In this document: one piece after another, positions 1 through 64,000 of the stretch
Layout: the number at the start of each line of letters is the position of its first letter
Numbering within the stretch: the first letter of the stretch is position 1
Source: Desulfurellales bacterium
Lineage (GTDB): Bacteria > Campylobacterota_A > Desulfurellia > Desulfurellales > Hippeaceae
Assembly (NCBI GenBank): GCA_027035575.1
Contig: JALVUQ010000070.1
Span: 1-64,000, forward strand
Reading direction: 5' to 3'
Length of the DNA stretch: 64,000 bases
Made by a program: the position numbers and the translations under genes
The notes under the pieces: generated by a model
Databases searched by the model: none
Told to the model about the DNA's origin: nothing
The model's input: only the letters and a program-made list of their open reading frames with translations

Positions 1-112
1 TGAGGATAGTATATGAGGAAACACCCGTTCCCATTCCGAACACGGCAGTTAAGCTCATATGCGCCGATGGTACTGCGGGAAATAGCCCGTGGGAGAGTAG
101 GTATTGCCAGGG
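1..112 (+). rRNA. rrf: 5S ribosomal RNA, 5' end cut by window
   Basis: The stretch carries the conserved 5S core: CACCCGTTCCCATTCCGAAC near 23-42, followed by an AGTTAAG element, GCGCCGATGGTACTGC and a closing GGGAGAGTAGG. The 3' strand of the terminal helix (ATTGCCAGG) is present, but its 5' partner lies upstream of base 1, so a few nucleotides are missing. The 3' end near 112 is estimated from the helix. It is presumably the end of an rRNA operon whose 23S gene lies outside the window. No convincing terminator hairpin was seen before trmL. Confidence 0.93.
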
Positions 113-145
113 GGTTTAGAATAGATTAAACACCAAACCTATCTT

Positions 146-634
146 ATGCAAAGACAATTCCTTTTAAAAGATAATTTTAACTTTCATATTGTTTTATACC
201 AACCTGATATACCTCCCAACACAGGCAACATAGCCCGTTTATGTGTTGCTGCAAATTCCCATCTGCATATAATAAAACCTATGGGTTTTTCGCTATCGGA
301 TAAACGCTTGAAAAGAGCCGGGCTTGATTATTGGCAGCATCTCAAATTAACAATTCACTCTTCGGCAGATGATTTTTTTGAATATGCAAAAGGTAAAACG
401 CTCTATTTTTCAACCACAAAAGCTGTAAAAACTGTTTTTGATTTTAAATACAAACGTGGCGATATGTTTATGTTTGGTTCCGAAACAAAGGGCTTGCCGG
501 AACAGTTGTTAGCCGACAACATTGACAGATGTATAAACATACCGACAACGTCCAACGTTCGTTCAATCAATCTTTCCGACAGTGTTTCCGTTGTTTTGTA
601 CGAAGCTGTAAGACAAGTTGGGTTTAGTAGATAA
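146..634 (+). CDS. trmL: tRNA (cytidine(34)-2'-O)-methyltransferase TrmL
   Basis: SPOUT-class methyltransferase that, in the TrmL family, 2'-O-methylates the wobble base of tRNA-Leu isoacceptors using S-adenosylmethionine. All family landmarks are visible: YQPDIPPNTGNIARLC near residues 18-33, FGSETKGLP in the SAM-binding knot, and the C-terminal NVRSINLSDSVSVVLYEAVR knot motif. At 162 aa it is of normal length. The protein has about 12 extra residues before the usual FHIVLY start. No alternative start codon exists between them and no clear Shine-Dalgarno is seen, so the start is somewhat uncertain. It overlaps the end of convergent queA by 11 bases, an arrangement joining two wobble-base tRNA modification genes. 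Confidence 0.9.
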   Translation: MQRQFLLKDNFNFHIVLYQPDIPPNTGNIARLCVAANSHLHIIKPMGFSLSDKRLKRAGLDYWQHLKLTIHSSADDFFEYAKGKTLYFSTTKAVKTVFDFKYKRGDMFMFGSETKGLPEQLLADNIDRCINIPTTSNVRSINLSDSVSVVLYEAVRQVGFSR

Positions 635-1646
635 ACATAGCGTCGCCAAAGCTGAAAAATCTGTACTTTTTTAATACAGCTTCTTTGTAGCACTCCAATA
701 TCTCTTTTCTTGAATAGAATGCACTCACAAGCATAAGCAGTGTTGATTTTGGCAAATGAAAATTGGTTATCAGTGCATCAACGGCTTTATATTTGTATCC
801 CGGATATATAAATATTGAGGTTTTATCCTTTTTGGGTTGTAAAAGTCCGTTTTCCTGAGCGGATTCCAAAGCCCTTACCACCGTTGTTCCTACGGCGATA
901 ATCCTTCCTCTGTTTTTTGTTTTATTGTACAGCTTTGCCGTATCTTCACTTATTTCATAATACTCTTCGTGCATTTTATGTGCTTCGACTGTTTTTTCTT
1001 TTACGGGTCTGAATGTTCCTATGCCGACATGCAGTGTTATGTAGGTTGTATTGACACCCTTATCTCTAATCTTATCAAGCAGTTCTTTGCTGAAGTGCAA
1101 TCCGGCTGTGGGTGACGCAACAGCCCCTGCCCTTTTTGCATACACAGTTTGATAGTATTTGAAATCATTCTGCCTGTCATAATTATTATAATCCCTTTTA
1201 ATGTATGGAGGCAGAGGGACTTCCCCGACATCATCGAGAAGTTGTTTTATATCTTCGTCAACTTCAAAAGTTATAATTCTTTTATCGCTATCTGTCTTCT
1301 TCAAGTTTGCCGGAATACCGTTTTTGAGCTTTATTTCTATGCCGTCTTTTATTTTTCCTTTTGTTAGACACAAATACCTGTTTTTCTCAATCTCTTCAAG
1401 CAAAAACACCTCGATTTTTCCGCCTGTTTTTTTTGTGGCAAACAGGCGAGCCGGTATGACTTTCGTGTCATTTAATACAAGCAAATCCCCCTCTTTTAAG
1501 TAATCTACAATCTCTTTGAAAACCGTATGTTTCACCGATTTTTCTTGTCTTGAGCAAACCATCAACCTGCATTCGTCTCTCGGTATATGCGGAGACTGGG
1601 CTATACTATCAATCGGGAGTTCGTAGTCAAACAGCTCTACATCCAT
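624..1646 (-). CDS. queA: S-adenosylmethionine:tRNA ribosyltransferase-isomerase QueA
   Basis: Catalyses transfer and isomerisation of the ribosyl part of S-adenosylmethionine onto 7-aminomethyl-7-deazaguanine in tRNA, forming epoxyqueuosine at position 34. Signatures: FDYELPIDSIAQSP at the N-terminus, LVLNDTKVIPARLF, YAKRAGAVASPTAGLHFS in the active-site region, and TNFHLPKSTLLMLVSAF near the C-terminus. At 340 aa it is full length. I chose the ATG at 1646, because it gives the usual MDVELFDYELP start; an in-frame TTG lies 9 bases upstream at 1655. The gene follows feoB by 43 bases in the same direction and could be co-transcribed with the iron-uptake genes. Other queuosine genes are not in the window. 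Confidence 0.95.
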   Translation of the reverse strand: MDVELFDYELPIDSIAQSPHIPRDECRLMVCSRQEKSVKHTVFKEIVDYLKEGDLLVLNDTKVIPARLFATKKTGGKIEVFLLEEIEKNRYLCLTKGKIKDGIEIKLKNGIPANLKKTDSDKRIITFEVDEDIKQLLDDVGEVPLPPYIKRDYNNYDRQNDFKYYQTVYAKRAGAVASPTAGLHFSKELLDKIRDKGVNTTYITLHVGIGTFRPVKEKTVEAHKMHEEYYEISEDTAKLYNKTKNRGRIIAVGTTVVRALESAQENGLLQPKKDKTSIFIYPGYKYKAVDALITNFHLPKSTLLMLVSAFYSRKEILECYKEAVLKKYRFFSFGDAMFIY

Positions 1647-1689
1647 AGGAGGCAATTATATATAAAACGCTGCTTTTGGCAACATTAGG

Positions 1690-3585
1690 TTATAATGCAA
1701 GAAAAATTATTTTTGTCATATATGCGATAACTAAAGCCAAAACTGTTGTTCCTACGGTGATAAAAACGCTGCCTTTGATGCCGATTTCTCTGTTTATGGC
1801 AGCTATTGTAGCAACACAGGGTATATAAAAGATGACAAATACGGTAAATGTAAGCATTTGTGTGTGTGTCATCACACTACTTACCATTGCTATGCTGGAT
1901 AGTCCGAGAGCCTGGTAAAGCATAATCAGGGTAAGCTCTTTTTTCAGTATTCCGAATATCAACACAACTCCCAATGCCGAAGGCAATCCCAAAAAGTCGT
2001 GTAAAATCGGTTTGAATATATCGTTAATATAAATGTCAAGGTGGTAGTAGGATATAAGTGTTAGTATAACGCTTCCTATAATCAACATAGGCACCGCAAG
2101 ATAGACAAAATCCTTAACCTTTTGCCAGGTTTTAAGCAAGAGGGTTTTTATGGAGGGCAGCCTGTATGGGGGTATATCGATAATCATCTCCGGGCTGATG
2201 CCGGGTAATAGTTTTTTTAGTATCATTCCGCTTATCAAAACCACCAAAAGATTAAATGCGTAGAGCCCTATGACATACCAGTAACCGAGGAAATAACCGG
2301 CAAGACCCATAATTACGGTAGTCCTGGCAGAACAGGGAACAATGGATGCCAAAAAAGCCGTTATATATTTTTCTTTTTTACTTTTTAGGATTCTAGTTGC
2401 CATTATTGCCGGTACACTGCACCCGTATCCCGCCACAAAAGGAATTACGCTTGTTCCGTGAATACCCATCTTGTGCATAGTAGAATCCATTAAATATGCT
2501 ATGCGCGGAAGGTAACCTACATCCTCCAAAAAAGATATGATAAACAAAAACGGCAGCAAATAAGGTAAAGCAATACCGGTTGCGGCGCCTATACCATCAA
2601 CAGCACCTTTTGCTATCAAAAAAGCAAGCTGGTTATGTATTACAAGGGATAAATAACTATCAATATCACCGAACAATCCCATAACGAGATTTTCTATAGG
2701 AACTCCGCCCTGAAAAACCGTATAGAAAATTCCCGCAAAGATGGCAATCATAGCTATATATCCGAATATCGGATGCATTAAAATATCGTCAAAATAGGAT
2801 TCCACGCTTTTTTTACGTGTTTTTTTAACCTGCGAAGATTGTTCGAATATATTCATACACAAAGCGTGCCTCTGGTTTATAATTACCATACCATCGTCCA
2901 AGTCCTTTTTTATTTTTGTGAGCATTTCCGCACAAGATGTTTCCATAACAGCCTTTTCGCAGGGCTCGAAGCCCTCTATGGCTTTTATGGACAGCAGTTT
3001 TAAGGGCCATTGGGTATCTTTTAAGTTTTCTGCCATACATTTTGACAAATCCGTAATTTTCTCTTCAGCCTCTTTTTTATAGACACACCTTTTTCTCGGC
3101 TTTTTTGCCTGTTTTATGCTCGCAAGCAGTTCTTTAATTCCCTTTCCTTTTTTTGCAACAATAGGCACAACTTTAATGCCGAGTATATCTTCAAGTTTTT
3201 GTACGTCTATCTCTATACCCTTTTTGGAGGCTTCATCCATCATATTCAAAGCAACAACCATAGGCTTTTCCAAAGACATCAACTCTATTGTCAATTCAAC
3301 GCTTCTAATTAACATAGATGCATCGATAATATTGACTATAACGTCTATATCCATGGAAAACAGTGCTTTAACCGTCTCTTTTTCGGCATCGTCATACCAG
3401 CTTAAAGAGTACGTGCCGGGTAAATCTATCACCTCGACAAGCTCGTTGTCTATATATGTTGTTCCTTTGGTATATGTTACTGTAGCGCCGGGGAAATTTG
3501 CAGCAAGGCTTTTATAACCGGCTATTTGATTAAAAAGCGTACTTTTCCCGCAGTTGGGTTGTCCGATTAAGGCAATGGTGGTCAT
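1690..3585 (-). CDS. feoB: Ferrous iron transporter FeoB
   Basis: Inner-membrane GTPase-linked Fe(II) importer. The N-terminal G domain shows G1 GQPNCGKST (residues 8-16), the switch region FPGATVT, G3 DLPGTYSL (about 55-62) and G4 NMMD. A helical spacer follows. From about residue 270 the membrane core has several hydrophobic segments and the Gate/FeoB_C signatures FLEDVGYLPR, GYGCSVPAIMATR (Cys in the permeation path) and IPCSARTTVIMGL. At 631 aa it is shorter than the Escherichia coli protein (about 770) but typical of compact FeoBs. It overlaps feoA by 4 bases (ATGA), indicating translational coupling. It supplies Fe(II) to a cell that is evidently rich in Fe-S proteins. No obvious Fur box was seen. 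Confidence 0.96.
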   Translation of the reverse strand: MTTIALIGQPNCGKSTLFNQIAGYKSLAANFPGATVTYTKGTTYIDNELVEVIDLPGTYSLSWYDDAEKETVKALFSMDIDVIVNIIDASMLIRSVELTIELMSLEKPMVVALNMMDEASKKGIEIDVQKLEDILGIKVVPIVAKKGKGIKELLASIKQAKKPRKRCVYKKEAEEKITDLSKCMAENLKDTQWPLKLLSIKAIEGFEPCEKAVMETSCAEMLTKIKKDLDDGMVIINQRHALCMNIFEQSSQVKKTRKKSVESYFDDILMHPIFGYIAMIAIFAGIFYTVFQGGVPIENLVMGLFGDIDSYLSLVIHNQLAFLIAKGAVDGIGAATGIALPYLLPFLFIISFLEDVGYLPRIAYLMDSTMHKMGIHGTSVIPFVAGYGCSVPAIMATRILKSKKEKYITAFLASIVPCSARTTVIMGLAGYFLGYWYVIGLYAFNLLVVLISGMILKKLLPGISPEMIIDIPPYRLPSIKTLLLKTWQKVKDFVYLAVPMLIIGSVILTLISYYHLDIYINDIFKPILHDFLGLPSALGVVLIFGILKKELTLIMLYQALGLSSIAMVSSVMTHTQMLTFTVFVIFYIPCVATIAAINREIGIKGSVFITVGTTVLALVIAYMTKIIFLAL

Positions 3586-3809
3586 ACAACCGGTCTGACT
3601 TCTATTTTTGAGGCTATACCCCGCCCTATAACTATATCCGAATCATTCAGAGTGACCATAAAAGGACCCCTTAAAGGGGCTTTTCTTTTGACCTGTATTT
3701 CAACGCCGGGCAGCAAACCTAGTTTTATCAATCTGTCTTTGGCGTGACAACCGCCTTCTATTGCAACAACTCTGTATGTCTTGTTTGTCTCAGCCTCCGT
3801 AAGCCTCAT
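3582..3809 (-). CDS. feoA: Ferrous iron transport accessory protein FeoA
   Basis: Small cytoplasmic SH3-like protein that works with FeoB. The 75-residue product begins MRLTEAETNKTYRVVAIEGG and contains the FeoA pattern of a Gly-rich turn (IEGGCHAKDRLIKLGLLPG) followed by a VTLNDSDIVIGRGIASKIEV strand pair. An in-frame start 60 bases further upstream would add about 20 residues unlike any FeoA and would overlap the preceding gene, so I prefer the ATG at 3809, although neither start has a strong Shine-Dalgarno. It couples to feoB by a 4-base overlap and lies downstream of a small membrane protein gene and a NifX-methyltransferase fusion. Confidence 0.9.
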   Translation of the reverse strand: MRLTEAETNKTYRVVAIEGGCHAKDRLIKLGLLPGVEIQVKRKAPLRGPFMVTLNDSDIVIGRGIASKIEVRPVV

Positions 3810-3837
3810 AAATGCAAGTTTATATCCGCATATAATC

Positions 3838-4038
3838 TTAGTCAAGTTTTTCTTGTTTGCCTTTTTCAAGCTTTTTATTTATGGATTTTAACTCTTTCTT
3901 TATGGAAAGCAGTATAAAAGGCACGGAAATCCACATAAAAAACATTACAACGATAAAAATAAAAAAGACAAGCCAAAGAATAATCGAAATTGTGCCGTTA
4001 AATGATTGCTCCAGTGCCGCTGCAAAACCGCTATTCAT
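3838..4038 (-). CDS. Small single-pass membrane protein in the feo operon
   Basis: Unrecognised 66-residue protein. Residues about 18-45 form a strongly hydrophobic segment rich in Ile, Val, Phe and Trp, consistent with one long or two tight transmembrane helices. This is followed by a highly basic tail (LSIKKELKSINKKLEKGKQ) that should remain in the cytoplasm. It starts inside the last codons of the upstream fusion gene (8-base overlap) and ends 28 bases before feoA, so it is clearly an operon member. By position it could be a FeoB partner analogous to the small FeoC-type proteins, but no sequence similarity to FeoC is visible. The role is inference only. Confidence 0.7.
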   Translation of the reverse strand: MNSGFAAALEQSFNGTISIILWLVFFIFIVVMFFMWISVPFILLSIKKELKSINKKLEKGKQEKLD

Positions 4039-4987
4039 CTTTCACACCCGAAACAGCAACAAATCCGCCCTCGCCGTATCCTTTCTTAGGTTCTTGTTTT
4101 GTATTTATATCCTTTATACTTTCACCGAACAGTGTCTGATATACATTCTTTATTTTAAAACCCGCTTGTTTCAGCATATCCTTTATCTCGTCGGTTGAGA
4201 AAAAGTGTGCATTTTTATAGAACTTACCCTTTTCCTTTTTATTTAAATACTCACGCCCGATTGGAGTTTCTCTATCTACAATTGCAACAATAACCTCGCC
4301 TTTTTGTTTTAATATACGTTTTGCCTCTATAAGGGTCTTTATAGGGTCTTCAACAAAACATATCGTAACGGCAATTAGTGCAAAATCATACTCTTCATCA
4401 GCCAAGGGCAGTTTTTCGGCGTATCCGTAATAGACCTTTATTCCACGCTCTCTTGCTATTTTTGCCATCTCTTTGGATGGCTCAACTCCCTCTTTGATGC
4501 CTAATGGATATGCAAAGCGTCCGCTGCCAACACCTATTTCCACACCTTTTTTGTTCTCAGGAATAATTTTTTTAAGCATAAGCAGTTCGCTTTCATAAAC
4601 CGCTCTGTTTTTATCAAACCAATTTTCGTATTTTTCATAACATCTTTCAAACACATCGACATTCTTCTTGGCATCCAAATAGTATTTCACAGCATCATAA
4701 ATATTCTCCTCATCAACAAGAATGCCCTCTATGTTCAGCTTGTTTATAAGCCTCTCTCTTGATTTCTGCCCCATATTCTTTGCAATAAATGTTTTAACAT
4801 CCGATAAAAAGTTAACTATCAAGTCCGGGTCATCGTGATGTTTTCCGTCTGTAGCATACGGATTCTGCCTTTGCTCAATCATTTCTCCCTTTTCGTTAAA
4901 AATGCTGTAAATCGGAGATACACCGAAGTGCCCTCTCCATAAACTTTTTTTATCTTTTTGTGTTGCAACCGCTATGTATTGTCTCAT
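4031..4987 (-). CDS. NifX-like domain fused to SAM-dependent methyltransferase
   Basis: A two-domain protein of 318 aa. Residues 1 to about 110 resemble the dinitrogenase Fe-Mo-cofactor (NifX/NafY-type) fold: it begins MRQYIAVATQKDKKSLWRGH, followed by FGVSPIYSIFNEKGEMIEQR (compare the H/Y-FG-x-S-x-F-x-IY pattern) and a late ILVDEENIYDAVKYYL helix. From about residue 140 there is a class I methyltransferase of the Methyltransf_11 type: motif I VEIGVGSGRFAYPLG, acidic motif II EPSKEM, and FALIAVTICFVEDP. It is the first gene of the feo operon. The fusion is unusual. A role in sensing or modifying an iron centre or an iron-bound ligand is inference; the methyl acceptor cannot be predicted. Confidence 0.85.
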   Translation of the reverse strand: MRQYIAVATQKDKKSLWRGHFGVSPIYSIFNEKGEMIEQRQNPYATDGKHHDDPDLIVNFLSDVKTFIAKNMGQKSRERLINKLNIEGILVDEENIYDAVKYYLDAKKNVDVFERCYEKYENWFDKNRAVYESELLMLKKIIPENKKGVEIGVGSGRFAYPLGIKEGVEPSKEMAKIARERGIKVYYGYAEKLPLADEEYDFALIAVTICFVEDPIKTLIEAKRILKQKGEVIVAIVDRETPIGREYLNKKEKGKFYKNAHFFSTDEIKDMLKQAGFKIKNVYQTLFGESIKDINTKQEPKKGYGEGGFVAVSGVKDE

Positions 4988-5038
4988 AATATTTCCTCCC
5001 TATTCCCATACATTGGTATCGAAATTGTATTGAAAACA

Positions 5039-5067
5039 TTGTATGTTGGCAAGAAAAATAGTATATT
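5039..5067 (+). promoter_or_regulatory. Possible promoter of the patatin-like gene
   Basis: TTGTAT at 5039-5044 and TATATT at 5062-5067 are separated by 17 bases. The second box ends only 7 bases before the chosen ATG, which would imply a nearly leaderless transcript. The -35 match is weak. Confidence 0.3.
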
Positions 5068-5074
5068 GCAAATT

Positions 5075-5908
5075 ATGGCAAAAACCGTTTCTTTGGTTCT
5101 CTCGGGAGGGGGAGCAAGGGGCTATGCCCACATCGGCGTTATAGATGTTTTAAAAGAAAAAGGATATAAAATACAATCCATAGCCGGAACATCTATGGGG
5201 GCTGTTATAGGAAGCCTCGAAGCAGCGGGAAAGCTGTCGGATTATAGACGGTGGATTTCAACAAAAACGCTCTTTGATGTGGCTAAAATGATTGATTTTA
5301 ACTTTAAATCGGGTTTGTCTAAGGGCTTAATTAAAGGCGATGCGATGTTTTTATATATCAAAGAGCTTTTAAAGGACAGGTTGATAGAAGACTTACCAAT
5401 TAAATTTACAGCCGTTGCCGTTAATTTAAGCAGACAAAAAGAGGTCTGGTTTCAATCGGGAGATTTGTACCACGCCATAAGGGCATCCTCGGCTATCCCA
5501 GGCATATTTGTTCCGGTGGAAAAGGACGGGGAACTGATTGTTGACGGCGGAATATTAAACAACGTTCCCATAGCGCCCACTATGAGCGACGATACAGATT
5601 TGACAATAGTGGTTAATGTTAACAGCAGTGTAGAAAACAGATACCCGATTTACACGGAAAGTTCCAAATTTGAAAAATTTTGGGAAAAAACCTTTAATTT
5701 TAGCGACGACCCTAAGGGATTATCCATCAACCTTATGATGGATTACATAGAGAAATACAGATTGGCAGAATACAGTGCGGATATAACAATTAATGTGTCT
5801 AAAAATCTATGCGGTGTTTTTGATTTCCACAAACACGACAAAATAGTTGAAGTCGGAAGAAGAATAGCCCAAGAAACACTCGAAAAATTTGAAAAAAGGG
5901 AGCAGTAG
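5075..5908 (+). CDS. Patatin-like phospholipase (RssA/NTE family)
   Basis: Serine acyl hydrolase expected to act on lipids or lysophospholipids at the cytoplasmic membrane. The start at 5075 gives MAKTVSLVLSGGGARGYAHI, which places the oxyanion-hole motif GGGARG at residues 11-16, where RssA-type proteins have it. The nucleophile elbow GTSMG follows near 43-47, and the catalytic Asp lies in VDGGILNNVP. An upstream in-frame ATG at 4958 would run into the divergent fusion gene and add residues with no counterpart. The 277-aa length is normal for bacterial RssA-like proteins. It is transcribed alone, divergent from the feo operon and convergent with the DUF59 gene. Confidence 0.9.
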   Translation: MAKTVSLVLSGGGARGYAHIGVIDVLKEKGYKIQSIAGTSMGAVIGSLEAAGKLSDYRRWISTKTLFDVAKMIDFNFKSGLSKGLIKGDAMFLYIKELLKDRLIEDLPIKFTAVAVNLSRQKEVWFQSGDLYHAIRASSAIPGIFVPVEKDGELIVDGGILNNVPIAPTMSDDTDLTIVVNVNSSVENRYPIYTESSKFEKFWEKTFNFSDDPKGLSINLMMDYIEKYRLAEYSADITINVSKNLCGVFDFHKHDKIVEVGRRIAQETLEKFEKREQ

Positions 5909-5916
5909 CCCCCTTT
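5895..5916. terminator. Bidirectional terminator between convergent genes
   Basis: AAAGGG (5895-5900) and CCCTTT (5911-5916) form a short stem spanning the stop codons of the converging patatin and DUF59 genes. An A-run lies on the left and TTTAATT on the right, so it could act for both strands. The stem is only 6 bp. Confidence 0.5.
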
Positions 5917-6208
5917 AATTATCCAGAGCCTTTAAAAATTCCTCAGCCTCTTTTGCCCATATAAAGTTTTCTACCTTTACGTTAGCTCTTTTTACACCCT
6001 CAACCGCAAGGATAGCTTTTTTAATTGCTATGGAAAGCTGCAGCCCTACCGGGCAGTTCTCCACGGTGGGTTTGAATTTTATATTTACAACGCCGTTTTC
6101 TTCGTCAGCTTCCAAATCGTAAACAAGTTTTAAACTTACAACATCCTCTTTCAGCTCCGGGTCATAAACATTTTTCAGCTTTTCGATAATTTTTTCTTTC
6201 AAACTCAT
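5915..6208 (-). CDS. DUF59/MIP18-family iron-sulfur assembly protein
   Basis: A 97-aa protein of the DUF59 (MIP18/SufT-like) family, members of which assist Fe-S cluster assembly or delivery. The N-terminal LKEKIIEKLKNVYDPEL is the typical opening (V-x-DPEL), followed by the VSLKLVYDLE strand and the VENCPVGLQLSIAIKKAI stretch carrying the conserved Cys-Pro. The C-terminal VKVENFIW matches the usual end. It is the last gene of a four-gene leftward operon and overlaps the upstream ATPase gene by 4 bases. In this context it probably serves the same metallocluster-handling task as the two ferredoxin-ATPases and the NifX-like protein. Confidence 0.88.
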   Translation of the reverse strand: MSLKEKIIEKLKNVYDPELKEDVVSLKLVYDLEADEENGVVNIKFKPTVENCPVGLQLSIAIKKAILAVEGVKRANVKVENFIWAKEAEEFLKALDN

Positions 6209-7080
6209 AAAAGCTCCATTGCTTTTGAATATATTTCTTCAATAGGTTTCTTTATATTATCGCATATTGCGGCTTCGTAAGGAATTTGAAGGTTAACAAT
6301 AGCTTTGGGAACGCACCTATCAAACGGTATTTTACCCAAAAGAGGGATTTTTTCACTCTCGGCAAATCTTTCTATCTCTTTTGACTTATCTTCGTTTAAG
6401 TCGAATTTATTTATCACAACACCCGTTTTTACCTTAAAAGAGTCACACAGCTTCTTGACCCTTTTTAAATCGTGCATTCCCGCAGGCGTTGGTTCTGTTA
6501 CAATGATAACAAAATCGGCTCCCGAAATTGTGGATATAACCGGGCATCCTATACCGGGTGAACCGTCAACAAGAATGTAGGGTATGCCCTTCTCCTCGCT
6601 TATGATATGAGCTTTATGCTTAACCATAGTGACGAGATTACCCGAATTTTCAGCTCCCGGATAGAGCTTGGGGTGCACCATAATACCGTAAGGGGTATCT
6701 GATTCATACCACTCCCCGCTGTAAACATCCTTCATTTCTATGGCATTCACCGGGCAGGCAATCTTACACAGCTCACACGAGTCGCACTTAATATCATCCA
6801 CAACATAGCTGCCGTTCTCATCAATGGAGATGGCATCAAAACGACACAGCTTTCTGCATATATCACACTTTGTACATACATCCGTATCAATTTCTGCCGT
6901 TTTATTACCCTTAAAAAGCTCCTTGTGCCTGACTTCGGGTTTCATCAATATATACATATTGGCGGCTTCTGCATCGGCATCAACTATTATCTTATCTTTC
7001 ATAAAATAGGCAAGGCTTGTTGTTAGAGTGGTTTTGCCCGTTCCGCCTTTACCGCTAACCACAACGAGTTCCTTGCTCAT
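6205..7080 (-). CDS. MinD/Mrp-type P-loop ATPase with 4Fe-4S ferredoxin domain (second of pair)
   Basis: A 291-aa ParA/MinD-superfamily ATPase with a deviant Walker A, SGKGGTGKTT, at residues 9-18. A bacterial-ferredoxin insertion lies at about 65-120 and has two Cys clusters, CTKCDICRKLC and CDSCELCKIAC, enough for two 4Fe-4S centres. Switch II is VDGSPGIGCPV and TEPTPAG follows. Pairs of such proteins occur beside NifX-like proteins in archaea and anaerobic bacteria, including the orange-protein (ORP) loci of Desulfovibrio. They are thought to handle metal clusters or bind scaffold proteins. It overlaps both neighbours by 4 bases, showing tight coupling. Exact substrates are unknown. Confidence 0.9.
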   Translation of the reverse strand: MSKELVVVSGKGGTGKTTLTTSLAYFMKDKIIVDADAEAANMYILMKPEVRHKELFKGNKTAEIDTDVCTKCDICRKLCRFDAISIDENGSYVVDDIKCDSCELCKIACPVNAIEMKDVYSGEWYESDTPYGIMVHPKLYPGAENSGNLVTMVKHKAHIISEEKGIPYILVDGSPGIGCPVISTISGADFVIIVTEPTPAGMHDLKRVKKLCDSFKVKTGVVINKFDLNEDKSKEIERFAESEKIPLLGKIPFDRCVPKAIVNLQIPYEAAICDNIKKPIEEIYSKAMELL

Positions 7081-7910
7081 ACCCTCTCCTTAATCGTTTT
7101 AAGTACGCCTTTAAAGTCGTCTTTATACTCGTCAAAGGGAAGATTGCCTTTTGAATAATTACTTGCTATCTTTTTCGAGTAGGGCAGTCTGTAGAGTATC
7201 TCTATATTCTCTTCTTCGGCATAATCCTCAATTAAGCTGTTACCCTCTTCATTCTTGTTAACTATAATTCCAAAAGGTAAATTCATATCTCTGGCAAGCT
7301 CGACGGAGAGCTTTAAATCGCTCAAGCCAAACGGTGTGGGCTCTGTGACGAGCACGACAAAATCAACTCCGTATAAGGTTTCAACAACCGTACAGCTTGT
7401 ACCGGGCGGTGAATCGAGAATAACCGTTTTTGTTTCATCAATATACTTTTTTAAATTTATTATAAGTTGAGTGGCACTCGCCTCACCTATATTTAGAGAC
7501 CCCATCACAAAATCTATATGACCGGCTTTTCCAAACTTGCACTCGCCCACCTCACGCTCAACCTCAACAAGCGCACCTTCAACCGGACAAACATAGGCAC
7601 ACGCCCCGCAGGAGTGACAAAGGTCGGGGAAAAACATCGTTTTGTTTAACGGAGAACCCATAATAACCAAAGCCTTGTAAACACAGGCGTCTGCACATTT
7701 TCCGCAGAAGGTGCAGATATCTTCGTTGATTTTGGGCACAAGCTCCGTATAGGAAACAGTCTTTTCTATTTTAGGTTTTAAAAAAAGATGTCCGTTTGGC
7801 TCCTCAGCATCACAATCTATATATTGAGCGTTGTCGGCTGCATAGGCAAGCAGAGCGGATATCGTCGTTTTACCCGTTCCTCCCTTGCCGCTTGCTACGG
7901 CTATCTTCAT
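7077..7910 (-). CDS. MinD/Mrp-type P-loop ATPase with 4Fe-4S ferredoxin domain (first of pair)
   Basis: A 277-aa paralogue of the next gene in the operon. The deviant Walker A is ASGKGGTGKTT at residues 6-16. The ferredoxin insertion holds CTFCGKCADAC and CHSCGACAYVC. Switch II reads LDSPPGTSCTVVE and is followed by VTEPTPFGLSDLKL. The two paralogues differ in switch II (DGSPG versus DSPPG), as seen in other bipartite pairs, and probably form a heterodimer. The gene starts 11 bases after the NifX-like gene and overlaps the second ATPase by 4 bases. By analogy with ORP-type loci it would act in Fe-S or mixed-metal cluster transfer. This is family inference, not shown by the sequence itself. 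Confidence 0.9.
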   Translation of the reverse strand: MKIAVASGKGGTGKTTISALLAYAADNAQYIDCDAEEPNGHLFLKPKIEKTVSYTELVPKINEDICTFCGKCADACVYKALVIMGSPLNKTMFFPDLCHSCGACAYVCPVEGALVEVEREVGECKFGKAGHIDFVMGSLNIGEASATQLIINLKKYIDETKTVILDSPPGTSCTVVETLYGVDFVVLVTEPTPFGLSDLKLSVELARDMNLPFGIIVNKNEEGNSLIEDYAEEENIEILYRLPYSKKIASNYSKGNLPFDEYKDDFKGVLKTIKERV

Positions 7911-7921
7911 CCGCTACTCCT

Positions 7922-8254
7922 TTATTCAAACTTTTTTACTTTTCCTTCCTTGAATGCCTTTAAAACATCCGCGACACTGCCGCCTTTTGCACTGTATAGT
8001 TCTATTTTCGTACCCTTTAACACATCTTGGGCGTTCGGTCCGAAACTGCCGGCAATAATGGCATCAACGCCCTTTTCTACCGTAAATTTGGCTATGGATA
8101 CACCAACACCTCCCCTATCGTTCAAATAGGGATTTTTAATAGCCTCAAAACTATCGCTTTCGGTATCGTATATTATAAAATATTCACTCCTGCCGTATCT
8201 TTCATCCATCACAGAATCCAAACTTTCCCCTCTTGATGTAATCATTACCTTCAT
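7922..8254 (-). CDS. NifX-like (dinitrogenase Fe-Mo cofactor family) protein
   Basis: A 110-aa single-domain protein of the NifB/NifX/ORP fold. It begins MKVMITSRGESLDSVMDERY, has the GRSEYFIIYDTESDSFEAI core strand pair, the Gly-rich GGVGVSIAKFTVEKGVDAII helix-strand unit and AGSFGPNAQDVLKGTKIELY. The C-terminal SVADVLKAFKEGKVKKFE is typical. Family members bind metal clusters (FeMo-co precursors in nitrogenase maturation, a Mo-Cu cluster in ORP). No nitrogenase genes are visible here, so a nitrogenase role is unlikely from this window. A good Shine-Dalgarno (AAGGAG) precedes the ATG. It is the first gene of the ferredoxin-ATPase operon. Confidence 0.88.
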   Translation of the reverse strand: MKVMITSRGESLDSVMDERYGRSEYFIIYDTESDSFEAIKNPYLNDRGGVGVSIAKFTVEKGVDAIIAGSFGPNAQDVLKGTKIELYSAKGGSVADVLKAFKEGKVKKFE

Positions 8255-8280
8255 ACTAAAAACTCCTTAATTTTTTTTAA

Positions 8281-8310
8281 AAGAAAAATGCCCCTCGAAG
8301 TTGAGGGGCA
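8281..8310 (-). terminator. Rho-independent terminator after the Gly/Arg/Tyr-rich gene
   Basis: A perfect 8-bp stem TGCCCCTC / GAGGGGCA (8289-8296 and 8303-8310) has a 6-nt loop. On the minus strand it is followed by TTTTTCTT. It separates the DUF5320-like gene from the NifX-like operon, so the latter probably has its own promoter just downstream. Confidence 0.88.
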
Positions 8311-8328
8311 AAATACGAAGAGTTTTGT

Positions 8329-8643
8329 TTAGTCTTTCAACTCATCAAGCCTCTTTTTTAGCGATTCGATGCCGTTTGTCAAACGCTGAATCTCGGCTTC
8401 AAGAAAACTTCTTTCTTCTTCCTTTGTCGGGGCAGCGGCATAATCGTAACCGTATCCCCATCTTGCTCCAAAACCATATCCTCTGCCCCTGCCTCTGCCG
8501 AACCCGGCTCCTCTACCGTAGCCGAATCCTCTGCCAAAACCGGCGTTTAGATATCCCGGTGCTGCATACCCGTTGCAAAAACCCAAACCTCTTCCTGTTC
8601 TCGGTCCTGCTCCAAGAGGACCCATTCTATCGCCCCAAGGCAT
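8329..8643 (-). CDS. Gly/Arg/Tyr-rich DUF5320-like protein with C-terminal coiled coil
   Basis: A 104-aa protein of the DUF5320 type, found beside NifX-like and ferredoxin-ATPase genes in many anaerobes. The N-terminus MPWGDRMGPLGAGPRTGRG is the family hallmark. Residues about 20-70 are low complexity, built of GFGRG/GYGRG/GRGRG repeats. The C-terminal third is a Glu/Leu-rich amphipathic helix (SFLEAEIQRLTNGIESLKKR) likely to form a coiled coil. The start is set by a strong Shine-Dalgarno (GGAGGTGAT) before the ATG at 8643; an upstream in-frame ATG at 8658 lacks one. The function is unknown. Its genomic neighbourhood suggests a link with the metallocluster operon. Confidence 0.85.
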   Translation of the reverse strand: MPWGDRMGPLGAGPRTGRGLGFCNGYAAPGYLNAGFGRGFGYGRGAGFGRGRGRGYGFGARWGYGYDYAAAPTKEEERSFLEAEIQRLTNGIESLKKRLDELKD

Positions 8644-8758
8644 ATATATCACCTCCAAAAACTTTTTTACACATTTGCAATAGTAGTAATATTCCTTTTT
8701 TAAAAATAGTCAAGATATAACAAAATTATTTATAAAAGTTTAATGTAGGATTGATACT

Positions 8759-8793
8759 AAAAAAAGAAACTAAAGCACCTTTTAAGATGCTTT
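8759..8793 (-). terminator. Rho-independent terminator of rpsT
   Basis: A 9-bp stem AAAGCATCT / AGGTGCTTT (one G-U) overlaps the rpsT stop codon. On the minus strand it is followed by a T-rich run at 8759-8769. Confidence 0.75.
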
Positions 8794-9051
8794 AGCGTGA
8801 GCTTTCTTGTAGAGTCTTGATACAAGCCTTGCGGCTTTGTTTTTATGGATTATACCTTTGGTTTTAATCTTATATATGAGTCTTTCCGCTTTTTGCAGTT
8901 GTTGTTCTATAACCTCCGGGTTTTCCTCCTGCTCTATTGTCAGTCTGGCGCTTTTAAGTATATTTTTCAGTCTTGTTCTATATGCTTTGTTTCTTGCATA
9001 TCTTTTTTCGTTCTGCTTGGCTCTTTTTAGTGCCGATTTGTGATTTGCCAC
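8782..9051 (-). CDS. rpsT: 30S ribosomal protein S20
   Basis: An 89-aa basic helical protein that binds 16S rRNA in the bottom of the 30S body. The N-terminus ANHKSALKRAKQNEKR is diagnostic, and the C-terminal KGIIHKNKAARLVSRLYKKA matches the conserved third helix. Translation starts at a GTG, supported by an AGGAGGAG Shine-Dalgarno 7-8 bases upstream. The gene is monocistronic, with its own promoter and terminator, as is common for rpsT. Confidence 0.97.
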   Translation of the reverse strand: MANHKSALKRAKQNEKRYARNKAYRTRLKNILKSARLTIEQEENPEVIEQQLQKAERLIYKIKTKGIIHKNKAARLVSRLYKKAHAKAS

Positions 9052-9083
9052 TACACACTCCTCCTTCTTTAAAAACTGCTGTA

Positions 9084-9112
9084 ACTACTACCACAATTTT
9101 ATTTGCAAGTCA
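9084..9112 (-). promoter_or_regulatory. Possible rpsT promoter
   Basis: On the minus strand TTGACT (plus 9107-9112) is followed after 17 bases by a weak -10, TAGTAG (plus 9084-9089). The -35 is good and the -10 poor. It overlaps the divergent promoter of the next gene. Confidence 0.4.
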
Positions 9113-9130
9113 ATATGTTTTGTGTAAAAT
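9102..9130 (+). promoter_or_regulatory. Possible promoter of the P1-family peptidase gene
   Basis: TTGCAA at 9102-9107 and TAAAAT at 9125-9130 are separated by 17 bases and preceded by TGTG, giving a partial extended -10. It shares DNA with the rpsT -35 box on the other strand. Confidence 0.5.
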
Positions 9131-9229
9131 TAAGCACACCAAGGGATTATTTTTCAATCAAAAGATGAGGCAGATAAAAACACAACAACGAGAGTACCTT
9201 TTAAAATGCTCTTTTATTGAGGAAGGTTT

Positions 9230-10144
9230 TTGATTAACTTAGAAAGAATCGGCTTAAAAATCGGACATACAACCGATGAGAAAAACGGAACAGGCTGCAG
9301 TGTGTTTATTTTTGACAAAGAAGCAAAGGCTTCGGTATTTGTTTCCGGCTTGGCGCCCGCATCAAGGGAGACGGAACTTTTAAAGCCGGGAAAGCTGCTG
9401 CAATTTGTAAATGCCATTGCTCTGACCGGCGGGAGCGCATACGGTCTTGAGGTAGCCTCAGGAGTTATGTCTTATCTTGAAAGCAAAGGAGTCGGGTATG
9501 ACACCAAAGCTGCCGTAGTCCCGATTGTTCCTTGTGCGGCTATATACGACTTAAAATATAAGAATTCTTCACTCAGACCTGACAAAAGTTGGGGGTATGA
9601 GGCTGCTAAAAATGCGGACTATACTATGCGCACCGGTATAGTAGGAGCTGCAACAGGCGCAACCGTGGGCAAAATATTGGGTATGGAACACGCCTGTAAA
9701 ACGGGTTTCGGTTATGCATATTTGAAATTTGATTTGGGTTTTGTAGCCGCTTTTGCCGTTGTGAACGCATTGGGGGAAATTATAGACGACAACAATAAAA
9801 TCGTAGCAGGCGTTAAAGATAAAAACTCATTTTTACCTTCTTACGATTTAATTGCAAAAAAGGATATGAAAAACTTCAAGCCTGCGGAAAACACCACGCT
9901 TGTTGTTGTAGTCACGGATTATCCTCTCGGCAAAGATATGCTGCAGAAGATGGCGCAAGCCGGCAACAACGGTATCGTGCGCTCGATAAGGCCGTCAAAC
10001 ACGCCTTTTGACGGAGATATTGTTTTTGCTGTCAGTGTTTCCGGAAAAGAGCCCAAACACAACCCGTATGAGATTTTAAAGCTGTTTGTTATGACGGAAA
10101 TAGTCACAAAACGGGCAATTTTAAAATCAGCTACGGTAACTTAA
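9230..10144 (+). CDS. P1/S58-family self-processing peptidase (DmpA-like)
   Basis: A 304-aa member of the S58 family (DmpA, beta-aminopeptidases), Ntn-hydrolase-like enzymes that cleave themselves and release N-terminal amino acids. Features: KIGHTTDEKNGTGCSVFIF at the N-terminus, LTGGSAYGLEVASGVMSYL near residues 64-82, and GIVGAATGATVGK around 137-149, which holds the expected processing site and nucleophile. In this copy the junction reads Ala-Thr where Gly-Thr or Gly-Ser is more usual. The start is TTG, chosen because AGGAAGG precedes it and the protein then begins at the normal family position. It stands alone, divergent from rpsT. Confidence 0.87.
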   Translation: MINLERIGLKIGHTTDEKNGTGCSVFIFDKEAKASVFVSGLAPASRETELLKPGKLLQFVNAIALTGGSAYGLEVASGVMSYLESKGVGYDTKAAVVPIVPCAAIYDLKYKNSSLRPDKSWGYEAAKNADYTMRTGIVGAATGATVGKILGMEHACKTGFGYAYLKFDLGFVAAFAVVNALGEIIDDNNKIVAGVKDKNSFLPSYDLIAKKDMKNFKPAENTTLVVVVTDYPLGKDMLQKMAQAGNNGIVRSIRPSNTPFDGDIVFAVSVSGKEPKHNPYEILKLFVMTEIVTKRAILKSATVT

Positions 10145-10190
10145 ACCAACAATTGTTCCTTAAAAGTTAAGTCAAGGGGGTCAAAATAAG

Positions 10191-10583
10191 ATGGGCGAAG
10201 TGTGTTACTCTTCCAAGATTTATTACGATGATACGGATGCAGGAGGTGTCGTTTACTACGCAAACTATTTAAAACTATGCGAAAGGGCGAAACAGGAATT
10301 TTTCTTAAAGCACGATTGCGATTTGTTTAAGCTGCACTTTCAAAACATATATCTTGTTGTTAAAGAGGTCAAAGCAAACTACATCAAGAGCATTCTGTTG
10401 GGCGAAACGGTGGATGTTTCAGTAAGCGTCAATAAGATTAAAAAAGCCAGCCTGAGTTTACACTTTGATATCTTATGCAAAGATGAGTTGAGGGCATCTG
10501 TTGACATTATGTCCGTTGCCGTTAAGGAGGGTTCAAAAATTGTCAGATTACCGGAGTGCACCAAAAATTTACCGATAGAATAG
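10191..10583 (+). CDS. ybgC: YbgC/FadM-type acyl-CoA thioesterase
   Basis: A 130-aa single hot-dog-fold thioesterase (4-hydroxybenzoyl-CoA thioesterase family). The catalytic signature YYDDTDAGGVVYYANYLKLC is near residues 12-31, with the catalytic Asp in DTDAGG. The family hydrolyses short- or medium-chain acyl-CoA or acyl-ACP; in many bacteria ybgC sits with tol-pal, which is not the case here. A GGGGG-rich Shine-Dalgarno precedes the ATG. It is followed 10 bases later by the thiamine-binding-like gene, probably as a two-gene unit. Confidence 0.88.
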   Translation: MGEVCYSSKIYYDDTDAGGVVYYANYLKLCERAKQEFFLKHDCDLFKLHFQNIYLVVKEVKANYIKSILLGETVDVSVSVNKIKKASLSLHFDILCKDELRASVDIMSVAVKEGSKIVRLPECTKNLPIE

Positions 10584-10593
10584 GGAGGTAATT

Positions 10594-10905
10594 ATGTCTG
10601 TTTTGGTTGAGTTTGCTATGTTTCCTACCGACAAGGGAGAAAGCGTCAGCTCTTATGTAAGCAGAATAATAAAGATGTTTAAAGAAAGTGACGTTCAGTA
10701 TCAATTAACTCCTATGGGAACGGTTTTTGAAACTTCAACCTTAAAAGAGGCTCTCGACATAATTGAAAAGGCGTATCAATGTTTGGAGAACGACTGCAGC
10801 AGAATATACTCAACAATAAAGTTTGACATAAGAAAAAACAGAAACAACAGAATGAAACAAAAGATAGCCTCAATAGAAAAAAAGATTGGAGAGGTTTCAA
10901 CATAA
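10594..10905 (+). CDS. MTH1187/YkoF-family (thiamine-binding fold) protein
   Basis: A 103-aa protein of the MTH1187 (DUF77) family. It starts MSVLVEFAMFPTDKGESVSS, has the SRIIKMFKESDVQYQLTPMG strand-helix pattern, GTVFETSTLKEALDII, and a basic C-terminal helix. Homologues are small cytoplasmic ferredoxin-like-fold proteins that bind thiamine-like ligands. A direct metabolic role has not been established for most. It follows the thioesterase gene with a 10-base gap and a GGGAGG Shine-Dalgarno. No thiamine genes are nearby. Confidence 0.85.
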   Translation: MSVLVEFAMFPTDKGESVSSYVSRIIKMFKESDVQYQLTPMGTVFETSTLKEALDIIEKAYQCLENDCSRIYSTIKFDIRKNRNNRMKQKIASIEKKIGEVST

Positions 10906-10958
10906 AGAGAGCATAAGCATCTCTTCAAAGCTGTTTTCTTAGATAATATATAAAAAAG

Positions 10959-10989
10959 TTGAAAAATAATCGAGTATAATGTATATAAT
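10959..10989 (+). promoter_or_regulatory. Possible promoter of the UGA-interrupted gene
   Basis: TTGAAA at 10959-10964 is followed by TATATA after 17 bases or TATAAT (10984-10989) after 19. The region is very AT-rich, so chance matches are easy. Confidence 0.4.
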
Positions 10990-11025
10990 ATATAATGAAA
11001 TATATGTAACCAAGAGGATGTGGAT

Positions 11026-11541
11026 ATGAAAAAGTTTGGTGTGCAAATTTTTGTATTTCTTAGCGCAATCTTCGCATTGTCAATTATCTCTTATGCCAAA
11101 CTGCCTACCTATGCCAAAGTCTGCTCGGTTATGGAAGACATTAAAGGATGACAGGTAAACGAAAAGTGTAACGGAACAAATATGTCAGGGACATCTGTAG
11201 GTGCGGTCGTTATAGCCACAAAGTCATTCAAAAACGGTGACAAAGAGTTGGAATTAAGCGTTGTTTCAGGTATGCAGGCAGTAGCAAGCTGGGGAATGTT
11301 CCAGGCATCTATGTCTGTAGAAACAAACGAAAATCTTCTAAAGACAATGGATATACAAAATTACAGAGGCGGAGTTGCCTATGATAAAAAAGCCAAAAGC
11401 GGTGTTGTTTATGTCTGTTTGAAAAATGTAAGCGGTCAGTGCAGGGTCCTTTTCAGTTTAAAATTTGACAAGATGGACTACAAAAAAGCTGTTGATTTGG
11501 TGAAAAACTATAATTTAAAAGCCATAGAGCAAGTTTTTTAA
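11026..11541 (+). pseudogene. Secreted protein gene with in-frame UGA at codon 42
   Basis: Reading from the ATG at 11026 (AGAGGATG Shine-Dalgarno) gives a signal peptide (KKFGVQIFVFLSAIFALS, then a SYA-type cleavage site), a short mature start ending VMEDIKG, then TGA at 11149-11151. The same frame stays open for 129 more codons to the stop at 11539-11541. The downstream part (TSVGAVVIATKSF, GVAYDKKAKSGVVYVCLKN) looks like a real periplasmic domain of uncharacterised type. Three readings are possible: a TGG-to-TGA nonsense mutation (a Gly-Trp before a Gln would be natural), UGA readthrough as selenocysteine, or a short peptide plus an internal ATG at 11182. UGA is used as an ordinary stop elsewhere in the window, for example at 26617-26619. 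Confidence 0.65.
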
Positions 11542-11609
11542 TAGATTCACTTAAATAAGACCTACCATAAAAAACTATAATTTTATATAAAAATAGGTTA
11601 TAAATAGGT

Positions 11610-12515
11610 ATGAGTGATGTTTTTTTGCTGTTTCTTCTGTTTCTAACCACCTTCGCCTGGGGTGTGGGCTTCCCCATATCAAAAGTGGGAATACACTATA
11701 CCCCGCCTTTCACTTTCGCCTTTATCAGATTCTTCATAACCTCAATACTTTTTATGATTATTGTATCAAACCGCGGTAACAATATTATCAACAATTTAAA
11801 AAAACACTTCATAGGACTTTCCGTTATGGGGTTAAGCGGAATAACTATCTATAACTTTTTTTATCTGTATTCGCTAAAGTTCACTTTGGCGTCAAATTCC
11901 GTTTTGATAGCCTCTTTCAACCCTATTATAACAACAATCATTGCGGCTATTTTCCTAAAGGAAAAAATAAGCGGATATATGTGGATTGGAATTGTCGTAT
12001 CGCTTTTCGGTGTTATGACGATAATCAGCCGTGGTTCATTATCTACAATAGAACACCTTTCTTTCAATATAGGCGATTTGTTTATGTTGACGGCAACTTT
12101 TCTTTGGGCAATCTATTCGGTTGTCGGTAAGACGGTCATTAACAGCATAGGACATTCTCAATCCGTTGCGCTTTCAACTCTCCTTGGAACCATTTACCTG
12201 ATACCGTTTGTATTTATGGAAGGGAGTATAAAACAGATAGCCTCATACCCTTTGATAGCCTGGGGCAGCATTATGTATATGGCTTTGGTGGCAACCTTTT
12301 TTGCTTTTAGCGTATGGTATAAAGGTGTTGAAAAATTCGGAGCCTCAAAAACGAGCATTTTTGTCAATCTCGTACCTGTCTTCGGCGTTTTGGCTTCATC
12401 TTTTATGCTTCACGAACACCTGCATACGGTTGTTATTTTAGGAGGCATTTTGGTGATAACAGGCGTTCTTATTACCAATAAAACAAAAAAAGTTGTTGCC
12501 TTTAACGATAATTAA
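11610..12515 (+). CDS. EamA/DMT-superfamily transporter
   Basis: A 301-aa inner-membrane protein with about ten hydrophobic helices arranged as two EamA repeats of five. Repeat 1 starts LFLLFLTTFAWGVGFPISKVG and repeat 2 starts GDLFMLTATFLWAIYSVVGK. Each repeat ends with the usual FLKEK/LHEH element (AIFLKEKISGYMWIGIVVS and FMLHEHLHTVVILGGILVI). Members export or exchange metabolites such as amino acids; the substrate cannot be predicted. There is little leader sequence: a TATAAA element lies just upstream of the ATG at 11610, and the Shine-Dalgarno is weak. Confidence 0.88.
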   Translation: MSDVFLLFLLFLTTFAWGVGFPISKVGIHYTPPFTFAFIRFFITSILFMIIVSNRGNNIINNLKKHFIGLSVMGLSGITIYNFFYLYSLKFTLASNSVLIASFNPIITTIIAAIFLKEKISGYMWIGIVVSLFGVMTIISRGSLSTIEHLSFNIGDLFMLTATFLWAIYSVVGKTVINSIGHSQSVALSTLLGTIYLIPFVFMEGSIKQIASYPLIAWGSIMYMALVATFFAFSVWYKGVEKFGASKTSIFVNLVPVFGVLASSFMLHEHLHTVVILGGILVITGVLITNKTKKVVAFNDN

Positions 12516-12560
12516 ACTTTAGGGGGTTTAAACGGCAAATGTTTATAACCCACTTTTTTC

Positions 12561-12589
12561 TTGATATTGAAAAGTATTTACTTTAGAAT
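12561..12589 (+). promoter_or_regulatory. Promoter of the orphan gene at 12653
   Basis: TTGATA (12561-12566) and TAGAAT (12584-12589) each match the sigma-70 consensus at five of six positions and are spaced by exactly 17 bases. The -10 box lies inside a perfect palindrome, so repression by a bound protein is likely. Confidence 0.7.
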
Positions 12590-12600
12590 ATTAAAGTAAA
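12577..12600. repeat. Perfect 9-bp inverted repeat overlapping the -10 box (putative operator)
   Basis: Arms TTTACTTTA (12577-12585) and TAAAGTAAA (12592-12600) are perfectly complementary and separated by six bases. The repeat covers the -10 element and the expected transcription start of the gene at 12653. Its size (24 bp) and symmetry fit a dimeric helix-turn-helix regulator. It is not the CIRCE or PerR consensus. No poly-T follows, so it is not a terminator. Confidence 0.65.
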
Positions 12601-12652
12601 GTATGGATGTTTAACAAGGTTTCATATTAAAGGATAGAAAGGAGTATTGCCA

Positions 12653-13273
12653 ATGGAAACTCTTACCATTTGTGTTCCGTTTTTTGCCCTTCCGGGACTC
12701 TCCAAGGAGTGCGACCCCCTGGTTGGCAACCAAAATCTGATTCTGCGAGACATTCTCGGTCTTAACCCTTTAAGAAAAGGTGATTATGAAAACGGTCCGT
12801 ATCTGGAGGGATTTAATTTAGATAATAAAATGGACTACGTATTCTATTTTAAGGAGGTTGAGAAAATTCTCGAAAAGAAAGAGTATGACAAAATATACAT
12901 ACTCTTTAGGGCTATTTTTAAGCCGTATAAGCAAGAGACTCAGCATCTTACAATAGGTTATTATCTGGTCAACAACACTCAAGGATACGAGATTGCTCCG
13001 GGTGTTTACTCCATAGAGGGTGTTGAGGGGCATTTCGTTGATTATAAAGACGCTTTTGATATAACGGACACAATTGTGGGATACAATCTTCAGGATTCCA
13101 TTATGAAAAGCAACAGCGAGAATCATCCCGAATACAAAGATATGATTGCAGACTGGTTTGAGCATATAAGAACAAAAGAAAACAAACTGGACGAATATAT
13201 CCAAAGAAGCAAATTTTTAAGAGCAAAAAGGACCGAAGAAAGCTTTAGAAAAGAACTGGAAAGCTGTCTATAA
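12653..13273 (+). CDS. Uncharacterised cytoplasmic protein
   Basis: A 206-aa protein I do not recognise. It begins METLTICVPFFALPGLSKEC and lacks a signal peptide or membrane helices. The middle holds YKQETQHLTIGYYLVNNTQG and a Gly/Val strand region; the C-terminal third is highly charged and helical (IQRSKFLRAKRTEESFRKEL). The start at 12653 is supported by AAAGGAG 8 bases upstream; a TTG 6 bases earlier is less likely. It is transcribed from a strong promoter whose -10 lies in a palindromic operator, and it is followed after 27 bases by the EF-G-like gene. It may therefore belong to the same regulated unit, perhaps linked to translation stress. Confidence 0.75.
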   Translation: METLTICVPFFALPGLSKECDPLVGNQNLILRDILGLNPLRKGDYENGPYLEGFNLDNKMDYVFYFKEVEKILEKKEYDKIYILFRAIFKPYKQETQHLTIGYYLVNNTQGYEIAPGVYSIEGVEGHFVDYKDAFDITDTIVGYNLQDSIMKSNSENHPEYKDMIADWFEHIRTKENKLDEYIQRSKFLRAKRTEESFRKELESCL

Positions 13274-13300
13274 ACCAATATAAACGGAGGTATTTGTTAT

Positions 13301-15307
13301 ATGGGAGTAGATATCGATAAAAAAAGAGTTGTAGCCGTATGCGGAAGCGGGGGGTGCGGAAAGACAACACTCGTTGAGGATATAATGTTTCTCACCAAAA
13401 AAACCACAAGAAAAGGCTCAACGGATAAAGGCAATACCTTAATGGACTTTGATTCGGAAGAAATAGAAAGAAAAATATCATTGCAGTTAGCCGTAGGAAA
13501 TACACAGTGGAATAAGCATATTTTATACTTTATAGATACACCGGGTTATCACAACTTTATCGCCGATGCTCTTTGCGGAATAAGGGCAGCGGATTCCGTA
13601 TTGATGCTTGTTGATGCAAAAGACGGTGTTAAAGCACAAACCGAAAGGTTGTTTGACGAGGCAAAAAAAGAGCACAAACCCGTTATGTTTTATTTAAACG
13701 GATTGGATAAAGAGGATATAGACGTAGAAAAGGTGGTTAATTCCATCAAAAGTGAATTGAGCGACAAGGCTTTTTTACTGCAATACCCCATAATAGAAAA
13801 CGGAAATTTAATCGGTTATGTTGACATACTTGAGCAAAAGGCTTTTGATTACGAGAAAAAAGAAAAGGATATACCATCTTCTGTCAGTGATTTTGTTGAA
13901 GAAAAGTATATGGAATTGATAGAAGAAATCTCAACCTTTGATGACGAGTTAATGGAAAAATATTTGGAAGGCGAGGAACTGGAGAAAAGTCGGTTGGTTG
14001 ATACTCTAAAAAGTGCCGTTCAATCCGGTGAACTATATCCGATACTTGCAGGCTCAGCTTTAAAGGGCTTTGGCAGTGAACAACTGCTGAACGATATGGT
14101 GGAACTTCTGCCTCCGCCAAAAGAAGAGTACGACGAAGATGCGGCTTTGGTATTTAAAACCTACAACGACCCTCAGCTTGGTAAAATCAGTCTGTTGAGG
14201 GTATGTGCCGGAGAATTTAAGTCGGATACCAACTATTTTAACGTCAATAAAGACCAGGAAGAAAGGCTTGGTGCTCTCCAGAGCGTACAGGGCAAATCAT
14301 TTTCAAAGGTTGAAAGCGCAACGGTAGGTGATATTGTAGCTGTTGCCAAACTAAAAACAACCCAAACCGGTGATACGATAGCAAATAAGGGTTCTTCGGT
14401 TAAGTGCGACTTCATAGAGATGCCCTTACCGTTCATATCATATGCCGTTTACGGAACATCCAAAGGTGACGAGGAAAAACTCGGAGCTGCGATAAGTAAA
14501 ATAATAGAATCCGACCCAAGCTTGAAATTCTCAAGAAACAACGAGACAAAAGAGTTTATACTAACGGGAATGGGCGCAATGCACCTTGAAGTGACTGCAT
14601 CCAAGTTGAAAAACAAGTTCGGCGTTGAGGCTACGTTGAAACTGCCTAAGATTGCATATAAAGAAACGATTAAAGGAAAAACGCAATCTCACGGAAGATA
14701 CAAAAAACAAACCGGCGGTCACGGACAGTTCGGAGACTGCGTAATAGAAATCGAGCCACTGCAAAGGGGCGGCGGATTTGAATTTGTCGATATGATTGTA
14801 GGCGGTGCAATACCGAAACAGTTTATACCTTCGGTTGAAAAAGGCATAAAAGCAGCTATGGAACAGGGCTTTTTAGCCGGATATCCTATGATAGACATAA
14901 GAATAAAATTGATAGACGGTTCATTCCATCCTGTCGATTCAAGTGATTTGGCATTTCAGATGGCTGGCTCGATAGCATTTAAAGACGGTGTTGAGAAATG
15001 TAAGCCTACCCTTCTTGAGCCTATTGTAGAGATGGAAGTTGTAGTGCCTGATGATAATATGGGTGATGTAATCGGAGATTTAAACTCAAGAAGAGGAAGA
15101 GTGTTGGGTATGGAGCCTTACGAAGAAAAGAAAGGATACCAAAGAATCAAAGCCTTGGTTCCTGAGGCGGAAATTCTGGAATATGCCCCTTCTTTGAGGT
15201 CTATCACGGGTGGTAAAGGATTTTTTAAGTATAAATTCTCAACATACGAAGAAGTACCCCAGCAGATAGCCGAAAAAATCATAGAAAAATCAAAATCCGA
15301 AGAATAA
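13301..15307 (+). CDS. fusA2: Elongation factor G-like translational GTPase
   Basis: A 668-aa EF-G paralogue. The G domain shows P-loop GSGGCGKTT at residues 15-23, DTPGYHNF near 73-80, and a G4 motif that reads NGLD instead of NKXD. Domains II-V follow: KGSSVKCDFIEMPLP, a domain IV core with TGGHGQFGDCVIEIEP, and a C-terminal domain with YAPSLRSITGGKGFF. The family (EF-G-like, often annotated FusA2) is present beside true EF-G in many bacteria, and its precise role is unresolved. The altered G4 could change nucleotide specificity or affinity. A GGAGG Shine-Dalgarno is present. A bidirectional terminator follows directly. Confidence 0.92.
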   Translation: MGVDIDKKRVVAVCGSGGCGKTTLVEDIMFLTKKTTRKGSTDKGNTLMDFDSEEIERKISLQLAVGNTQWNKHILYFIDTPGYHNFIADALCGIRAADSVLMLVDAKDGVKAQTERLFDEAKKEHKPVMFYLNGLDKEDIDVEKVVNSIKSELSDKAFLLQYPIIENGNLIGYVDILEQKAFDYEKKEKDIPSSVSDFVEEKYMELIEEISTFDDELMEKYLEGEELEKSRLVDTLKSAVQSGELYPILAGSALKGFGSEQLLNDMVELLPPPKEEYDEDAALVFKTYNDPQLGKISLLRVCAGEFKSDTNYFNVNKDQEERLGALQSVQGKSFSKVESATVGDIVAVAKLKTTQTGDTIANKGSSVKCDFIEMPLPFISYAVYGTSKGDEEKLGAAISKIIESDPSLKFSRNNETKEFILTGMGAMHLEVTASKLKNKFGVEATLKLPKIAYKETIKGKTQSHGRYKKQTGGHGQFGDCVIEIEPLQRGGGFEFVDMIVGGAIPKQFIPSVEKGIKAAMEQGFLAGYPMIDIRIKLIDGSFHPVDSSDLAFQMAGSIAFKDGVEKCKPTLLEPIVEMEVVVPDDNMGDVIGDLNSRRGRVLGMEPYEEKKGYQRIKALVPEAEILEYAPSLRSITGGKGFFKYKFSTYEEVPQQIAEKIIEKSKSEE

Positions 15308-15309
15308 AA

Positions 15310-15337
15310 AAGGCGGGTACAACCCCGCCTTTTTTTA
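15310..15337. terminator. Bidirectional terminator between EF-G-like and usp genes
   Basis: Stem AAGGCGGG (15310-15317) and CCCGCCTT (15324-15331), loop 6 nt, is followed by TTTTTT on the plus strand. The A-run on the other side supplies a T-run for the minus strand, so it also serves the convergent universal-stress gene. Confidence 0.9.
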
Positions 15338-15359
15338 AGCACGTTTTTACTATTTAAAA

Positions 15360-15806
15360 TTATACATTTAACTTGATTTCAAGAACCGGTTTGGATGACA
15401 AACGCATAACCTTTTCGGTCACGCTTCCAAACATAAATCTCTCCAATCCGCTTTTACCGTGCGCTCCCATAACGATTAAGTCTATGTCGTTTTTATCCGC
15501 AAACTCAACAATTTTCCTTGCTGCATTACCGACCTCAATAACAACCTCAACATCATTGTTTAGGTCATATCTGTTTCTAAAATGCTCTATCTCTTTAAGC
15601 ACCTCTTCCTTCATAGCATTTATAATTTGAGAGGTCGGTAGAGAGGGAACATAGCCTATGGTGGATTGAACATCTCCGATGCAGTGGTAAATATACAACT
15701 TTGCCTTAAACTGCTCGGACAACAACTTGGCATATTTTAACGCATACTCAGAGTTCTCAGAAAGGTCTATGGGGGATAGAATTCTTTTGATGGCTATGGA
15801 GTTCAT
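15360..15806 (-). CDS. Universal stress protein (UspA family)
   Basis: A 148-aa single-domain Usp. It begins IKRILSPIDLSENSEYALKY, with the conserved Asp after the first strand. It carries the ATP-binding signature G-x2-G-x9-G-S/T as GAHGKSGLERFMFGSVTEKV at about 116-135, so it is probably of the nucleotide-binding subclass. A middle segment DVVIEVGNAARKIVEFADK type strand-helix completes the fold. It is followed 15 bases upstream by asd in the same direction and is likely co-transcribed with it. Confidence 0.93.
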   Translation of the reverse strand: MNSIAIKRILSPIDLSENSEYALKYAKLLSEQFKAKLYIYHCIGDVQSTIGYVPSLPTSQIINAMKEEVLKEIEHFRNRYDLNNDVEVVIEVGNAARKIVEFADKNDIDLIVMGAHGKSGLERFMFGSVTEKVMRLSSKPVLEIKLNV

Positions 15807-15821
15807 AGTTCGCCTCCTTTT

Positions 15822-16829
15822 TTATTTATTTATCAGTTTTTCCGCTATCTGAACCGCATTTAAAGCGGCTCCTTTTCTGATTTGGTCTCCCACAACCCAA
15901 AAAGACAACCAGTTAGCCCCGTTTAAATCCTGCCTTATTCTTCCAACCTCACAGTCATCCTTTCCGCTAACAAACAACGGCATAGGATATACGCCTTCTT
16001 GTATGTTATCGACGACCTTAACGCCGGGGAAAGCATCTATTAACTCTTTCGCCTTTTCCGGCTCAATATCGTTTTCAAACTCAACGGTCACAGCCTCTGA
16101 ATGAGCTCTGAAAACCGGAAGCCTGACGCAGGTAGCAGAAACTTTTATATCCTCGTTATGAAGGATTTTTCTTGTTTCGTTTACCATCTTCATTTCCTCT
16201 TTCGTATAGTCGTTGTCGAGAAATATGTCAACCTGCGGTATAACATTAAAGAGAAGCTGATACGGGAACTTTTCCGCCTTGATTTTATTGCCGTTTGCCC
16301 AATCTTTTGCCTGCTGTTTAAGCTCCTCCATAGCTTGAGCCCCTGCCCCCGATGCCGCCTGGTAGGTAGAAACGATTATTCTTTTAACTTTTGAATAATC
16401 ATAAAGAGGTTTTACAGCCATCAACATTATTATCGTAGTACAGTTAGGATTGGCTATTATGCCGTTATGTTTGAATATATCTTCCGGGTTTATTTCGGGA
16501 ACAACCAAAGGTACATCTTTATCCATCCTGAAAGCCGAACTGTTATCAATTACGACCGCGCCGTCTTCAACTGCAAATTTGGCAAATTCTTTGCTTCTTG
16601 CACCGCCTGCGGAAAACAGCGCTATATCTATATTTTTAAACGAATCCTTCGTTAACTTTTCAACTACATACTCTTTATCCTTGAATTTTATCTTTTTACC
16701 GGCTGAGCGACTTGAAGCCAATAATTTAAGATTGTCTATGGGAAAATCTCTGCTTTCCAAAATATTTAACATTTCAACACCTACGGCACCCGTTGCTCCG
16801 ACTACCGCAACATTGTACAAACCGTTCAT
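15822..16829 (-). CDS. asd: Aspartate-semialdehyde dehydrogenase
   Basis: NADP-dependent enzyme that converts aspartyl-4-phosphate to aspartate semialdehyde, the branch point to lysine, diaminopimelate, threonine and methionine. The 335-aa protein begins with the nucleotide-binding VAVVGATGAVGVEML. The active-site Cys is in NPNCTTIIM near residue 130, preceded by VVPEINPE. The His in the C-terminal RVPVFRAHSEAV-like segment (here RLPVFRAHSEAVTVEF) is present. Length is normal. An AGGAGG Shine-Dalgarno precedes the ATG, and a strong promoter lies in the gap to pth. No other genes of the pathway are adjacent. Confidence 0.96.
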   Translation of the reverse strand: MNGLYNVAVVGATGAVGVEMLNILESRDFPIDNLKLLASSRSAGKKIKFKDKEYVVEKLTKDSFKNIDIALFSAGGARSKEFAKFAVEDGAVVIDNSSAFRMDKDVPLVVPEINPEDIFKHNGIIANPNCTTIIMLMAVKPLYDYSKVKRIIVSTYQAASGAGAQAMEELKQQAKDWANGNKIKAEKFPYQLLFNVIPQVDIFLDNDYTKEEMKMVNETRKILHNEDIKVSATCVRLPVFRAHSEAVTVEFENDIEPEKAKELIDAFPGVKVVDNIQEGVYPMPLFVSGKDDCEVGRIRQDLNGANWLSFWVVGDQIRKGAALNAVQIAEKLINK

Positions 16830-16904
16830 AGAAAAACCTCCTGATAAATAGACCTAAAGCACTGTTCTTGCTAAAATAAAATTTAAGCTGTAAAAAGGTA
16901 TGTT

Positions 16905-16933
16905 AGAATACTCAAGTAACTTTCTGCTGTCAA
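16905..16933 (-). promoter_or_regulatory. asd promoter
   Basis: On the minus strand a perfect TTGACA (plus 16928-16933) is followed by 17 bases and TATTCT (plus 16905-16910). This leaves a leader of about 70 bases before asd. No riboswitch fold was recognised in the leader. Confidence 0.65.
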
Positions 16934-16972
16934 TACATTATATCCGATTGCTCTATATTTTGAAATACTGTC

Positions 16973-17554
16973 CTATTTGTCACTATTGTTCTTTTTTGTG
17001 TTATAAACATTCATAGCTTGCGTTAATCCTGTCGAGATTATATCGACAGCCGCATTTTTTGCCCTCTCGATAGAGTCATTAATCACTTTCAATCTTTCTT
17101 GGTCTAAAGAGGAGAGAACATATTCGGAGGCTTCCTTGTTTCTGTCTTTCCCGACACCTATCTTAATTCTGATAAAATTATTACTGCCAAGCGCATCTAT
17201 TACGGATTGAACGCCTTTATGCCCCCCGCTTGAAGAACCCTTTTTAATTCTTATAACACCCAAATTCAAATCTATATCGTCGTGAATCACAATAATATTA
17301 CCTATCTCTATCTTGTAAAAATTAACAAGCAGTCCTACGCTTTTTCCGCTCAAATTCATATAGGTATGAGGCTTTAAAACCACTATTTTATGCAAGCCGT
17401 AAGTGAAATTTCCTACCTGCCCTATGAATTTGGTGCTGAAATTAAAAGAAAAATTAAAAGAAAAAGACAGCAGGTCGCAAACCATAAACCCCACATTGTG
17501 AGGAGTCAGCGCATACCTGCTGTCCGGATTTCCCAAGCCAACAATAGCGTACAT
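16973..17554 (-). CDS. pth: Peptidyl-tRNA hydrolase
   Basis: Recycles peptidyl-tRNAs released from stalled ribosomes. The 193-aa protein starts MYAIVGLGNPDSRYALTPHN, with the catalytic His20 equivalent in TPHNVGF. KPHTYMNLSGKSV, VIHDDIDLNLG (catalytic Asp) and GSSSGGHKGVQSVI follow in order. The order and spacing match bacterial Pth1. It lies 11 bases after rplY, a common bacterial pairing (rplY/ctc-pth), in an operon that starts with tRNA-Gln and prs. The short 5' segment includes the repeated SFNFSFNFS, a local in-frame repeat. Confidence 0.95.
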   Translation of the reverse strand: MYAIVGLGNPDSRYALTPHNVGFMVCDLLSFSFNFSFNFSTKFIGQVGNFTYGLHKIVVLKPHTYMNLSGKSVGLLVNFYKIEIGNIIVIHDDIDLNLGVIRIKKGSSSGGHKGVQSVIDALGSNNFIRIKIGVGKDRNKEASEYVLSSLDQERLKVINDSIERAKNAAVDIISTGLTQAMNVYNTKKNNSDK

Positions 17555-17565
17555 TAAAACTAATT

Positions 17566-18168
17566 TTACTGCTCTTCTTCTGTCTCTTCCTCTTCTTCTG
17601 TCTCTTCCTCGGTTTCTTCTTCCTCCTGAGTCTTTCCTAAGATAGCAACAAGCGTGAAGTTCTTGGTTGATTTAACCTCAACTCCCTTTGGCATATCCAA
17701 ATCGAATACGTGCAGAACATCACCTATATTCATATCGCTTATGTCAACCACTATCTCGTTGGGTATTGCTTCAGGCAGAGCTATAACCGTAATTCTCTTT
17801 CTCGGCTGATAGAGGTCTCCTCCGAGTTTAACACCCTTAGCCTCACCTGTCAGCTTAATGGGGATATCAACCGTAATGGGTTTGCCTTCCGTTAATTTAT
17901 AAAAATCTATATGCACTATATCGTCTGTTACAGGGTGCCACTGTATGGATTTAACAACAACATTATAGCTTTCTCCGCTTTCCAATTTGAGCTCAAACCT
18001 GTCATTCCTTCTGCTTTTTCTGAGTCCCGCAAGCAGTTGGGATTTGTCCAACTCTATATGCTTGTTTTCAAAATCTATTCCGTAAACAACACCGGGAACC
18101 TTTCCGTTTCTCCTCATTCTTCTTGATACCTTGGTTCCAACTTCTCTTTCTTTGGCAGTAATAATCAT
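17566..18168 (-). CDS. rplY: 50S ribosomal protein L25/general stress protein Ctc
   Basis: A 200-aa two-domain L25 of the CTC type. The N-terminal 5S-rRNA-binding domain (AKEREVGTKVSRRMRRNGKV, then VPGVVYG) occupies about 1-90. The C-terminal beta-barrel TL5 domain extends to about 180 with VDIPIKLTGEAKGVKLGGDL. The protein ends in an almost pure Glu/Thr tail encoded by a repetitive GAA/ACA run at 17566-17620. Such acidic tails occur in some CTC proteins, but this one is especially regular. A GAGGAG Shine-Dalgarno is present. It sits between prs and pth in a conserved order. Confidence 0.95.
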   Translation of the reverse strand: MIITAKEREVGTKVSRRMRRNGKVPGVVYGIDFENKHIELDKSQLLAGLRKSRRNDRFELKLESGESYNVVVKSIQWHPVTDDIVHIDFYKLTEGKPITVDIPIKLTGEAKGVKLGGDLYQPRKRITVIALPEAIPNEIVVDISDMNIGDVLHVFDLDMPKGVEVKSTKNFTLVAILGKTQEEEETEEETEEEEETEEEQ

Positions 18169-18199
18169 TTTGCTTCAACTCCTCATAATTCAAAAGTTT

Positions 18200-19135
18200 T
18201 TATTCAAAAATAGCGCTTAATGACTCCTTATGATAAACCCTTCTTATCGCTTCGCCTATTAACGCTCCTACAGACAGAACCTTGATTTTATTCGTGTTTT
18301 CTTTGTGTTTAAACTTAATGGTGTTTGTCGTTGCAATTTCAACAATGGGCGAGTTGTTAATTTTCTCTATGGCATCCCCGCTTAGTACGGGATGGCTGCA
18401 GCACGCATAGACCTCTTTTGCTCCCTCTTTTTGAAGAGCAAATGCAGCGTTTGTAAGTGTTCCTGCCGTATCTATAATATCATCAACGACAATTGCGGTT
18501 TTACCTTTAACCTCGCCTATTATGTGCATTATTTTGCTCACGTTGGGCTTGGGTCTTCTTTTGTCTATTATTGCAATCGTACAACCCAATTTTTTTGCGT
18601 AGTACCTTGCCCTCTCGACACCTCCGGCATCGGGAGAAACTATCACTATATCTTTAAAATTTTTATTGTTTATGTAATTTAAAAGTATCGGGGCGGCATA
18701 GAGATGGTCAACGGGGATATTAAAAAATCCCTGTATCTGTCCTGCGTGCAAATCCATAGATATTATTCTGTGAGCCCCTGCAACAGTTATCAAATCCGCA
18801 ATCAACTTAGCGGATATGGGAACCCTCGGTGCAACTTTCCTGTCCTGCCTTGCGTATGCGTAGTAAGGTATTACAACATTGACCGATTTTGCACTTGACC
18901 TTTTCAGCGCATCAAGCGTGACAAGAAGTTCCATTATATTGTCGTTTACGGGATAGGATAGAGACTGAATAACAAAAACATCATCTCCCCTGACACTTTC
19001 GTCTATCTGAACATATACCTCACCGTCGCTAAATCTCGATATTTCGGTTTTTGTAAGAGGTTTACCGAGATAACCGCTTACCTCTTCAGCCAACTCCATA
19101 TTAGCAGTCCCGCTAATCAGCTTTAAATCTATCAT
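18200..19135 (-). CDS. prs: Ribose-phosphate pyrophosphokinase
   Basis: Makes phosphoribosyl pyrophosphate from ribose 5-phosphate and ATP for nucleotide, histidine and tryptophan synthesis. The 311-aa protein shows SRFSDGEVYVQIDESVRGDD near residue 35-55, the ATP-binding YYAYARQDRK, the metal-binding MDLHAGQIQGFF, and the PRPP loop VVDDIIDTAGT. These are class I PRPP synthetase signatures. It lies 23 bases after tRNA-Gln and 31 before rplY. The order prs-rplY-pth is seen widely in bacteria. Its product feeds Hpt encoded at about 62 kb. Confidence 0.97.
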   Translation of the reverse strand: MIDLKLISGTANMELAEEVSGYLGKPLTKTEISRFSDGEVYVQIDESVRGDDVFVIQSLSYPVNDNIMELLVTLDALKRSSAKSVNVVIPYYAYARQDRKVAPRVPISAKLIADLITVAGAHRIISMDLHAGQIQGFFNIPVDHLYAAPILLNYINNKNFKDIVIVSPDAGGVERARYYAKKLGCTIAIIDKRRPKPNVSKIMHIIGEVKGKTAIVVDDIIDTAGTLTNAAFALQKEGAKEVYACCSHPVLSGDAIEKINNSPIVEIATTNTIKFKHKENTNKIKVLSVGALIGEAIRRVYHKESLSAIFE

Positions 19136-19158
19136 TACCTCTCTCTTTACCAGATAAA

Positions 19159-19232
19159 TGGCTGGGGTGGGTGGATTCGAACCACCGATCGAGGATCCAA
19201 AGTCCTCTGCCTTGCCGCTTGGCTACACCCCA
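19159..19232 (-). tRNA. tRNA-Gln (anticodon UUG)
   Basis: The minus strand folds as a standard cloverleaf: acceptor TGGGGTG / CACCCCA, D-arm GCCAAGCGGC, anticodon loop CTTTGGA (anticodon TTG), T-arm GGTTCGAATCC, discriminator G and an encoded CCA. It sits between the spoVG terminator and prs with no terminator after it, so it is probably processed from the prs transcript. Confidence 0.97.
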
Positions 19233-19234
19233 AT

Positions 19235-19258
19235 AAAAAGACCGCAAAAAAGCGGTCT
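19235..19258 (-). terminator. Rho-independent terminator of spoVG
   Basis: Stem AGACCGC / GCGGTCT (19239-19245 and 19252-19258) with a loop of six is followed on the minus strand by TTTTTA. It ends the spoVG transcript just upstream of tRNA-Gln. Confidence 0.85.
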
Positions 19259-19267
19259 CATTGTTAT

Positions 19268-19549
19268 TTAGGCTTCTTCTTCCTCTTCGGTTTGAGCCAT
19301 AACCTTTTCATACTCGCCTAAAACGGCACTTTCAAGCTTTTGCCTCATCTCGTTGTTTAGAGGATGGGCAACATCCTTAAAACTTCCGTCTTTCATTTTT
19401 CTCGACGGCATAGCAACAAACAAGCCTTTCTGTCCGCTAATGATTTTCAAGTCTCTTACCACAAACTCATTGTCAAAAATTACCGTTGCAAAACCCTTTA
19501 ATTTTTCGTCACCTTCGATAGGACTAACTCTTACCTCTGTAATTTCCAT
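19268..19549 (-). CDS. spoVG: Septation regulator/nucleic-acid-binding protein SpoVG
   Basis: A 93-aa SpoVG-family protein. It begins MEITEVRVSPIEGDEKLKGF, followed by FVVRDLKIISGQKG-type strands and the DNA/RNA-contact MPSRKMKDGSFKDVAHPLN motif, and ends in an acidic tail (EEEEEA). In Gram-positives it affects septation and gene expression. Many non-sporulating bacteria carry it, often next to ispE as here. It lies 6 bases downstream of ispE in the same operon. Confidence 0.95.
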   Translation of the reverse strand: MEITEVRVSPIEGDEKLKGFATVIFDNEFVVRDLKIISGQKGLFVAMPSRKMKDGSFKDVAHPLNNEMRQKLESAVLGEYEKVMAQTEEEEEA

Positions 19550-19555
19550 AAAGCT

Positions 19556-20413
19556 TTACCTTCCTTTTTTTGAGAAATTTGCTGTTTTAAAAACCACACC
19601 CTTCGACACCAAAAAATCTTCGACCTCTCTTCCCGCTCTCACCTCCGGATTAATAATTGAAAATATACTTGCTCCGCTACCGGATAGTAGCGCATTACCG
19701 AAAAAACCAAACAAAACTCTCTTAATTTCTCTCAATTCTTCAAACTCTGCCAAGGCAGCCCTTTCCAAATCGTTGTGAAGCTGCAGCTTGATTTTTTCAA
19801 GACTACAATTGCCGACACCGACAACAAATGGCATTTTATTAATAGGTTTGCCACTTGTCAACAATAATTTTGAATAAATCAGAGCTGTGCTGACATTTAT
19901 ATTAGGTATTGCAAGAAAAACGGAGTGATTTTTCGTATCGCACTCGATTGGAGTTAATATTTCTCCTCTTCCTTGAGCAATTGCAGCAGGTTTTTTACAT
20001 AAAAAAAACGGCACATCGCTTCCAAGCATTGCTGCCAAACCGTGCAGTTTATCGTCGGTCAACGGAAAATCGAACATCTCGTTTAACATTTTAAGCGTAT
20101 ATGCCGCATTCGAGCTCCCGCCTCCAAGCCCGCTTCCCATAGGAATCTGTTTTTCTATCTCAATAGAAACCTGCGGTTTGATTTTTGCATTCTCAAAAAA
20201 CAGCTTTGCGGCTTTATAGGCAAGGTTTTTTTCGTTATTTAACTCCTTTTTGTTTGTTACAATCTCTATGGAAAATTTATCGGTTTTTTTGATTTTAATG
20301 TAATCGAAAAAGTCTATTTTGTGCATAAGCGAATACAACTCGTGATACCCGTCTTGTCTTTTTCTTAAAACATATAAAAACAGGTTGATTTTTGCAGGGG
20401 ATTTTTCAATCAA
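19556..20413 (-). CDS. ispE: 4-diphosphocytidyl-2-C-methyl-D-erythritol kinase
   Basis: GHMP kinase of the non-mevalonate isoprenoid pathway. The 285-aa protein has SPAKINLFLYVLRKRQDGYH at the N-terminus (catalytic Lys and Asp context), the ATP loop IPMGSGLGGGSSNAAY near residue 87-103, and LGSDVPFFL. GSGASIF is the third motif. It overlaps the upstream amidohydrolase gene by 4 bases and precedes spoVG. Presence of IspE implies the MEP route in this organism. Confidence 0.96.
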   Translation of the reverse strand: MIEKSPAKINLFLYVLRKRQDGYHELYSLMHKIDFFDYIKIKKTDKFSIEIVTNKKELNNEKNLAYKAAKLFFENAKIKPQVSIEIEKQIPMGSGLGGGSSNAAYTLKMLNEMFDFPLTDDKLHGLAAMLGSDVPFFLCKKPAAIAQGRGEILTPIECDTKNHSVFLAIPNINVSTALIYSKLLLTSGKPINKMPFVVGVGNCSLEKIKLQLHNDLERAALAEFEELREIKRVLFGFFGNALLSGSGASIFSIINPEVRAGREVEDFLVSKGVVFKTANFSKKGR

Positions 20414-21666
20414 AACATAGCTCCGAGTTTTTTAGCCATAGCTTTGACGTCGAACTTTACTTTCTCTTCGTCTATAAATAAGAATTCTCCGTTTTTCAAA
20501 ACTATTTTGCCGTTAATGATAACGGTTGAGACATCCCTCGAATTTGCCGCATAAGCAAGATAGGAATAGGGGTTGAAAATAGGCACAGCCTCAAAACCGT
20601 CGAGCTTTACAACGGCTATATCCGCATCAAAACCCTCTTTTAGTTTGCCGGATGTTTCAAAAACGGAATTTGTGCCTATTTGAAATGTCTTTTTTGCATC
20701 TACTGCCGTTTCATCATAATTTATCGCCTTTTGAACAAGGCTTGAAACCCTCAACTCCTCCAATATGTCTAGGTTGTTATTGCTCGCCGGACCGTCAGTT
20801 CCTATAAAAACATCTATTCCTTTGTTGATAATCTTGTAAATAGGAGCTATACCGCTAGCCAGTTTGAGATTGCTTTGCGGAACATTTATGACATTGGCTT
20901 TGTACTGCTTCATCATATCTATATCTTCATCGCTGCTTACAACGCAGTGTGCAAGGTATATATCGCGCTCCAGCAAACCTGTATCCCTTAAAACCTCCAT
21001 AGGTCTTTTTTTGTGTTTTTCCATACACATTTCAACTTCGCTTTTTGTTTCGTTGACGTGCGTATGAACAATGAATCCTTCGCTTGCTTCGGCAATTTTT
21101 TTTAAGCTTTCCCCTGTAAGCGTATAGGTGGAGTGAGGAGAAAAGGCAACCTTAATCGTATCGCTTTCAAACTCTCTTTTTAGTGAAAAAGTTTTGGAGA
21201 TAGCTTCGTCAACATCTGCACAATCAGGCGTTTTGAAGTCTATAATTCCCTCTCCTACAACACCCTTCATTCCTATCTCCAAAGCCGCCTTTGCAACCTC
21301 CTCTTCAAAGAAATACATATCCATAAAACAACCTGTAGCGCTTCTAATCATCTCAAGCATAGACAGTTTGGAGCAAATATAGACCATATCTTTATTTACA
21401 TACTTGGCTTCGCTTGGAAATATGTGGTTATTAAGCCAATCCATCAAAGACAAATCATCAGCCATCCCTCGAAAAAGACTCATAGCACTATGGGTATGGG
21501 CGTTGCAGAATGTCGGCATAACAAGACACTCTTTTGCATCTATAATATCGTCTGTCTTCTCTTTTATGTTTTTATCCATCTTTTTTATCTTGTTTTTTTC
21601 AATCAATATATCGTATATGCCCTCTTGCTCACCCAAGCAGTAACCGTTTTTAATTAAAATACTCAT
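20410..21666 (-). CDS. mtaD: Amidohydrolase, 5'-methylthioadenosine/S-adenosylhomocysteine deaminase type
   Basis: A 418-aa metal-dependent hydrolase of the ATZ/TRZ group. Metal ligands are visible: CNAHTHSAMSLFRGMADDL near residue 55-73, IVHTHVNETKSEVE, and IGTDGPASNNNLD. These match MtaD/SAH deaminases, which convert 5'-methylthioadenosine or S-adenosylhomocysteine to the inosine form. Overlaps of 4 bases with ispE and with the purine nucleoside phosphorylase gene tie all three together. With that phosphorylase and Hpt it could channel deaminated nucleosides to IMP. The exact substrate (MTA, SAH or adenosine) is inference. Confidence 0.88.
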   Translation of the reverse strand: MSILIKNGYCLGEQEGIYDILIEKNKIKKMDKNIKEKTDDIIDAKECLVMPTFCNAHTHSAMSLFRGMADDLSLMDWLNNHIFPSEAKYVNKDMVYICSKLSMLEMIRSATGCFMDMYFFEEEVAKAALEIGMKGVVGEGIIDFKTPDCADVDEAISKTFSLKREFESDTIKVAFSPHSTYTLTGESLKKIAEASEGFIVHTHVNETKSEVEMCMEKHKKRPMEVLRDTGLLERDIYLAHCVVSSDEDIDMMKQYKANVINVPQSNLKLASGIAPIYKIINKGIDVFIGTDGPASNNNLDILEELRVSSLVQKAINYDETAVDAKKTFQIGTNSVFETSGKLKEGFDADIAVVKLDGFEAVPIFNPYSYLAYAANSRDVSTVIINGKIVLKNGEFLFIDEEKVKFDVKAMAKKLGAMF

Positions 21667-22469
21667 ACAACCTCTAAAAATCTGTTAATTAAAAAGGAGA
21701 GTTCGTCGGATGATTTTTGTGCCGCCTCTATAACAGCCTCAAGCGGTGCTTTTTGCATACAGTCCGGGCGGTTGACATTGGTGATAACGGATATGGATAG
21801 ACAGGGTATTTTCATATGGTTAACAGCTATAACCTCAGGCACGGTTGACATACCGATTGCATCTGCTCCAATCATTCTGAAAAAACGTGTTTCTGCCGGC
21901 GTCTCCATCGAAGGACCGCTGACACCGATATACACGCCCTCCTTTAACTCTATTTTATTGTTCAAAGCCGTTTCTTTCAATATCTTTATATATTTTTTAC
22001 TGTACGGCTCGCTCATATCGGGAAATTTTCCACCAAGCTCATCTATATTTTTTCCCTTCAGAGGATTAACACCTGTCATATTTATATGGTCGGTTACGAC
22101 CATCAAATCTCCCCGATTGAAATTTATGTTTAAACCGCCCGCTGCATTTGTCAAAATAACGAGTTTTGCTTTTGCCATACCCAGCAGTCTCGGCAAAAAG
22201 ACAACCTCATTCATAGAATATTCCTCGTAGTAGTGAAATCGCCCGTGAGCAACCGCAATATTTTTAGCTCCTATTTGTCCGAACTCAAAAAAACCTTTGT
22301 GTGAAGGCGTTGTTGGCTTGGGCATATTCGGAATTTCACCGTAGCTCAATGTTTTTTTATTATCACACTCAAGTTTTATATCTATACCCGTTCCGGTTAT
22401 AACTGCAATATCTATAGTTCCCAGCTTTTTAACAAAAACATCCCTTGCTTTTCTTAGCTTTTCAAACAT
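21663..22469 (-). CDS. punA: Purine nucleoside phosphorylase (trimeric, PNP-I type)
   Basis: Phosphorolyses purine (inosine/guanosine-type) nucleosides to base plus ribose 1-phosphate. The 268-aa protein has LPRLLGMAKAKLVILTNAAG with the phosphate-binding context GRFHYYE, and the diagnostic VSGPSMETPAETRFFRMIGA followed by GMSTVPEVIAVNH. The Asn of SVITN points to 6-oxopurine specificity, rather than the Asp of methylthioadenosine phosphorylases. The ATG at 22469 has GAGGTGG before it; GTG codons 6 and 9 bases upstream are less likely. The next gene is an adenosine-type deaminase, so methylthioinosine is a plausible extra substrate. Confidence 0.88.
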   Translation of the reverse strand: MFEKLRKARDVFVKKLGTIDIAVITGTGIDIKLECDNKKTLSYGEIPNMPKPTTPSHKGFFEFGQIGAKNIAVAHGRFHYYEEYSMNEVVFLPRLLGMAKAKLVILTNAAGGLNINFNRGDLMVVTDHINMTGVNPLKGKNIDELGGKFPDMSEPYSKKYIKILKETALNNKIELKEGVYIGVSGPSMETPAETRFFRMIGADAIGMSTVPEVIAVNHMKIPCLSISVITNVNRPDCMQKAPLEAVIEAAQKSSDELSFLINRFLEVV

Positions 22470-22524
22470 AACCACCACCTCTTAACGGCTCTTTAATAAC
22501 ACTTACCATATCTTACAGGTAAAA

Positions 22525-23550
22525 TCAAAAAACAGCAGTGTCGTTTTCAAGCAGCATAATAAGCCTCTCCACGCCGACGGCTATACCCGACATTGCAGGA
22601 ATACCAATCTTCACAGCTTTGAAAAATTCCTTATCGGAGTTTGTAAATCTGCTTTCTATATTCTCATAACTGTTTTCCTCATCATAGCAGTTGGCAAGCT
22701 CAACACCGGCAATGTACGTTTCAAACCTCTTTGCATAACCGTTTTCTATTTTAGCCAAAGCAGCCCTCTCTTTGGGGAAATTATACACAACAACAGGATG
22801 TTCCAAGCCGAGATTCTTCTCAATCTTCAATGAAAAGACAGCATCCAGAATATCCGGTTTGTTTACGTCTCCTTCTATATTAAAATCCCTTTTAGCCTGT
22901 AAGGAATCGAAATTTTCAATATCTATTCCGACAAACCGTTCAAACAGAGTTTTGTACTCTACATATTCTATTTTTTCCAAATCTATGTGACGGTCTAAAT
23001 AGTCCAAACTGCTTTTAGCGTTTAAATATTTTATCAACTCTATAAAATCACCTATTATCTCTTTGTGCGTTTCAAGCGGTCTGTACCACTCCAAAATCAA
23101 AAACTCTCTCTTGTGGAGACTGTTTATTTCATCGTTTCTGTAGGCAAAGCAGAGTTCAAAAACCTTATCAAATCCTAAGGATACGAGCTTTTTTATCTCA
23201 ACCTCCGGTGAGGGTGCAAGGTATCCGTAGGGTGTTTTCATCAAAGATATGTTTTCTTCCTGCAAAACGGAATCTTTTAGCTTGGGTGTTGCAACCTCCA
23301 AAAACCCTTTTTGCTCAAAAAATCTTCTGATTTTTTTCAAATAGTCAAACTTCTTTTTTAAACGCTTAAAATGTTCTTCATTTTGTTTGCGGTTGTATAT
23401 TTCCTTGCACTCGGTTATGAGGTTGTCGTTTTTATCGATTATATCGCCTATTTTGTGTTTTGAAGCAAAGTCCAATCTAATCTGCTGCCCGTTTATCCAA
23501 AGAAGTGTTGACTTTTTACCAACTTTTAATATTCTACCATAGACACTCAT
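22525..23550 (-). CDS. epmA: EF-P lysine ligase-like protein (EpmA/GenX, class II LysRS-like)
   Basis: A 341-aa protein built on the class II lysyl-tRNA synthetase catalytic core without a full anticodon-binding domain. Motif 1 region IRRFFEQKGFLEVATPKL, motif 2 CFAYRNDEINSLHKREFLIL, and motif 3 GIAVGVERLIMLL are all present. EpmA attaches beta-lysine to elongation factor P. Here the N-terminal 50 residues (VGKKSTLLWINGQQIRLDFA) look like a reduced OB-like stretch, which makes it slightly longer than the Escherichia coli enzyme (325 aa). No efp or epmB is in the window. Its ATG lies just 14 bases from that of divergent gmhA, and no Shine-Dalgarno is evident. Confidence 0.85.
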   Translation of the reverse strand: MSVYGRILKVGKKSTLLWINGQQIRLDFASKHKIGDIIDKNDNLITECKEIYNRKQNEEHFKRLKKKFDYLKKIRRFFEQKGFLEVATPKLKDSVLQEENISLMKTPYGYLAPSPEVEIKKLVSLGFDKVFELCFAYRNDEINSLHKREFLILEWYRPLETHKEIIGDFIELIKYLNAKSSLDYLDRHIDLEKIEYVEYKTLFERFVGIDIENFDSLQAKRDFNIEGDVNKPDILDAVFSLKIEKNLGLEHPVVVYNFPKERAALAKIENGYAKRFETYIAGVELANCYDEENSYENIESRFTNSDKEFFKAVKIGIPAMSGIAVGVERLIMLLENDTAVF

Positions 23551-23564
23551 TTGAGGAGTATTTT

Positions 23565-24140
23565 ATGAAAAAAGACGAATTTTTACAATCTTTAAGGGAA
23601 ATAAAAAAACTCGCAGAAGAGACAGAAAAACTCTATCCGGCAGTCGCTGAGGTTTCAGACAGAATAACGAAAGCCATTGATAACGGTTTTAAGTTAATGA
23701 TTTGCGGTAACGGAGGCAGCGCTGCCGATGCTCAACATATGGCAGCCGAGTTTGTAAACCGGTTTTTAAAGGAAAGGCGACCACTGCCGGCTGTTGCACT
23801 TTCAACCGATACGTCGGTTTTAACAAGCATATCAAACGACTATTCGTTCAACGAAGTATTTTCAAAGCAGATTGAAGCTCTGGGTCAACCCGGAGATATT
23901 TTAATAGGAATAAGCACAAGCGGTAATTCGACAAATGTTGCAAATGCCGTAAAAACTGCTAAAAGCAAAGGTATATTTTGCGTGGGTCTGTTGGGTAAAA
24001 ACGGCGGAATTATTAAAGAGCTGTGTGACTTGGATATAACGGTTAATTCAAATTCAACGCCGAGAATCCAGGAAATGCACATCTTTATTATTCATACTAT
24101 TTGTCAGATGGTTGAGGATAACGTATGCTTGAAAAATTGA
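23565..24140 (+). CDS. gmhA: Sedoheptulose-7-phosphate isomerase GmhA
   Basis: SIS-domain enzyme making D-glycero-D-manno-heptose 7-phosphate for lipopolysaccharide core. The 191-aa protein has CGNGGSAADAQHMAAEFVNR near residue 47-66 (catalytic and zinc ligands), ALSTDTSVLTSISNDY, and LIGISTSGNSTNV. The start at 23565 is fixed by TGAGGAG 7 bases upstream. An earlier in-frame ATG at 23505 would overlap the divergent epmA. It overlaps rfaE2 by 16 bases. The pair shows a heptose-containing outer membrane, so the organism is Gram-negative. Confidence 0.95.
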   Translation: MKKDEFLQSLREIKKLAEETEKLYPAVAEVSDRITKAIDNGFKLMICGNGGSAADAQHMAAEFVNRFLKERRPLPAVALSTDTSVLTSISNDYSFNEVFSKQIEALGQPGDILIGISTSGNSTNVANAVKTAKSKGIFCVGLLGKNGGIIKELCDLDITVNSNSTPRIQEMHIFIIHTICQMVEDNVCLKN

Positions 24141-24613
24141 AAACACTTGAAGAAATTCAAGAAACAGCCGAACGGTTGAAAAAAAGCAACAAAACGGTTG
24201 CTTTTACAAACGGCTGTTTCGATATACTCCACTTAGGGCATATAAGCTACCTTCAAAAGGCAAAAGCTATCTGTGATGTCTTGGTGGTGGGTTTAAATTC
24301 GGATGCTTCTATCAAAAGAATTAAGGGGAAAAACAGACCTATCAATCCGCAGGAGGACAGAGCTTTTGTTTTGTGCGGTTTGGAGAGCGTGGACTATGTG
24401 GTTTTATTTGAGGAAGACACACCGATAAACCTGATAAAAGCCGTTAAACCGGATATTTTGATTAAAGGTGCGGATTGGAAGGAAAAAGAGGTGACAGGTT
24501 GTGATTTTGTTAAAAGTTACGGCGGGGAGTGCAAATTTATAGAGTTTGTCGATAACCGCTCCACAACAAACATCATAAAAAAGATAGTAGATGAATACTG
24601 CAAAGATATATAG
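24125..24613 (+). CDS. rfaE2: D-glycero-beta-D-manno-heptose 1-phosphate adenylyltransferase
   Basis: A 162-aa nucleotidyltransferase equal to the C-terminal domain of HldE. The signature FTNGCFDILHLGHISYLQ includes the HxGH motif. It is followed by LVVGLNSDASIKRIKGKNRP, DYVVLFEEDTP and DILIKGADWK. It forms ADP-heptose from heptose 1-phosphate and ATP. The kinase half (RfaE1) and phosphatase GmhB are not in the window. GAGG precedes the ATG. Overlaps of 16 bases with gmhA and 23 bases with the recombinase gene indicate strong translational coupling. Confidence 0.94.
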   Translation: MLEKLKTLEEIQETAERLKKSNKTVAFTNGCFDILHLGHISYLQKAKAICDVLVVGLNSDASIKRIKGKNRPINPQEDRAFVLCGLESVDYVVLFEEDTPINLIKAVKPDILIKGADWKEKEVTGCDFVKSYGGECKFIEFVDNRSTTNIIKKIVDEYCKDI

Positions 24614-25433
24614 CGAATTTTGCGAATATGTTGAGAAGCACTATACATCCGTCAATACACAAAGGGCATACATACGCGATGTCGGGCATTTTTTGGACGA
24701 AACGACAACCTTTGACGAAGACCATATAAACCTTTTCATTTTTAAGCTCTACAAAAAGGGCTTGACAAACAGGAGCATAAGAAGAAAGCTCTCCTCCATA
24801 TCACTTTTTCTGAACTTTTTAAAGAAAAACGCTTTGATAGAAAAAAATCCGCTTGAGCTTATGGAAAAACCGAAAACCGATAAAAATCTGCCCAAATTTC
24901 TTGATGTTGACGATGTGGTGCGTCTGCTTGAAAAGATAGACAACAAAAGAGACCGGGCTTTGCTTGAGCTTATATATTCATCTTCCTTGAGGGCAAATGA
25001 GGCTGTCTCTTTGAATGTTGAAGATGTGGACTTTGAGCATTTAAGAGTAAGAGTGAAAAGGAAGGGTGATAAGGTTGCCTATGTTCCCATAACAAATCGG
25101 GCAAAAACCTACCTTGAGGAGTATGTGGATAAAAGAAAAAACGGAGCCCTGTTTTTGAATCGGTACAATAAGCGTCTCTCCACCCGCTCCTTGCAAAAAA
25201 TAGTTAAAAAATATGCTATGCAGAGCATATTTAAAGATATATCGCCCCACACATTAAGACATTCAAAGGCTACGCATCTTCTAAACAGCGGTATGGATAT
25301 ACGGCTACTACAGAGATTTTTGGGACACTCCTCCATAAGGGCAACGCAAATCTATACCCACCTTAATCTGACACAACTTGCAAAAACATACGACAAAACC
25401 CACCCTTTAGCCAAAAACAACAATGAAAAATAA
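24591..25433 (+). CDS. Tyrosine recombinase XerC/XerD-like
   Basis: A 280-aa site-specific recombinase. The N-terminal SAM-like core-binding domain (TQRAYIRDVGHFLDETTTFD) occupies residues 1-90. The catalytic domain carries the Arg in SSSLRANEAVSLNVEDVDFE, the HxxR of SPHTLRHSKATHLLNSG, the His of FLGHSSIRATQIY and the nucleophile Tyr in the same element. Size and domain order match Xer enzymes that resolve chromosome dimers. It overlaps both neighbours, and no att-like repeats flank it, so it is not part of a mobile element. XerC versus XerD cannot be decided. A dif site was not found in this window. Confidence 0.9.
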   Translation: MNTAKIYSEFCEYVEKHYTSVNTQRAYIRDVGHFLDETTTFDEDHINLFIFKLYKKGLTNRSIRRKLSSISLFLNFLKKNALIEKNPLELMEKPKTDKNLPKFLDVDDVVRLLEKIDNKRDRALLELIYSSSLRANEAVSLNVEDVDFEHLRVRVKRKGDKVAYVPITNRAKTYLEEYVDKRKNGALFLNRYNKRLSTRSLQKIVKKYAMQSIFKDISPHTLRHSKATHLLNSGMDIRLLQRFLGHSSIRATQIYTHLNLTQLAKTYDKTHPLAKNNNEK

Positions 25434-26619
25434 AAATTACTATCTCGGCATTCTGCACGGAGTTTTCTATTTTGCGGCAAACGCCTTTATAGACTATACG
25501 ACCATACTGCCTACATTTTTGAGGGGTTTGATAAGTTCCAATGCGCTGATAGGCTTTATAGCCGCAATCTCAAGGGGCGGAGCCATCTTTTTCCAACTTG
25601 TATCAGCCGCATATCTTGAGGGAAAAAAGAAAAGACCTATCCTAATCAAGGCACTTTGGGTAAGATTTTTTTCGCTTGTTTTTATAGCTTTGAGCTCCTA
25701 TATGTTTCTTCCTTTTCATAAAATAACGGTTGTCGTGCTTTTTATCGTCTTTCTAAGCACATTCTCATTTGCCGGAGGTGTGAGCGTCATACCGTTTTAC
25801 GACATAATCTCCTACAACATCCCCTCTAATATGCTTGGAAAATTTTGGGCTACACGCCAGTTTGTCGGCGGACTTTTGGCTGTAGTCAGCGGTTATATAG
25901 TAAAAATAGTAATGAAAACCGTTTCCTACCCTTCAAACTACACAATGCTTTTTGCCACAGCCACACTCATTTTCGGATTGGCTTTTTTGAGCTTGGGCAG
26001 TATGAAAGAGGGTGAGATAAAGCAAAAACCCAATAAATCTTTTTCTTCGTTTTTTAAGGATGCCCTGTTAATTTTAAAAGCAAACAAAGACTTTTTATCT
26101 ATGGTTTTTTCGGAATTTTTAAGCCATTCGATATATATGTGTTTACCCTTTATAGCTTTATATGCAACATACAGGCTCGGATTTCACAAATCGGACATCG
26201 GTTATTTTATCTCCGCCCAGATGGCAGGCAGCATTTTGTCGAACCTGTTTTGGGGCTATTTTGCCGACAGAAAAGGTCCCAAGTTTATTATAATTTCGAC
26301 AAACATCCTATCAATAAGTGTTCCGGTTTTGTCTGTTTTTGTTAAAACCCCGCTTATGTTTACCGCTACATTCTTTCTTTTGGGAGCTTATATGCACGGC
26401 TCTTATATAGGTTACACAAACTATATGTTAAAGATAGCACCCGAAGAAAAAAGACCTACGTTTGTAAGCATCAGAGGAACGTTCAACGCCCTTTCCTATT
26501 TTTTGCCTGCCCTCGGAGGATTCATAGTTGATAAGGTATCGTATCATTCGCTTTTTGTTTTTACGGCTTTTGCATCCATAGCAGGACTTTTATATGCAGC
26601 AAGGCTAAAATCGACTTGA
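25423..26619 (+). CDS. Major facilitator superfamily transporter
   Basis: A 398-aa membrane protein with about twelve hydrophobic helices in two halves. The N-terminal half begins YYLGILHGVFYFAANAFIDY. The MFS loop between helices 2 and 3 is not canonical, but GYFADRKGPKFI-like (GYFADRKGPKFIIIS) in the second half is a clear A-type motif. Near residue 130-150 the stretch FYDIISYNIPSNMLGKFWAT resembles MFS proteins of unknown substrate found in Deltaproteobacteria. It starts inside the recombinase gene (11-base overlap) and ends with a TGA. The substrate is not predictable. Confidence 0.82.
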   Translation: MKNKNYYLGILHGVFYFAANAFIDYTTILPTFLRGLISSNALIGFIAAISRGGAIFFQLVSAAYLEGKKKRPILIKALWVRFFSLVFIALSSYMFLPFHKITVVVLFIVFLSTFSFAGGVSVIPFYDIISYNIPSNMLGKFWATRQFVGGLLAVVSGYIVKIVMKTVSYPSNYTMLFATATLIFGLAFLSLGSMKEGEIKQKPNKSFSSFFKDALLILKANKDFLSMVFSEFLSHSIYMCLPFIALYATYRLGFHKSDIGYFISAQMAGSILSNLFWGYFADRKGPKFIIISTNILSISVPVLSVFVKTPLMFTATFFLLGAYMHGSYIGYTNYMLKIAPEEKRPTFVSIRGTFNALSYFLPALGGFIVDKVSYHSLFVFTAFASIAGLLYAARLKST

Positions 26620-26637
26620 TGCAGAGTGCTTAAAAAT

Positions 26638-27042
26638 TTATTTATCCAACCCGTAATCTTTCAAATCCAGCCCCTTTGATTCGGCATAGGCTCGCAAATC
26701 GTCTCTGATTAACTTAAAAGCTATGCCCAAAGCAGCCAAATCGTCAACATAACCGATTCCTGGGATAAAATCGGGAATGATGTCAAAGGGATTCAAAAAA
26801 TAGAGCAGAGCTGCCGCAAGCGCCGCCGTTGTTTTCCAGGGGAATTTACACTCCTTTTTGTAAGAGCAGCGCAACATTTCATAGGCAAGTTCAAGCTGTA
26901 AAATAAGCTCGCCAACGTGCTTTGAGGGGTTTTTGTATATATCGTCTATTTTACTTCTTGCATCATTTAAAATAGCATTTATATCGGTCTCTTTAACCTT
27001 TTTTATCAGATTATCCATAGTCGAGGCAATATTACCTTTCAT
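26638..27042 (-). CDS. DUF1232 (YkvA family) protein
   Basis: A 134-aa protein with a DUF1232 domain in its C-terminal half: ALLYFLNPFDIIPDFIPGIG followed by YVDDLAALGIAFKL, the typical core with the conserved DxxPDxxP. The N-terminal part is helical and charged. Many YkvA proteins have a hydrophobic hairpin here and may be membrane-associated. The function is unknown. An AAGGAAAAG Shine-Dalgarno precedes the ATG. It is convergent with the MFS gene and directly follows tRNA-Ala on the same strand. Confidence 0.87.
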   Translation of the reverse strand: MKGNIASTMDNLIKKVKETDINAILNDARSKIDDIYKNPSKHVGELILQLELAYEMLRCSYKKECKFPWKTTAALAAALLYFLNPFDIIPDFIPGIGYVDDLAALGIAFKLIRDDLRAYAESKGLDLKDYGLDK

Positions 27043-27052
27043 CTTTTCCTTT

Positions 27053-27129
27053 TGGTGGAGCTGAGGGGGATCGAACCCCTGACCTCTTGGCTGCCAGCCA
27101 AGCGCTCATCCCAGCTGAGCTACAGCCCC
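27053..27129 (-). tRNA. tRNA-Ala (anticodon GGC)
   Basis: The minus strand gives acceptor GGGGCTG / CAGCTCC (one G-U), D-arm GCTCAGCTGGGATGAGC, anticodon loop CTGGCAG (GGC), T-arm AGGGGTTCGATCCCCCT, discriminator A and an encoded CCA. It lies 10 bases before the DUF1232 gene. Confidence 0.96.
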
Positions 27130-27411
27130 AAAAATATTTTTCAATTTACAAAAAGAGTATTAATAAAACTCCGTCGATTTGTCAAGCCCGATTTAAAAAT
27201 AAAACATAAATTCCGAAATTCCCGATTCTAGTGCTGTAAACAGTGTTATAATTCTTTAAACTGTTTGGCAGTCATTCGCCGTTTAAATTCATTACCCCCC
27301 CAACTTTCCGAGTTTTTAAAAAGATAGCTATATACCTCAAATATTGATTTAAGTTGCGTAAAATACAAGTTTATGCTAAAAATATAACAAATATTTTTAG
27401 GAGGTGTTGCC
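27130..27411. other. Intergenic region upstream of dppA
   Basis: About 280 bases without a gene, very AT-rich towards the right end. It must hold the dppABCDF promoter and the tRNA-Ala promoter. A possible rightward promoter is TTGCGT at 27353-27358 with a weak TAAAAA box 17 bases later. A CCCCCCC run is at 27294-27300. I see no RNA gene or repeat. Confidence 0.4.
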
Positions 27412-28932
27412 TTGAAGAGATTAGGTTTACTAATTTTGAGCCTTATCCTTGTAATCAGTTTCGGCTCAAAAAGTTTCGCAATGTCCAAAAAAGACTACAT
27501 CATTGCAGGCACTACGGACAAGATAACATCGCTTGACCCTGCAAAAGCCTATGAGTACTTCTCAGACAATATTTTGCAGAACATTATGGGCGGTTTGGTT
27601 AAGTATATACCGGGAACAACAAAAATTGTGCCGGATATGGCAAAAAGCTGGAAGATTCCCAAAGACGGAACGGTCTATACGTTCAAAATTAAAAAGGGAT
27701 TGAAATTTTCAAACGGAGACCCGATAGATGCAGAGGTTTATGCTTTTTCAATAAATAGGGTTATAAGACTCAAACAAAATCCGGCGTTTTTACTTGCGGA
27801 TGTTGTAAAGAGTGCAAAGGCTTTGGACAAATATACACTGCAAATAACCCTTAAATATCCCTATGCACCTTTTATAAGCATTCTGGCTTTCACAATATCC
27901 TATCCTGTTGACCCGAAGGTCTATCCGGCAGACAAGGTATATAACGGAATGCCGGTTGCAAGCGGTCCTTATATGGTTAAAAAATTGGTCAGAGGACAGG
28001 AAATCGAGCTTGTAAGAAATCCGAACTACTACGGCAAAAAGGCAAAAACCCCAATCATTTTGATAAAGATTTACAGGGAAGCAAACAATCTGTATATGGC
28101 TTTGTTAAGCGGCGAAATAGACCTTGCATACAGAACTCTTTTACCGCAGCAGCTAAAACAGGTTCAAAAAAACAAGAAGTTCAAAACCTACACCGGCGAT
28201 TCACCGTTCATCAGAGAGATAGTGTTTAACGTAAAAGCAAAGCCGTTTGGCAATGCAAAATTAAGAAGAGCACTATCTTATGCCGTCAACAGAAAACAGA
28301 TTTCAAAAGAGATATTCAAAGGACAGGTCACACCGCTTTATACGCTTATTCCGGCAGGTATGTGGGGACACAAAAACGTAATGCCTCACTACAACATTAA
28401 AAAGGCTGAGAGAATGCTGAAAGCATTGGGATATTCAAAAGCCAAACCTTTAAGTATAACGCTCTGGTATTCTCCGAGTCACTACGGTTCAACGGAATCG
28501 GACGTTGCTTTAATGATTAAAAACCAACTTGAAAAAACAGGGCTTGTAAAGTGCAAGGTTAAATATGCCGAGTGGGCAACATATGTTGATTACTGGACAA
28601 AAGGTGTTATGGGAATGTTCCTGTTGGGTTGGTATCCTGACTACTTCGACCCGGATGACTATATGTGGCCCTTCCTGCAAACATCGGCAAGTCCGGGAAT
28701 GGGCTCATTCTATTCAAACAAGAAAATAGACAAACTGCTCAAGAAGGCAAGAACTATAACAAATATCAAAAAAAGAGCAAGATTGTATTATAAAGTCCAA
28801 AGAATTATGGCTAAACAGGCTCCCTATATCCCGCTGTTCCAGGGTCAACAGCACGTTGTGGCAAAACCGAACATAAAGGGAATCATTATGGATCCTGTTC
28901 AAATATTCAGATATTATTTACTCTCAAAATAA
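27412..28932 (+). CDS. dppA: Peptide ABC transporter substrate-binding protein
   Basis: A 506-aa periplasmic extracytoplasmic-binding protein of the SBP_bac_5 (DppA/OppA) family. The signal peptide LGLLILSLILVISFGSKSFA is followed by the family opening DYIIAGTTDKITSLDPAKAY, then SWKIPKDGTVYTFKIKKGLK and LRRALSYAVNRKQI. The start codon is TTG, supported by AGGAGGT 7 bases upstream. There is no lipobox Cys, so it is probably soluble in the periplasm. A strong terminator follows, before the permease genes, so it should be produced in excess over the rest of the transporter. Binding specificity (di/oligopeptide or other) is not defined. Confidence 0.92.
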   Translation: MKRLGLLILSLILVISFGSKSFAMSKKDYIIAGTTDKITSLDPAKAYEYFSDNILQNIMGGLVKYIPGTTKIVPDMAKSWKIPKDGTVYTFKIKKGLKFSNGDPIDAEVYAFSINRVIRLKQNPAFLLADVVKSAKALDKYTLQITLKYPYAPFISILAFTISYPVDPKVYPADKVYNGMPVASGPYMVKKLVRGQEIELVRNPNYYGKKAKTPIILIKIYREANNLYMALLSGEIDLAYRTLLPQQLKQVQKNKKFKTYTGDSPFIREIVFNVKAKPFGNAKLRRALSYAVNRKQISKEIFKGQVTPLYTLIPAGMWGHKNVMPHYNIKKAERMLKALGYSKAKPLSITLWYSPSHYGSTESDVALMIKNQLEKTGLVKCKVKYAEWATYVDYWTKGVMGMFLLGWYPDYFDPDDYMWPFLQTSASPGMGSFYSNKKIDKLLKKARTITNIKKRARLYYKVQRIMAKQAPYIPLFQGQQHVVAKPNIKGIIMDPVQIFRYYLLSK

Positions 28933-28958
28933 ATTGTGCTAAGATTGCGCAAATTAAA

Positions 28959-28993
28959 GAGGAGCCTTTTTAAACAAGGCTCCTCGTTTTTTG
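28959..28993 (+). terminator. Strong hairpin between dppA and dppB
   Basis: A perfect 10-bp stem GAGGAGCCTT / AAGGCTCCTC (28959-28968 and 28976-28985) has a 7-nt loop and a GTTTTTTG tail. It probably attenuates transcription into dppBCDF and stabilises dppA mRNA. Confidence 0.88.
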
Positions 28994-29009
28994 TGTGGTA
29001 TAAGGAGAT

Positions 29010-30020
29010 ATGAAACTTAAAACCTACATCCTGATGAGGATACTTCTATCCATCCCTATGATTCTTATAATACTCACAATAGTCTTTTTTGTTTTAAGAG
29101 TTCTGCCGGGCAATCCGGTTTTGGCTATGTTGGGGCCCAAAGCTCCTCCTCAAATCATACACGCAATGGAACATCAAATGGGTCTGGATAAACCTATCAT
29201 TGTTCAATATTTCATATATCTCTCCCATATTGCGGTCGGCAACTTCGGAACGTCAAGCTACACCTCTTTACCCGTTTTACAGGAACTTTTGCAAAAATTT
29301 CCGGCTACTTTCGAGCTGACATTTTACTCTATGATTATAGCCGTGTTCATAGGTATATTCCTGGGTTCATACGCGGCATATAATTTCGGAAAACCGATGG
29401 ATATTTTTGCAAGGGTTTACTCTATTTTTGTCTATTCGTTCCCCGTGTTTTGGTTTGGTATTATGCTTCAACTCATTTTCGGCGTATGGCTCCATTGGCT
29501 TCCGGTTTCGGGAAGGTCTGCACCGTTTATGATTCCAAACCACATCTATACGGGTGTATATACGCTTGATGCAATCCTTAACGGACAGTGGGATGTGTTT
29601 ACAGATGCCATAAAACACCTGATACTTCCGTCATTTACTCTCGGTGTCGTTATATCAAGCATATTTGTAAGAATGGTCAGATCAAACGTTCTGCTTTCTC
29701 TATCAAGCCAATACGTGACGGCTGCAAGAGCCAGGGGTGAAAGTGAAAAAAAGATTCTTTTCAAACACGCCTTGAAAAACTCTATGCCGCCGATTTTAAC
29801 AATTATGGGTTTGCAGTTTGCCCTGCTTTTGGCGGGTGCCATACTGACCGAAACCACATTTTCCTGGCCCGGCATAGGTAACTACCTAATAACCCGAATA
29901 AGCTATAGAGATTTCCCGGCTATTCAGGGCGCTATAGTGTTCTTTGCGTTTTTCGTAGCTGTTATCAGCATACTTGTTGACATAGTAAACGCCTGGATAG
30001 ACCCGAGGATAAGGTATTAG
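29010..30020 (+). CDS. dppB: Peptide ABC transporter permease DppB
   Basis: A 336-aa inner-membrane permease of the BPD_transp_1 type with about six helices. It opens MKLKTYILMRILLSIPMILI and has the family N-terminal VFFVLRVLPGNPVLAML stretch. The cytoplasmic EAA loop reads VTAARARGESEKKILFKHAL, typical of DppB. AAGGAG precedes the ATG. It pairs with DppC to form the translocation channel and is linked to the ATPase genes downstream. The gap to dppC is 2 bases. Confidence 0.93.
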   Translation: MKLKTYILMRILLSIPMILIILTIVFFVLRVLPGNPVLAMLGPKAPPQIIHAMEHQMGLDKPIIVQYFIYLSHIAVGNFGTSSYTSLPVLQELLQKFPATFELTFYSMIIAVFIGIFLGSYAAYNFGKPMDIFARVYSIFVYSFPVFWFGIMLQLIFGVWLHWLPVSGRSAPFMIPNHIYTGVYTLDAILNGQWDVFTDAIKHLILPSFTLGVVISSIFVRMVRSNVLLSLSSQYVTAARARGESEKKILFKHALKNSMPPILTIMGLQFALLLAGAILTETTFSWPGIGNYLITRISYRDFPAIQGAIVFFAFFVAVISILVDIVNAWIDPRIRY

Positions 30021-30022
30021 AT

Positions 30023-30883
30023 ATGTTTAGCGAAAAAATAGGTAAAAACATAAAGCAGCTTGTCGGCGACTCATCCGGTATTATGTTTCTTGTCGGACTT
30101 TTCTTGCTTATTATCTTTGTGGTTATGGCTGTTTTTGCTCCCTACCTTGCACCCTACAGTCCTATCAAACCGACAGGAGCGCCGCTTCTTCACCCGCAGG
30201 CAAGCCACTTAATGGGAACTGATAATCTCGGTTACGATGTGTTCAGCAGGGTTATATTCGGCTCTCGTATGGCTTTCAGCATAGCGGCAATTGCAACCGT
30301 TATAGCCGCAGCCGTAGGTATTCCGACAGGACTCATTGTCGGATATATAGGAGGAAAACTCGACAGCGTAATTACAATGATTATGGATTCGGTATATACT
30401 TTTCCGGGGCTTATTCTTGCAATCGCCATAGCCGCTATGCTCGGTCAAGGGCTGATAAACATATCTCTATCCATTGCGGTGGTTTACATACCTACCTACT
30501 ACAGGGTGATAAGAAGCCAGGTTGTAACTATTAAATCGGAACTCTATGTTGAAGGCGCCAGAGCAATAGGTGCAAAATCACCGACCATACTGTCGAAGTA
30601 CATACTGCCCAACGTTCTGCCTTCAACAATAGTCGTTTTATCTATGAATATAGCAGACGCCATAATGACCGAAGCCGGCTTGAGCTTTTTGGGATTGGGA
30701 ATTGCTCCTCCGACACCGGATTGGGGGTATGATTTATCCAAAGGGCAGCAGTTCATACTCCAAAACGACTGGTGGCTTGTTGTTTTTCCCGGCTTGGCAA
30801 TTATTTTAATTGTGCTTGGATTCAGTATGTTTTCCGAAGGACTTAACGAATATCTTAATCCTAACATAGGCGAAAAAAGATGA
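30023..30883 (+). CDS. dppC: Peptide ABC transporter permease DppC
   Basis: A 286-aa partner permease. Its N-terminal helix is followed by the OppC-type periplasmic segment YLAPYSPIKPTGAPL and HLMGTDNLGYDVFSRVIFGS, the hallmark of DppC/OppC. The EAA loop is VEGARAIGAKSPTILSKYIL. The C-terminal AGLSFLGLGIAPPTPDWGYD is conserved. The stop overlaps the dppD start (ATGA). Confidence 0.94.
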   Translation: MFSEKIGKNIKQLVGDSSGIMFLVGLFLLIIFVVMAVFAPYLAPYSPIKPTGAPLLHPQASHLMGTDNLGYDVFSRVIFGSRMAFSIAAIATVIAAAVGIPTGLIVGYIGGKLDSVITMIMDSVYTFPGLILAIAIAAMLGQGLINISLSIAVVYIPTYYRVIRSQVVTIKSELYVEGARAIGAKSPTILSKYILPNVLPSTIVVLSMNIADAIMTEAGLSFLGLGIAPPTPDWGYDLSKGQQFILQNDWWLVVFPGLAIILIVLGFSMFSEGLNEYLNPNIGEKR

Positions 30884-31839
30884 GTCAAGAAAATAGTTTG
30901 GAGATTAAAAACCTAAACATAGAGTATTTGACAAGAAGCGGCACGGTACACGCCGTCAAAGATGCCTCTTTCAGTGTTGCAAAAAAAGAGACCCTCGGAA
31001 TTGTGGGAGAATCGGGCTGCGGAAAGTCAACAACAGGACACGCCATATTAAAACTTCTGCCCTCCAATGCAAGGGCAAAAGGAGAAATTGTTTATAAAGG
31101 CAGGAATGTGTTGACCATGCCTGAAAAAGAGGTCAGACATTTAAGGGGTAAGGATATATCAATAGTATTTCAAGACCCTATGACATCCTTAGACCCTATA
31201 ATGCGCGTTAAAGACCACTTTTTGGAATTGATGAGGGCTCATAAACCGAATGTAAAAGAAGAAGAGGTTATACAAACAGCCTCGGAAGCCTTGGAGGCTG
31301 CCGGCGTATCAAAAAAGAGACTTGACAACTATCCCTTTGAGTTCAGCGGGGGAATGAGGCAGAGGGTTATGATAGCTCTCGGTATAGCCCTAAAACCAAA
31401 CGTAATTGTTGCCGATGAACCCACAACCTCCCTCGATGTGGTTGTTCAGGAACAAATTATGGAGGTATTCAGACATCTGAAAAAAACAAAAGATATGTCC
31501 ATCGTTCTTATCACGCACGACTTGGGCATAGTAGCCGAGCTTGCCGATAAGGTTGTTGTGATGTATGCCGGTGAGGTTATGGAGTATGCAGATGTATATA
31601 ACCTCTATAAAAATCCTCTGCATCCCTACACACAACTGCTTCTTAAATCGGTTCCAAATATAAAAATAGACGATATGGAGCTTCACCATATACCCGGAAG
31701 TCTGCCGGATTTAAAAAATCTGCCGCCAGGATGCAGGTTTTACGACAGATGCCCGTTTGCAAAAGACAAATGCAAGAAAGAGGAGCCTCCGATATTTAAG
31801 GTTGACAAAAGAGAGGTCAGGTGCTGGCTTTATGAGTAA
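30880..31839 (+). CDS. dppD: Peptide ABC transporter ATP-binding protein DppD
   Basis: A 319-aa ATPase. Walker A GESGCGKSTTG is near residue 45, the signature is FSGGMRQRVMIALG, and Walker B VIVADEPTTSLDV. The C-terminal oligopeptide-transporter extension has the Cys-containing GCRFYDRCPFAKDKC pattern that marks DppD/OppD. It heterodimerises with DppF and drives the DppBC channel. It overlaps dppC by 4 bases and dppF by 8. Confidence 0.95.
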   Translation: MSQENSLEIKNLNIEYLTRSGTVHAVKDASFSVAKKETLGIVGESGCGKSTTGHAILKLLPSNARAKGEIVYKGRNVLTMPEKEVRHLRGKDISIVFQDPMTSLDPIMRVKDHFLELMRAHKPNVKEEEVIQTASEALEAAGVSKKRLDNYPFEFSGGMRQRVMIALGIALKPNVIVADEPTTSLDVVVQEQIMEVFRHLKKTKDMSIVLITHDLGIVAELADKVVVMYAGEVMEYADVYNLYKNPLHPYTQLLLKSVPNIKIDDMELHHIPGSLPDLKNLPPGCRFYDRCPFAKDKCKKEEPPIFKVDKREVRCWLYE

Positions 31840-32827
31840 AACAGAAAGCGTTGTGGTCGTAAATAATTTAAAAAAGTATTTTCCCTTAAAGATTCCTTGG
31901 CTTGAAGCATTAAGAAAAAAAGAAAAACCGACCGTTAAAGCCGTGGATAACATATCGTTTGATATAAAAAGCAACGAGGCGTTAGGGCTTGTGGGTGAAT
32001 CCGGAAGCGGAAAAACAACGGTCGGGCGTTCAACCATAAGATTGATAGAACCGACAAACGGCTCAATTAAAATTCATAACCAGGATATTATGAGCCTAAA
32101 GGGCGAAAGCTTAAGGAGGGCACGAAAAAACTTTCAGATAATATTCCAAGACCCTATGGCTTCACTAAACCCATATATGAGCATAGGAAAATCCGTTATG
32201 CATCCGCTTGAAATACACAACATCGGCTCGAATTTTAAAGAAAGAAAAGAGATGGTTTTGGAGTTGTTCGATAAGGTCAACTTAAAACCCTCAAAAGAAT
32301 TTTTCAACCGCTTTCCAAGGCAGTTGTCGGGAGGACAAAGACAGAGGGTTGTGATTGCAAGAGCCATAATTACAAATCCTAAATTCATAGTTTCGGATGA
32401 GGCAACGGCAATGCTTGATGTGTCGGTTCGCTCACAAGTTTTAAAACTTATGCTCCGACTAAAAGACGAATACAAACTGGCTTTTTTGTTTATAACGCAC
32501 GATTTGGCAAGTGCAAAGTATATATGTGAAAGAATCGCCGTTATGTATCTCGGAAAAATCGTAGAAGTCGCTTCAACAAGAGAACTGTTTGAGCACCCTC
32601 TCCACCCTTACACAAAGATTTTAATGGGCGCCATCCCAATACCCGACCCAACCATAAAAAGGAACAAGATTATGCCCAAAGGTGAAATACCGTCTCCCAC
32701 AAATATGCCTAAGGGTTGCAGGTTTAGAACAAGATGCCCCTATGCCAAAAAAGAGTGCGAAGATATGGATATGGAACTCACAGATATGGGCAGCAACCAT
32801 TTAAGCGCCTGCCCCTTTATTAAGTAA
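31832..32827 (+). CDS. dppF: Peptide ABC transporter ATP-binding protein DppF
   Basis: A 331-aa ATPase with Walker A GESGSGKTTVG, the signature LSGGQRQRVVIARA and a Walker B region FIVSDEATAMLDVSV, in which the usual DEPT/DEPV reads DEAT. The C-terminal extension GCRFRTRCPYAKKEC is present. The ATG at 31832 gives MSKTESVVVVNNL and overlaps the end of dppD. An earlier ATG at 31757 is inside dppD and not credible. It is the last gene of the operon. Confidence 0.94.
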   Translation: MSKTESVVVVNNLKKYFPLKIPWLEALRKKEKPTVKAVDNISFDIKSNEALGLVGESGSGKTTVGRSTIRLIEPTNGSIKIHNQDIMSLKGESLRRARKNFQIIFQDPMASLNPYMSIGKSVMHPLEIHNIGSNFKERKEMVLELFDKVNLKPSKEFFNRFPRQLSGGQRQRVVIARAIITNPKFIVSDEATAMLDVSVRSQVLKLMLRLKDEYKLAFLFITHDLASAKYICERIAVMYLGKIVEVASTRELFEHPLHPYTKILMGAIPIPDPTIKRNKIMPKGEIPSPTNMPKGCRFRTRCPYAKKECEDMDMELTDMGSNHLSACPFIK

Positions 32828-32892
32828 ATATACTTATATCACCTCAACACAAGATAACCTCTTGTTTAATCTCTCTGTTTTTTAAAAAATCT

Positions 32893-32953
32893 CATCTCAA
32901 ACAACATAAAAATTCGAGATGGTGTTGACTTTAAAGATAAATGGATATAACAT
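32893..32953 (+). promoter_or_regulatory. Promoter of sucCD with upstream inverted repeat
   Basis: TTGACT (32925-32930) is followed after 17 bases by TAACAT (32948-32953), with an overlapping TATAAC two bases earlier. Just upstream lies an inverted repeat CATCTC / GAGATG (32893-32898 and 32916-32921) that could bind a regulator or end the dppF transcript. It has no T-run, so termination is less likely. Confidence 0.5.
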
Positions 32954-33007
32954 AACGCTTGGAAGGTTACTTGTTAACCTATATTTTATTTTTTCTGGAG
33001 GTATTTA

Positions 33008-34225
33008 ATGAAGCTTCACGAATATCAAGCCAAAGAGGTTCTGGCAAGCTACGGCGTTCCGGTGCCGGAAGGAAGGGTAACCCATTTCCCCTATGATGCC
33101 TGGATGGTATCTATGGAGTTGGGCTTGCCGGTTGTTTTAAAGGCTCAAGTGTTAACAGGCGGAAGAGGAAAAGCAGGCGGTGTTAAACTTGCTAAAACAT
33201 CCGACGAAGCAAGGGATATTGCACAGGAGCTTTTCGGTAAAAAACTCGTAACAAAGCAAACAGGCCCACAAGGCGTAATTGTTAGAAAACTGCTTGTTGA
33301 AAAGGCTGCGGATATTGACAGGGAGCTCTATTTTTCCATAGTTGTTGACAGAACAACGTCAAAACCCACTGTCATAGCCTCAAAAAGAGGCGGAATGAGC
33401 ATAGAAGAGGTAGCCGAACAATACCCCGAGGATATCATCAAAATTCCTATAGACCCTGCCGTTGGGTTCCTACCCTACCAGATAAGAAGGTTAAAATACG
33501 ATTTGGAGCTTACGGCTCAAGAAAAAGAGGCTGCTAAAATATTCAGCGCACTTTATCAGGCTTTCTCTGAAAAAGACTGTTCTCTATTAGAGTTAAATCC
33601 GCTTGTTGTGCTGAAATCTGGTCATTTATTGGCTGTTGATGCTAAAATGGACATAGACGAAAATGCACTCTACAGAAGAAGAGATATCTCAAGAATGAGA
33701 GACTTAACTGAATCCGACCCTGATGAACTTGAAGCAAGATTTTCGGGTTTGAACTTCATTAAACTTCCGGGCAACATAGGTTGTATGGTTAACGGTGCCG
33801 GTCTTGCCATGACAACAATGGATGTTATTAAACTTGCCGGCGGAGAACCTGCAAACTTCCTTGATGTCGGCGGAGAAGCCACTCCAGAAACAATAGCAAA
33901 AGGCTTTGAAATAATCACAAGAGACCCGAAAGTTAAGGCTATATTTATCAATATTTTCGGTGGTATAGTCAGATGCGACAAAGTTGCAAACGGAATTATT
34001 CAGGCATTAAAAACCGTTGAGGTCAAGATACCGGTTGTTATTAGATTAACGGGTATGAACAAAGAAGAGGGTATGGAGATACTCAAAAAAGCACCGATGC
34101 AGTTTTATATAGCAGAAGATTTAAGAGAAGCTGCTAAAATGGTGTCCGACTTGTCAAACAATAAAAACAATGAAACAGAGAAAAAACCTGCTGAAAAAGC
34201 AAAAGCAGGAAAGAAGGAGAAATAG
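33008..34225 (+). CDS. sucC: Succinate-CoA ligase (ADP/GDP-forming) beta subunit
   Basis: Citric-acid-cycle enzyme interconverting succinyl-CoA and succinate with nucleoside triphosphate. The 405-aa protein begins MKLHEYQAKEVLASYGVPVP and has VVLKAQVLTGGRGKAGGVK for ATP-grasp nucleotide binding. It also has SLLELNPLVVL and the C-terminal FINIFGGIVRCDKVANGI. The last 20 residues form a Lys/Glu-rich tail not found in most SucC proteins. A CTGGAGG Shine-Dalgarno is present. sucD follows with no gap. In an acetate- or fatty-acid-using anaerobe it could run in either direction of the cycle. Malate-CoA ligase is a close relative and cannot be excluded. Confidence 0.93.
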   Translation: MKLHEYQAKEVLASYGVPVPEGRVTHFPYDAWMVSMELGLPVVLKAQVLTGGRGKAGGVKLAKTSDEARDIAQELFGKKLVTKQTGPQGVIVRKLLVEKAADIDRELYFSIVVDRTTSKPTVIASKRGGMSIEEVAEQYPEDIIKIPIDPAVGFLPYQIRRLKYDLELTAQEKEAAKIFSALYQAFSEKDCSLLELNPLVVLKSGHLLAVDAKMDIDENALYRRRDISRMRDLTESDPDELEARFSGLNFIKLPGNIGCMVNGAGLAMTTMDVIKLAGGEPANFLDVGGEATPETIAKGFEIITRDPKVKAIFINIFGGIVRCDKVANGIIQALKTVEVKIPVVIRLTGMNKEEGMEILKKAPMQFYIAEDLREAAKMVSDLSNNKNNETEKKPAEKAKAGKKEK

Positions 34226-35110
34226 ATGGCTGTTTGTGTATATAGAACCAGTAGGGTTGTCGTTCAGGGTATAACAGGTAAGGAGGGTAGATACCATGCC
34301 CTTGCCTGTAGAGATTACGGCACAAAGGTTGTTGCCGGCGTAACACCCGGCAAGGGCGGTATGGATGTTGAAGGAATTCCTGTTTACAACACTATGGAAG
34401 AGGCTGTTCAAAATAATCACCCGAACGTAAGTTTGATTTTTGTTCCGCCTCCATTTGCAGCGGATGCCATTTTGGAAGCCGTAGGAAGCGGAATTAAGAC
34501 CATTGTTTGTATAACAGAGGGTATCCCGGTGTTGGATATGGTCAAGGTTAAAAGAGTGATAGAAAAAGAAAATGTGACCTTAATAGGCCCTAACTGCCCG
34601 GGAATCATTACACCGGGGGCTACAAAGATAGGTATTATGCCCGGGCACATATTCAAAAGAGGCAGTGTCGGTATAATATCAAGAAGCGGAACTCTGCTCT
34701 ATGAGACAGCCGACCAGATTACAAAAGCGGGGCTTGGTCAGTCAACCTGCGTAGGAATAGGCGGAGACCCGATTATCGGTACGGACTATATTTACTGGCT
34801 TGAGAGATTTGAGCAAGACCCGGAGACGGAAGCGGTTATGATGGTTGGAGAAATCGGAGGAAACGCCGAAGAAAAAGCAGCCGAATACGTTAAAAATCAT
34901 ATGAAAAAACCGGTATTTGCATTTATTGCCGGAAGGACTGCACCTCCGGGAAGAAGAATGGGGCATGCGGGAGCCATTATTATGGGTAAAAGCGGAACGG
35001 CTGAATATAAATACGAAGTATTGAGGGCATCAGGTGTTCATACTATCGAAAATCCGGGATACATCGGAGAAACCATATATAAGACACTGAAAGAAGAGTA
35101 CTCTCTTTAA
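34226..35110 (+). CDS. sucD: Succinate-CoA ligase alpha subunit
   Basis: A 294-aa CoA-binding partner of SucC. It starts with the Rossmann motif VVVQGITGKEGRYHA (CoA site), then ITEGIPVLDMVKVKRVIEKE and GPNCPGIITPGATKIGIMPG. The phosphorylated His is in GRRMGHAGAIIMGK. Length is normal. The gene begins directly after the sucC stop with a GAAGGAG Shine-Dalgarno inside sucC, so it is translationally coupled. A clear terminator follows. Confidence 0.95.
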   Translation: MAVCVYRTSRVVVQGITGKEGRYHALACRDYGTKVVAGVTPGKGGMDVEGIPVYNTMEEAVQNNHPNVSLIFVPPPFAADAILEAVGSGIKTIVCITEGIPVLDMVKVKRVIEKENVTLIGPNCPGIITPGATKIGIMPGHIFKRGSVGIISRSGTLLYETADQITKAGLGQSTCVGIGGDPIIGTDYIYWLERFEQDPETEAVMMVGEIGGNAEEKAAEYVKNHMKKPVFAFIAGRTAPPGRRMGHAGAIIMGKSGTAEYKYEVLRASGVHTIENPGYIGETIYKTLKEEYSL

Positions 35111-35126
35111 TTAAATTTTGACAAGC

Positions 35127-35168
35127 AAGGTGCAAAAAGCGGCTCTGTTTGCTTCTTGCACCTTTTTT
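35127..35168 (+). terminator. Rho-independent terminator of sucCD
   Basis: Stem AAGGTGCAA / TTGCACCTT (35127-35135 and 35156-35164) with an inner AGC/GCT extension is followed by a T-run. Confidence 0.88.
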
Positions 35169-35206
35169 ATTTGATTTTTCCTTCTCTTTAGCGTAGATTT
35201 TTCATA

Positions 35207-36313
35207 ATGCTTAATGCGCAAACCTTAAAAAAATTATACGCCCTATACAAGCTCTTATTGTTTCTTATAACCTTCATAGTGTTTTTGCATCTAAAAAAAC
35301 ATTCACCGGCGTATTGTTACATAATTTTTTTCACATATCTGCTTGATGCGGCTCTGTTTTTCAACTTTGACAATAAATATTTCTACGCTGTATCTTTGGC
35401 TATTGACATAGTCTTTGTTTATTTCATAGCCAAGCTCCTATCAATAGAAGAGATGGTTATTTTTTCGGTTGTACCGCTGTTTTTTTCCTGTTTACTGCTT
35501 GAGTGTTTTTTGGCTGCTGCACTGCTCGGTATCAGTTTTTTTGTTTTGCTGCTCTATTCGGACTTAAATGCCGTCTTTGCCGTGCTGTCTTATGTGGCGG
35601 CTCTTTTTTCATCCTATTTTGTAAAAAAATCCATATATCAAAAAGAGATTATTGAAAAACGAGAGGAGTTTGAAAAAGAGTTTAGTGACAAAATTTACAT
35701 AGCAAAGCGCATCTCTTTGGAGTTTGCACACGAAATACGAAACCCTCTTATGGGTATTTCCGGTGCTTTGGAAATAATTAAAAACTCAAAAGATAAAAAA
35801 ACCTTAAACGAGATGATAGAGATAGCCCAAAAAGAGATTGAAAGAGCCAACAACCTTACACGGGACTTTTTAAACCTTGAAAAACCTTATGAATTAAACA
35901 AACAATCTTTTGAGCTGTGTGCTTTTTTAAATGAAATTTCTTATGCCGACAAAGGTTTGATTCATATCTTCGTTAATTGTAAAATAGACAGTATCTATAT
36001 CGATGCCGACAAAGAGATGATTAGAAGAATGATTGATAATCTTATCAGGAATTCTATGGAAGCCCAAGCCGAAAAGGTTAAAATAGAGGTGTCGGCAGAA
36101 AAAGAATATGTAATTTTATTGGTTTCAGACGACGGAGAGGGTATCAATATTAAAGATGACGAAAAAAATAAGATATTTTTACCGTTTTTTACCACAAAGG
36201 AGCAGGGCAGCGGGCTCGGCTTGGCAATCTGCAAGCAAATAGCCGAAGCGCATATGGGTTCGATTACAATAGACAGCACAAACACCTTTAAAATAGAGTT
36301 AAAAAGGAGATAG
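35207..36313 (+). CDS. Sensor histidine kinase, NtrB-like, with membrane-embedded input
   Basis: A 368-aa kinase. Residues 1 to about 150 are five to six hydrophobic helices with hardly any periplasmic loops, so it probably senses within the membrane. A short linker coiled coil (IIEKREEFEKEFSDK) leads to the H-box FAHEIRNPLMGISGALEII, with the phospho-acceptor His. The ATPase domain has NLIRNSMEAQ (N box), DDGEGINIKDD (G1) and TTKEQGSGLGLAICKQIAE (F/G2). No Shine-Dalgarno is obvious at the ATG. It ends 2 bases before its cognate response regulator. The signal is unknown. Confidence 0.92.
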   Translation: MLNAQTLKKLYALYKLLLFLITFIVFLHLKKHSPAYCYIIFFTYLLDAALFFNFDNKYFYAVSLAIDIVFVYFIAKLLSIEEMVIFSVVPLFFSCLLLECFLAAALLGISFFVLLLYSDLNAVFAVLSYVAALFSSYFVKKSIYQKEIIEKREEFEKEFSDKIYIAKRISLEFAHEIRNPLMGISGALEIIKNSKDKKTLNEMIEIAQKEIERANNLTRDFLNLEKPYELNKQSFELCAFLNEISYADKGLIHIFVNCKIDSIYIDADKEMIRRMIDNLIRNSMEAQAEKVKIEVSAEKEYVILLVSDDGEGINIKDDEKNKIFLPFFTTKEQGSGLGLAICKQIAEAHMGSITIDSTNTFKIELKRR

Positions 36314-36315
36314 AG

Positions 36316-37662
36316 ATGGCCGGCGGTTCAATTTTAATAGTTGATGATGAAAAGAGTATAAGAAGCGTGTTGAAAAACCATCTTGAAACTTCGGGATATG
36401 ACGTATTCACAGCCGAAAGATTGAAAAATATCTATAAATTCAGGGATATGGATATCGTTCTGCTTGATGTAAGGCTTCCCGATGCTAACGGGATAGAATC
36501 CATAAAAAAGATAAAAAACGTTTTCCCTCATTGCGAGGTAATTGTGATAACGGCTTACGAGAAAGACGCTCAAAGTGCCGTTAAAGCAATAAAGAACGGA
36601 GCTTTTGACTATCTTGTCAAACCTTTCAAGTTGAGCGAACTCTCTTTGGCTATTGAAAATGCACTGGAAAAGGTTGAGCTGAAAAAGGAGAATGAAGAAC
36701 TCAAAAGTGCTATCGACAGCATGAAAAAAGGATTTTACGGTATGGTCGGTTTGAGCAGTGAAATGCAAACCGTCTATCAACAGATAAAAAAGGTAGCCGA
36801 TGCAAATATAGCCGTTTTGATAGAAGGAGAAAGCGGCACCGGAAAAGAGTTGTGCGCACAAACCATACACAAATTAAGCAGAAGAAGGGGGAAGTTTATT
36901 GCTATCAACTGTGCCGCCATACCAGAAAATCTGTTGGAAAGCGAACTGTTTGGCTATAAAAAGGGGGCTTTCAGCGGGGCTGTCGAGACAAAAAAAGGGC
37001 TTTTGGAAGAGGCTGATTCAGGAACGCTGTTTCTTGATGAAATAGGAGATATGCCGCTTGAGCTACAGTCAAAACTGCTTAGGTTTCTTGAGAACTTTGA
37101 GTTTAGAAGACTGGGAGATAATGTATCCAAAAAGGTTGATGTGCGCATAGTGTCCGCTACAAACAGAAAACTTGCAAGTCTCGTAGAGGAAGGTAGGTTC
37201 AGAAAAGACCTCTTTTACAGGCTTTCGGGTTTTGTCATACATATACCTCCTTTAAGAAACAGAAAAGAGGATGTACCGCTCCTTGTTAAGCATATACTGC
37301 AAGAGATAAGCACGGATAAGGAATACTCCATAACCTCACAGGCTTTAAAGGCTCTGCTTGTGTATGATTTTCCGGGCAATATCAGGGAGTTGAGAAATAT
37401 ATTGAATCAAGCGGCAATAATGAGCAGCGGAACCATATCCTACGAAGATTTGCCTGAATATATCAAATCTGTCAAATACGATGTTATGGTGGAGGGTAAC
37501 AACCTTGAAGAAAAGGTTGAAAACTACGAAAAGAAGATGATTGAAGATGCTATGAAAAAAGCCGGCGGCAATAAAACCGAGGCTGCCAAAATATTAGGCA
37601 TAACATTCAGGTCTTTAAGGTATAAAGTAAAAAAATACAAAATTGAAAAACAGACTGTTTAA
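36316..37662 (+). CDS. Sigma-54-dependent response regulator (NtrC family)
   Basis: A 448-aa regulator in three domains. The receiver (1-120) has the acidic pair VDDEKSIR, phospho-acceptor VLLDVRLPDANG, and the switch Lys in YLVKPFK. The AAA+ domain has Walker A GESGTGKELCAQ, the sigma-54 contact loop written GAFSGA (rather than GAFTGA) in YKKGAFSGAVETKKGLLEE, and Walker B TLFLDEIGDMPL. The Fis-type helix-turn-helix is GGNKTEAAKILGITFRSLRY. GGAGATAG precedes the ATG. It acts with the adjacent kinase. Target promoters of -24/-12 type were not identified in the window. Confidence 0.95.
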   Translation: MAGGSILIVDDEKSIRSVLKNHLETSGYDVFTAERLKNIYKFRDMDIVLLDVRLPDANGIESIKKIKNVFPHCEVIVITAYEKDAQSAVKAIKNGAFDYLVKPFKLSELSLAIENALEKVELKKENEELKSAIDSMKKGFYGMVGLSSEMQTVYQQIKKVADANIAVLIEGESGTGKELCAQTIHKLSRRRGKFIAINCAAIPENLLESELFGYKKGAFSGAVETKKGLLEEADSGTLFLDEIGDMPLELQSKLLRFLENFEFRRLGDNVSKKVDVRIVSATNRKLASLVEEGRFRKDLFYRLSGFVIHIPPLRNRKEDVPLLVKHILQEISTDKEYSITSQALKALLVYDFPGNIRELRNILNQAAIMSSGTISYEDLPEYIKSVKYDVMVEGNNLEEKVENYEKKMIEDAMKKAGGNKTEAAKILGITFRSLRYKVKKYKIEKQTV

Positions 37663-38117
37663 TCCTTAATCATCTTTTTGGCGGCATTTTTTGCAAGTTT
37701 ATCGGCAATATCGTTGCCCTTGATACCGCTGTGAGCTTTAACCGATATCCACTCTATCGATGCAAACTTTTCAGACGAATTGCATATATCAAAAATTATC
37801 CGTTTATTGCGCTTCGTTGTCTTGTCTTTAATGGGCATAACCGTTCTTTTGGCTTTTTCCTTTTTTCGTACGAGTTTAATTATATAATCGCAATCGGTAT
37901 AAACTTTCAGGTTTATTGTGTCTATGTGGCTAAAAAACGAGTTTATATATTCAAATGCCTTGGCAACAGCCAAAAGCTCCATCGATATTGAGGTTTTACA
38001 TACTGCATAACCGGAAAAATCCACAACCTTATTGCTGTCGATAACCATATGCACCCCCCAACCCCCAACGCCTTGCTGCTGAAAACAACTGCCGTCCGAA
38101 TAAACAACAATGTTCAT
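37659..38117 (-). CDS. rnhA: Ribonuclease HI
   Basis: Cleaves RNA in RNA-DNA hybrids. The 152-aa protein from the ATG at 38117 begins MNIVVYSDGSC and has the DEDD quartet: Asp in YSDGS, Glu in SMELLAVAKAFEY, Asp in VYTDCDYIIKL and Asp in GNDIADKLA. The preceding open frame up to 38294 codes for low-quality AT-rich sequence and is excluded. The basic segment RKKEKAKRTVMPIKDK fits the handle region. It overlaps the last 4 bases of the response regulator in a convergent arrangement. Confidence 0.9.
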   Translation of the reverse strand: MNIVVYSDGSCFQQQGVGGWGVHMVIDSNKVVDFSGYAVCKTSISMELLAVAKAFEYINSFFSHIDTINLKVYTDCDYIIKLVRKKEKAKRTVMPIKDKTTKRNKRIIFDICNSSEKFASIEWISVKAHSGIKGNDIADKLAKNAAKKMIKD

Positions 38118-38216
38118 AGCTTTAGTATATAAGATTGTCTTGCACATTAACACATAAAATTTGTCACAGCACATAAATATGTTTATAATAAGCATAAGGA
38201 AATTGAGGAGGTTGGA

Positions 38217-40211
38217 ATGAAAAAGCTGATTATAGGAATAGTGGTATTTGTTACTGTAATATTTATGTTGGCATACGGAGTTTTGTTTACGCAACCCGGA
38301 AATAACCTTTTAAGACCCACTGTCGAGTCTAAAATCAACAGTGCTTTAAAAACCAAAATGACACTCGAAAGATTCACTCTCAGACCGTCATATCTGCTTG
38401 TAAAACTTAAAACACCTATGGGTTCAAGCTTTGTTGTTGGCGGTAAGTTCGGACTTTTTTCAAAAAAGATAGATGTTAAGTATGATTTATCCGTTGTTGG
38501 CAGAGAAAATAAATTCAAGCTGAAAGGGTTTGAGCTTAAAGGACCTTTCTATGTAAAAGGCACTGCCAAAGGCTCTATGGAAGGTCTTCTGAGTATAGAC
38601 GGAAAAAGTAATTTTGCATCTTCCAACATATCGTACGCTATTAAGGTAAAAAACAAAAAACCCGCATTTGTAAGCATAAATATAGATGACCTGAAACTTA
38701 AAACGCTGCTTGGCGTATTGAACAAACCTGCATTTGCAGATGCTTCGATTAGGGCGAATATTAAACTTACGAGCTTTGAAGAAAACGCACTGAAGGGCAA
38801 GGGAAACGTTTACATAACAAACGGCACGATAGACCGCAAGATTATGAAGAAATCCTTTAATATAAATCTGCCTAAAACCGATTTTAGCGCCAAAGCAAAT
38901 ATAGTTTTAAACGGTTCATTGACCAACTTCGGCTTGAACTTTAATTCTAACTTGGGCAGAAGCTTCATAAAGGGTTCTTACACTCAAAAAACAAATGCCG
39001 TTAAAGCCGACTATAACATCAACCTATCCGACCTGGCTCTTCTTAAACCCGTAACCAATCTGGAGCTTAGGGGAAGTTTTGCGACAAACGGCACAATTAA
39101 CGGCACAAAAAGTTTGATGTATATAAAAGGTCAAAGTTCCGTCGCTGATTCACATACAACCTATGCCGTAACAATCAAGAATTCCAATATCAACAGCATA
39201 AGCCTTTTAATAAAAAATGCCAAACTTGACAAACTGCTGGCTCTTTTAAGCAAACCGATATATGCATACGGACTTGTTAATGCTCAAATAAAAACAGACG
39301 GTATAAATCCGAAAAACCTAAACGGAACAATAGATGCAAACATTTCAAAAGGGGTTGTCAACTCCGCAGTCGTAAAAAAACTGTTTAATCTAAATATGCC
39401 AAAAACGACATTTAAGGCAAATGTTTCATCGAGCATAAAAAAGTCCGTTGCAGTCTCGAAAATAAAGATAAATTCCTCCATAGCCGCTTTGAATACCAAA
39501 AAAACGGTGTTCAACATACCTCTCTTTAAGCTAAATTCCGACTACACACTGACAATTCCCGATTTAAACAAACTCTATTTTGCAACAAACAGGCATATGA
39601 GGGGTTCTGCAAAACTAACAGGCAGTGTTGATTATTCTCAAAAAGGCTTAACTGCAACGGGCTTTTCAAAAATGTTGGGGGGCAGTATAAACTTCAGGCT
39701 TGCAAATAACAATCTTGTTGCAGCGGCAAAAGATATAAGCGTTGTTAAAGCGACGGATATGATGATGTACAACAGAATCTTCGACTCCAAAGGCTCAGTA
39801 AACTTAAACTACAATCTGCTGACAAAAAAAGGCACTCTTAAAGCCCTGTTTGTTAACGGTCATATACTTCCCAACAGGGTTACATTCCTTTTGCACAATA
39901 TGGCGAGATTCGACATAACAAGAGAGATTTACAAAACGACCAAGCTATACAGCAGAATAAACAATAAAAAGATTTTCTCGGATTTGGATATGATAAGCAG
40001 ATTGACGCACATAACATCGAAAAACGCTTTTATTGACCTAAACAGGGATTTGATAGATGCAAAAATTCGGGTTGCAATCAAAAAGAGCGCAGTATATGTC
40101 AAGCTGAAAGGCAGCTTGAGCCATCCGAGAATAAAGATAGACTTTAAAAACCTGATAAAACACAAGGTAGAGAAAAAACTTAAGAATCTGCTTAAAGGTT
40201 TTATCAAATAG
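38217..40211 (+). CDS. AsmA/TamB-like envelope protein with internal repeats
   Basis: A 664-aa protein with one N-terminal membrane anchor (LIIGIVVFVTVIFMLAYGVL), followed by an entirely beta-rich, Asn/Lys/Ser-rich periplasmic part. That part consists of about three diverged repeats of some 180-200 residues. Matching segments are LKTLLGVLNKPAFADASIRA and LDKLLALLSKPIYAYGLVNA, and KSFNINLPKTDFSAKANI and KLFNLNMPKTTFKANVSS. This layout is that of AsmA-type proteins, which move phospholipids or help outer-membrane assembly. Family identity is inferred from architecture, not from a sequence match. TTGAGGAGG precedes the ATG. It stands alone, divergent from rnhA. Confidence 0.75.
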   Translation: MKKLIIGIVVFVTVIFMLAYGVLFTQPGNNLLRPTVESKINSALKTKMTLERFTLRPSYLLVKLKTPMGSSFVVGGKFGLFSKKIDVKYDLSVVGRENKFKLKGFELKGPFYVKGTAKGSMEGLLSIDGKSNFASSNISYAIKVKNKKPAFVSINIDDLKLKTLLGVLNKPAFADASIRANIKLTSFEENALKGKGNVYITNGTIDRKIMKKSFNINLPKTDFSAKANIVLNGSLTNFGLNFNSNLGRSFIKGSYTQKTNAVKADYNINLSDLALLKPVTNLELRGSFATNGTINGTKSLMYIKGQSSVADSHTTYAVTIKNSNINSISLLIKNAKLDKLLALLSKPIYAYGLVNAQIKTDGINPKNLNGTIDANISKGVVNSAVVKKLFNLNMPKTTFKANVSSSIKKSVAVSKIKINSSIAALNTKKTVFNIPLFKLNSDYTLTIPDLNKLYFATNRHMRGSAKLTGSVDYSQKGLTATGFSKMLGGSINFRLANNNLVAAAKDISVVKATDMMMYNRIFDSKGSVNLNYNLLTKKGTLKALFVNGHILPNRVTFLLHNMARFDITREIYKTTKLYSRINNKKIFSDLDMISRLTHITSKNAFIDLNRDLIDAKIRVAIKKSAVYVKLKGSLSHPRIKIDFKNLIKHKVEKKLKNLLKGFIK

Positions 40212-40256
40212 ACTGTTAATTAAGCTTAAGAAGGCTGTTAAATCATATTTTCGTAT

Positions 40257-41246
40257 CTACTCCGAACTGTGTACAAAATCAACAAGGCGCTTAACAACAT
40301 CGGAATTTGTTTGAGGAAGGACACCGTGCCCCAAATTTAATATATGCGGTATGTTTTTCGTGGCATCAAGGAGCTTAGCGGCATTTTCAATAAGTATTTT
40401 TTCATTTGTCAAAAGCAGCGTATTGTCAAGGTTTCCCTGAACGCATCGTTTGGTTTTTGAGTGTATTGTCGGCAGGTGTTCTCTCCAATCCACACTTAAA
40501 CAGTCAAATCCAAGCGTTGAAACAACATCGTTAATGTGTGCCGAATTTTTAATAAAATATATGGACGGTATATTGAGTGTTTCGGCTATTTTTTTATTGA
40601 AAGGATATATAAAGCTTTTATAGACTTCCTTGGGTAGAATACCAGCCCAGCTGTCAAATAGTTGAACGGCATCAACACCAGCTTCTATCTGCATATTCAA
40701 ATATTTTAAGGTCAAATCGCTAAGCGTGTCCATTATGCTTAAAAATTCTTTCGGATATTCATAAATAAACGAGCGAATCTTATAGAAATCACCCCCGCTT
40801 CCAAAAATATAGCATCCCAAAGTAAAGGGGGCGGCGGCAAAACCGATTAGAGCAGCGTCTTTGACATCCTCTTTTATGTTTTTCACCGTATCGTAAACAA
40901 ACGAGACCTCATCCAAATCTATCGTTCTATTAGATATGTTTTTTACATCCAGATTTTCAACAACCGGGGAAGAGCCGTCTTTAAACGACAAGTAAGCACC
41001 AAGGGCTTTAAGCGGTATCAAAATATCCGAAAACAGAATCATAGCATCAACATCAAGCTCTTTTAACGGCTGCATAGTAACAGCCGATGCCAACTCCGGT
41101 GTTGTACACATAGTTAAAAAGTCGTATTTTTTCCTTAACAAACGATAGCTTTTTAAAAACCTGCCTGCCTGGCGCATAAACCAAACGGGCTTTCGATTGT
41201 AAACACCGCCTTTTAGCGTATTCAAAAAAAACTCTTTTTTGTTCAT
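40257..41246 (-). CDS. hemE: Uroporphyrinogen decarboxylase
   Basis: Decarboxylates uroporphyrinogen III to coproporphyrinogen III in haem synthesis. The 329-aa protein contains KPVWFMRQAGRFLKSYRLLR near residue 19-38, ILFSDILIPLKALG with the catalytic Asp, and LGFAAAPFTLGCYIFGSG-type (GFAAAPFTLGCYIFGSGGDF). DSWAGILPKEVY and LNLGHGVLPQT complete the family marks. It overlaps the end of polA by 4 bases, so it is coupled to it. Other haem genes are not in the window. Confidence 0.96.
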   Translation of the reverse strand: MNKKEFFLNTLKGGVYNRKPVWFMRQAGRFLKSYRLLRKKYDFLTMCTTPELASAVTMQPLKELDVDAMILFSDILIPLKALGAYLSFKDGSSPVVENLDVKNISNRTIDLDEVSFVYDTVKNIKEDVKDAALIGFAAAPFTLGCYIFGSGGDFYKIRSFIYEYPKEFLSIMDTLSDLTLKYLNMQIEAGVDAVQLFDSWAGILPKEVYKSFIYPFNKKIAETLNIPSIYFIKNSAHINDVVSTLGFDCLSVDWREHLPTIHSKTKRCVQGNLDNTLLLTNEKILIENAAKLLDATKNIPHILNLGHGVLPQTNSDVVKRLVDFVHSSE

Positions 41247-43651
41247 TTTGCCTCCAACCAGTTGTCTGCAACCTTAATATTCACAAGAAGGGGAACGTCA
41301 AACTTAACGACATTCTCCATAACATCCTTTGTGATTTCTTTCACCTGTTCGGCTGCCTCTTCATTAGCTTCAATAAGCAGCTCATCGTGAACCTGCATTA
41401 CCAATTTTGCATCTATATTTTTTAATTTCTTATCCAACCGCACCATTGCTATTTTTATTATGTCAGCCGCGGTTCCCTGTATAACGGCATTTACGGCAGC
41501 TCTTCTTTCAAAACCGGCCAACCGCTCATTGGAGGAGTTTATATTAGCAAAATACCTTCTTCTTTTAAAAAAGGTTTCCACATAGCCGTTCTTTGATGCA
41601 CTCTCAATTGTGTTTGAAATAAAGTTTTGAACATCTTTGAAGCGCTCAAAATACTTCTCTATAATCTCCTTTGCCTTGCTTTTCTTTATGCCGAGCGTCT
41701 TGGATAGAGAAACATAGCCCATTCCGTATAAAATACCGAAGTTTATAACTTTTGCCGTTCTTCTCAAATTGTGGTCAACCATAGATTCGTGCACGCCGAA
41801 GAGCTTAACCGCCGTTTGGGTATGGATATCACCGTTATTGTTAAACACTTCTATCAAGGTTCTGTCTTTGGAAAAATGGGCTAAAATACGCAGTTCTATC
41901 TGCGAGTAGTCCGCGCATATAAGTTTATATCCCTCCTGTGCTATGACGGCTCTTCTGATTCCTGCGTGTATTTCGTCCTCGTTCGCAGGCAGGTTCTGCA
42001 AATTGGGATTTGAAGAAGAAAGCCTGCCTGTTGATGTTAAAGTTTGATTGAATGTTGTGTGAAGTCTGCTGTTTTTGTCAGCCTTTTTAATAAACGGCAC
42101 TATGTAGGTTGAAACTATTTTTGCTATTTCTCTGTATTTTATAATCAACTCCGCAATTTCATATTTCTTTGAGAGCTCCTGCAGTGTCTCCGAATCCGTG
42201 GAATAGCCTGTCTTGGTTTTTTTAATTGGCTTAATACCCATCTTTTCAAATAAAATCTTTTGAAGCTCCTTTGTTGAGTTTATATTAAACTCCTCGCCGG
42301 CAAGAGCATATATTGAGCTTTCCATATGTTTTTGTTTGTCGGTCAATTCGTTTTTAAATTTATACAGATAGTCGGTGTCTATCTTTAATCCCACCTTTTC
42401 CATTTCGTAAAGCACGTATGATAAAGGCGTTTCAACCTCATTTAAAAGGTATGACAGCGAATTTTTCTCTATAAGTTTTTTTGCTCCTTTCTCAGCGACA
42501 GCAAGACGCGCTGCAAAACTCTCAGCAGAGAGCACTTTATAATCGAGCTCTTTATCGGCATACTCAAAACACCCCTGCAGCATACCCGACGAATCGGAGT
42601 TTAACAGATAACAAGCAAGTTTTATATCAAACGGTGTGCTGGTAAATTGAAAACCAGCCCACAGCAAATCTTTTAAATCGTAAACGGCTACGGCTTGCTC
42701 AATCAACGAAGGCTCCACTGTTCTGCTGTTTTTACCGTTAAAACGGTAGTGTTGTTCGTTTTCCTTATAGATTATATCGCAGGAAAATGTTTCTGATTTT
42801 CCTTTTTCCTCACTCTTAATGTTGTTAAGTAGTGACTTGAAGCCGAAGCGTAAAAACATCTGCCTTATTTTTTCTGTCTGTTTGGGTTTTCTTTTTATAT
42901 CTTCAGGCGTTATGTCAATCTCCACATTTTTGTCTATTGTCGTGAGTTTTTTATACAAAAGCAAATTTCCGTCTGACAGTATGGCGTCTTTTATCTTGGG
43001 CTTGAGATTGTTAACATTATCGAGTATTTCATCGCAATTTTTATAATTTTTCAATATGGAAGCGGCGGTTTTCGGACCTATCGATTTGATTCCGGGTATA
43101 TTGTCGATACTGTCGCCTATAAGGGCAAGATAATCCGCTACCTGAGAAGGATAAACACCGAGTTTTTTATAGACAGCCTCTTCGTTGTAGTAAATTTTTT
43201 TAACGGGGTCGTATATTACAACACTGTCGTCTTCCACAAGCTGTAATAAATCTTTGTCGTTGGCAAGCACAACAACCTTAAACTCCTTTTTCATCTTTTC
43301 AGCGAGAGTTGCAATCAAATCGTCAGCCTCAAAACCGTCTTTTTCTATTATCGTTATTCCAAAACAGCTTATCAGTTCCTTTATGGGCTCTATCTGAGCG
43401 GAGAGCTCATCAGGCATTTTAGGTCTGTTCTGCTTGTAGCTTTCAAACAAATCCACCCTAAACGTCTTTGCTTTCGTATCAAATAAAACGGCAATATATT
43501 CGGGGTTTTCCTTGTCTATATCAAGCAGCATCCTGGCAAAGCCGAAAACTGCACCCGTAGGCATTCCGTTTCTCGACAGATTTCTTATGGCAAAGAAGAA
43601 TCTGTACAAAAACGAACTTCCGTCAATAAGATATACCGTTTTTTCATCCAT
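41243..43651 (-). CDS. polA: DNA polymerase I
   Basis: Repair and Okazaki-fragment polymerase. The 802-aa protein has an N-terminal 5'-3' exonuclease (YLIDGSSFLYRFFFAIRNLS, ANDKDLLQL, GDSIDNIPGIKSIGPKTA) to about residue 270. A shrunken central region of about 130 residues takes the place of the 3'-5' exonuclease, and I cannot find its DxE or later acidic motifs there. The polymerase domain follows, with motif A DYSQIELRILAHFS, motif B RRTAKVINFGILYGMGY and motif C VMQVHDELLIEA. So it probably lacks proofreading, as in Thermus. The start is the ATG at 43651, 6 bases inside a GTG option. hemE follows with a 4-base overlap. Confidence 0.95.
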   Translation of the reverse strand: MDEKTVYLIDGSSFLYRFFFAIRNLSRNGMPTGAVFGFARMLLDIDKENPEYIAVLFDTKAKTFRVDLFESYKQNRPKMPDELSAQIEPIKELISCFGITIIEKDGFEADDLIATLAEKMKKEFKVVVLANDKDLLQLVEDDSVVIYDPVKKIYYNEEAVYKKLGVYPSQVADYLALIGDSIDNIPGIKSIGPKTAASILKNYKNCDEILDNVNNLKPKIKDAILSDGNLLLYKKLTTIDKNVEIDITPEDIKRKPKQTEKIRQMFLRFGFKSLLNNIKSEEKGKSETFSCDIIYKENEQHYRFNGKNSRTVEPSLIEQAVAVYDLKDLLWAGFQFTSTPFDIKLACYLLNSDSSGMLQGCFEYADKELDYKVLSAESFAARLAVAEKGAKKLIEKNSLSYLLNEVETPLSYVLYEMEKVGLKIDTDYLYKFKNELTDKQKHMESSIYALAGEEFNINSTKELQKILFEKMGIKPIKKTKTGYSTDSETLQELSKKYEIAELIIKYREIAKIVSTYIVPFIKKADKNSRLHTTFNQTLTSTGRLSSSNPNLQNLPANEDEIHAGIRRAVIAQEGYKLICADYSQIELRILAHFSKDRTLIEVFNNNGDIHTQTAVKLFGVHESMVDHNLRRTAKVINFGILYGMGYVSLSKTLGIKKSKAKEIIEKYFERFKDVQNFISNTIESASKNGYVETFFKRRRYFANINSSNERLAGFERRAAVNAVIQGTAADIIKIAMVRLDKKLKNIDAKLVMQVHDELLIEANEEAAEQVKEITKDVMENVVKFDVPLLVNIKVADNWLEAK

Positions 43652-43863
43652 ATCCACAAACTACAAAATTTTTTCCAATTAGTCTATAAAAAATTAAAAA
43701 TTGCGTTGTATAACAGTACTTTAAGCACCTCAAACAATTGCCTTTTTGTACATAAAAAGCAAATTTTGACTTGAATTTGAATAATCTTATTAACTTAAAT
43801 ATATGAGTTACTAATTTGATATAAAACTTCTTATTTGCCGTATTGTATTTATTGTATAATCTA

Positions 43864-43892
43864 TTGACTTTTTTCACATTTTTGTGTAGAGT
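43864..43892 (+). promoter_or_regulatory. Promoter of the acyl-CoA synthetase pair
   Basis: TTGACT (43864-43869) and TAGAGT (43887-43892) are separated by 17 bases, about 30 bases before the ATG. A second AT-rich TATAAT element lies near 43853. The 265-base gap to polA is otherwise AT-rich with no RNA gene seen. Confidence 0.5.
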
Positions 43893-43922
43893 TACAAAAA
43901 TTTAATAGGGGGAGTTATTTTT

Positions 43923-45596
43923 ATGTCTCAACACAATATGCTCGATTACGAAAAAGAGGTTAAAGAATTTAAGTTGGAAGTTCCAGAATACTTTAACTTC
44001 GCATTCGACGTAGTGGACAAATGGGCTCAAGATAGGACGAAATTGGCTCTGGTTTGGGCTAACACCACAGGGAAACTGATAAAAAAATACTCGTTTTGGG
44101 ATATCTCCAAAATGTCCAACAAGTTTGCAAATGTTCTTCTGTCTTTGGGCATAAAAAAGGGCGACAAGGTGCTTGTTATGGTTCCGAGAATCGTGGAGTG
44201 GTATGCCGTTATGCTCGGATTGAACAAGGTAGGCGCAGTTGCTCTGCCGGCTCCCAACATACTTATGCCCGAAGATATTAAATACAGGATTAGAAAAGGC
44301 GATGCCGTGATGACGATAGCATCGGCATCCAACGCAAGAAAGGTTGATGAGGCAATAAAAGAGGGAAGTGAAACGCTCAAATACAAAATGGTTATAGACG
44401 GCGATGCGGAAGGGTGGTTATCCTTTGAAAACCAGATGGATATGGCATCGGACAAACTCTCCAAAGATGACGTTGAGCCTACAAAAGCTACCGACCCTTT
44501 ATTGATATATTTCACATCGGGAACAACAAAATATCCCAAAATGGTTATGCATGAGCAGTCTTATGCTTTGGCACATATAATTACGGCAAAGTATTGGCAC
44601 GATTTAAAACCAACTGACCTGCACTGGACTATTTCAGATACAGGATGGGGGAAGGCCGTTTGGGGGAAGTTGTACGGCCAATGGTTAATAGGTTCTGCTG
44701 TGTTTATGCAAAATGCAGAAGGGGCGTTTAATCCCAAAACAACTTTAAAACTTTTGACAACTCAGGGAATAACAAGTTTTTGCGCCCCTCCTACAGTTTA
44801 TAGAATGTTAATTCAGGAAGATTTAAGTCAATACGATTTTTCGGAATTAAGGCACTGCACATCTGCCGGAGAACCGATTAACCCGGAGGTGATTAAGGCG
44901 TGGAAGAACGCCACAGGCACCCTTATCTACGACGGGTACGGACAAACCGAATCCGTGCTTCTTGTTGCCAACTACCCGTGTATGCCTATAAAATACGGCT
45001 CAATGGGAAAGCCTGTTCCCGGGTTTGATGTGAGAATTGTTGATGACGACGGAAACGATATGCCCGTAGGTGAGCCCGGACATATAGCCGTAAGAGTAAA
45101 ACCCAATCAGCCTATAGGCTTAACAAGAAACTACTACAAAGATGATGCCGCAACCGAAGAGGCTTTCAGAGGTGATTTTTATTTTACCGGCGATAGGGCT
45201 TATAAGGATAATGACGGGTATTTCTGGTTTTACGGGCGCGCTGATGATGTTATAAAATCATCAGGTTACAGAATAGGTCCTTTTGAGGTTGAAAGCGCTC
45301 TTCAGGAGCACCCGGCTGTTGTTGAAAGTGCGGTTGTCGCATCTCCCGACACCATAAGGGGCAATGTAGTCAAAGCCTTTATAATTCTAGCAGAAGGGTA
45401 CGAACCCTCAGATGAGCTGATTAAAGACATTCAAGATTTCGTGAAAAATAAGACTGCGCCCTACAAATACCCCAGAGAAATAGAATTTGTAAAGGAACTG
45501 CCTAAAACGATAAGTGGGAAAATCAAAAGGGCGGTTTTAAGAAGGATGGAAGTTGAAAAAAAATCGGGCAAAAAAGAACATAACGGACTAATATAA
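43923..45596 (+). CDS. Acyl-CoA synthetase, medium-chain (ACSM) type
   Basis: A 557-aa AMP-forming CoA ligase. It adenylates a carboxylic acid and transfers it to CoA. Motifs: P-loop YFTSGTTKYPKM, DGYGQTES, YFTGDRAYKDNDGYFWFYGR and DDVIKSSGYRIGPFEVES. The catalytic Lys is in KTISGKIKRAVLRR. The N-terminus resembles ACSM or acetoacetyl/acetyl-CoA synthetase-like enzymes, rather than canonical AcsA. A GGGGGAG Shine-Dalgarno is seen. A second ligase follows after 10 bases, so both are in one operon. Substrate choice (acetate, propionate, longer acids, aromatic acids) is not predictable from motifs. Confidence 0.9.
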   Translation: MSQHNMLDYEKEVKEFKLEVPEYFNFAFDVVDKWAQDRTKLALVWANTTGKLIKKYSFWDISKMSNKFANVLLSLGIKKGDKVLVMVPRIVEWYAVMLGLNKVGAVALPAPNILMPEDIKYRIRKGDAVMTIASASNARKVDEAIKEGSETLKYKMVIDGDAEGWLSFENQMDMASDKLSKDDVEPTKATDPLLIYFTSGTTKYPKMVMHEQSYALAHIITAKYWHDLKPTDLHWTISDTGWGKAVWGKLYGQWLIGSAVFMQNAEGAFNPKTTLKLLTTQGITSFCAPPTVYRMLIQEDLSQYDFSELRHCTSAGEPINPEVIKAWKNATGTLIYDGYGQTESVLLVANYPCMPIKYGSMGKPVPGFDVRIVDDDGNDMPVGEPGHIAVRVKPNQPIGLTRNYYKDDAATEEAFRGDFYFTGDRAYKDNDGYFWFYGRADDVIKSSGYRIGPFEVESALQEHPAVVESAVVASPDTIRGNVVKAFIILAEGYEPSDELIKDIQDFVKNKTAPYKYPREIEFVKELPKTISGKIKRAVLRRMEVEKKSGKKEHNGLI

Positions 45597-45606
45597 GAGG
45601 TGAATT

Positions 45607-47301
45607 ATGTTAAGCTATGCTTTTGAGGGCTCAACAAAACAGTTTATAGCGAAAACCATAGGTGATATGCTGGACGACAACGCCGCTGAATTTGCAAATA
45701 ATGACTGTCTGGTCAGTGTGCACCAAAATATAAGAATGTCATACAAAGACTTTAAACAAGAGGTTGATACCGTAGCCAAGGGTTTGATGGCTTTGGGCAT
45801 AAAAAAGGGCGATAAGGTTGCTATCTGGTCAACGAACAATGCCGAGTGGGTTTTGACGCAATTTGCAACGGCAAAGATAGGAGCCGTGCTGGTTACTATA
45901 AACCCGGCTTACAGAACAACGGAGTTAGAGTATGCCTTAAAACAGTCGGAAATCAACACATTGATAATGATAGAGAATTTTAAAACCTCAGACTACCTGC
46001 ATATGTTCTATGAGGTTGCTCCGTTTGCAAGGGGCGCCACACCGGGGCAAATACGCTCAAATAAGCTCCCTTTCTTGAGAAATGTCGTATGTATAAGCGA
46101 TGAAAAGCACACCGGTATTTTTAAATGGAAAGATGTTCTGGATTTTTCAACAAAGGTCGGGGATGATGAACTTAAGGAAAGACAGGTAGCGCTTGATTTT
46201 GACGATGCCATAAACATACAATACACATCGGGAACGACAGGTTTTCCCAAAGCTGCAACTCTTACACACTTCAACATTCTGAATAACGGATATTTCGTGG
46301 GCGAACTGATGAGGTTTACCGATAAAGACAGACTGTGCATTCCCGTTCCGTTTTACCACTGCTTCGGTATGGTTATGAGCAATCTTACCTGCGTATCGCA
46401 CGGTTCGACTATGGTTATACCTTCGGAGTATTTTGACCCGCTGTCAACGCTGACGGTTATAGAAAAAGAGAAATGTACCGCCGTGCACGGTGTTCCGACA
46501 ATGTTTATAGCGGAACTGGAACATCCTGAGTTTAAGAAGTTCGATTTAAGCAGCTTGAGAACCGGAATAATGGCGGGTTCTCCCTGCCCGGTTGAGGTTA
46601 TGAAGCGTGTAAATAACGAAATGAATATGAAAGAGGTTGAAATTGCCTACGGTCAAACAGAAGCAAGCCCGGTTATAACGCAAACGGCAGCAGATGACAC
46701 GATAGAAAACAGAACGGAAACGGTAGGAAAAGCAATACCGTTTGTAGAGGTAAAGATAATAGACCCTGAAACAGGCAAAATTTTACCCGTCGGTGAGCAG
46801 GGAGAGTTGTGCGCTCGCGGATATAACGTTATGAAATACTACTACAACAACCCGGAAGCCACAAAAAAGGCTATAGATGAATCCGGGTGGCTGCATACCG
46901 GTGATTTGGCGGTTATGACAGAAGACGGTTACTTCAAAATTACCGGAAGAATCAAAGATATGATAATAAGGGGCGGTCAAAACATATATCCGAGAGAGAT
47001 AGAAGAGTTTATATACACCCATCCGAAGGTTGCCGATGTTCAGGTTGTAGGTGTTCCTGATGTTAAATACGGTGAAGAGGTTTGTGCTTGGATTAAACTT
47101 AAAGCCGGAGAGACTGTGAGCGAAGAGGAAATCAAAGAGTACTGCAGCGGAAAGATAGCCCACTACAAAATACCGCGCTATATAAAATTTACGGACTCAT
47201 TCCCTATGACTGTGACAGGCAAAATAAGAAAGGTGGAAATGAGGGAAATCTCCATAAAAGAACTGAACTTGGAAGATGCTGCAAAAATAGAAACAGCCTA
47301 A
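45607..47301 (+). CDS. AMP-binding acyl-CoA ligase (FadD-like)
   Basis: A 564-aa AMP-forming ligase of the fatty-acyl-CoA synthetase family. It begins with a DDNAAEFANNDCLVS helix typical of the group, then KKGDKVAIWSTNNAEWVLTQ, P-loop YTSGTTGFPKAA, YGQTEASPVITQ, and TGDLAVMTEDGYFKITGRIK. The gate GGQNIYPREIEEF and the Lys in TVTGKIRKVEMRE are present. It is probably specific for a different acid from its upstream neighbour. Both belong to one transcription unit ending at a strong terminator. Together they would feed beta-oxidation or the citric-acid cycle, in line with sucCD nearby. Confidence 0.9.
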   Translation: MLSYAFEGSTKQFIAKTIGDMLDDNAAEFANNDCLVSVHQNIRMSYKDFKQEVDTVAKGLMALGIKKGDKVAIWSTNNAEWVLTQFATAKIGAVLVTINPAYRTTELEYALKQSEINTLIMIENFKTSDYLHMFYEVAPFARGATPGQIRSNKLPFLRNVVCISDEKHTGIFKWKDVLDFSTKVGDDELKERQVALDFDDAINIQYTSGTTGFPKAATLTHFNILNNGYFVGELMRFTDKDRLCIPVPFYHCFGMVMSNLTCVSHGSTMVIPSEYFDPLSTLTVIEKEKCTAVHGVPTMFIAELEHPEFKKFDLSSLRTGIMAGSPCPVEVMKRVNNEMNMKEVEIAYGQTEASPVITQTAADDTIENRTETVGKAIPFVEVKIIDPETGKILPVGEQGELCARGYNVMKYYYNNPEATKKAIDESGWLHTGDLAVMTEDGYFKITGRIKDMIIRGGQNIYPREIEEFIYTHPKVADVQVVGVPDVKYGEEVCAWIKLKAGETVSEEEIKEYCSGKIAHYKIPRYIKFTDSFPMTVTGKIRKVEMREISIKELNLEDAAKIETA

Positions 47302-47327
47302 CAACGCCCATTTTCAGCAACTATCCG

Positions 47328-47361
47328 CCCGGGCACAATTTAAGTTGTGTCCGGGTTTTTT
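47328..47361 (+). terminator. Rho-independent terminator after the CoA ligase pair
   Basis: Stem CCCGGGCACAA / TTGTGTCCGGG (47328-47338 and 47345-47355, one G-U) is followed by TTTTTT. Confidence 0.92.
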
Positions 47362-47395
47362 GTGTTTGATATCAACCAGGTCTTTTTACAAAATT

Positions 47396-47425
47396 TTGAC
47401 ATCTTCACAACATTATCTCGATAAA
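47396..47425 (+). promoter_or_regulatory. Possible pstS promoter
   Basis: A perfect TTGACA (47396-47401) is followed after 18 bases by GATAAA (47420-47425). I could not recognise a Pho box with confidence. Confidence 0.45.
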
Positions 47426-47468
47426 TCAGGCAGATACTTGAAGCCAAATTCTTTGAGGAGGTGTTTTT

Positions 47469-48482
47469 ATGTTGAAGAAGCTCTCTTGGTTTCTTCTTGC
47501 GGCGGTTGTGTTTTTGGCACCCTCCGACGTTTTTGCCGGCAACACAATCACAGGCGCAGGGGCAACCTTTCCGTATCCCGTTTATTCGGCTTGGGCTTAT
47601 CAATATTATCACGCAAAAGGAGTAAAGGTTAACTATCAGGCTATAGGCTCGGGTGCAGGAATCAAACAGATAAGTTCGCGTGTTGTGGATTTCGGAGCAA
47701 GCGATGCGCCCTTGAAAAAAAGTGAGCAGGATAAATATAAACTGCTTCAATTTCCTGCCGTAATAGGTGGCGTAGTTCCCATTGTTAATTTAACAGGAAT
47801 AAGACCGGGTGAGTTAAAATTAAACGGCAAGTTGTTGGCTGAAATATATCTTGGCACAATAAAAAAGTGGGATAACCCCCAAATAGCAGCCCTAAATAAA
47901 GGTTTAAAACTGCCTAATGCACCAATAACGGTTGTTCACAGGTCTGACGGCTCAGGCACTACAGCTATTTTTACTACATATCTGTCGAGTGTATCTTCCG
48001 ATTGGGCTAACAAGGTAGGCAAAGGAAAGGCTGTCAAATGGCCTAAAGGGCTTGGAGGTAAGGGAAATCCCGGTGTTGCAAACTATGTTAAAAGGGTTAA
48101 AAATTCCATAGGTTATGTTGAGCTTGCATATGCAACCGAGAATAAGCTCGCTTATATCTCGTTAAAAAACAAAGCCGGAAAATTTGTTGAGCCGTCCTTA
48201 AAAGCATTTCAATCCGCTGCCAAATACGCTAAATGGGACAGCTCAAAGGGTTATTACCTGTGGCTTGTAAATGAACCGGGAGACGGTTCGTGGCCTATAG
48301 CAGGCGCCACGTTCATTCTGCTTGCCAAAGAGAAGGTTCAACAAAATAAGAACGTTGTAAAGTTTTTTGACTGGGCGTTTAAAAACGGAGATAAGACAGC
48401 TAAAGAACTAATGTATGTTCCACTGCCGCAATCACTGAAAAACAACATAAGACAGTATTGGAAGGCAAACGGAATCTATTAA
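47469..48482 (+). CDS. pstS: Phosphate ABC transporter substrate-binding protein PstS
   Basis: A 337-aa periplasmic phosphate-binding protein. A signal peptide (LSWFLLAAVVFLAPSDVFAG) is followed by ITGAGATFPYPVYSAWAYQY, the N-terminal phosphate-loop region. ISSRVVDFGASDAPL and the second loop VHRSDGSGTTAIFTTYLS follow. The C-terminal region ends near WKANGIY, as in gammaproteobacterial-type PstS. GAGGAGG precedes the ATG. pstCAB are not adjacent, so the rest of the transporter must lie elsewhere. A long hairpin terminates it before the convergent ammonium-transporter gene. Confidence 0.94.
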   Translation: MLKKLSWFLLAAVVFLAPSDVFAGNTITGAGATFPYPVYSAWAYQYYHAKGVKVNYQAIGSGAGIKQISSRVVDFGASDAPLKKSEQDKYKLLQFPAVIGGVVPIVNLTGIRPGELKLNGKLLAEIYLGTIKKWDNPQIAALNKGLKLPNAPITVVHRSDGSGTTAIFTTYLSSVSSDWANKVGKGKAVKWPKGLGGKGNPGVANYVKRVKNSIGYVELAYATENKLAYISLKNKAGKFVEPSLKAFQSAAKYAKWDSSKGYYLWLVNEPGDGSWPIAGATFILLAKEKVQQNKNVVKFFDWAFKNGDKTAKELMYVPLPQSLKNNIRQYWKANGIY

Positions 48483-48493
48483 AAGCCGTTTTA

Positions 48494-48555
48494 AAAGGCG
48501 AAAAGCGTTTGCAAGCTATCAAAAATCGCTTTTCGCCTTTATTTGCTTTTCGGGC
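48494..48555 (+). terminator. Long-hairpin terminator of pstS
   Basis: A perfect 14-bp stem AAAGGCGAAAAGCG / CGCTTTTCGCCTTT (48494-48507 and 48537-48550) has a loop of 29 nt and a partial T-rich tail (ATTTGCTTTT). It lies between converging pstS and amt and may act on both strands. Confidence 0.8.
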
Positions 48556-48576
48556 ATCAATGTTTTTGCTTAATTA

Positions 48577-49863
48577 TTATAATTCAAATCCTTTTTCCGT
48601 ATGCACGGATATGTCAAGACCTCTCACCTCGTCCTCTTCCGTGACTCTCAAGCCGTTTGTTAATACACTTGTGATTTTTGCAGCTATAAATGTTCCCAAC
48701 GCCACAAAGGCTATCGTTGAAACTACTCCCACAATTTGAACGTACAACTGATGGCTTCCGCCGTACAACAGCCCCTTTGCAAAGTTTATTTTCGGGTCTG
48801 CCAAAAAACCTATGGCTATGATTCCCCAGATACCGTTTAGTCCGTGAACGCCGAAAACATCCAAAGAGTCGTCGTATCCCAACTTATATTTCAAATAGCC
48901 GGTTGCAAACCAGCTTATTATGCCTGCCACAGCGCCTATAACAACCGCTCCCATATTGTTAACAAAACCGGCAGCCGGTGTTATTGCAACAAGTCCGGCA
49001 ACAGCACCTGATGCGGCTCCGAGCATTGTAGGGTGTTTATGAATAATCCAATCGAGCACCATCCAGATAACAGCACCCATAGCTCCCGCCGTATTTGTAG
49101 TTAAAAAAGCGTTTGATGCCAGTGCCCCGGAGGATACGGCACTACCGGCATTAAACCCGAACCAACCAAACCAGAGCATAGCAGCTCCGAATATGGTAAG
49201 GGCTATGGAAGAGGGCGGCATAGCCATCTTTTTAAAACCCCGTCTTGGTCCCAACACCAAAGCAAAAACAAGTCCGGATATACCGGATGCCGTCTCAACG
49301 ACCAATCCGCCTGCAAAATCGGCTATACCCATTTTTGTCAACCAACCTCCTCCCCAAACCCAGTGAGCAAGAGGAACATAAACCAGACTAAACCACAAAA
49401 TACTGAAGACCACCCAGGAAGAAAATTTTATTCTCTCCACAACGGAACCGCTGATAAGTGCCGTCGTTATCGCCGCAAATGTAAGTTGAAAAGCGGAAAA
49501 CGCCAAGATGCTGACGTGAGTTCCGCTTGCCGCTTTATGTATATCAACATTCATAAAAAGATACTGCAAAGAACCTATAATACCCGATATATCCGAGCCA
49601 AACGAAAGAGTGTAGCCGTATATAATCCATAAAACACTCACAATGGCGTAGGTAACAAGCGACATACCCATAGAGTTTAAGATATTTTTATTTCTCGACA
49701 TACCGCCGTAGAATATTGCCAACCCTGCCGGCGTCATCATCATAACCAAAGCTGCCGAAACCAAAACCCAAGCCGTATCTCCGCTATCTATAGTGCCGGT
49801 TGAGGCAAAAGCTGCCGTAGGGATTAAGCTAAATAGAACAAGTAGCGCAAACAAACGTTTCAT
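48577..49863 (-). CDS. amt: Ammonium transporter Amt with a His-to-Glu pore substitution
   Basis: A 428-aa inner-membrane ammonium channel with a signal sequence (MKRLFALLVLFSLIPTAAFA) and eleven helices. Features include LVMMMTPAGLAIFYGGMSRN, SVLWIIYGYTLSFG and WFGFNAGS. At the first pore histidine position of the twin-His pair the motif reads DFAGGLVVETASGISGL, i.e. Glu instead of His. The second, VHGLNGIWGIIAIG, retains His. The start at 49863 has GGAGG upstream; an earlier ATG at 49908 adds residues before the signal peptide. No glnK/glnB lies next to it. A promoter with a palindrome lies upstream. Confidence 0.94.
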   Translation of the reverse strand: MKRLFALLVLFSLIPTAAFASTGTIDSGDTAWVLVSAALVMMMTPAGLAIFYGGMSRNKNILNSMGMSLVTYAIVSVLWIIYGYTLSFGSDISGIIGSLQYLFMNVDIHKAASGTHVSILAFSAFQLTFAAITTALISGSVVERIKFSSWVVFSILWFSLVYVPLAHWVWGGGWLTKMGIADFAGGLVVETASGISGLVFALVLGPRRGFKKMAMPPSSIALTIFGAAMLWFGWFGFNAGSAVSSGALASNAFLTTNTAGAMGAVIWMVLDWIIHKHPTMLGAASGAVAGLVAITPAAGFVNNMGAVVIGAVAGIISWFATGYLKYKLGYDDSLDVFGVHGLNGIWGIIAIGFLADPKINFAKGLLYGGSHQLYVQIVGVVSTIAFVALGTFIAAKITSVLTNGLRVTEEDEVRGLDISVHTEKGFEL

Positions 49864-49944
49864 CGATAACCTCCGATACATTTTTTTTAGCTTAATAGCA
49901 CACAACATTCCTATGGCTTTGAAAAAGCAAATATTGAATACTTC

Positions 49945-49994
49945 GTTATAAATTGCATTAAATTGTTATAACAATTATGTTATAATGTTGACAA
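49945..49994 (-). promoter_or_regulatory. amt promoter with GTTATAA palindrome
   Basis: On the minus strand TTGTCA (plus 49989-49994) and TATAAC (plus 49965-49970) are 18 bases apart, each a five-of-six match. The -10 lies in a perfect 16-bp palindrome AATTGTTATAACAATT (49961-49976). Further GTTATAA copies occur at 49945-49951 and 49979-49985, giving three near-repeats that could be regulator sites. Confidence 0.55.
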
Positions 49995-50005
49995 AATTGA
50001 ATTTT

Positions 50006-50539
50006 TTATACTGTCAAATTGATTATATCGGGATTAACATTGAGGTGCTGAGCCAAAAGCAGAGTAATCTGTGTGTATAACCTGAACTTCTTCTGCTCAA
50101 GCTCCATTTTTCTTTCTTCTATTTTCTTTAAATCCTTTTCGTATAAACTTTTTATTGCGGCATTTTTGGAATCTTTAAGAAGCATTTTAACGTTAAGCTC
50201 GTCGTAGATATATTCCTTTAGCTTTGAACTTATTTTACTTGACAGGTCGCTTTTTACTCTTTCGTTTTCCTCTTTTTTGGGGCAGTATGTTTCAACGGAC
50301 GAACGACCGCTTGTGGCTGCCAAATAATCTCCGCGTTTGTTGAAGTTTAAATACAAATCCTTTGCAATTACATAGCATCCGTCTTTTGCCGCTTTATTTT
50401 CAAATCTTCCAATATTTGAGGACTCGTGCGAAGCCACCCGAGAGATGGAGGTCGCAGCAGAAGCCGGGGCACTTGAGCCCCACTCTCCCAGGTCTAATTT
50501 ATAGTACAGTATGGGGTTGGATGAGTTTATCGATATCAC
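50006..50539 (-). CDS. Uncharacterised protein at the end of the metG operon
   Basis: A 177-aa protein I do not recognise. It lacks a signal peptide and transmembrane segments. Residues 1-70 are Ser/Ala-rich (GEWGSSAPASAATSISRVAS) with one Cys; residues 90-160 are strongly charged helix suggestive of a coiled coil (YEKDLKKIEERKMELEQKKF), and the end is LAQHLNVNPDIINLTV. The GTG start has AGGAGGT upstream within the end region of metG. It begins 15 bases after metG, so it is co-transcribed with the translation and DNA-replication genes. A translation- or ribosome-linked role is conjecture. Confidence 0.65.
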   Translation of the reverse strand: MISINSSNPILYYKLDLGEWGSSAPASAATSISRVASHESSNIGRFENKAAKDGCYVIAKDLYLNFNKRGDYLAATSGRSSVETYCPKKEENERVKSDLSSKISSKLKEYIYDELNVKMLLKDSKNAAIKSLYEKDLKKIEERKMELEQKKFRLYTQITLLLAQHLNVNPDIINLTV

Positions 50540-50554
50540 CCATACCTCCTGTTT

Positions 50555-52450
50555 TTATCCCACTTTTGCTCCCGGCTTCACATCTTCCATAACAGTCAGA
50601 AGCCCAAGAGATTTTCCGTCTTTTGCCGCCAATAACATACCGTTTGACTCAATGCCCATCAACTTGGCGGGTTTTAAATTGGCAACAACAATAATCGTCT
50701 TGCCTACCAATTCCTCCGGCTTATAGTATTCCTTCAAGCCGGCGACAAGCGTTCTCGGCTTATTTTCCCCTATATCTATTGATAATTTAATCAATTTTTT
50801 AGATTTTTCAACACTTTGTGCATCCAAAATCTTTGCAGCCCTTAAATCAACATTAAAAAATTCGTCTATACTTATTTTTTTGGCTTTTTCTTCCTGATGT
50901 TCTTTTACCTCTTTTTCCTCTATCCTGTTAAAAATGACATCCTGCTTGTTTATTTTCAGTGTCTCTTTGGAGTTGAAATCCAAGAAAAATCTATAGTCGT
51001 AATTCTTTATTGAATCCTCAAAGCCCAATTGACTCCATATTTTATCCGCCGTATCAGGCATAAAAGCCGAAATTATACCCGATAAAAATTTTATAGCACC
51101 CGTTAAGTTAAACAAAACCTCATTCAGTCGGGAGATTTCACCCTGTTTTTTAAGACTCCAGGGTTCTTTCTGTGTTATGTACTTGTTTGCATAACGTACA
51201 TACTCGAATATGTATGAAAGCGCCTCGTCGAATCTGAAAATATCAAGACTTGTTTTAACTTTCTCAAAAGTTTCGGAGGCTTTTTCTTCCAACGAGTTGT
51301 CAGCAACACTTTCAGGTTTCTCTACAACGCCGTTTGAGTATTTTTCAATCATTGTCAAACTTCTGTTGACAAGGTTGCCCAAATCATTCACGAGTTCCGA
51401 ATTTATACGCTCTATCAATTCTTTCTCCGAAAAATCTCCGTCAAGCCCAAACGGCACATTTCTTAAAAGAAAATACCTGTATGCATCTTTCGGGTATTTC
51501 TCTATCATCTCGTTGGGGTCAACAACGTTTCCGAGAGACTTGCTCATCTTTTTGCCTTCAACCGTCCACCACCCGTGAGCAACTATATGTTTGGGCAGCT
51601 CCAAGCCCAAAGCCATTAAAAACGCAGGCCAGTAAACGGCGTGGAAACGCAAAATGTCTTTTCCGACAAAATGAACATCAGCAGGCCAAATACTTAAAAA
51701 CTTATCGCTATCTTTACTGCAGCCTATGGCACTTACGTAGTTAAGAAGAGCATCAAACCAGACATAGATAACGTGCTTATCATCAAAGGTAACGGGCACT
51801 CCCCAATCGAAAGAGGTTCTTGTTATGCTCAAATCCTTTAAGCCGCTTTTTACAAAGCTCTTTATCTCATTAAATCTTGTGTTGGGTATTACAAAATTCG
51901 GGTTATTTTCATAAAATTCAAGCAGCCTGTTCTGATAGGCTGAAAGTTTGAAAAAATAGCTCTCTTCTTTGACCTTATCAACCTTACGCCCGCAAGCCGG
52001 ACACAACCTGTCTTTTCCTATCTCTATCTCCGAGTAGTAGCTTTCGCAAGGTATGCAGTACCACCCCTCATACTCCCCTTTGTAAATATCGCCCTTATTA
52101 AACAGCTCCTCAAATGCTTTCTGCACACACTTTATGTGATAATCATCGGTTGTCCTTACAAAAAAATCATTGGTAATATCGAGTTTTTTCCATAGGTTCT
52201 GAAAATTTTTAACCACTCTGTCGGCAAGCTGCTTGGGTTTTAGCCCTTTCTCTTTGGATGTCTTTTGTATTTTCTGACCGTGTTCGTCCGTACCGGTTAG
52301 AAAGAATACCTCATCGCCCAGAAATCGTCTGTAACGTGCAAGTGTGTCTGCGGCTATTGTTGTGTATGAATGCCCTATATGCGGCACATCGTTGACATAA
52401 TATATCGGCGTTGTTATGTAGTATTTACTCTTTAGGTTCTTCTTTTCCAT
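50555..52450 (-). CDS. metG: Methionyl-tRNA synthetase
   Basis: A 631-aa class I synthetase. HIGH motif in TPIYYVNDVPHIGHSYTTI, a knuckle with two Cys pairs (CIPCESYYSEIEIG then CPACGRKVD) probably binding zinc, WFDALLNYVSAIG and GKKMSKSLGNVVDP (KMSKS) are present. The C-terminal 110 residues are a tRNA-binding EMAP/CsaA-like domain (NVDLRAAKILDAQSVEKSKK and VVANLKPAKLMGIESNGMLL). I chose the ATG at 52450, set 6 bases after GAGGAG; upstream ATGs lie within ricT. It overlaps ricT by 26 bases. Confidence 0.96.
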   Translation of the reverse strand: MEKKNLKSKYYITTPIYYVNDVPHIGHSYTTIAADTLARYRRFLGDEVFFLTGTDEHGQKIQKTSKEKGLKPKQLADRVVKNFQNLWKKLDITNDFFVRTTDDYHIKCVQKAFEELFNKGDIYKGEYEGWYCIPCESYYSEIEIGKDRLCPACGRKVDKVKEESYFFKLSAYQNRLLEFYENNPNFVIPNTRFNEIKSFVKSGLKDLSITRTSFDWGVPVTFDDKHVIYVWFDALLNYVSAIGCSKDSDKFLSIWPADVHFVGKDILRFHAVYWPAFLMALGLELPKHIVAHGWWTVEGKKMSKSLGNVVDPNEMIEKYPKDAYRYFLLRNVPFGLDGDFSEKELIERINSELVNDLGNLVNRSLTMIEKYSNGVVEKPESVADNSLEEKASETFEKVKTSLDIFRFDEALSYIFEYVRYANKYITQKEPWSLKKQGEISRLNEVLFNLTGAIKFLSGIISAFMPDTADKIWSQLGFEDSIKNYDYRFFLDFNSKETLKINKQDVIFNRIEEKEVKEHQEEKAKKISIDEFFNVDLRAAKILDAQSVEKSKKLIKLSIDIGENKPRTLVAGLKEYYKPEELVGKTIIVVANLKPAKLMGIESNGMLLAAKDGKSLGLLTVMEDVKPGAKVG

Positions 52451-53261
52451 TTTCATCTCCTCTGTTTTCTTTTTCTTGTATTGTTTGCACGTCTGCAACA
52501 TCAACTTCAATCATCAAATTCTCTTTATTGCGCAAAATTACCGTCTTTTTTATAGGATTCACATAAACGACTTTTCCTTCAACATCACCGGCTTTGGCAA
52601 ACGAATCGAGCTTCGGAGCCACTTTCATAAACTCCTCATACATACCCTCTTCGTACCACAGGCAGCACATCAATCTTCCGCAAGCTCCCGATATTTTTTT
52701 GACATTTATATTCAAATTTTGGTCTTTTGCCATTTTAACCGAAACAGGGTTAAACGTTCTCAAAAAACGGGCGCAGCACAACTCATCTCCGCATAAACCA
52801 AGCCCTCCTATTATCCTTGCCTCGTCTCTTACGCCTATCTGCCTCATCTCTATCCTTGTTTTAAAAAGAGATGCGAGCTTCTTAACAAGATTTCTGAAAT
52901 CCACCCTGCCGGGCGCCACAAAATAGAACACAATCTTGCTTCTATCAAGCATATACTCAACCTTAACCAGTTTCATATTCAGCTCAAACTCTTTTATCTG
53001 CTGTCTGCAAATCTCAAAAGCCTTTTTGGATAGCTCCAAATTTTCGGCGTATATCTCCAAATCATCTTTCGTCGCTTTCCTTAATACGAAATGTAAATCG
53101 TCGCTAATATCACCGACCGTCTGCAATTTCATAACTGTTCCTATATTTACGCCTCTTTCATATTCCGCAACAACCTTGTCTTTGACTTTAAGCTCCATAT
53201 CGGTGTAAAAAAACGGGTAGAGTTGACCCGCATTGCTAAACTCTATGAGTGCCAAATTCAT
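52425..53261 (-). CDS. ricT: PSP1-domain protein RicT (YaaT)
   Basis: A 278-aa PSP1/RicT-family protein. The core contains RTRIEMRQIGVRDEARIIGG-like (RIEMRQIGVRDEARIIGGLG) followed by the Cys-rich LCGDELCCARFLRTF and KISGACGRLMCCLWYEE. Those cysteines bind Fe-S clusters in Bacillus subtilis RicT, which works with RicA and RicF in RNA processing. Here it is found between holB and metG, the same neighbourhood as yaaT in Firmicutes. It ends in an acidic tail. The gap from holB is 2 bases. Confidence 0.93.
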   Translation of the reverse strand: MNLALIEFSNAGQLYPFFYTDMELKVKDKVVAEYERGVNIGTVMKLQTVGDISDDLHFVLRKATKDDLEIYAENLELSKKAFEICRQQIKEFELNMKLVKVEYMLDRSKIVFYFVAPGRVDFRNLVKKLASLFKTRIEMRQIGVRDEARIIGGLGLCGDELCCARFLRTFNPVSVKMAKDQNLNINVKKISGACGRLMCCLWYEEGMYEEFMKVAPKLDSFAKAGDVEGKVVYVNPIKKTVILRNKENLMIEVDVADVQTIQEKENRGDENGKEEPKE

Positions 53262-53263
53262 AA

Positions 53264-53863
53264 CTAAACGCCCCCGGATAGTTTAAGAAACAGAGAAAAC
53301 AAAAAAATTTTCTGATTGAAATTAAACTGCTTAAACCTAAACAGCTCTCTGTTTATCGTATTAGATTTATCAAAAAAGTTTGTTGACGACAACTCTTTTG
53401 AAATATTTTGAAGAATATCTGTAATCTCATCTCTCGATAGATTCTGCATTTCAAACGCCTTCAGTATGAGGTTTTTTGCCTCACCTGTTTTTACTGCCTC
53501 AAGCAGCTCCTCGTTTTTTGCTCTGTTTTGTTTAACCTTAATGTTCTGTGCCCTTGAAAGTATGGTCTCAAGCAAATCGTCCGTTTTGTAGAATATAAAA
53601 TATCTGAATCCGTCGTGCTCCTCTAACAGCTTCAACAGAGCATTTTGTGCATCAAAACCTATTTTTCCAAAAATAAAAGCCTCTTTTTCGTTAACGGCTA
53701 TTGAACTATTATCTTTGATTTTTCTCACATCCTCTATCTTTAACTGCTCGTATATAAACATATTTCGCTGCTCTATGCCGAGCTGCTTCGCAAACAAAAG
53801 TGCATCCTCCAACCCGGCACTGTCCATAACAAAGACGTTAAACCTGTCTAAATTGTGTTCCAT
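53264..53863 (-). CDS. holB: Minimal DNA polymerase III delta' subunit
   Basis: A 199-aa protein matching the delta' clamp-loader subunit in its AAA+ lid region: NALLKLLEEHDGFRYFIFYK and DDLLETILSRAQNIKV. It has no Walker A and no zinc-binding cysteines, in line with the inactive ATPase of delta'. It is about a third shorter than the 334-aa Escherichia coli protein, like the short holB of Campylobacterota. The position between tmk and ricT is typical for holB. It overlaps tmk by 16 bases. The remaining C-terminal domain is reduced. Confidence 0.85.
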   Translation of the reverse strand: MEHNLDRFNVFVMDSAGLEDALLFAKQLGIEQRNMFIYEQLKIEDVRKIKDNSSIAVNEKEAFIFGKIGFDAQNALLKLLEEHDGFRYFIFYKTDDLLETILSRAQNIKVKQNRAKNEELLEAVKTGEAKNLILKAFEMQNLSRDEITDILQNISKELSSTNFFDKSNTINRELFRFKQFNFNQKIFLFSLFLKLSGGV

Positions 53864-54441
53864 ATGCCTATTATATCCTCAAAGACCTGTTCTATCGGTT
53901 GTCTGCCGTCAATTTTAAAAACATTATCAAATTTGTCGGCAATATAGTCATACCCCTCTATGACCTTTTTAAAAAACTCATCGCCTTTTGACTCTATAAC
54001 ATCTCTTTTTGTAAGCCTTTTGTGCATTGTATCAAGGTCTATGTCTATGATAAAAGTCACATCGGGCAGCAGACCTTGTGCGGCAAACAGGTTGGACTCT
54101 TCAACAAACTTCAATTCCAAACCCTCACCGAACGATTGATAGGCTATTGTTGAAAAAAGACACCTGTCGCTCACAACATACCCGCTCTTCACATATGCTT
54201 TCACTGCTTCAATATGTATCGACCTGTCAGCCAAAAACAGAAAAAATCTCGCTTTCGGATTAAGCGTATCCTCCAGTAATATTTCTCTGATTTTTTTCGA
54301 TATATCCGTTCCGCCGGGCTCTTTTGTGCAAAAAACGCTGCGATTTGTCTTTTGCAAAAATTCACAAAACAGCTTTGCCTGGGTGCTTTTACCCGATGCG
54401 TCTATCCCCTCAAAGGCTATATATTTTTTAAAAGAGTTCAT
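53848..54441 (-). CDS. tmk: Thymidylate kinase
   Basis: Phosphorylates dTMP to dTDP. The 197-aa protein has P-loop FEGIDASGKSTQAKLF near residue 10, then FCTKEPGGTDISKKIREILL, the DR(Y/H) motif region VVSDRCLFSTIAYQSFGEG, and a LID region RLTKRDVIESKGDEFF with Arg. The order tmk-holB-ricT is a classic bacterial cluster. It overlaps the upstream YhaM-like gene by 14 bases and holB by 16. Confidence 0.96.
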   Translation of the reverse strand: MNSFKKYIAFEGIDASGKSTQAKLFCEFLQKTNRSVFCTKEPGGTDISKKIREILLEDTLNPKARFFLFLADRSIHIEAVKAYVKSGYVVSDRCLFSTIAYQSFGEGLELKFVEESNLFAAQGLLPDVTFIIDIDLDTMHKRLTKRDVIESKGDEFFKKVIEGYDYIADKFDNVFKIDGRQPIEQVFEDIIGIWNTI

Positions 54442-55387
54442 TGGATTTTTTAGGTGAATATATGCTTTTTCCTATTATTTTAACGATATCACTCCAGCCC
54501 GAATTACTGTTTATCTCAACATCAGCAACCGGCTGCATTCTTGAGTCGAGCATATCAATCAAGTGAAACAAAACGGCTTCTTTGGTCTTTGGTTTTTTAG
54601 GCGAACCGAATTCATACTCGCCGTGGTGGCTTAAAATGCAGTGCAGAAGGTTTAGGGCTTTCTCTTTTGAAATCAGTCCGAGTTTCTCTATCTTGTTTTG
54701 AACAATCGTATAGCTTAAAACTATATGGCCTATCAATTTACCTTGAGTTGTGTAGCCGAAAGTCAGTGCATCCAGTTCGTAGGCTTTGCCTATATCGTGG
54801 CACAAAGCGCAGGTAACAAGCAAATCTTTGTCTATGCTTTGGTAGTACTCTCCCAACTCTTTTGCCAATTTAGCAACGGAAACAGTGTGCTCAATTAAAC
54901 CCCCTGCATATGCGTGGTGCATCGTTTTAGCCGCAGGCGCAACGCAAAATTTATCCATAAACGTTTTATCCTCAAAGATACTTAAAAGCAGTTTCTTTAA
55001 AGACTGGTTGTTCACACCGTTTATGATTGTAAACAGTTCGTTTTTCATAGTCTCAATATCGTTTTTTGAAGCCGGCAAAAAATCAGCTTTGTTTATATCT
55101 TTATCTCCTACCTTTTCAACGTTTTTTATTATAATTTGCCAATTGTCGTTATAGTAGTTGCTCTCACCGGTAATTTTTACAAAATCTCCTTCCTCAAATT
55201 TATCCTTTAAGTGCAAAAGATTGTTCCATATTTTGGCATCTATTGTTCCGCTTTTATCTTTCAGCTTCAAACCGACATAATCGTCTCCGTTTCTTGCCTT
55301 TAAAATATGCTTTTCGGAGACCAAAAATATCTCGTTTTCAAGCCTTTGAATCTTTTTTTCCTTGATTTTCCTAATGCATTCGTACAT
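54428..55387 (-). CDS. 3'-5' exonuclease/exoribonuclease of the YhaM family (OB + HD domains)
   Basis: A 319-aa protein with an N-terminal OB-fold nucleic-acid-binding domain (residues about 20-120, VGLKLKDKSGTIDAKIWNNL) and a C-terminal HD domain (AGGLIEHTVSVAKLAKELGE, then CALCHDIGKAYE and LSHHGEYEFGSPKKP). The HD residues and flanking His/Asp residues are present, as in YhaM, a 3'-5' exoribonuclease also active on DNA. I chose the ATG at 55387 over a TTG 6 bases upstream. It begins the tmk-holB-ricT-metG operon. Confidence 0.87.
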   Translation of the reverse strand: MYECIRKIKEKKIQRLENEIFLVSEKHILKARNGDDYVGLKLKDKSGTIDAKIWNNLLHLKDKFEEGDFVKITGESNYYNDNWQIIIKNVEKVGDKDINKADFLPASKNDIETMKNELFTIINGVNNQSLKKLLLSIFEDKTFMDKFCVAPAAKTMHHAYAGGLIEHTVSVAKLAKELGEYYQSIDKDLLVTCALCHDIGKAYELDALTFGYTTQGKLIGHIVLSYTIVQNKIEKLGLISKEKALNLLHCILSHHGEYEFGSPKKPKTKEAVLFHLIDMLDSRMQPVADVEINSNSGWSDIVKIIGKSIYSPKKSNELF

Positions 55388-55475
55388 ACACAAGCCCCCG
55401 TTTCTTTATTGACCATTAAGATATAATAATAGAGCCTGCTTTTCAAGAACTAAAGAGGTTATGCGAAACAGGAGG

Positions 55476-57353
55476 CTAATACTCGTCGCTTTCCCACATA
55501 GATTTTTCAAACCTTACAACCCTGTTTCTGCCTGTGGTTTTTGCTTTATACATAGCAACATCGCTGTATTTAATGCACTGCCAGAGATTTTCGGAATCTT
55601 GAGGGAATATCGAATATCCAATGCTTATTGTCTTTTTTATTGAGTTGCCGGATGTGAAAATTTCCGATGCTTCAACATTTTTTCTGATTCTTTCGGCTAT
55701 CTCCCTTGTTAAATTCTCATCCGTATCCTGCAGCATAATAAGGAACTCCTCACCGCCGAATCTAACGGCAATATCAGCCTCTCTGATTGTTTTAACTATT
55801 GCGCCTACGACCATCTTTAAAACCTTATCTCCTATGTTGTGTCCGTAAACGTCGTTCACCTGCTTAAAGAAATCTATATCACACATCAAAATACCGGCTT
55901 TTGAGTTTCTTCTTTTAACAGACGCCGAAAATGTCGGTGCGAATTCATCCAAAAAACGCCTGTTGTACAAACCGGTTAGCGGGTCTTTCAATGTTGACTC
56001 TTTCAACTGGTCAAGCAGCCTTTTTGCTTCAATAACCGGACTTGCCTCTGTTAAAAATCGTTTTGCCTCTTTGATTTTTCTTTTTATATCGGCATAATTA
56101 ACATTCTTATCAAAAATAATCTGAACAACACTTCCAACGCTTCCGCCTATCATCAGAGGGATGCAAACGTGCTTTTTCTCTGTTTTATATGCAAAACTCA
56201 AACACAAACCTTCCTCTTCAAAAGAGTTAATCTCTTTTGCCGTTCTTGCCGCTCTGCACAAACTCGAATCAACAAGAATTTCCTGCTTGCAAAATATTTT
56301 ATCGGAAAACGAAACAACCTGTTTTAAAGCGTTTTTGCTGTTGTTGACCTCGAACACACTAAACTCATCAAAGCCGAATTCATCGTGCATAAGCATCTCT
56401 ATTCTTTTGTAAACGGCTTCTATATTCACGTCATCCTCTATTGTCCTTTTAAATTGGGAGAGTTTGTAGTTTTCGTCTATAAATCTATTGAAGTTGCTTA
56501 TAAGATAACCCAATTCGTCGTTAAGGTGGTACGGCAGCATAATCTCCTCGTCTATATTTTCACCTACGAGTCTTTCCGACAGTTTTCCAACCTGCTTCAA
56601 GTATGAAACCATCTTGGATATAACAACTACAAATACAATACCGGCTATCAGTGAGGCGGTACCGCCCAAAATAAAGCTCAAAACAACAGTTTTTAAGATA
56701 TCCTTTTTTCTTCTTGAGACATAGTTTTGAACATCTTTGTTTATGCTGTCCAAGTAAAAACCGCTTCCTATAATCCACTTCCACGGATAAAACAACCTGA
56801 CGTAAGAAATTTTTGCAATACACTCGTTTTTAGGAGAACCGAGCTTGTTCCAGCAGTAGTGAACAAAACCGGAACCCTGTGATTTTACAACCGCAGCCAT
56901 CCTTTGAAAAAGGTAAACACCGTTTTTGTCTTTAAAATCCCATACGTTTTTTCCGTTTAGAGACGGTTTTGCCGGGTCGGTAATCATTATTCCGTCAACG
57001 GTATTTGCCCATAAGTAGTTAGCCTGACCTTTTTCAACATCGTAGCGCATAGAATATATGAGTTTGATTGACTTTATTTTGGCATTACCTTCTGAAATAT
57101 CACCGTCCTTTGCCTCTTTGTAAAAATTGTCTATCCCGTTTATGGCAACATTGACCATATTTTTAACAAGCTGTTTTTTTGATTCTATAAGCCTGTTTTT
57201 GTAAATCGATACGTCTTCTTTAAGTGTTTTGATGCTGCCGTATATGTAGTATGAATATCCGACAACACCTATAAAAACAATGGATATGACATAGATTATA
57301 ATCAGCTTTTCAACAATGCTCTTATCTTTCAGATACTCAAACAAAAATTTCAT
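55476..57353 (-). CDS. Cache-domain diguanylate cyclase
   Basis: A 625-aa membrane-bound sensor. An N-terminal transmembrane helix (LIIIYVISIVFIGVVGYSYY) is followed by a periplasmic single-Cache domain to about residue 210 (ANYLWANTVDGIMITDPAKP, WKWIIGSGFYLDSI), a second helix, a HAMP-like stretch and a GAF-like region with several Cys (CKQEILVDSSLCRAAR, KKHVCIPLMIGG). The C-terminal GGDEF domain has RFGGEEFLIML, i.e. an active GGEEF, and an upstream RxxD inhibitory site (READ). It should make cyclic di-GMP in response to a small periplasmic ligand. AAGGTGAG precedes the chosen ATG at 57353. Confidence 0.9.
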   Translation of the reverse strand: MKFLFEYLKDKSIVEKLIIIYVISIVFIGVVGYSYYIYGSIKTLKEDVSIYKNRLIESKKQLVKNMVNVAINGIDNFYKEAKDGDISEGNAKIKSIKLIYSMRYDVEKGQANYLWANTVDGIMITDPAKPSLNGKNVWDFKDKNGVYLFQRMAAVVKSQGSGFVHYCWNKLGSPKNECIAKISYVRLFYPWKWIIGSGFYLDSINKDVQNYVSRRKKDILKTVVLSFILGGTASLIAGIVFVVVISKMVSYLKQVGKLSERLVGENIDEEIMLPYHLNDELGYLISNFNRFIDENYKLSQFKRTIEDDVNIEAVYKRIEMLMHDEFGFDEFSVFEVNNSKNALKQVVSFSDKIFCKQEILVDSSLCRAARTAKEINSFEEEGLCLSFAYKTEKKHVCIPLMIGGSVGSVVQIIFDKNVNYADIKRKIKEAKRFLTEASPVIEAKRLLDQLKESTLKDPLTGLYNRRFLDEFAPTFSASVKRRNSKAGILMCDIDFFKQVNDVYGHNIGDKVLKMVVGAIVKTIREADIAVRFGGEEFLIMLQDTDENLTREIAERIRKNVEASEIFTSGNSIKKTISIGYSIFPQDSENLWQCIKYSDVAMYKAKTTGRNRVVRFEKSMWESDEY

Positions 57354-57696
57354 ACTCACCTTTTTTGGCAATTAATTCATACCCTTATTGTGATAATATT
57401 CAAAAAAAGCCTCTTTTCAAGTTATTTATTGATATGTAAAGCGCTCTCTTCGTACTGCCGCTGCTAAATATCAAGCCTCTATCTGTTTTATACGGCAGGT
57501 ATATTGAAAAATCATAGCATTACAGCCTTACAGCTTGCGTACGGTTTTTAAATGTGATAAATAGATATAGCTGCCAATGTTAAACGGCATAAAAACTTCT
57601 GAGATGATCTTGCAAAATGATTTATAAAGGGTGCTGTTGGACGAGGATGCAAATTGCTTAAAGAAAAAAGTGATTGTGAGATAATGGAGGTTATCT
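57354..57696. other. Divergent intergenic region between the GGDEF and PAS-transducer genes
   Basis: About 340 bases with no convincing gene. On the minus strand TTGAAT (plus 57398-57403) and TATGAA (plus 57376-57381) could drive the GGDEF gene. On the plus strand TTGCGT (57535-57540) and TAAATA (57558-57563), 17 bases apart, could drive the transducer. An inverted repeat CTGCCG / CGGCAG lies at 57455-57460 and 57493-57498. The rest is unremarkable. Confidence 0.4.
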
Positions 57697-58902
57697 ATGT
57701 TTTTTAAAGGAAAAAACCTATCAACTGAAAAACCTAACTCTGAAAAGATAGATAAGATTGCTTCCGAGATATTAAGAGATAAAGAGAAAGAGTTAAATGA
57801 AGATATTAAAACTAAGCTACGGAGCGCCAACCCCTTGACAAAGGCGGAGGTAGTTTGTGAGCTCTACTCTATAGATGCTTATTGCTGGAAATTTTTTAGG
57901 GAAAATTTCTTCATAGTTTTTGCCATTAACCCGGAGAAAAAATTCTTGTATTTTAACAGGGCTTTTGAGGAAATAACCGGGTGGAACAGGAATGATTTAA
58001 TGAACGTTGACGTTGCATCTAAGGTTTTATGGCCTGAAAATCCTGCGGAGTGCAGTGTATGCAAACTGGTTGCAAAATCAATAAATGAAAAAAAGGTTCT
58101 CATAGACGAAGCAATGATAATGAACAGGTTAGGAGAAAAAATCCCCGTTATGGTAAATGTTATGCCTATAGTCAGGGACGGAGATGTAATCTATATATAT
58201 GCCATTCTAAGGGATTTGAGAAAGGAGATAGAAGATAAAAAAAGGTATCTTGAAGAAAATGTTGCTGCAATCAAAGAAGCTTTGATTAATGTGGCAAACG
58301 GCGATATATCAGAAAGGGTGGAGATACCGGAAGATAATGAACTAAGAGATTTGGAAGCTCCAATCAATGCCATAATAGAAAACCTACAAAATGTTGTTAG
58401 AGGCATACAGGAATCTGCCAAGGTTGCAGATGAAATATCGGGCGAGACGGCAAAGAGCGTTGAGGATGTTGCAGATTGGAATGAAAATGTGTTTCAGAAA
58501 TCTCAGGATGAACTTGTAGAACTGGCTAAAGAACTTGGAGATGCTACCAAAAATATCGAGGGTATTGTTAAATTGATTAGAGATATTGCCGAGCAAACAA
58601 ATCTTTTGGCTCTAAATGCAGCCATTGAGGCAGCCAGGGCAGGAGAAGCCGGCAGGGGTTTTGCCGTTGTTGCCGATGAAGTAAGAAGTTTGGCTGAAAA
58701 AAGCCAGAGAGCAACAGGTGATATATCTGATGCAATTAAAGCAATTGAAAAAAGCTCTTATGATATGATTGAAAAAATACATTTTAATTCGGAAGAATCA
58801 AAACAACTTGTTGAGGCAATAAAATCCCTAAAAGACAATATTGATTCGTTGGAGGACAATATAAAACAGCTGCTTGATACGGTGTCGAGTTTTAACATTT
58901 AA
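57697..58902 (+). CDS. Soluble PAS-domain chemotaxis transducer
   Basis: A 401-aa methyl-accepting chemotaxis protein without transmembrane segments, so it is cytoplasmic. A helical N-terminus ([20 protein letters not shown]) precedes a PAS domain at about 70-180 ([40 protein letters not shown], a CxxC). A linker follows, then an MCP signalling hairpin ([20 protein letters not shown] and [20 protein letters not shown]). The hairpin is shorter than usual. The PAS domain probably senses redox or another intracellular cue. A GGAGG Shine-Dalgarno supports the ATG. No cheA or cheW lies nearby. Confidence 0.9.
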
Positions 58903-58962
58903 GAGAAAATACAGAGTTGACGGCAGATTAAAGAAAAATTTCTGATTTGCTTATTTTACCGC

Positions 58963-58984
58963 TTGACAATTATAAAAAAAAGAT
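58963..58984 (+). promoter_or_regulatory. Possible yggS promoter
   Basis: A perfect TTGACA (58963-58968) is followed by a very A-rich spacer; the -10 is poor (TATGGG near 58985). Confidence 0.3.
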
Positions 58985-59022
58985 TATGGGTAGTCCTACT
59001 TACTTTTTTAGGGGGCTTTGAA

Positions 59023-59709
59023 ATGATTACGGAAAATGTCAAGGCGTTGCTTAAAGAACTTCCCGAAGGCGTTGAGCTTGAGGCTGCTGCAAAAACGAGA
59101 AGCGCAAAAGAGATAGAAGAGGCAATCAAAGCAGGTGTGAAAATTATAGGTGAAAACTATATCAAAGACTTAAAAAACGTATATGAGAGCGTTAAAACAC
59201 CTGCAAGATGGCACTTTATCGGCACGTTGAAAACACAAAAACACGACCTGTTAAGAAAAAAATACCTTAAAATTTTTGATATGATTGAAACGCTCGACTC
59301 TTTTGAGATAGCGTGCGAGTTGGATAAAAAATGTGCATCCATCCCTAAGATTATGGATGTCCTAATTGAAATAAACAGTGCAAAAGAGCCTCAAAAATCC
59401 GGTGTTATGCCCGAAGATGCAAAAGAACTTGCCGTAAAACTGTCAACCTTAAAAAATATAAGGGTTGTCGGTTTAATGACTATGGGTCCAAGGTTTGGAA
59501 ACCCAGAAGATTCACGTCCCTATTTCAGGATTACAAAAGAGCTGTTTGAGGAAATCAAATCACTCAAAATACCTAATCTGACAATGAAATACCTCTCTAT
59601 GGGTATGACAAACTCCTACAAAGTTGCGGTTCAAGAGGGAGCAAATATAGTTAGAATCGGAACAAAAATTTTCGGAGAGAGGGCTTGCAGCTTGGATGCA
59701 AAAGACTAA
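59023..59709 (+). CDS. yggS: PLP homeostasis protein (YggS/PROSC family)
   Basis: A 228-aa alanine-racemase-like TIM-barrel protein that binds pyridoxal phosphate and buffers vitamin B6. The PLP Lys is in [20 protein letters not shown]. It is followed by [31 protein letters not shown] and [23 protein letters not shown], a diagnostic C-terminal segment. The ATG at 59023 has AGGGGGC upstream; the open frame begins earlier (58963), but that N-terminus does not fit the family. It ends 4 bases inside convergent prfA. Confidence 0.94.
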
Positions 59710-60767
59710 AAACCCTCTTCTTTCAGCTTTCTTGTCTGTTCGTCTATTGTTAAAGCATCTATAAGCTCATCCAACTCTCCCTCCATTATGGAATCAAGTT
59801 TATAGAGCGTTAAATTTATTCTGTGGTCTGTTACTCTGCCTTGAGGGAAGTTGTATGTTCTTATGCGCTGCGACCTGTCGCCTGAGCCTATCTGCTCCTT
59901 TCTTTTGCTTGCCCTTTCGGCTTCGGCTTTTTGCCTGTACATATCGTAAAGCCTTGCCCTCAAAACCGTCATAGCTTTGTTTTTGTTTTTTAATTGGGAT
60001 TTTTCATCTTGGCAGGTTACCACAATGTTTGTCGGCAAATGTGTAATTCTGACAGCCGAATCGGTCGTATTAACACACTGTCCGCCGTGTCCCGTTGCCC
60101 TAAATACATCAATTCTCAAATCCTCGTTTTTAATTTCCACATCAACATCTTCGGCTTCTGGCAAAACCGCTACCGTTGCCGCCGATGTGTGAATTCTGCC
60201 TTGAGATTCCGTTGTCGGAACACGCTGTACCCTGTGCGTTCCGCTTTCATATTTAAATTTCGAATATGCGCCCTTGCCCTTTATGTTTACTATTATCTCC
60301 TTAATGCCTCCCGAATCGGAAACGCTGCTGTCCATAACCTCAACCTTAAAACCCTTATTTTCTGCATATTTACTGTACATTCTAAACAAATCGGCAGCAA
60401 AAAGAGCGGCTTCCTCTCCGCCTGTTCCCGCTCTTATCTCCAAAATTACATCCTTTTCATCCGAAGGGTCTTTGGGTATGAGCAAAAGCTTCAACTCATC
60501 TTCTATCTTAGATTTTTTGTCGGTTGCACTTTTAAGCTCCTCTTTTGCAAGCTCTTTTAACTCTTCGTCTTTCAAAAGCTCTTTGGCTTCTTCCATATCC
60601 TTTAATGTTTTTTCGTATTCAACGGCTTTTTCGTATATGGGGGAGAGCTTTTTCATCTCTTCGCTTAATGATTTGTACCTCTCCATATCATTGACGACAT
60701 CCGGCTTGCTCAGCTCGTTTTGCAGCTCTTCATATCTCTCTTTTATGTCTTTAATCTTCTCAATCAT
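59706..60767 (-). CDS. prfA: Peptide chain release factor 1
   Basis: A 353-aa class I release factor. The GGQ motif lies in [20 protein letters not shown]. The codon-recognition region carries [20 protein letters not shown], with the PxT motif as PTT rather than SPF, so it is RF1 (UAA/UAG). RF1 has no role at UGA, and this is relevant to the UGA gene at 11 kb: UGA termination would depend on RF2 elsewhere. The start is close to the tRNA-thiolation-like gene (15-base gap), and the two are probably co-transcribed. Confidence 0.96.
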
Positions 60768-60782
60768 AACAAACTCCAGGTA

Positions 60783-61760
60783 TCAAATCTTTAACAACTC
60801 CAACTCATTCTCATTAATATCAACAGGCTGCACTATTTTAACTTCATCCTTATAACCATACTCAAACAGTTCGGCTTTTTTAGAGTATCTTTTTAATACG
60901 GCAGCGGCTGTCTCAATATCCTTGCCGTCAGGCTCAACGGCAAACACTCCGATAGCTCCCGGAGCATTGCGGCACTTCAACAAAGGCAGCACACTGCCGA
61001 ATTTTTTAAGCATAAGGTATGTTTCATCCTTTCTTCTTGAAACAACAAATCTTTTGGAATTTATCCTGAAATGCCTCCCGTAAGTTAAAAGTTCCAATTC
61101 AAACTCATTGTTGTATCCGTATTTAAGCATCTCTTTAACCCTTCTTGACATTGATGCGTCGGTCAAAAGACAACCGCCCGCAGGTGATTCAAAATCTTCT
61201 ATGCCGAAGCGCTTTGCAAGCTCAAACTGTTTGCTCCTGGAACGACCGGTTATGCAAAACAGTTTATCTTTATCTACAATACCCTCTTTTTCCATATCGG
61301 TTTGAGGCAGGCATTTGGCAGACAGAGGTCTCAACACCAGGTTGCTCAAATCAGCCCTTTTTTCTACTGCCCTCATAACGGAATACGACCTCTGGCTCAT
61401 AGGTCTTTGACCCAAAACCTCACCCGTAACGACAAAGCAGGCTCCTATTTCATCCATAAATCTCTTTGCCTGTTTGAAAAAAAATATTTTGCAGTCCACG
61501 CAGGGGTTTAGGTTCTTCCCATATCCGAATACAGGCTGTTTAACAATTTTCAGATACTCTTCGTCGTTTTTTGCCGTATGCAATTTGACAGGCAGACCAA
61601 AAAGCCCTTTTTCCAACTGCTTTTCATCTTTATTGTAAAACGGTGTTTTTACAAAGAGCGGATACACCTCAAAATTCAAAGAGAGCATTATGTGAACCGC
61701 AAGCAGACTGTCCAAACCGCCTGAGTACAAAACAACGCACCTTCTGCACAGCTTCTCCAT
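60783..61760 (-). CDS. PP-loop ATPase, ThiI/MnmA-like tRNA thiolation protein
   Basis: A 325-aa protein with the PP-loop motif VVLYSGGLDSLLAV near residue 8-21. Other marks are NPCVDCKIFFFKQAKRFMDE and VVTGEVLGQRPMSQRSYSVM, then ITGRSRSKQFELAKRFGI and SPAGGCLLTDASMSRRV. This is the family often annotated as a ThiI-like or DUF814-linked tRNA 4-thiouridine/thiolation protein. A C-terminal domain of about 130 residues is of unknown fold. Conserved cysteines fit sulfur transfer, but the tRNA target is not established. An in-frame TTG at 61784 is another possible start. It lies between hpt and prfA. Confidence 0.82.
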   Translation of the reverse strand: MEKLCRRCVVLYSGGLDSLLAVHIMLSLNFEVYPLFVKTPFYNKDEKQLEKGLFGLPVKLHTAKNDEEYLKIVKQPVFGYGKNLNPCVDCKIFFFKQAKRFMDEIGACFVVTGEVLGQRPMSQRSYSVMRAVEKRADLSNLVLRPLSAKCLPQTDMEKEGIVDKDKLFCITGRSRSKQFELAKRFGIEDFESPAGGCLLTDASMSRRVKEMLKYGYNNEFELELLTYGRHFRINSKRFVVSRRKDETYLMLKKFGSVLPLLKCRNAPGAIGVFAVEPDGKDIETAAAVLKRYSKKAELFEYGYKDEVKIVQPVDINENELELLKI

Positions 61761-61789
61761 AAAATTAAGCGCCGTATCTGACAAAAAGT

Positions 61790-62293
61790 CTAATCCATAG
61801 AGTATATTGCGGGCAAATCCCTGTAATTTTCGTTGTAATCCATACCGAAACCCACTATAAAACCTCTGTCCAAATCAAAGAGGTAGTAGTCCGCATCTAT
61901 ATCTTCACTTCTTCTTTCGTGCTTATTAACAGCCACACAGATCTTGCAGTCCTTAGCCCCTGATGAGATAAAAAAATCCCTAACCCTTTTCATTGTCTGC
62001 CCGGTGTCCAATATATCGTCAACAATAATGCACATTTTATCTTTTAAATCTATCGACGGCTTTTTTATCCAGGTCAAACTGCCGGTGCTTTGTGTGCCTT
62101 CGTAGCTTTTAACCCTGATACTGTCCTTTGTGGGGTTTATGTCGAGTTTGTTTGTCAATTTTTCAAAAAACGGCTTGCCGCCTTTTTCTATGTAAATCAT
62201 AGCGACGTCCTTGCCTTTGTATTCTTTGTTTAAAACCTCAGCGAGCTTCTCTACCCTTCTTTCTATCTCGTCAGCATCAAAAAGTAACCTCAC
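61790..62293 (-). CDS. hpt: Hypoxanthine phosphoribosyltransferase
   Basis: A 167-aa purine phosphoribosyltransferase. The PRPP loop IVDDILDTGQTMKRV is clear, and the N-terminal EIERRVEKLAEVLNKEYKGK and DVAMIYIEKGGKPFFEKL fit the family. The C-terminal YYLFDLDRGFIVGFGMDYNE contains the base-binding region. It converts hypoxanthine (or guanine) plus PRPP to IMP or GMP. The GTG start follows a GGAGAG. Prs and the purine phosphorylase elsewhere in the window provide the substrates. Confidence 0.93.
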   Translation of the reverse strand: MRLLFDADEIERRVEKLAEVLNKEYKGKDVAMIYIEKGGKPFFEKLTNKLDINPTKDSIRVKSYEGTQSTGSLTWIKKPSIDLKDKMCIIVDDILDTGQTMKRVRDFFISSGAKDCKICVAVNKHERRSEDIDADYYLFDLDRGFIVGFGMDYNENYRDLPAIYSMD

Positions 62294-62298
62294 TTTAA

Positions 62299-63315
62299 CT
62301 AACTCTCCACAATATCGATTTTTTCACCGCATTTCGGACATTTACCGTCAACAATGCGATTTGAGAGTATATCAAAGCCGTAGCGATTTATCAACAATTC
62401 ACCGCAAGCAGGGCAGTAGGTGTTTTCACCCTCATCTCCCGGAATATTGCCCGTATAAACATATTTTAATCCGAGAGATTTTCCTATTTCGGCAAGATTT
62501 TTTATTATTCTGACATCTGTGGGCGGCACTTCATCCATCTTGTATGCAGGGAAAAATCTGCTAACGTGCCAAGGAATTGCAGGGTCTATTTCATAAATAT
62601 GTTCAACAAGCGCCATAATCTCGACAGGCTCCTCATTTACGCCGGGTATAATAAGCGTTGTTGCCTCAACCCATATGCCTTTTTTCTTCATATATTCAAG
62701 TGAGTTTAGCACGGGCTTAAGACGTGCGTTGCCGGCTATCTGAATATAATAGGCATCCGAAAAGGATTTTATATCTATATTTACGGCATCTATCAAACCG
62801 TCCATCATATCAATAGCCTCTTTCGTCATATACCCGTTTGTTACAAAGATGTTTTTTAAGCCCCTCTTTTTTGCTAATCTTGCCGTATCAACGGCATATT
62901 CAAAAAATATCGTAGGCTCGGTATAGGTGTATGCAATTGAGGCACATCCGCTTTCAACGGCATCCTCAACAACCCTATCGGGAGAATAATCCTCACCTAT
63001 AATCTTACCGTTATGCTCAAAGGGATATTGGCTTATATCGTGATTTTGACAGTAAAGGCAGTTAAAATTGCAGCCTACCGTCGCTATGGAAAACGATTTT
63101 GTGCCCGGCAAAAAATGAAACAGCGGCTTTTTTTCAATAGGGTCAACAGATTTTGCCACGGCTTTTTCGTAAACCAGAGAATAGAGCACTCCGTCTATAT
63201 TTTCCCTGACTCCGCATTTACCCTTCTCGCCCTCCTGCATAACACACCTGAAGCTGCATAAATCACACCTAACCCTTTTATCTTCCAGTTTTTTGTACAG
63301 ATACGCTTCTTTCAT
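62299..63315 (-). CDS. amrS: AmmeMemoRadiSam system radical SAM enzyme
   Basis: A 338-aa radical SAM protein. The cluster motif is CNFNCLYC (C-x3-C-x2-C) in VGCNFNCLYCQNHDISQYPF. N-terminal cysteines RCDLCSFRCVMQEGEKGKCG, the VNIDIKSFSDAYY strand, and a C-terminal zinc-ribbon-like pair (CPACGELL and CPKCGEKI) are seen. This is the AmrS type, widespread in archaea and anaerobic bacteria, usually with AmmeMemoRadiSam proteins A and B, which are not in this window. The substrate is unknown. ATG at 63315 has AAGGAG before it. Confidence 0.9.
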   Translation of the reverse strand: MKEAYLYKKLEDKRVRCDLCSFRCVMQEGEKGKCGVRENIDGVLYSLVYEKAVAKSVDPIEKKPLFHFLPGTKSFSIATVGCNFNCLYCQNHDISQYPFEHNGKIIGEDYSPDRVVEDAVESGCASIAYTYTEPTIFFEYAVDTARLAKKRGLKNIFVTNGYMTKEAIDMMDGLIDAVNIDIKSFSDAYYIQIAGNARLKPVLNSLEYMKKKGIWVEATTLIIPGVNEEPVEIMALVEHIYEIDPAIPWHVSRFFPAYKMDEVPPTDVRIIKNLAEIGKSLGLKYVYTGNIPGDEGENTYCPACGELLINRYGFDILSNRIVDGKCPKCGEKIDIVES

Positions 63316-63326
63316 AAACAAACTCC

Positions 63327-64000
63327 TTAAACGGGTAAAATTATTTTAAAACTCGTTCCTTTTCCGACTTCGCTCTTAACCTCCAAACTGCCTCCCATCA
63401 TCTCAACGGTGTGTTTTGCTATGGGAATGCCTATGCCTTTTTTCACATCACCACCCGATTCAAACGGCTTAAACAGATTCCTCAACATTGCCTTTGTCAT
63501 TCCCATACCGGTATCGGATATGTCTATCTCCACAATCTTGTCTTTTATCAGGTGTTTTATGCGTATAGACAAAATTCCCCCTGTTTTCATATTTTCTATA
63601 CTGTTTTCTACTATGTTTTTAATAACAAGCTTCAGCTTTTTCTCATCCATTCTAACAGGCGGCATATTGAAATCCATATCCGTATTCAGCTTGATGTTGT
63701 ATCTTTTGATAAGCTCCGTGTAGCGGTTTAGAATTCTGTTTATCAGCTGCGGTATGGACACAAATTTCATATCTATGTTCGTATCGCTCATCTGAAGCAG
63801 ATTATCAGATAGGGAGGATAATTTTCTGCTTTCTATCTTTATGTAATCGGCATATTTTTTTAACTGTTTTGCGCTCTCTATTTTATCTATTTTTTTATCC
63901 AAGATTTCAGCCATTCCGCCAATGCTCATTATGGGGTTTCTCAACCTGTGGGCTATGTTTTCGGTCAACTCCAAAACCGCTTTCTCTTTCTCGCGCTCAA
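63327..64000 (-). CDS. Sensor histidine kinase, C-terminal part, 5' end beyond window
   Basis: At least 224 residues of a histidine kinase are visible; the frame stays open to the last base, so the N-terminal sensor part is outside. The upstream linker reads EREKEKAVLELTENIAHR. The H-box is ENIAHRLRNPIMSIGGMAE with the phospho-His. The ATPase domain has NIVENSIENMKTGG (N box), DISDTGMGMTKAM (G1) and GIGIPIAKHTVEMMGGSLEV (G2). It heads a leftward operon with amrS, hpt, the PP-loop gene and prfA. Its input and partner regulator cannot be seen. Confidence 0.9.
   Translation of the reverse strand, partial: EREKEKAVLELTENIAHRLRNPIMSIGGMAEILDKKIDKIESAKQLKKYADYIKIESRKLSSLSDNLLQMSDTNIDMKFVSIPQLINRILNRYTELIKRYNIKLNTDMDFNMPPVRMDEKKLKLVIKNIVENSIENMKTGGILSIRIKHLIKDKIVEIDISDTGMGMTKAMLRNLFKPFESGGDVKKGIGIPIAKHTVEMMGGSLEVKSEVGKGTSFKIILPV

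Follow-up and report, generated by a model that had tools for sequence, protein, structure and literature searches.

The gene for an apparently exported protein at positions 11026–11541 (plus strand) of the window, the 64,000-nucleotide stretch of Desulfurellales bacterium contig JALVUQ010000070.1 analysed here, has a 171-codon frame whose sole interruption is an in-frame TGA at codon 42 (11149–11151). We consider it very probable that this TGA is an ordinary TGG-to-TGA nonsense change, either biological or a consensus error, that truncates a small exported protein. The stop corresponds to a G-to-A substitution in the third position of a conserved Trp codon. The change may be a nonsense mutation of very recent origin, an allele carried in the sampled population, or a consensus error, the assembly being a draft of many contigs. 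What is released would consist of the signal peptide and about 17 further residues and would presumably be functionless. Trp is found at this position in homologues, the selenocysteine machinery is absent, UGA termination is normal in this genome, and the sequence downstream of the stop is under purifying selection. We infer a recent change, with full-length protein made in small amounts at most. The event is of an ordinary kind.

The layout of the gene is that of a secreted-protein gene. A leader (11007–11025, plus strand) with a Shine-Dalgarno-like AAGAGG, read from the sequence, lies 5′ of the ATG; the sister species has AAGAGGAGG at the equivalent place, followed by a GTG start. The N-terminus is hydrophobic and signal-like (MKKFGVQIFVFLSAIFALSIISYA), and inspection of codons 1–24 (11026–11097), with KK, a hydrophobic stretch and SYA, indicates a probable signal peptide. 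Past the TGA, the frame remains open for 129 codons up to the TAA at 11539–11541. The initial annotation had described a signal-peptide gene with a Shine-Dalgarno sequence, a TGA at codon 42 and 129 further codons, and both this description and its coordinates are correct. It had also noted coherent, domain-like sequence after the TGA. Because homologues align over the full length of the gene, including stop-free, full-length ones in G002 (89% identical) and G001 (61%), the post-TGA frame is truly coding.

The exported protein had no match above the cut-off in Pfam or NCBIfam, and a PDB sequence search likewise gave no match. An AlphaFold model of modest confidence built from two sequences (pLDDT of 70.5) matched no PDB entry at E ≤ 0.001, and its top matches, all weaker than that value, disagree among themselves. 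Therefore, we claim no function for it. The protein is best called a member of an uncharacterised exported-protein family that occurs in Desulfurellaceae and a few others. The family (window:11026–11541 and homologues L002–L008) is a candidate new domain family, marked by a G-x-x-Y-x-K motif and by a conserved Gly-Trp/Tyr close to the N-terminus.

A translated search of 61 genomes gave matches in nine, including the window's own genome. The match in G019 covers the C-terminal part only and does not reach the codon 42 column, which is covered in seven homologues. In the same-genus genomes G002 and G001, the gene is uninterrupted and codon 42 is TGG in both; the G002 sequence also occurs as WGCD01000117.1, a Desulfurellaceae metagenome-assembled genome. 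The local sequence reads IKG-TGA-QVNEKC here, compared with IKG-W-QVNEKC and LNG-W-QLAEKC in these two homologues, and a single third-base G-to-A change sets the window apart from the nearest homologue at this codon. Among the distant homologues, the column holds Trp in G008, G006 and G045 and Tyr in G010 and G009. Overall, five of the seven homologues have Trp and two have Tyr, and none of the seven has Cys, selenocysteine or a stop. Codon 42 is thus a conserved aromatic position beside an invariant Gly. The initial annotation had left three explanations side by side, a nonsense mutation or error, selenocysteine insertion and a translation restart, and had proposed that an alignment with Trp in all homologues together with a lack of sel genes would point to the first. 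This is what we found, with Tyr in place of Trp in two homologues. A nonsense mutation predicts intact orthologues whose sense codon differs by one base, as G002 and G001 have. A stop conserved for functional readthrough is not indicated: the codons after it are under coding selection, but the stop is confined to this genome and all homologues lack it.

Comparison of codons 43–171 between the window and G002 gave 27 synonymous and 6 nonsynonymous differences (omega ~0.07). When the changes that could be polarised with G001 as the outgroup were counted, the window branch carried 8 synonymous and 0 nonsynonymous changes after the stop, for which the neutral probability is 8.6e-6. The signal-peptide region evolves fast (omega ~0.44). 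The post-stop codons are under strong purifying selection, and hence the gene has worked during most of the period since the split from the G002 species. It follows that the stop is very recent, is a population allele or consensus error, or has been leaked through at a low level. The downstream sequence carries no second stop, no frameshift and no amino-acid change that can be placed on this lineage, which counts against truncation; continued production of some full-length protein would leave the same absence of decay. The selection data alone do not separate a very recent stop from one that is read through.

A gene matching the Pfam Thiamine_BP family lies upstream of the interrupted gene (10594–10905), and an EamA transporter gene (11610–12515) and an EF-G-like gene lie downstream, both intact here and in the same order in G002 and G001. 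Over 9.2 kb from around the gene and downstream, the alignment to G002 contains 24 gap positions altogether and has 91.5% identity. The damage is confined to one point. As a separate observation, the EF-G-like protein (13301–15307, 668 amino acids) seems distinct from the canonical EF-G copies found in the selB search described below.

Genome-wide reassignment of UGA to Trp would suit the Trp identity of the interrupted codon, but the genome reads UGA as a stop. The prfB gene, encoding RF2, is present with a match over the cut-off, and at its start a short frame with AGGAG and then CTT-TGA-C forms a programmed +1 frameshift site (G000 contig C8 near 70180–70270; L057:10180–10270). This arrangement is the classical autoregulatory prfB frameshift site, which works only if UGA is a stop. 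In 237 kb of sampled sequence, window included, TGA terminates 29 of 148 long coding-like ORFs (about 20%), and no other comparable TGA-split gene stood out. None of the tRNA genes examined has a UCA anticodon, and the tRNA-Trp (G000:C43:284–360; L059:284–360) has a normal CCA anticodon. Because RF2 comes with its own frameshift site and TGA closes about a fifth of the long ORFs, UGA works as a normal stop in this genome, and reassignment is extremely unlikely.

The proposal that a SECIS-like hairpin directs selenocysteine insertion at the UGA has in its favour the TGA codon itself and a hairpin of chance-level stability, and nothing more. In this genome, which is 96% complete, we found no match to selA, nor in 20 relatives, whereas the control search detects selA of Escherichia coli. 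Profile searches of the genome for selB and selD gave many matches, all under the curated cut-offs; as these resemble EF-Tu, EF-G, LepA, IF2-like GTPases or other related enzymes, we did not count them as evidence. For tRNA-Sec, the genome gave only matches below the gathering score, and the best of them are tRNA-Leu and tRNA-Ser according to ARAGORN. Thus the search for selA, selB, selC and selD suggested in the initial annotation did not reveal the pathway.

The hairpin proposed at 11149–11187 (plus strand) fares no better. Its arms, TGACA at 11149–11153 and TGTCA at 11183–11187, are present as annotated, but the folding strength is at chance level: the predicted energy is −2.8 kcal/mol (z = 0.04), and 95 of 200 shuffled sequences fold equally well. 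SECIS stem-loop folds next to the TGA have z values of 0.04 to 0.39 and do not amount to a stable stem. The 52-nt stretch beginning at the codon 42 TGA folds less stably than the mean for stretches that start at a TGA, and of the 904 TGA triplets in the window, 5.5% can pair perfectly over 5 bp with a sequence no more than 60 nt away. The low z value and this frequency indicate that the hairpin is no more than chance. In addition, its 3′ arm has no counterpart in the sister species. An Rfam scan of the local stretch gave no SECIS family and nothing over the gathering score; a search of the genome with RF00031 gave no match, but its controls gave none either, and we give that search no weight. 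With the machinery missing, the homologues carrying Trp or Tyr and not Cys, and the hairpin at chance level, selenocysteine insertion is vanishingly improbable.

The third explanation of the initial annotation was a restart of translation at the ATG at 11182, which would give a 119-residue protein. The ORF (11182–11541, plus strand) is indeed present; its ATG is codon 53, 10 codons past the stop, with a weak GGA some 8–10 bases upstream, and codons 53–171 are conserved (omega ~0.07). However, the product would have no signal peptide, so that export would be lost, and it would also lack the N-terminal region, in which Cys33 and Cys48 are largely conserved. Most homologues of the family retain Met53 as an ordinary internal residue, and the same internal codon occurs in relatives with intact genes. 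A restart at this site is highly improbable.

A further possibility is that the TGA is tolerated through low-level misreading of UGA-C by tRNA-Trp, with Trp inserted and small quantities of full-length exported protein still produced. Misreading of UGA by tRNA-Trp in E. coli and Bacillus subtilis, and inefficient termination at UGA-C as well documented in bacteria, are both described in an excerpt of PMC5289835. The stop here lies in this weak UGA-C context, and a trace of full-length protein is therefore plausible. Because the conserved residue is Trp, its insertion would restore the ancestral protein, and the purifying selection on the downstream frame also fits. The top pair of the anticodon stem of the tRNA-Trp is a G27-U43 wobble (our numbering), which is weaker than the C27-G43 pair of E. 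coli, where unpairing of 27-43 enhances UGA reading (PMC13092985); the wobble might slightly ease UGA misreading. On the other hand, it is a wobble and not a mismatch, and it is the same in the two relatives read and is shared with relatives that have intact genes. The changes A9C and G24A, named as tRNA-Trp changes that enhance UGA reading (PMC13092985), are absent from this tRNA-Trp. One variable-loop base differs from some relatives and was considered as a suppressor change, but G012 and G001, the latter with an intact gene, have exactly the same tRNA-Trp sequence. TGA is regularly used as a stop, and a very recent mutation or an error accounts for the same data. We therefore regard tolerance by misreading as unlikely. 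It is very unlikely that the UGA-C has been kept in the lineage as a leaky regulatory stop at which the G27-U43 tRNA-Trp inserts Trp and some exported protein is made. Separately, the G27-U43 tRNA-Trp in a group that still uses UGA as a stop may merit comparison with the survey of tRNA-Trp with 4-bp anticodon stems (PMC13092985).

The nonsense change carries little biological weight in itself. It is a worked negative, in which an in-frame UGA with a hairpin that looked plausible was explained by aligning homologues and checking for the selenocysteine machinery. Were the stop found to be leaky and fixed in the species, the gene would be a minor natural example of UGA-C being misread as Trp.

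Among known systems, bacterial selenoprotein genes, which have a SECIS and SelA/B/C/D, share with this gene an in-frame UGA inside a coding frame, whereas here the selenocysteine machinery and Cys homologues are lacking and the hairpin is not significant. The present case resembles near-cognate readthrough of UGA by tRNA-Trp(CCA) in the UGA-C context and the Trp position; it differs in that no tRNA change is specific to this genome, in which any readthrough is putative. The closest likeness is to a point nonsense mutation, or young pseudogene, in which a Trp codon carries one substitution, the gene is otherwise undamaged and sister species have intact homologues. We found no difference from this type, whether the change is biological or a consensus error.
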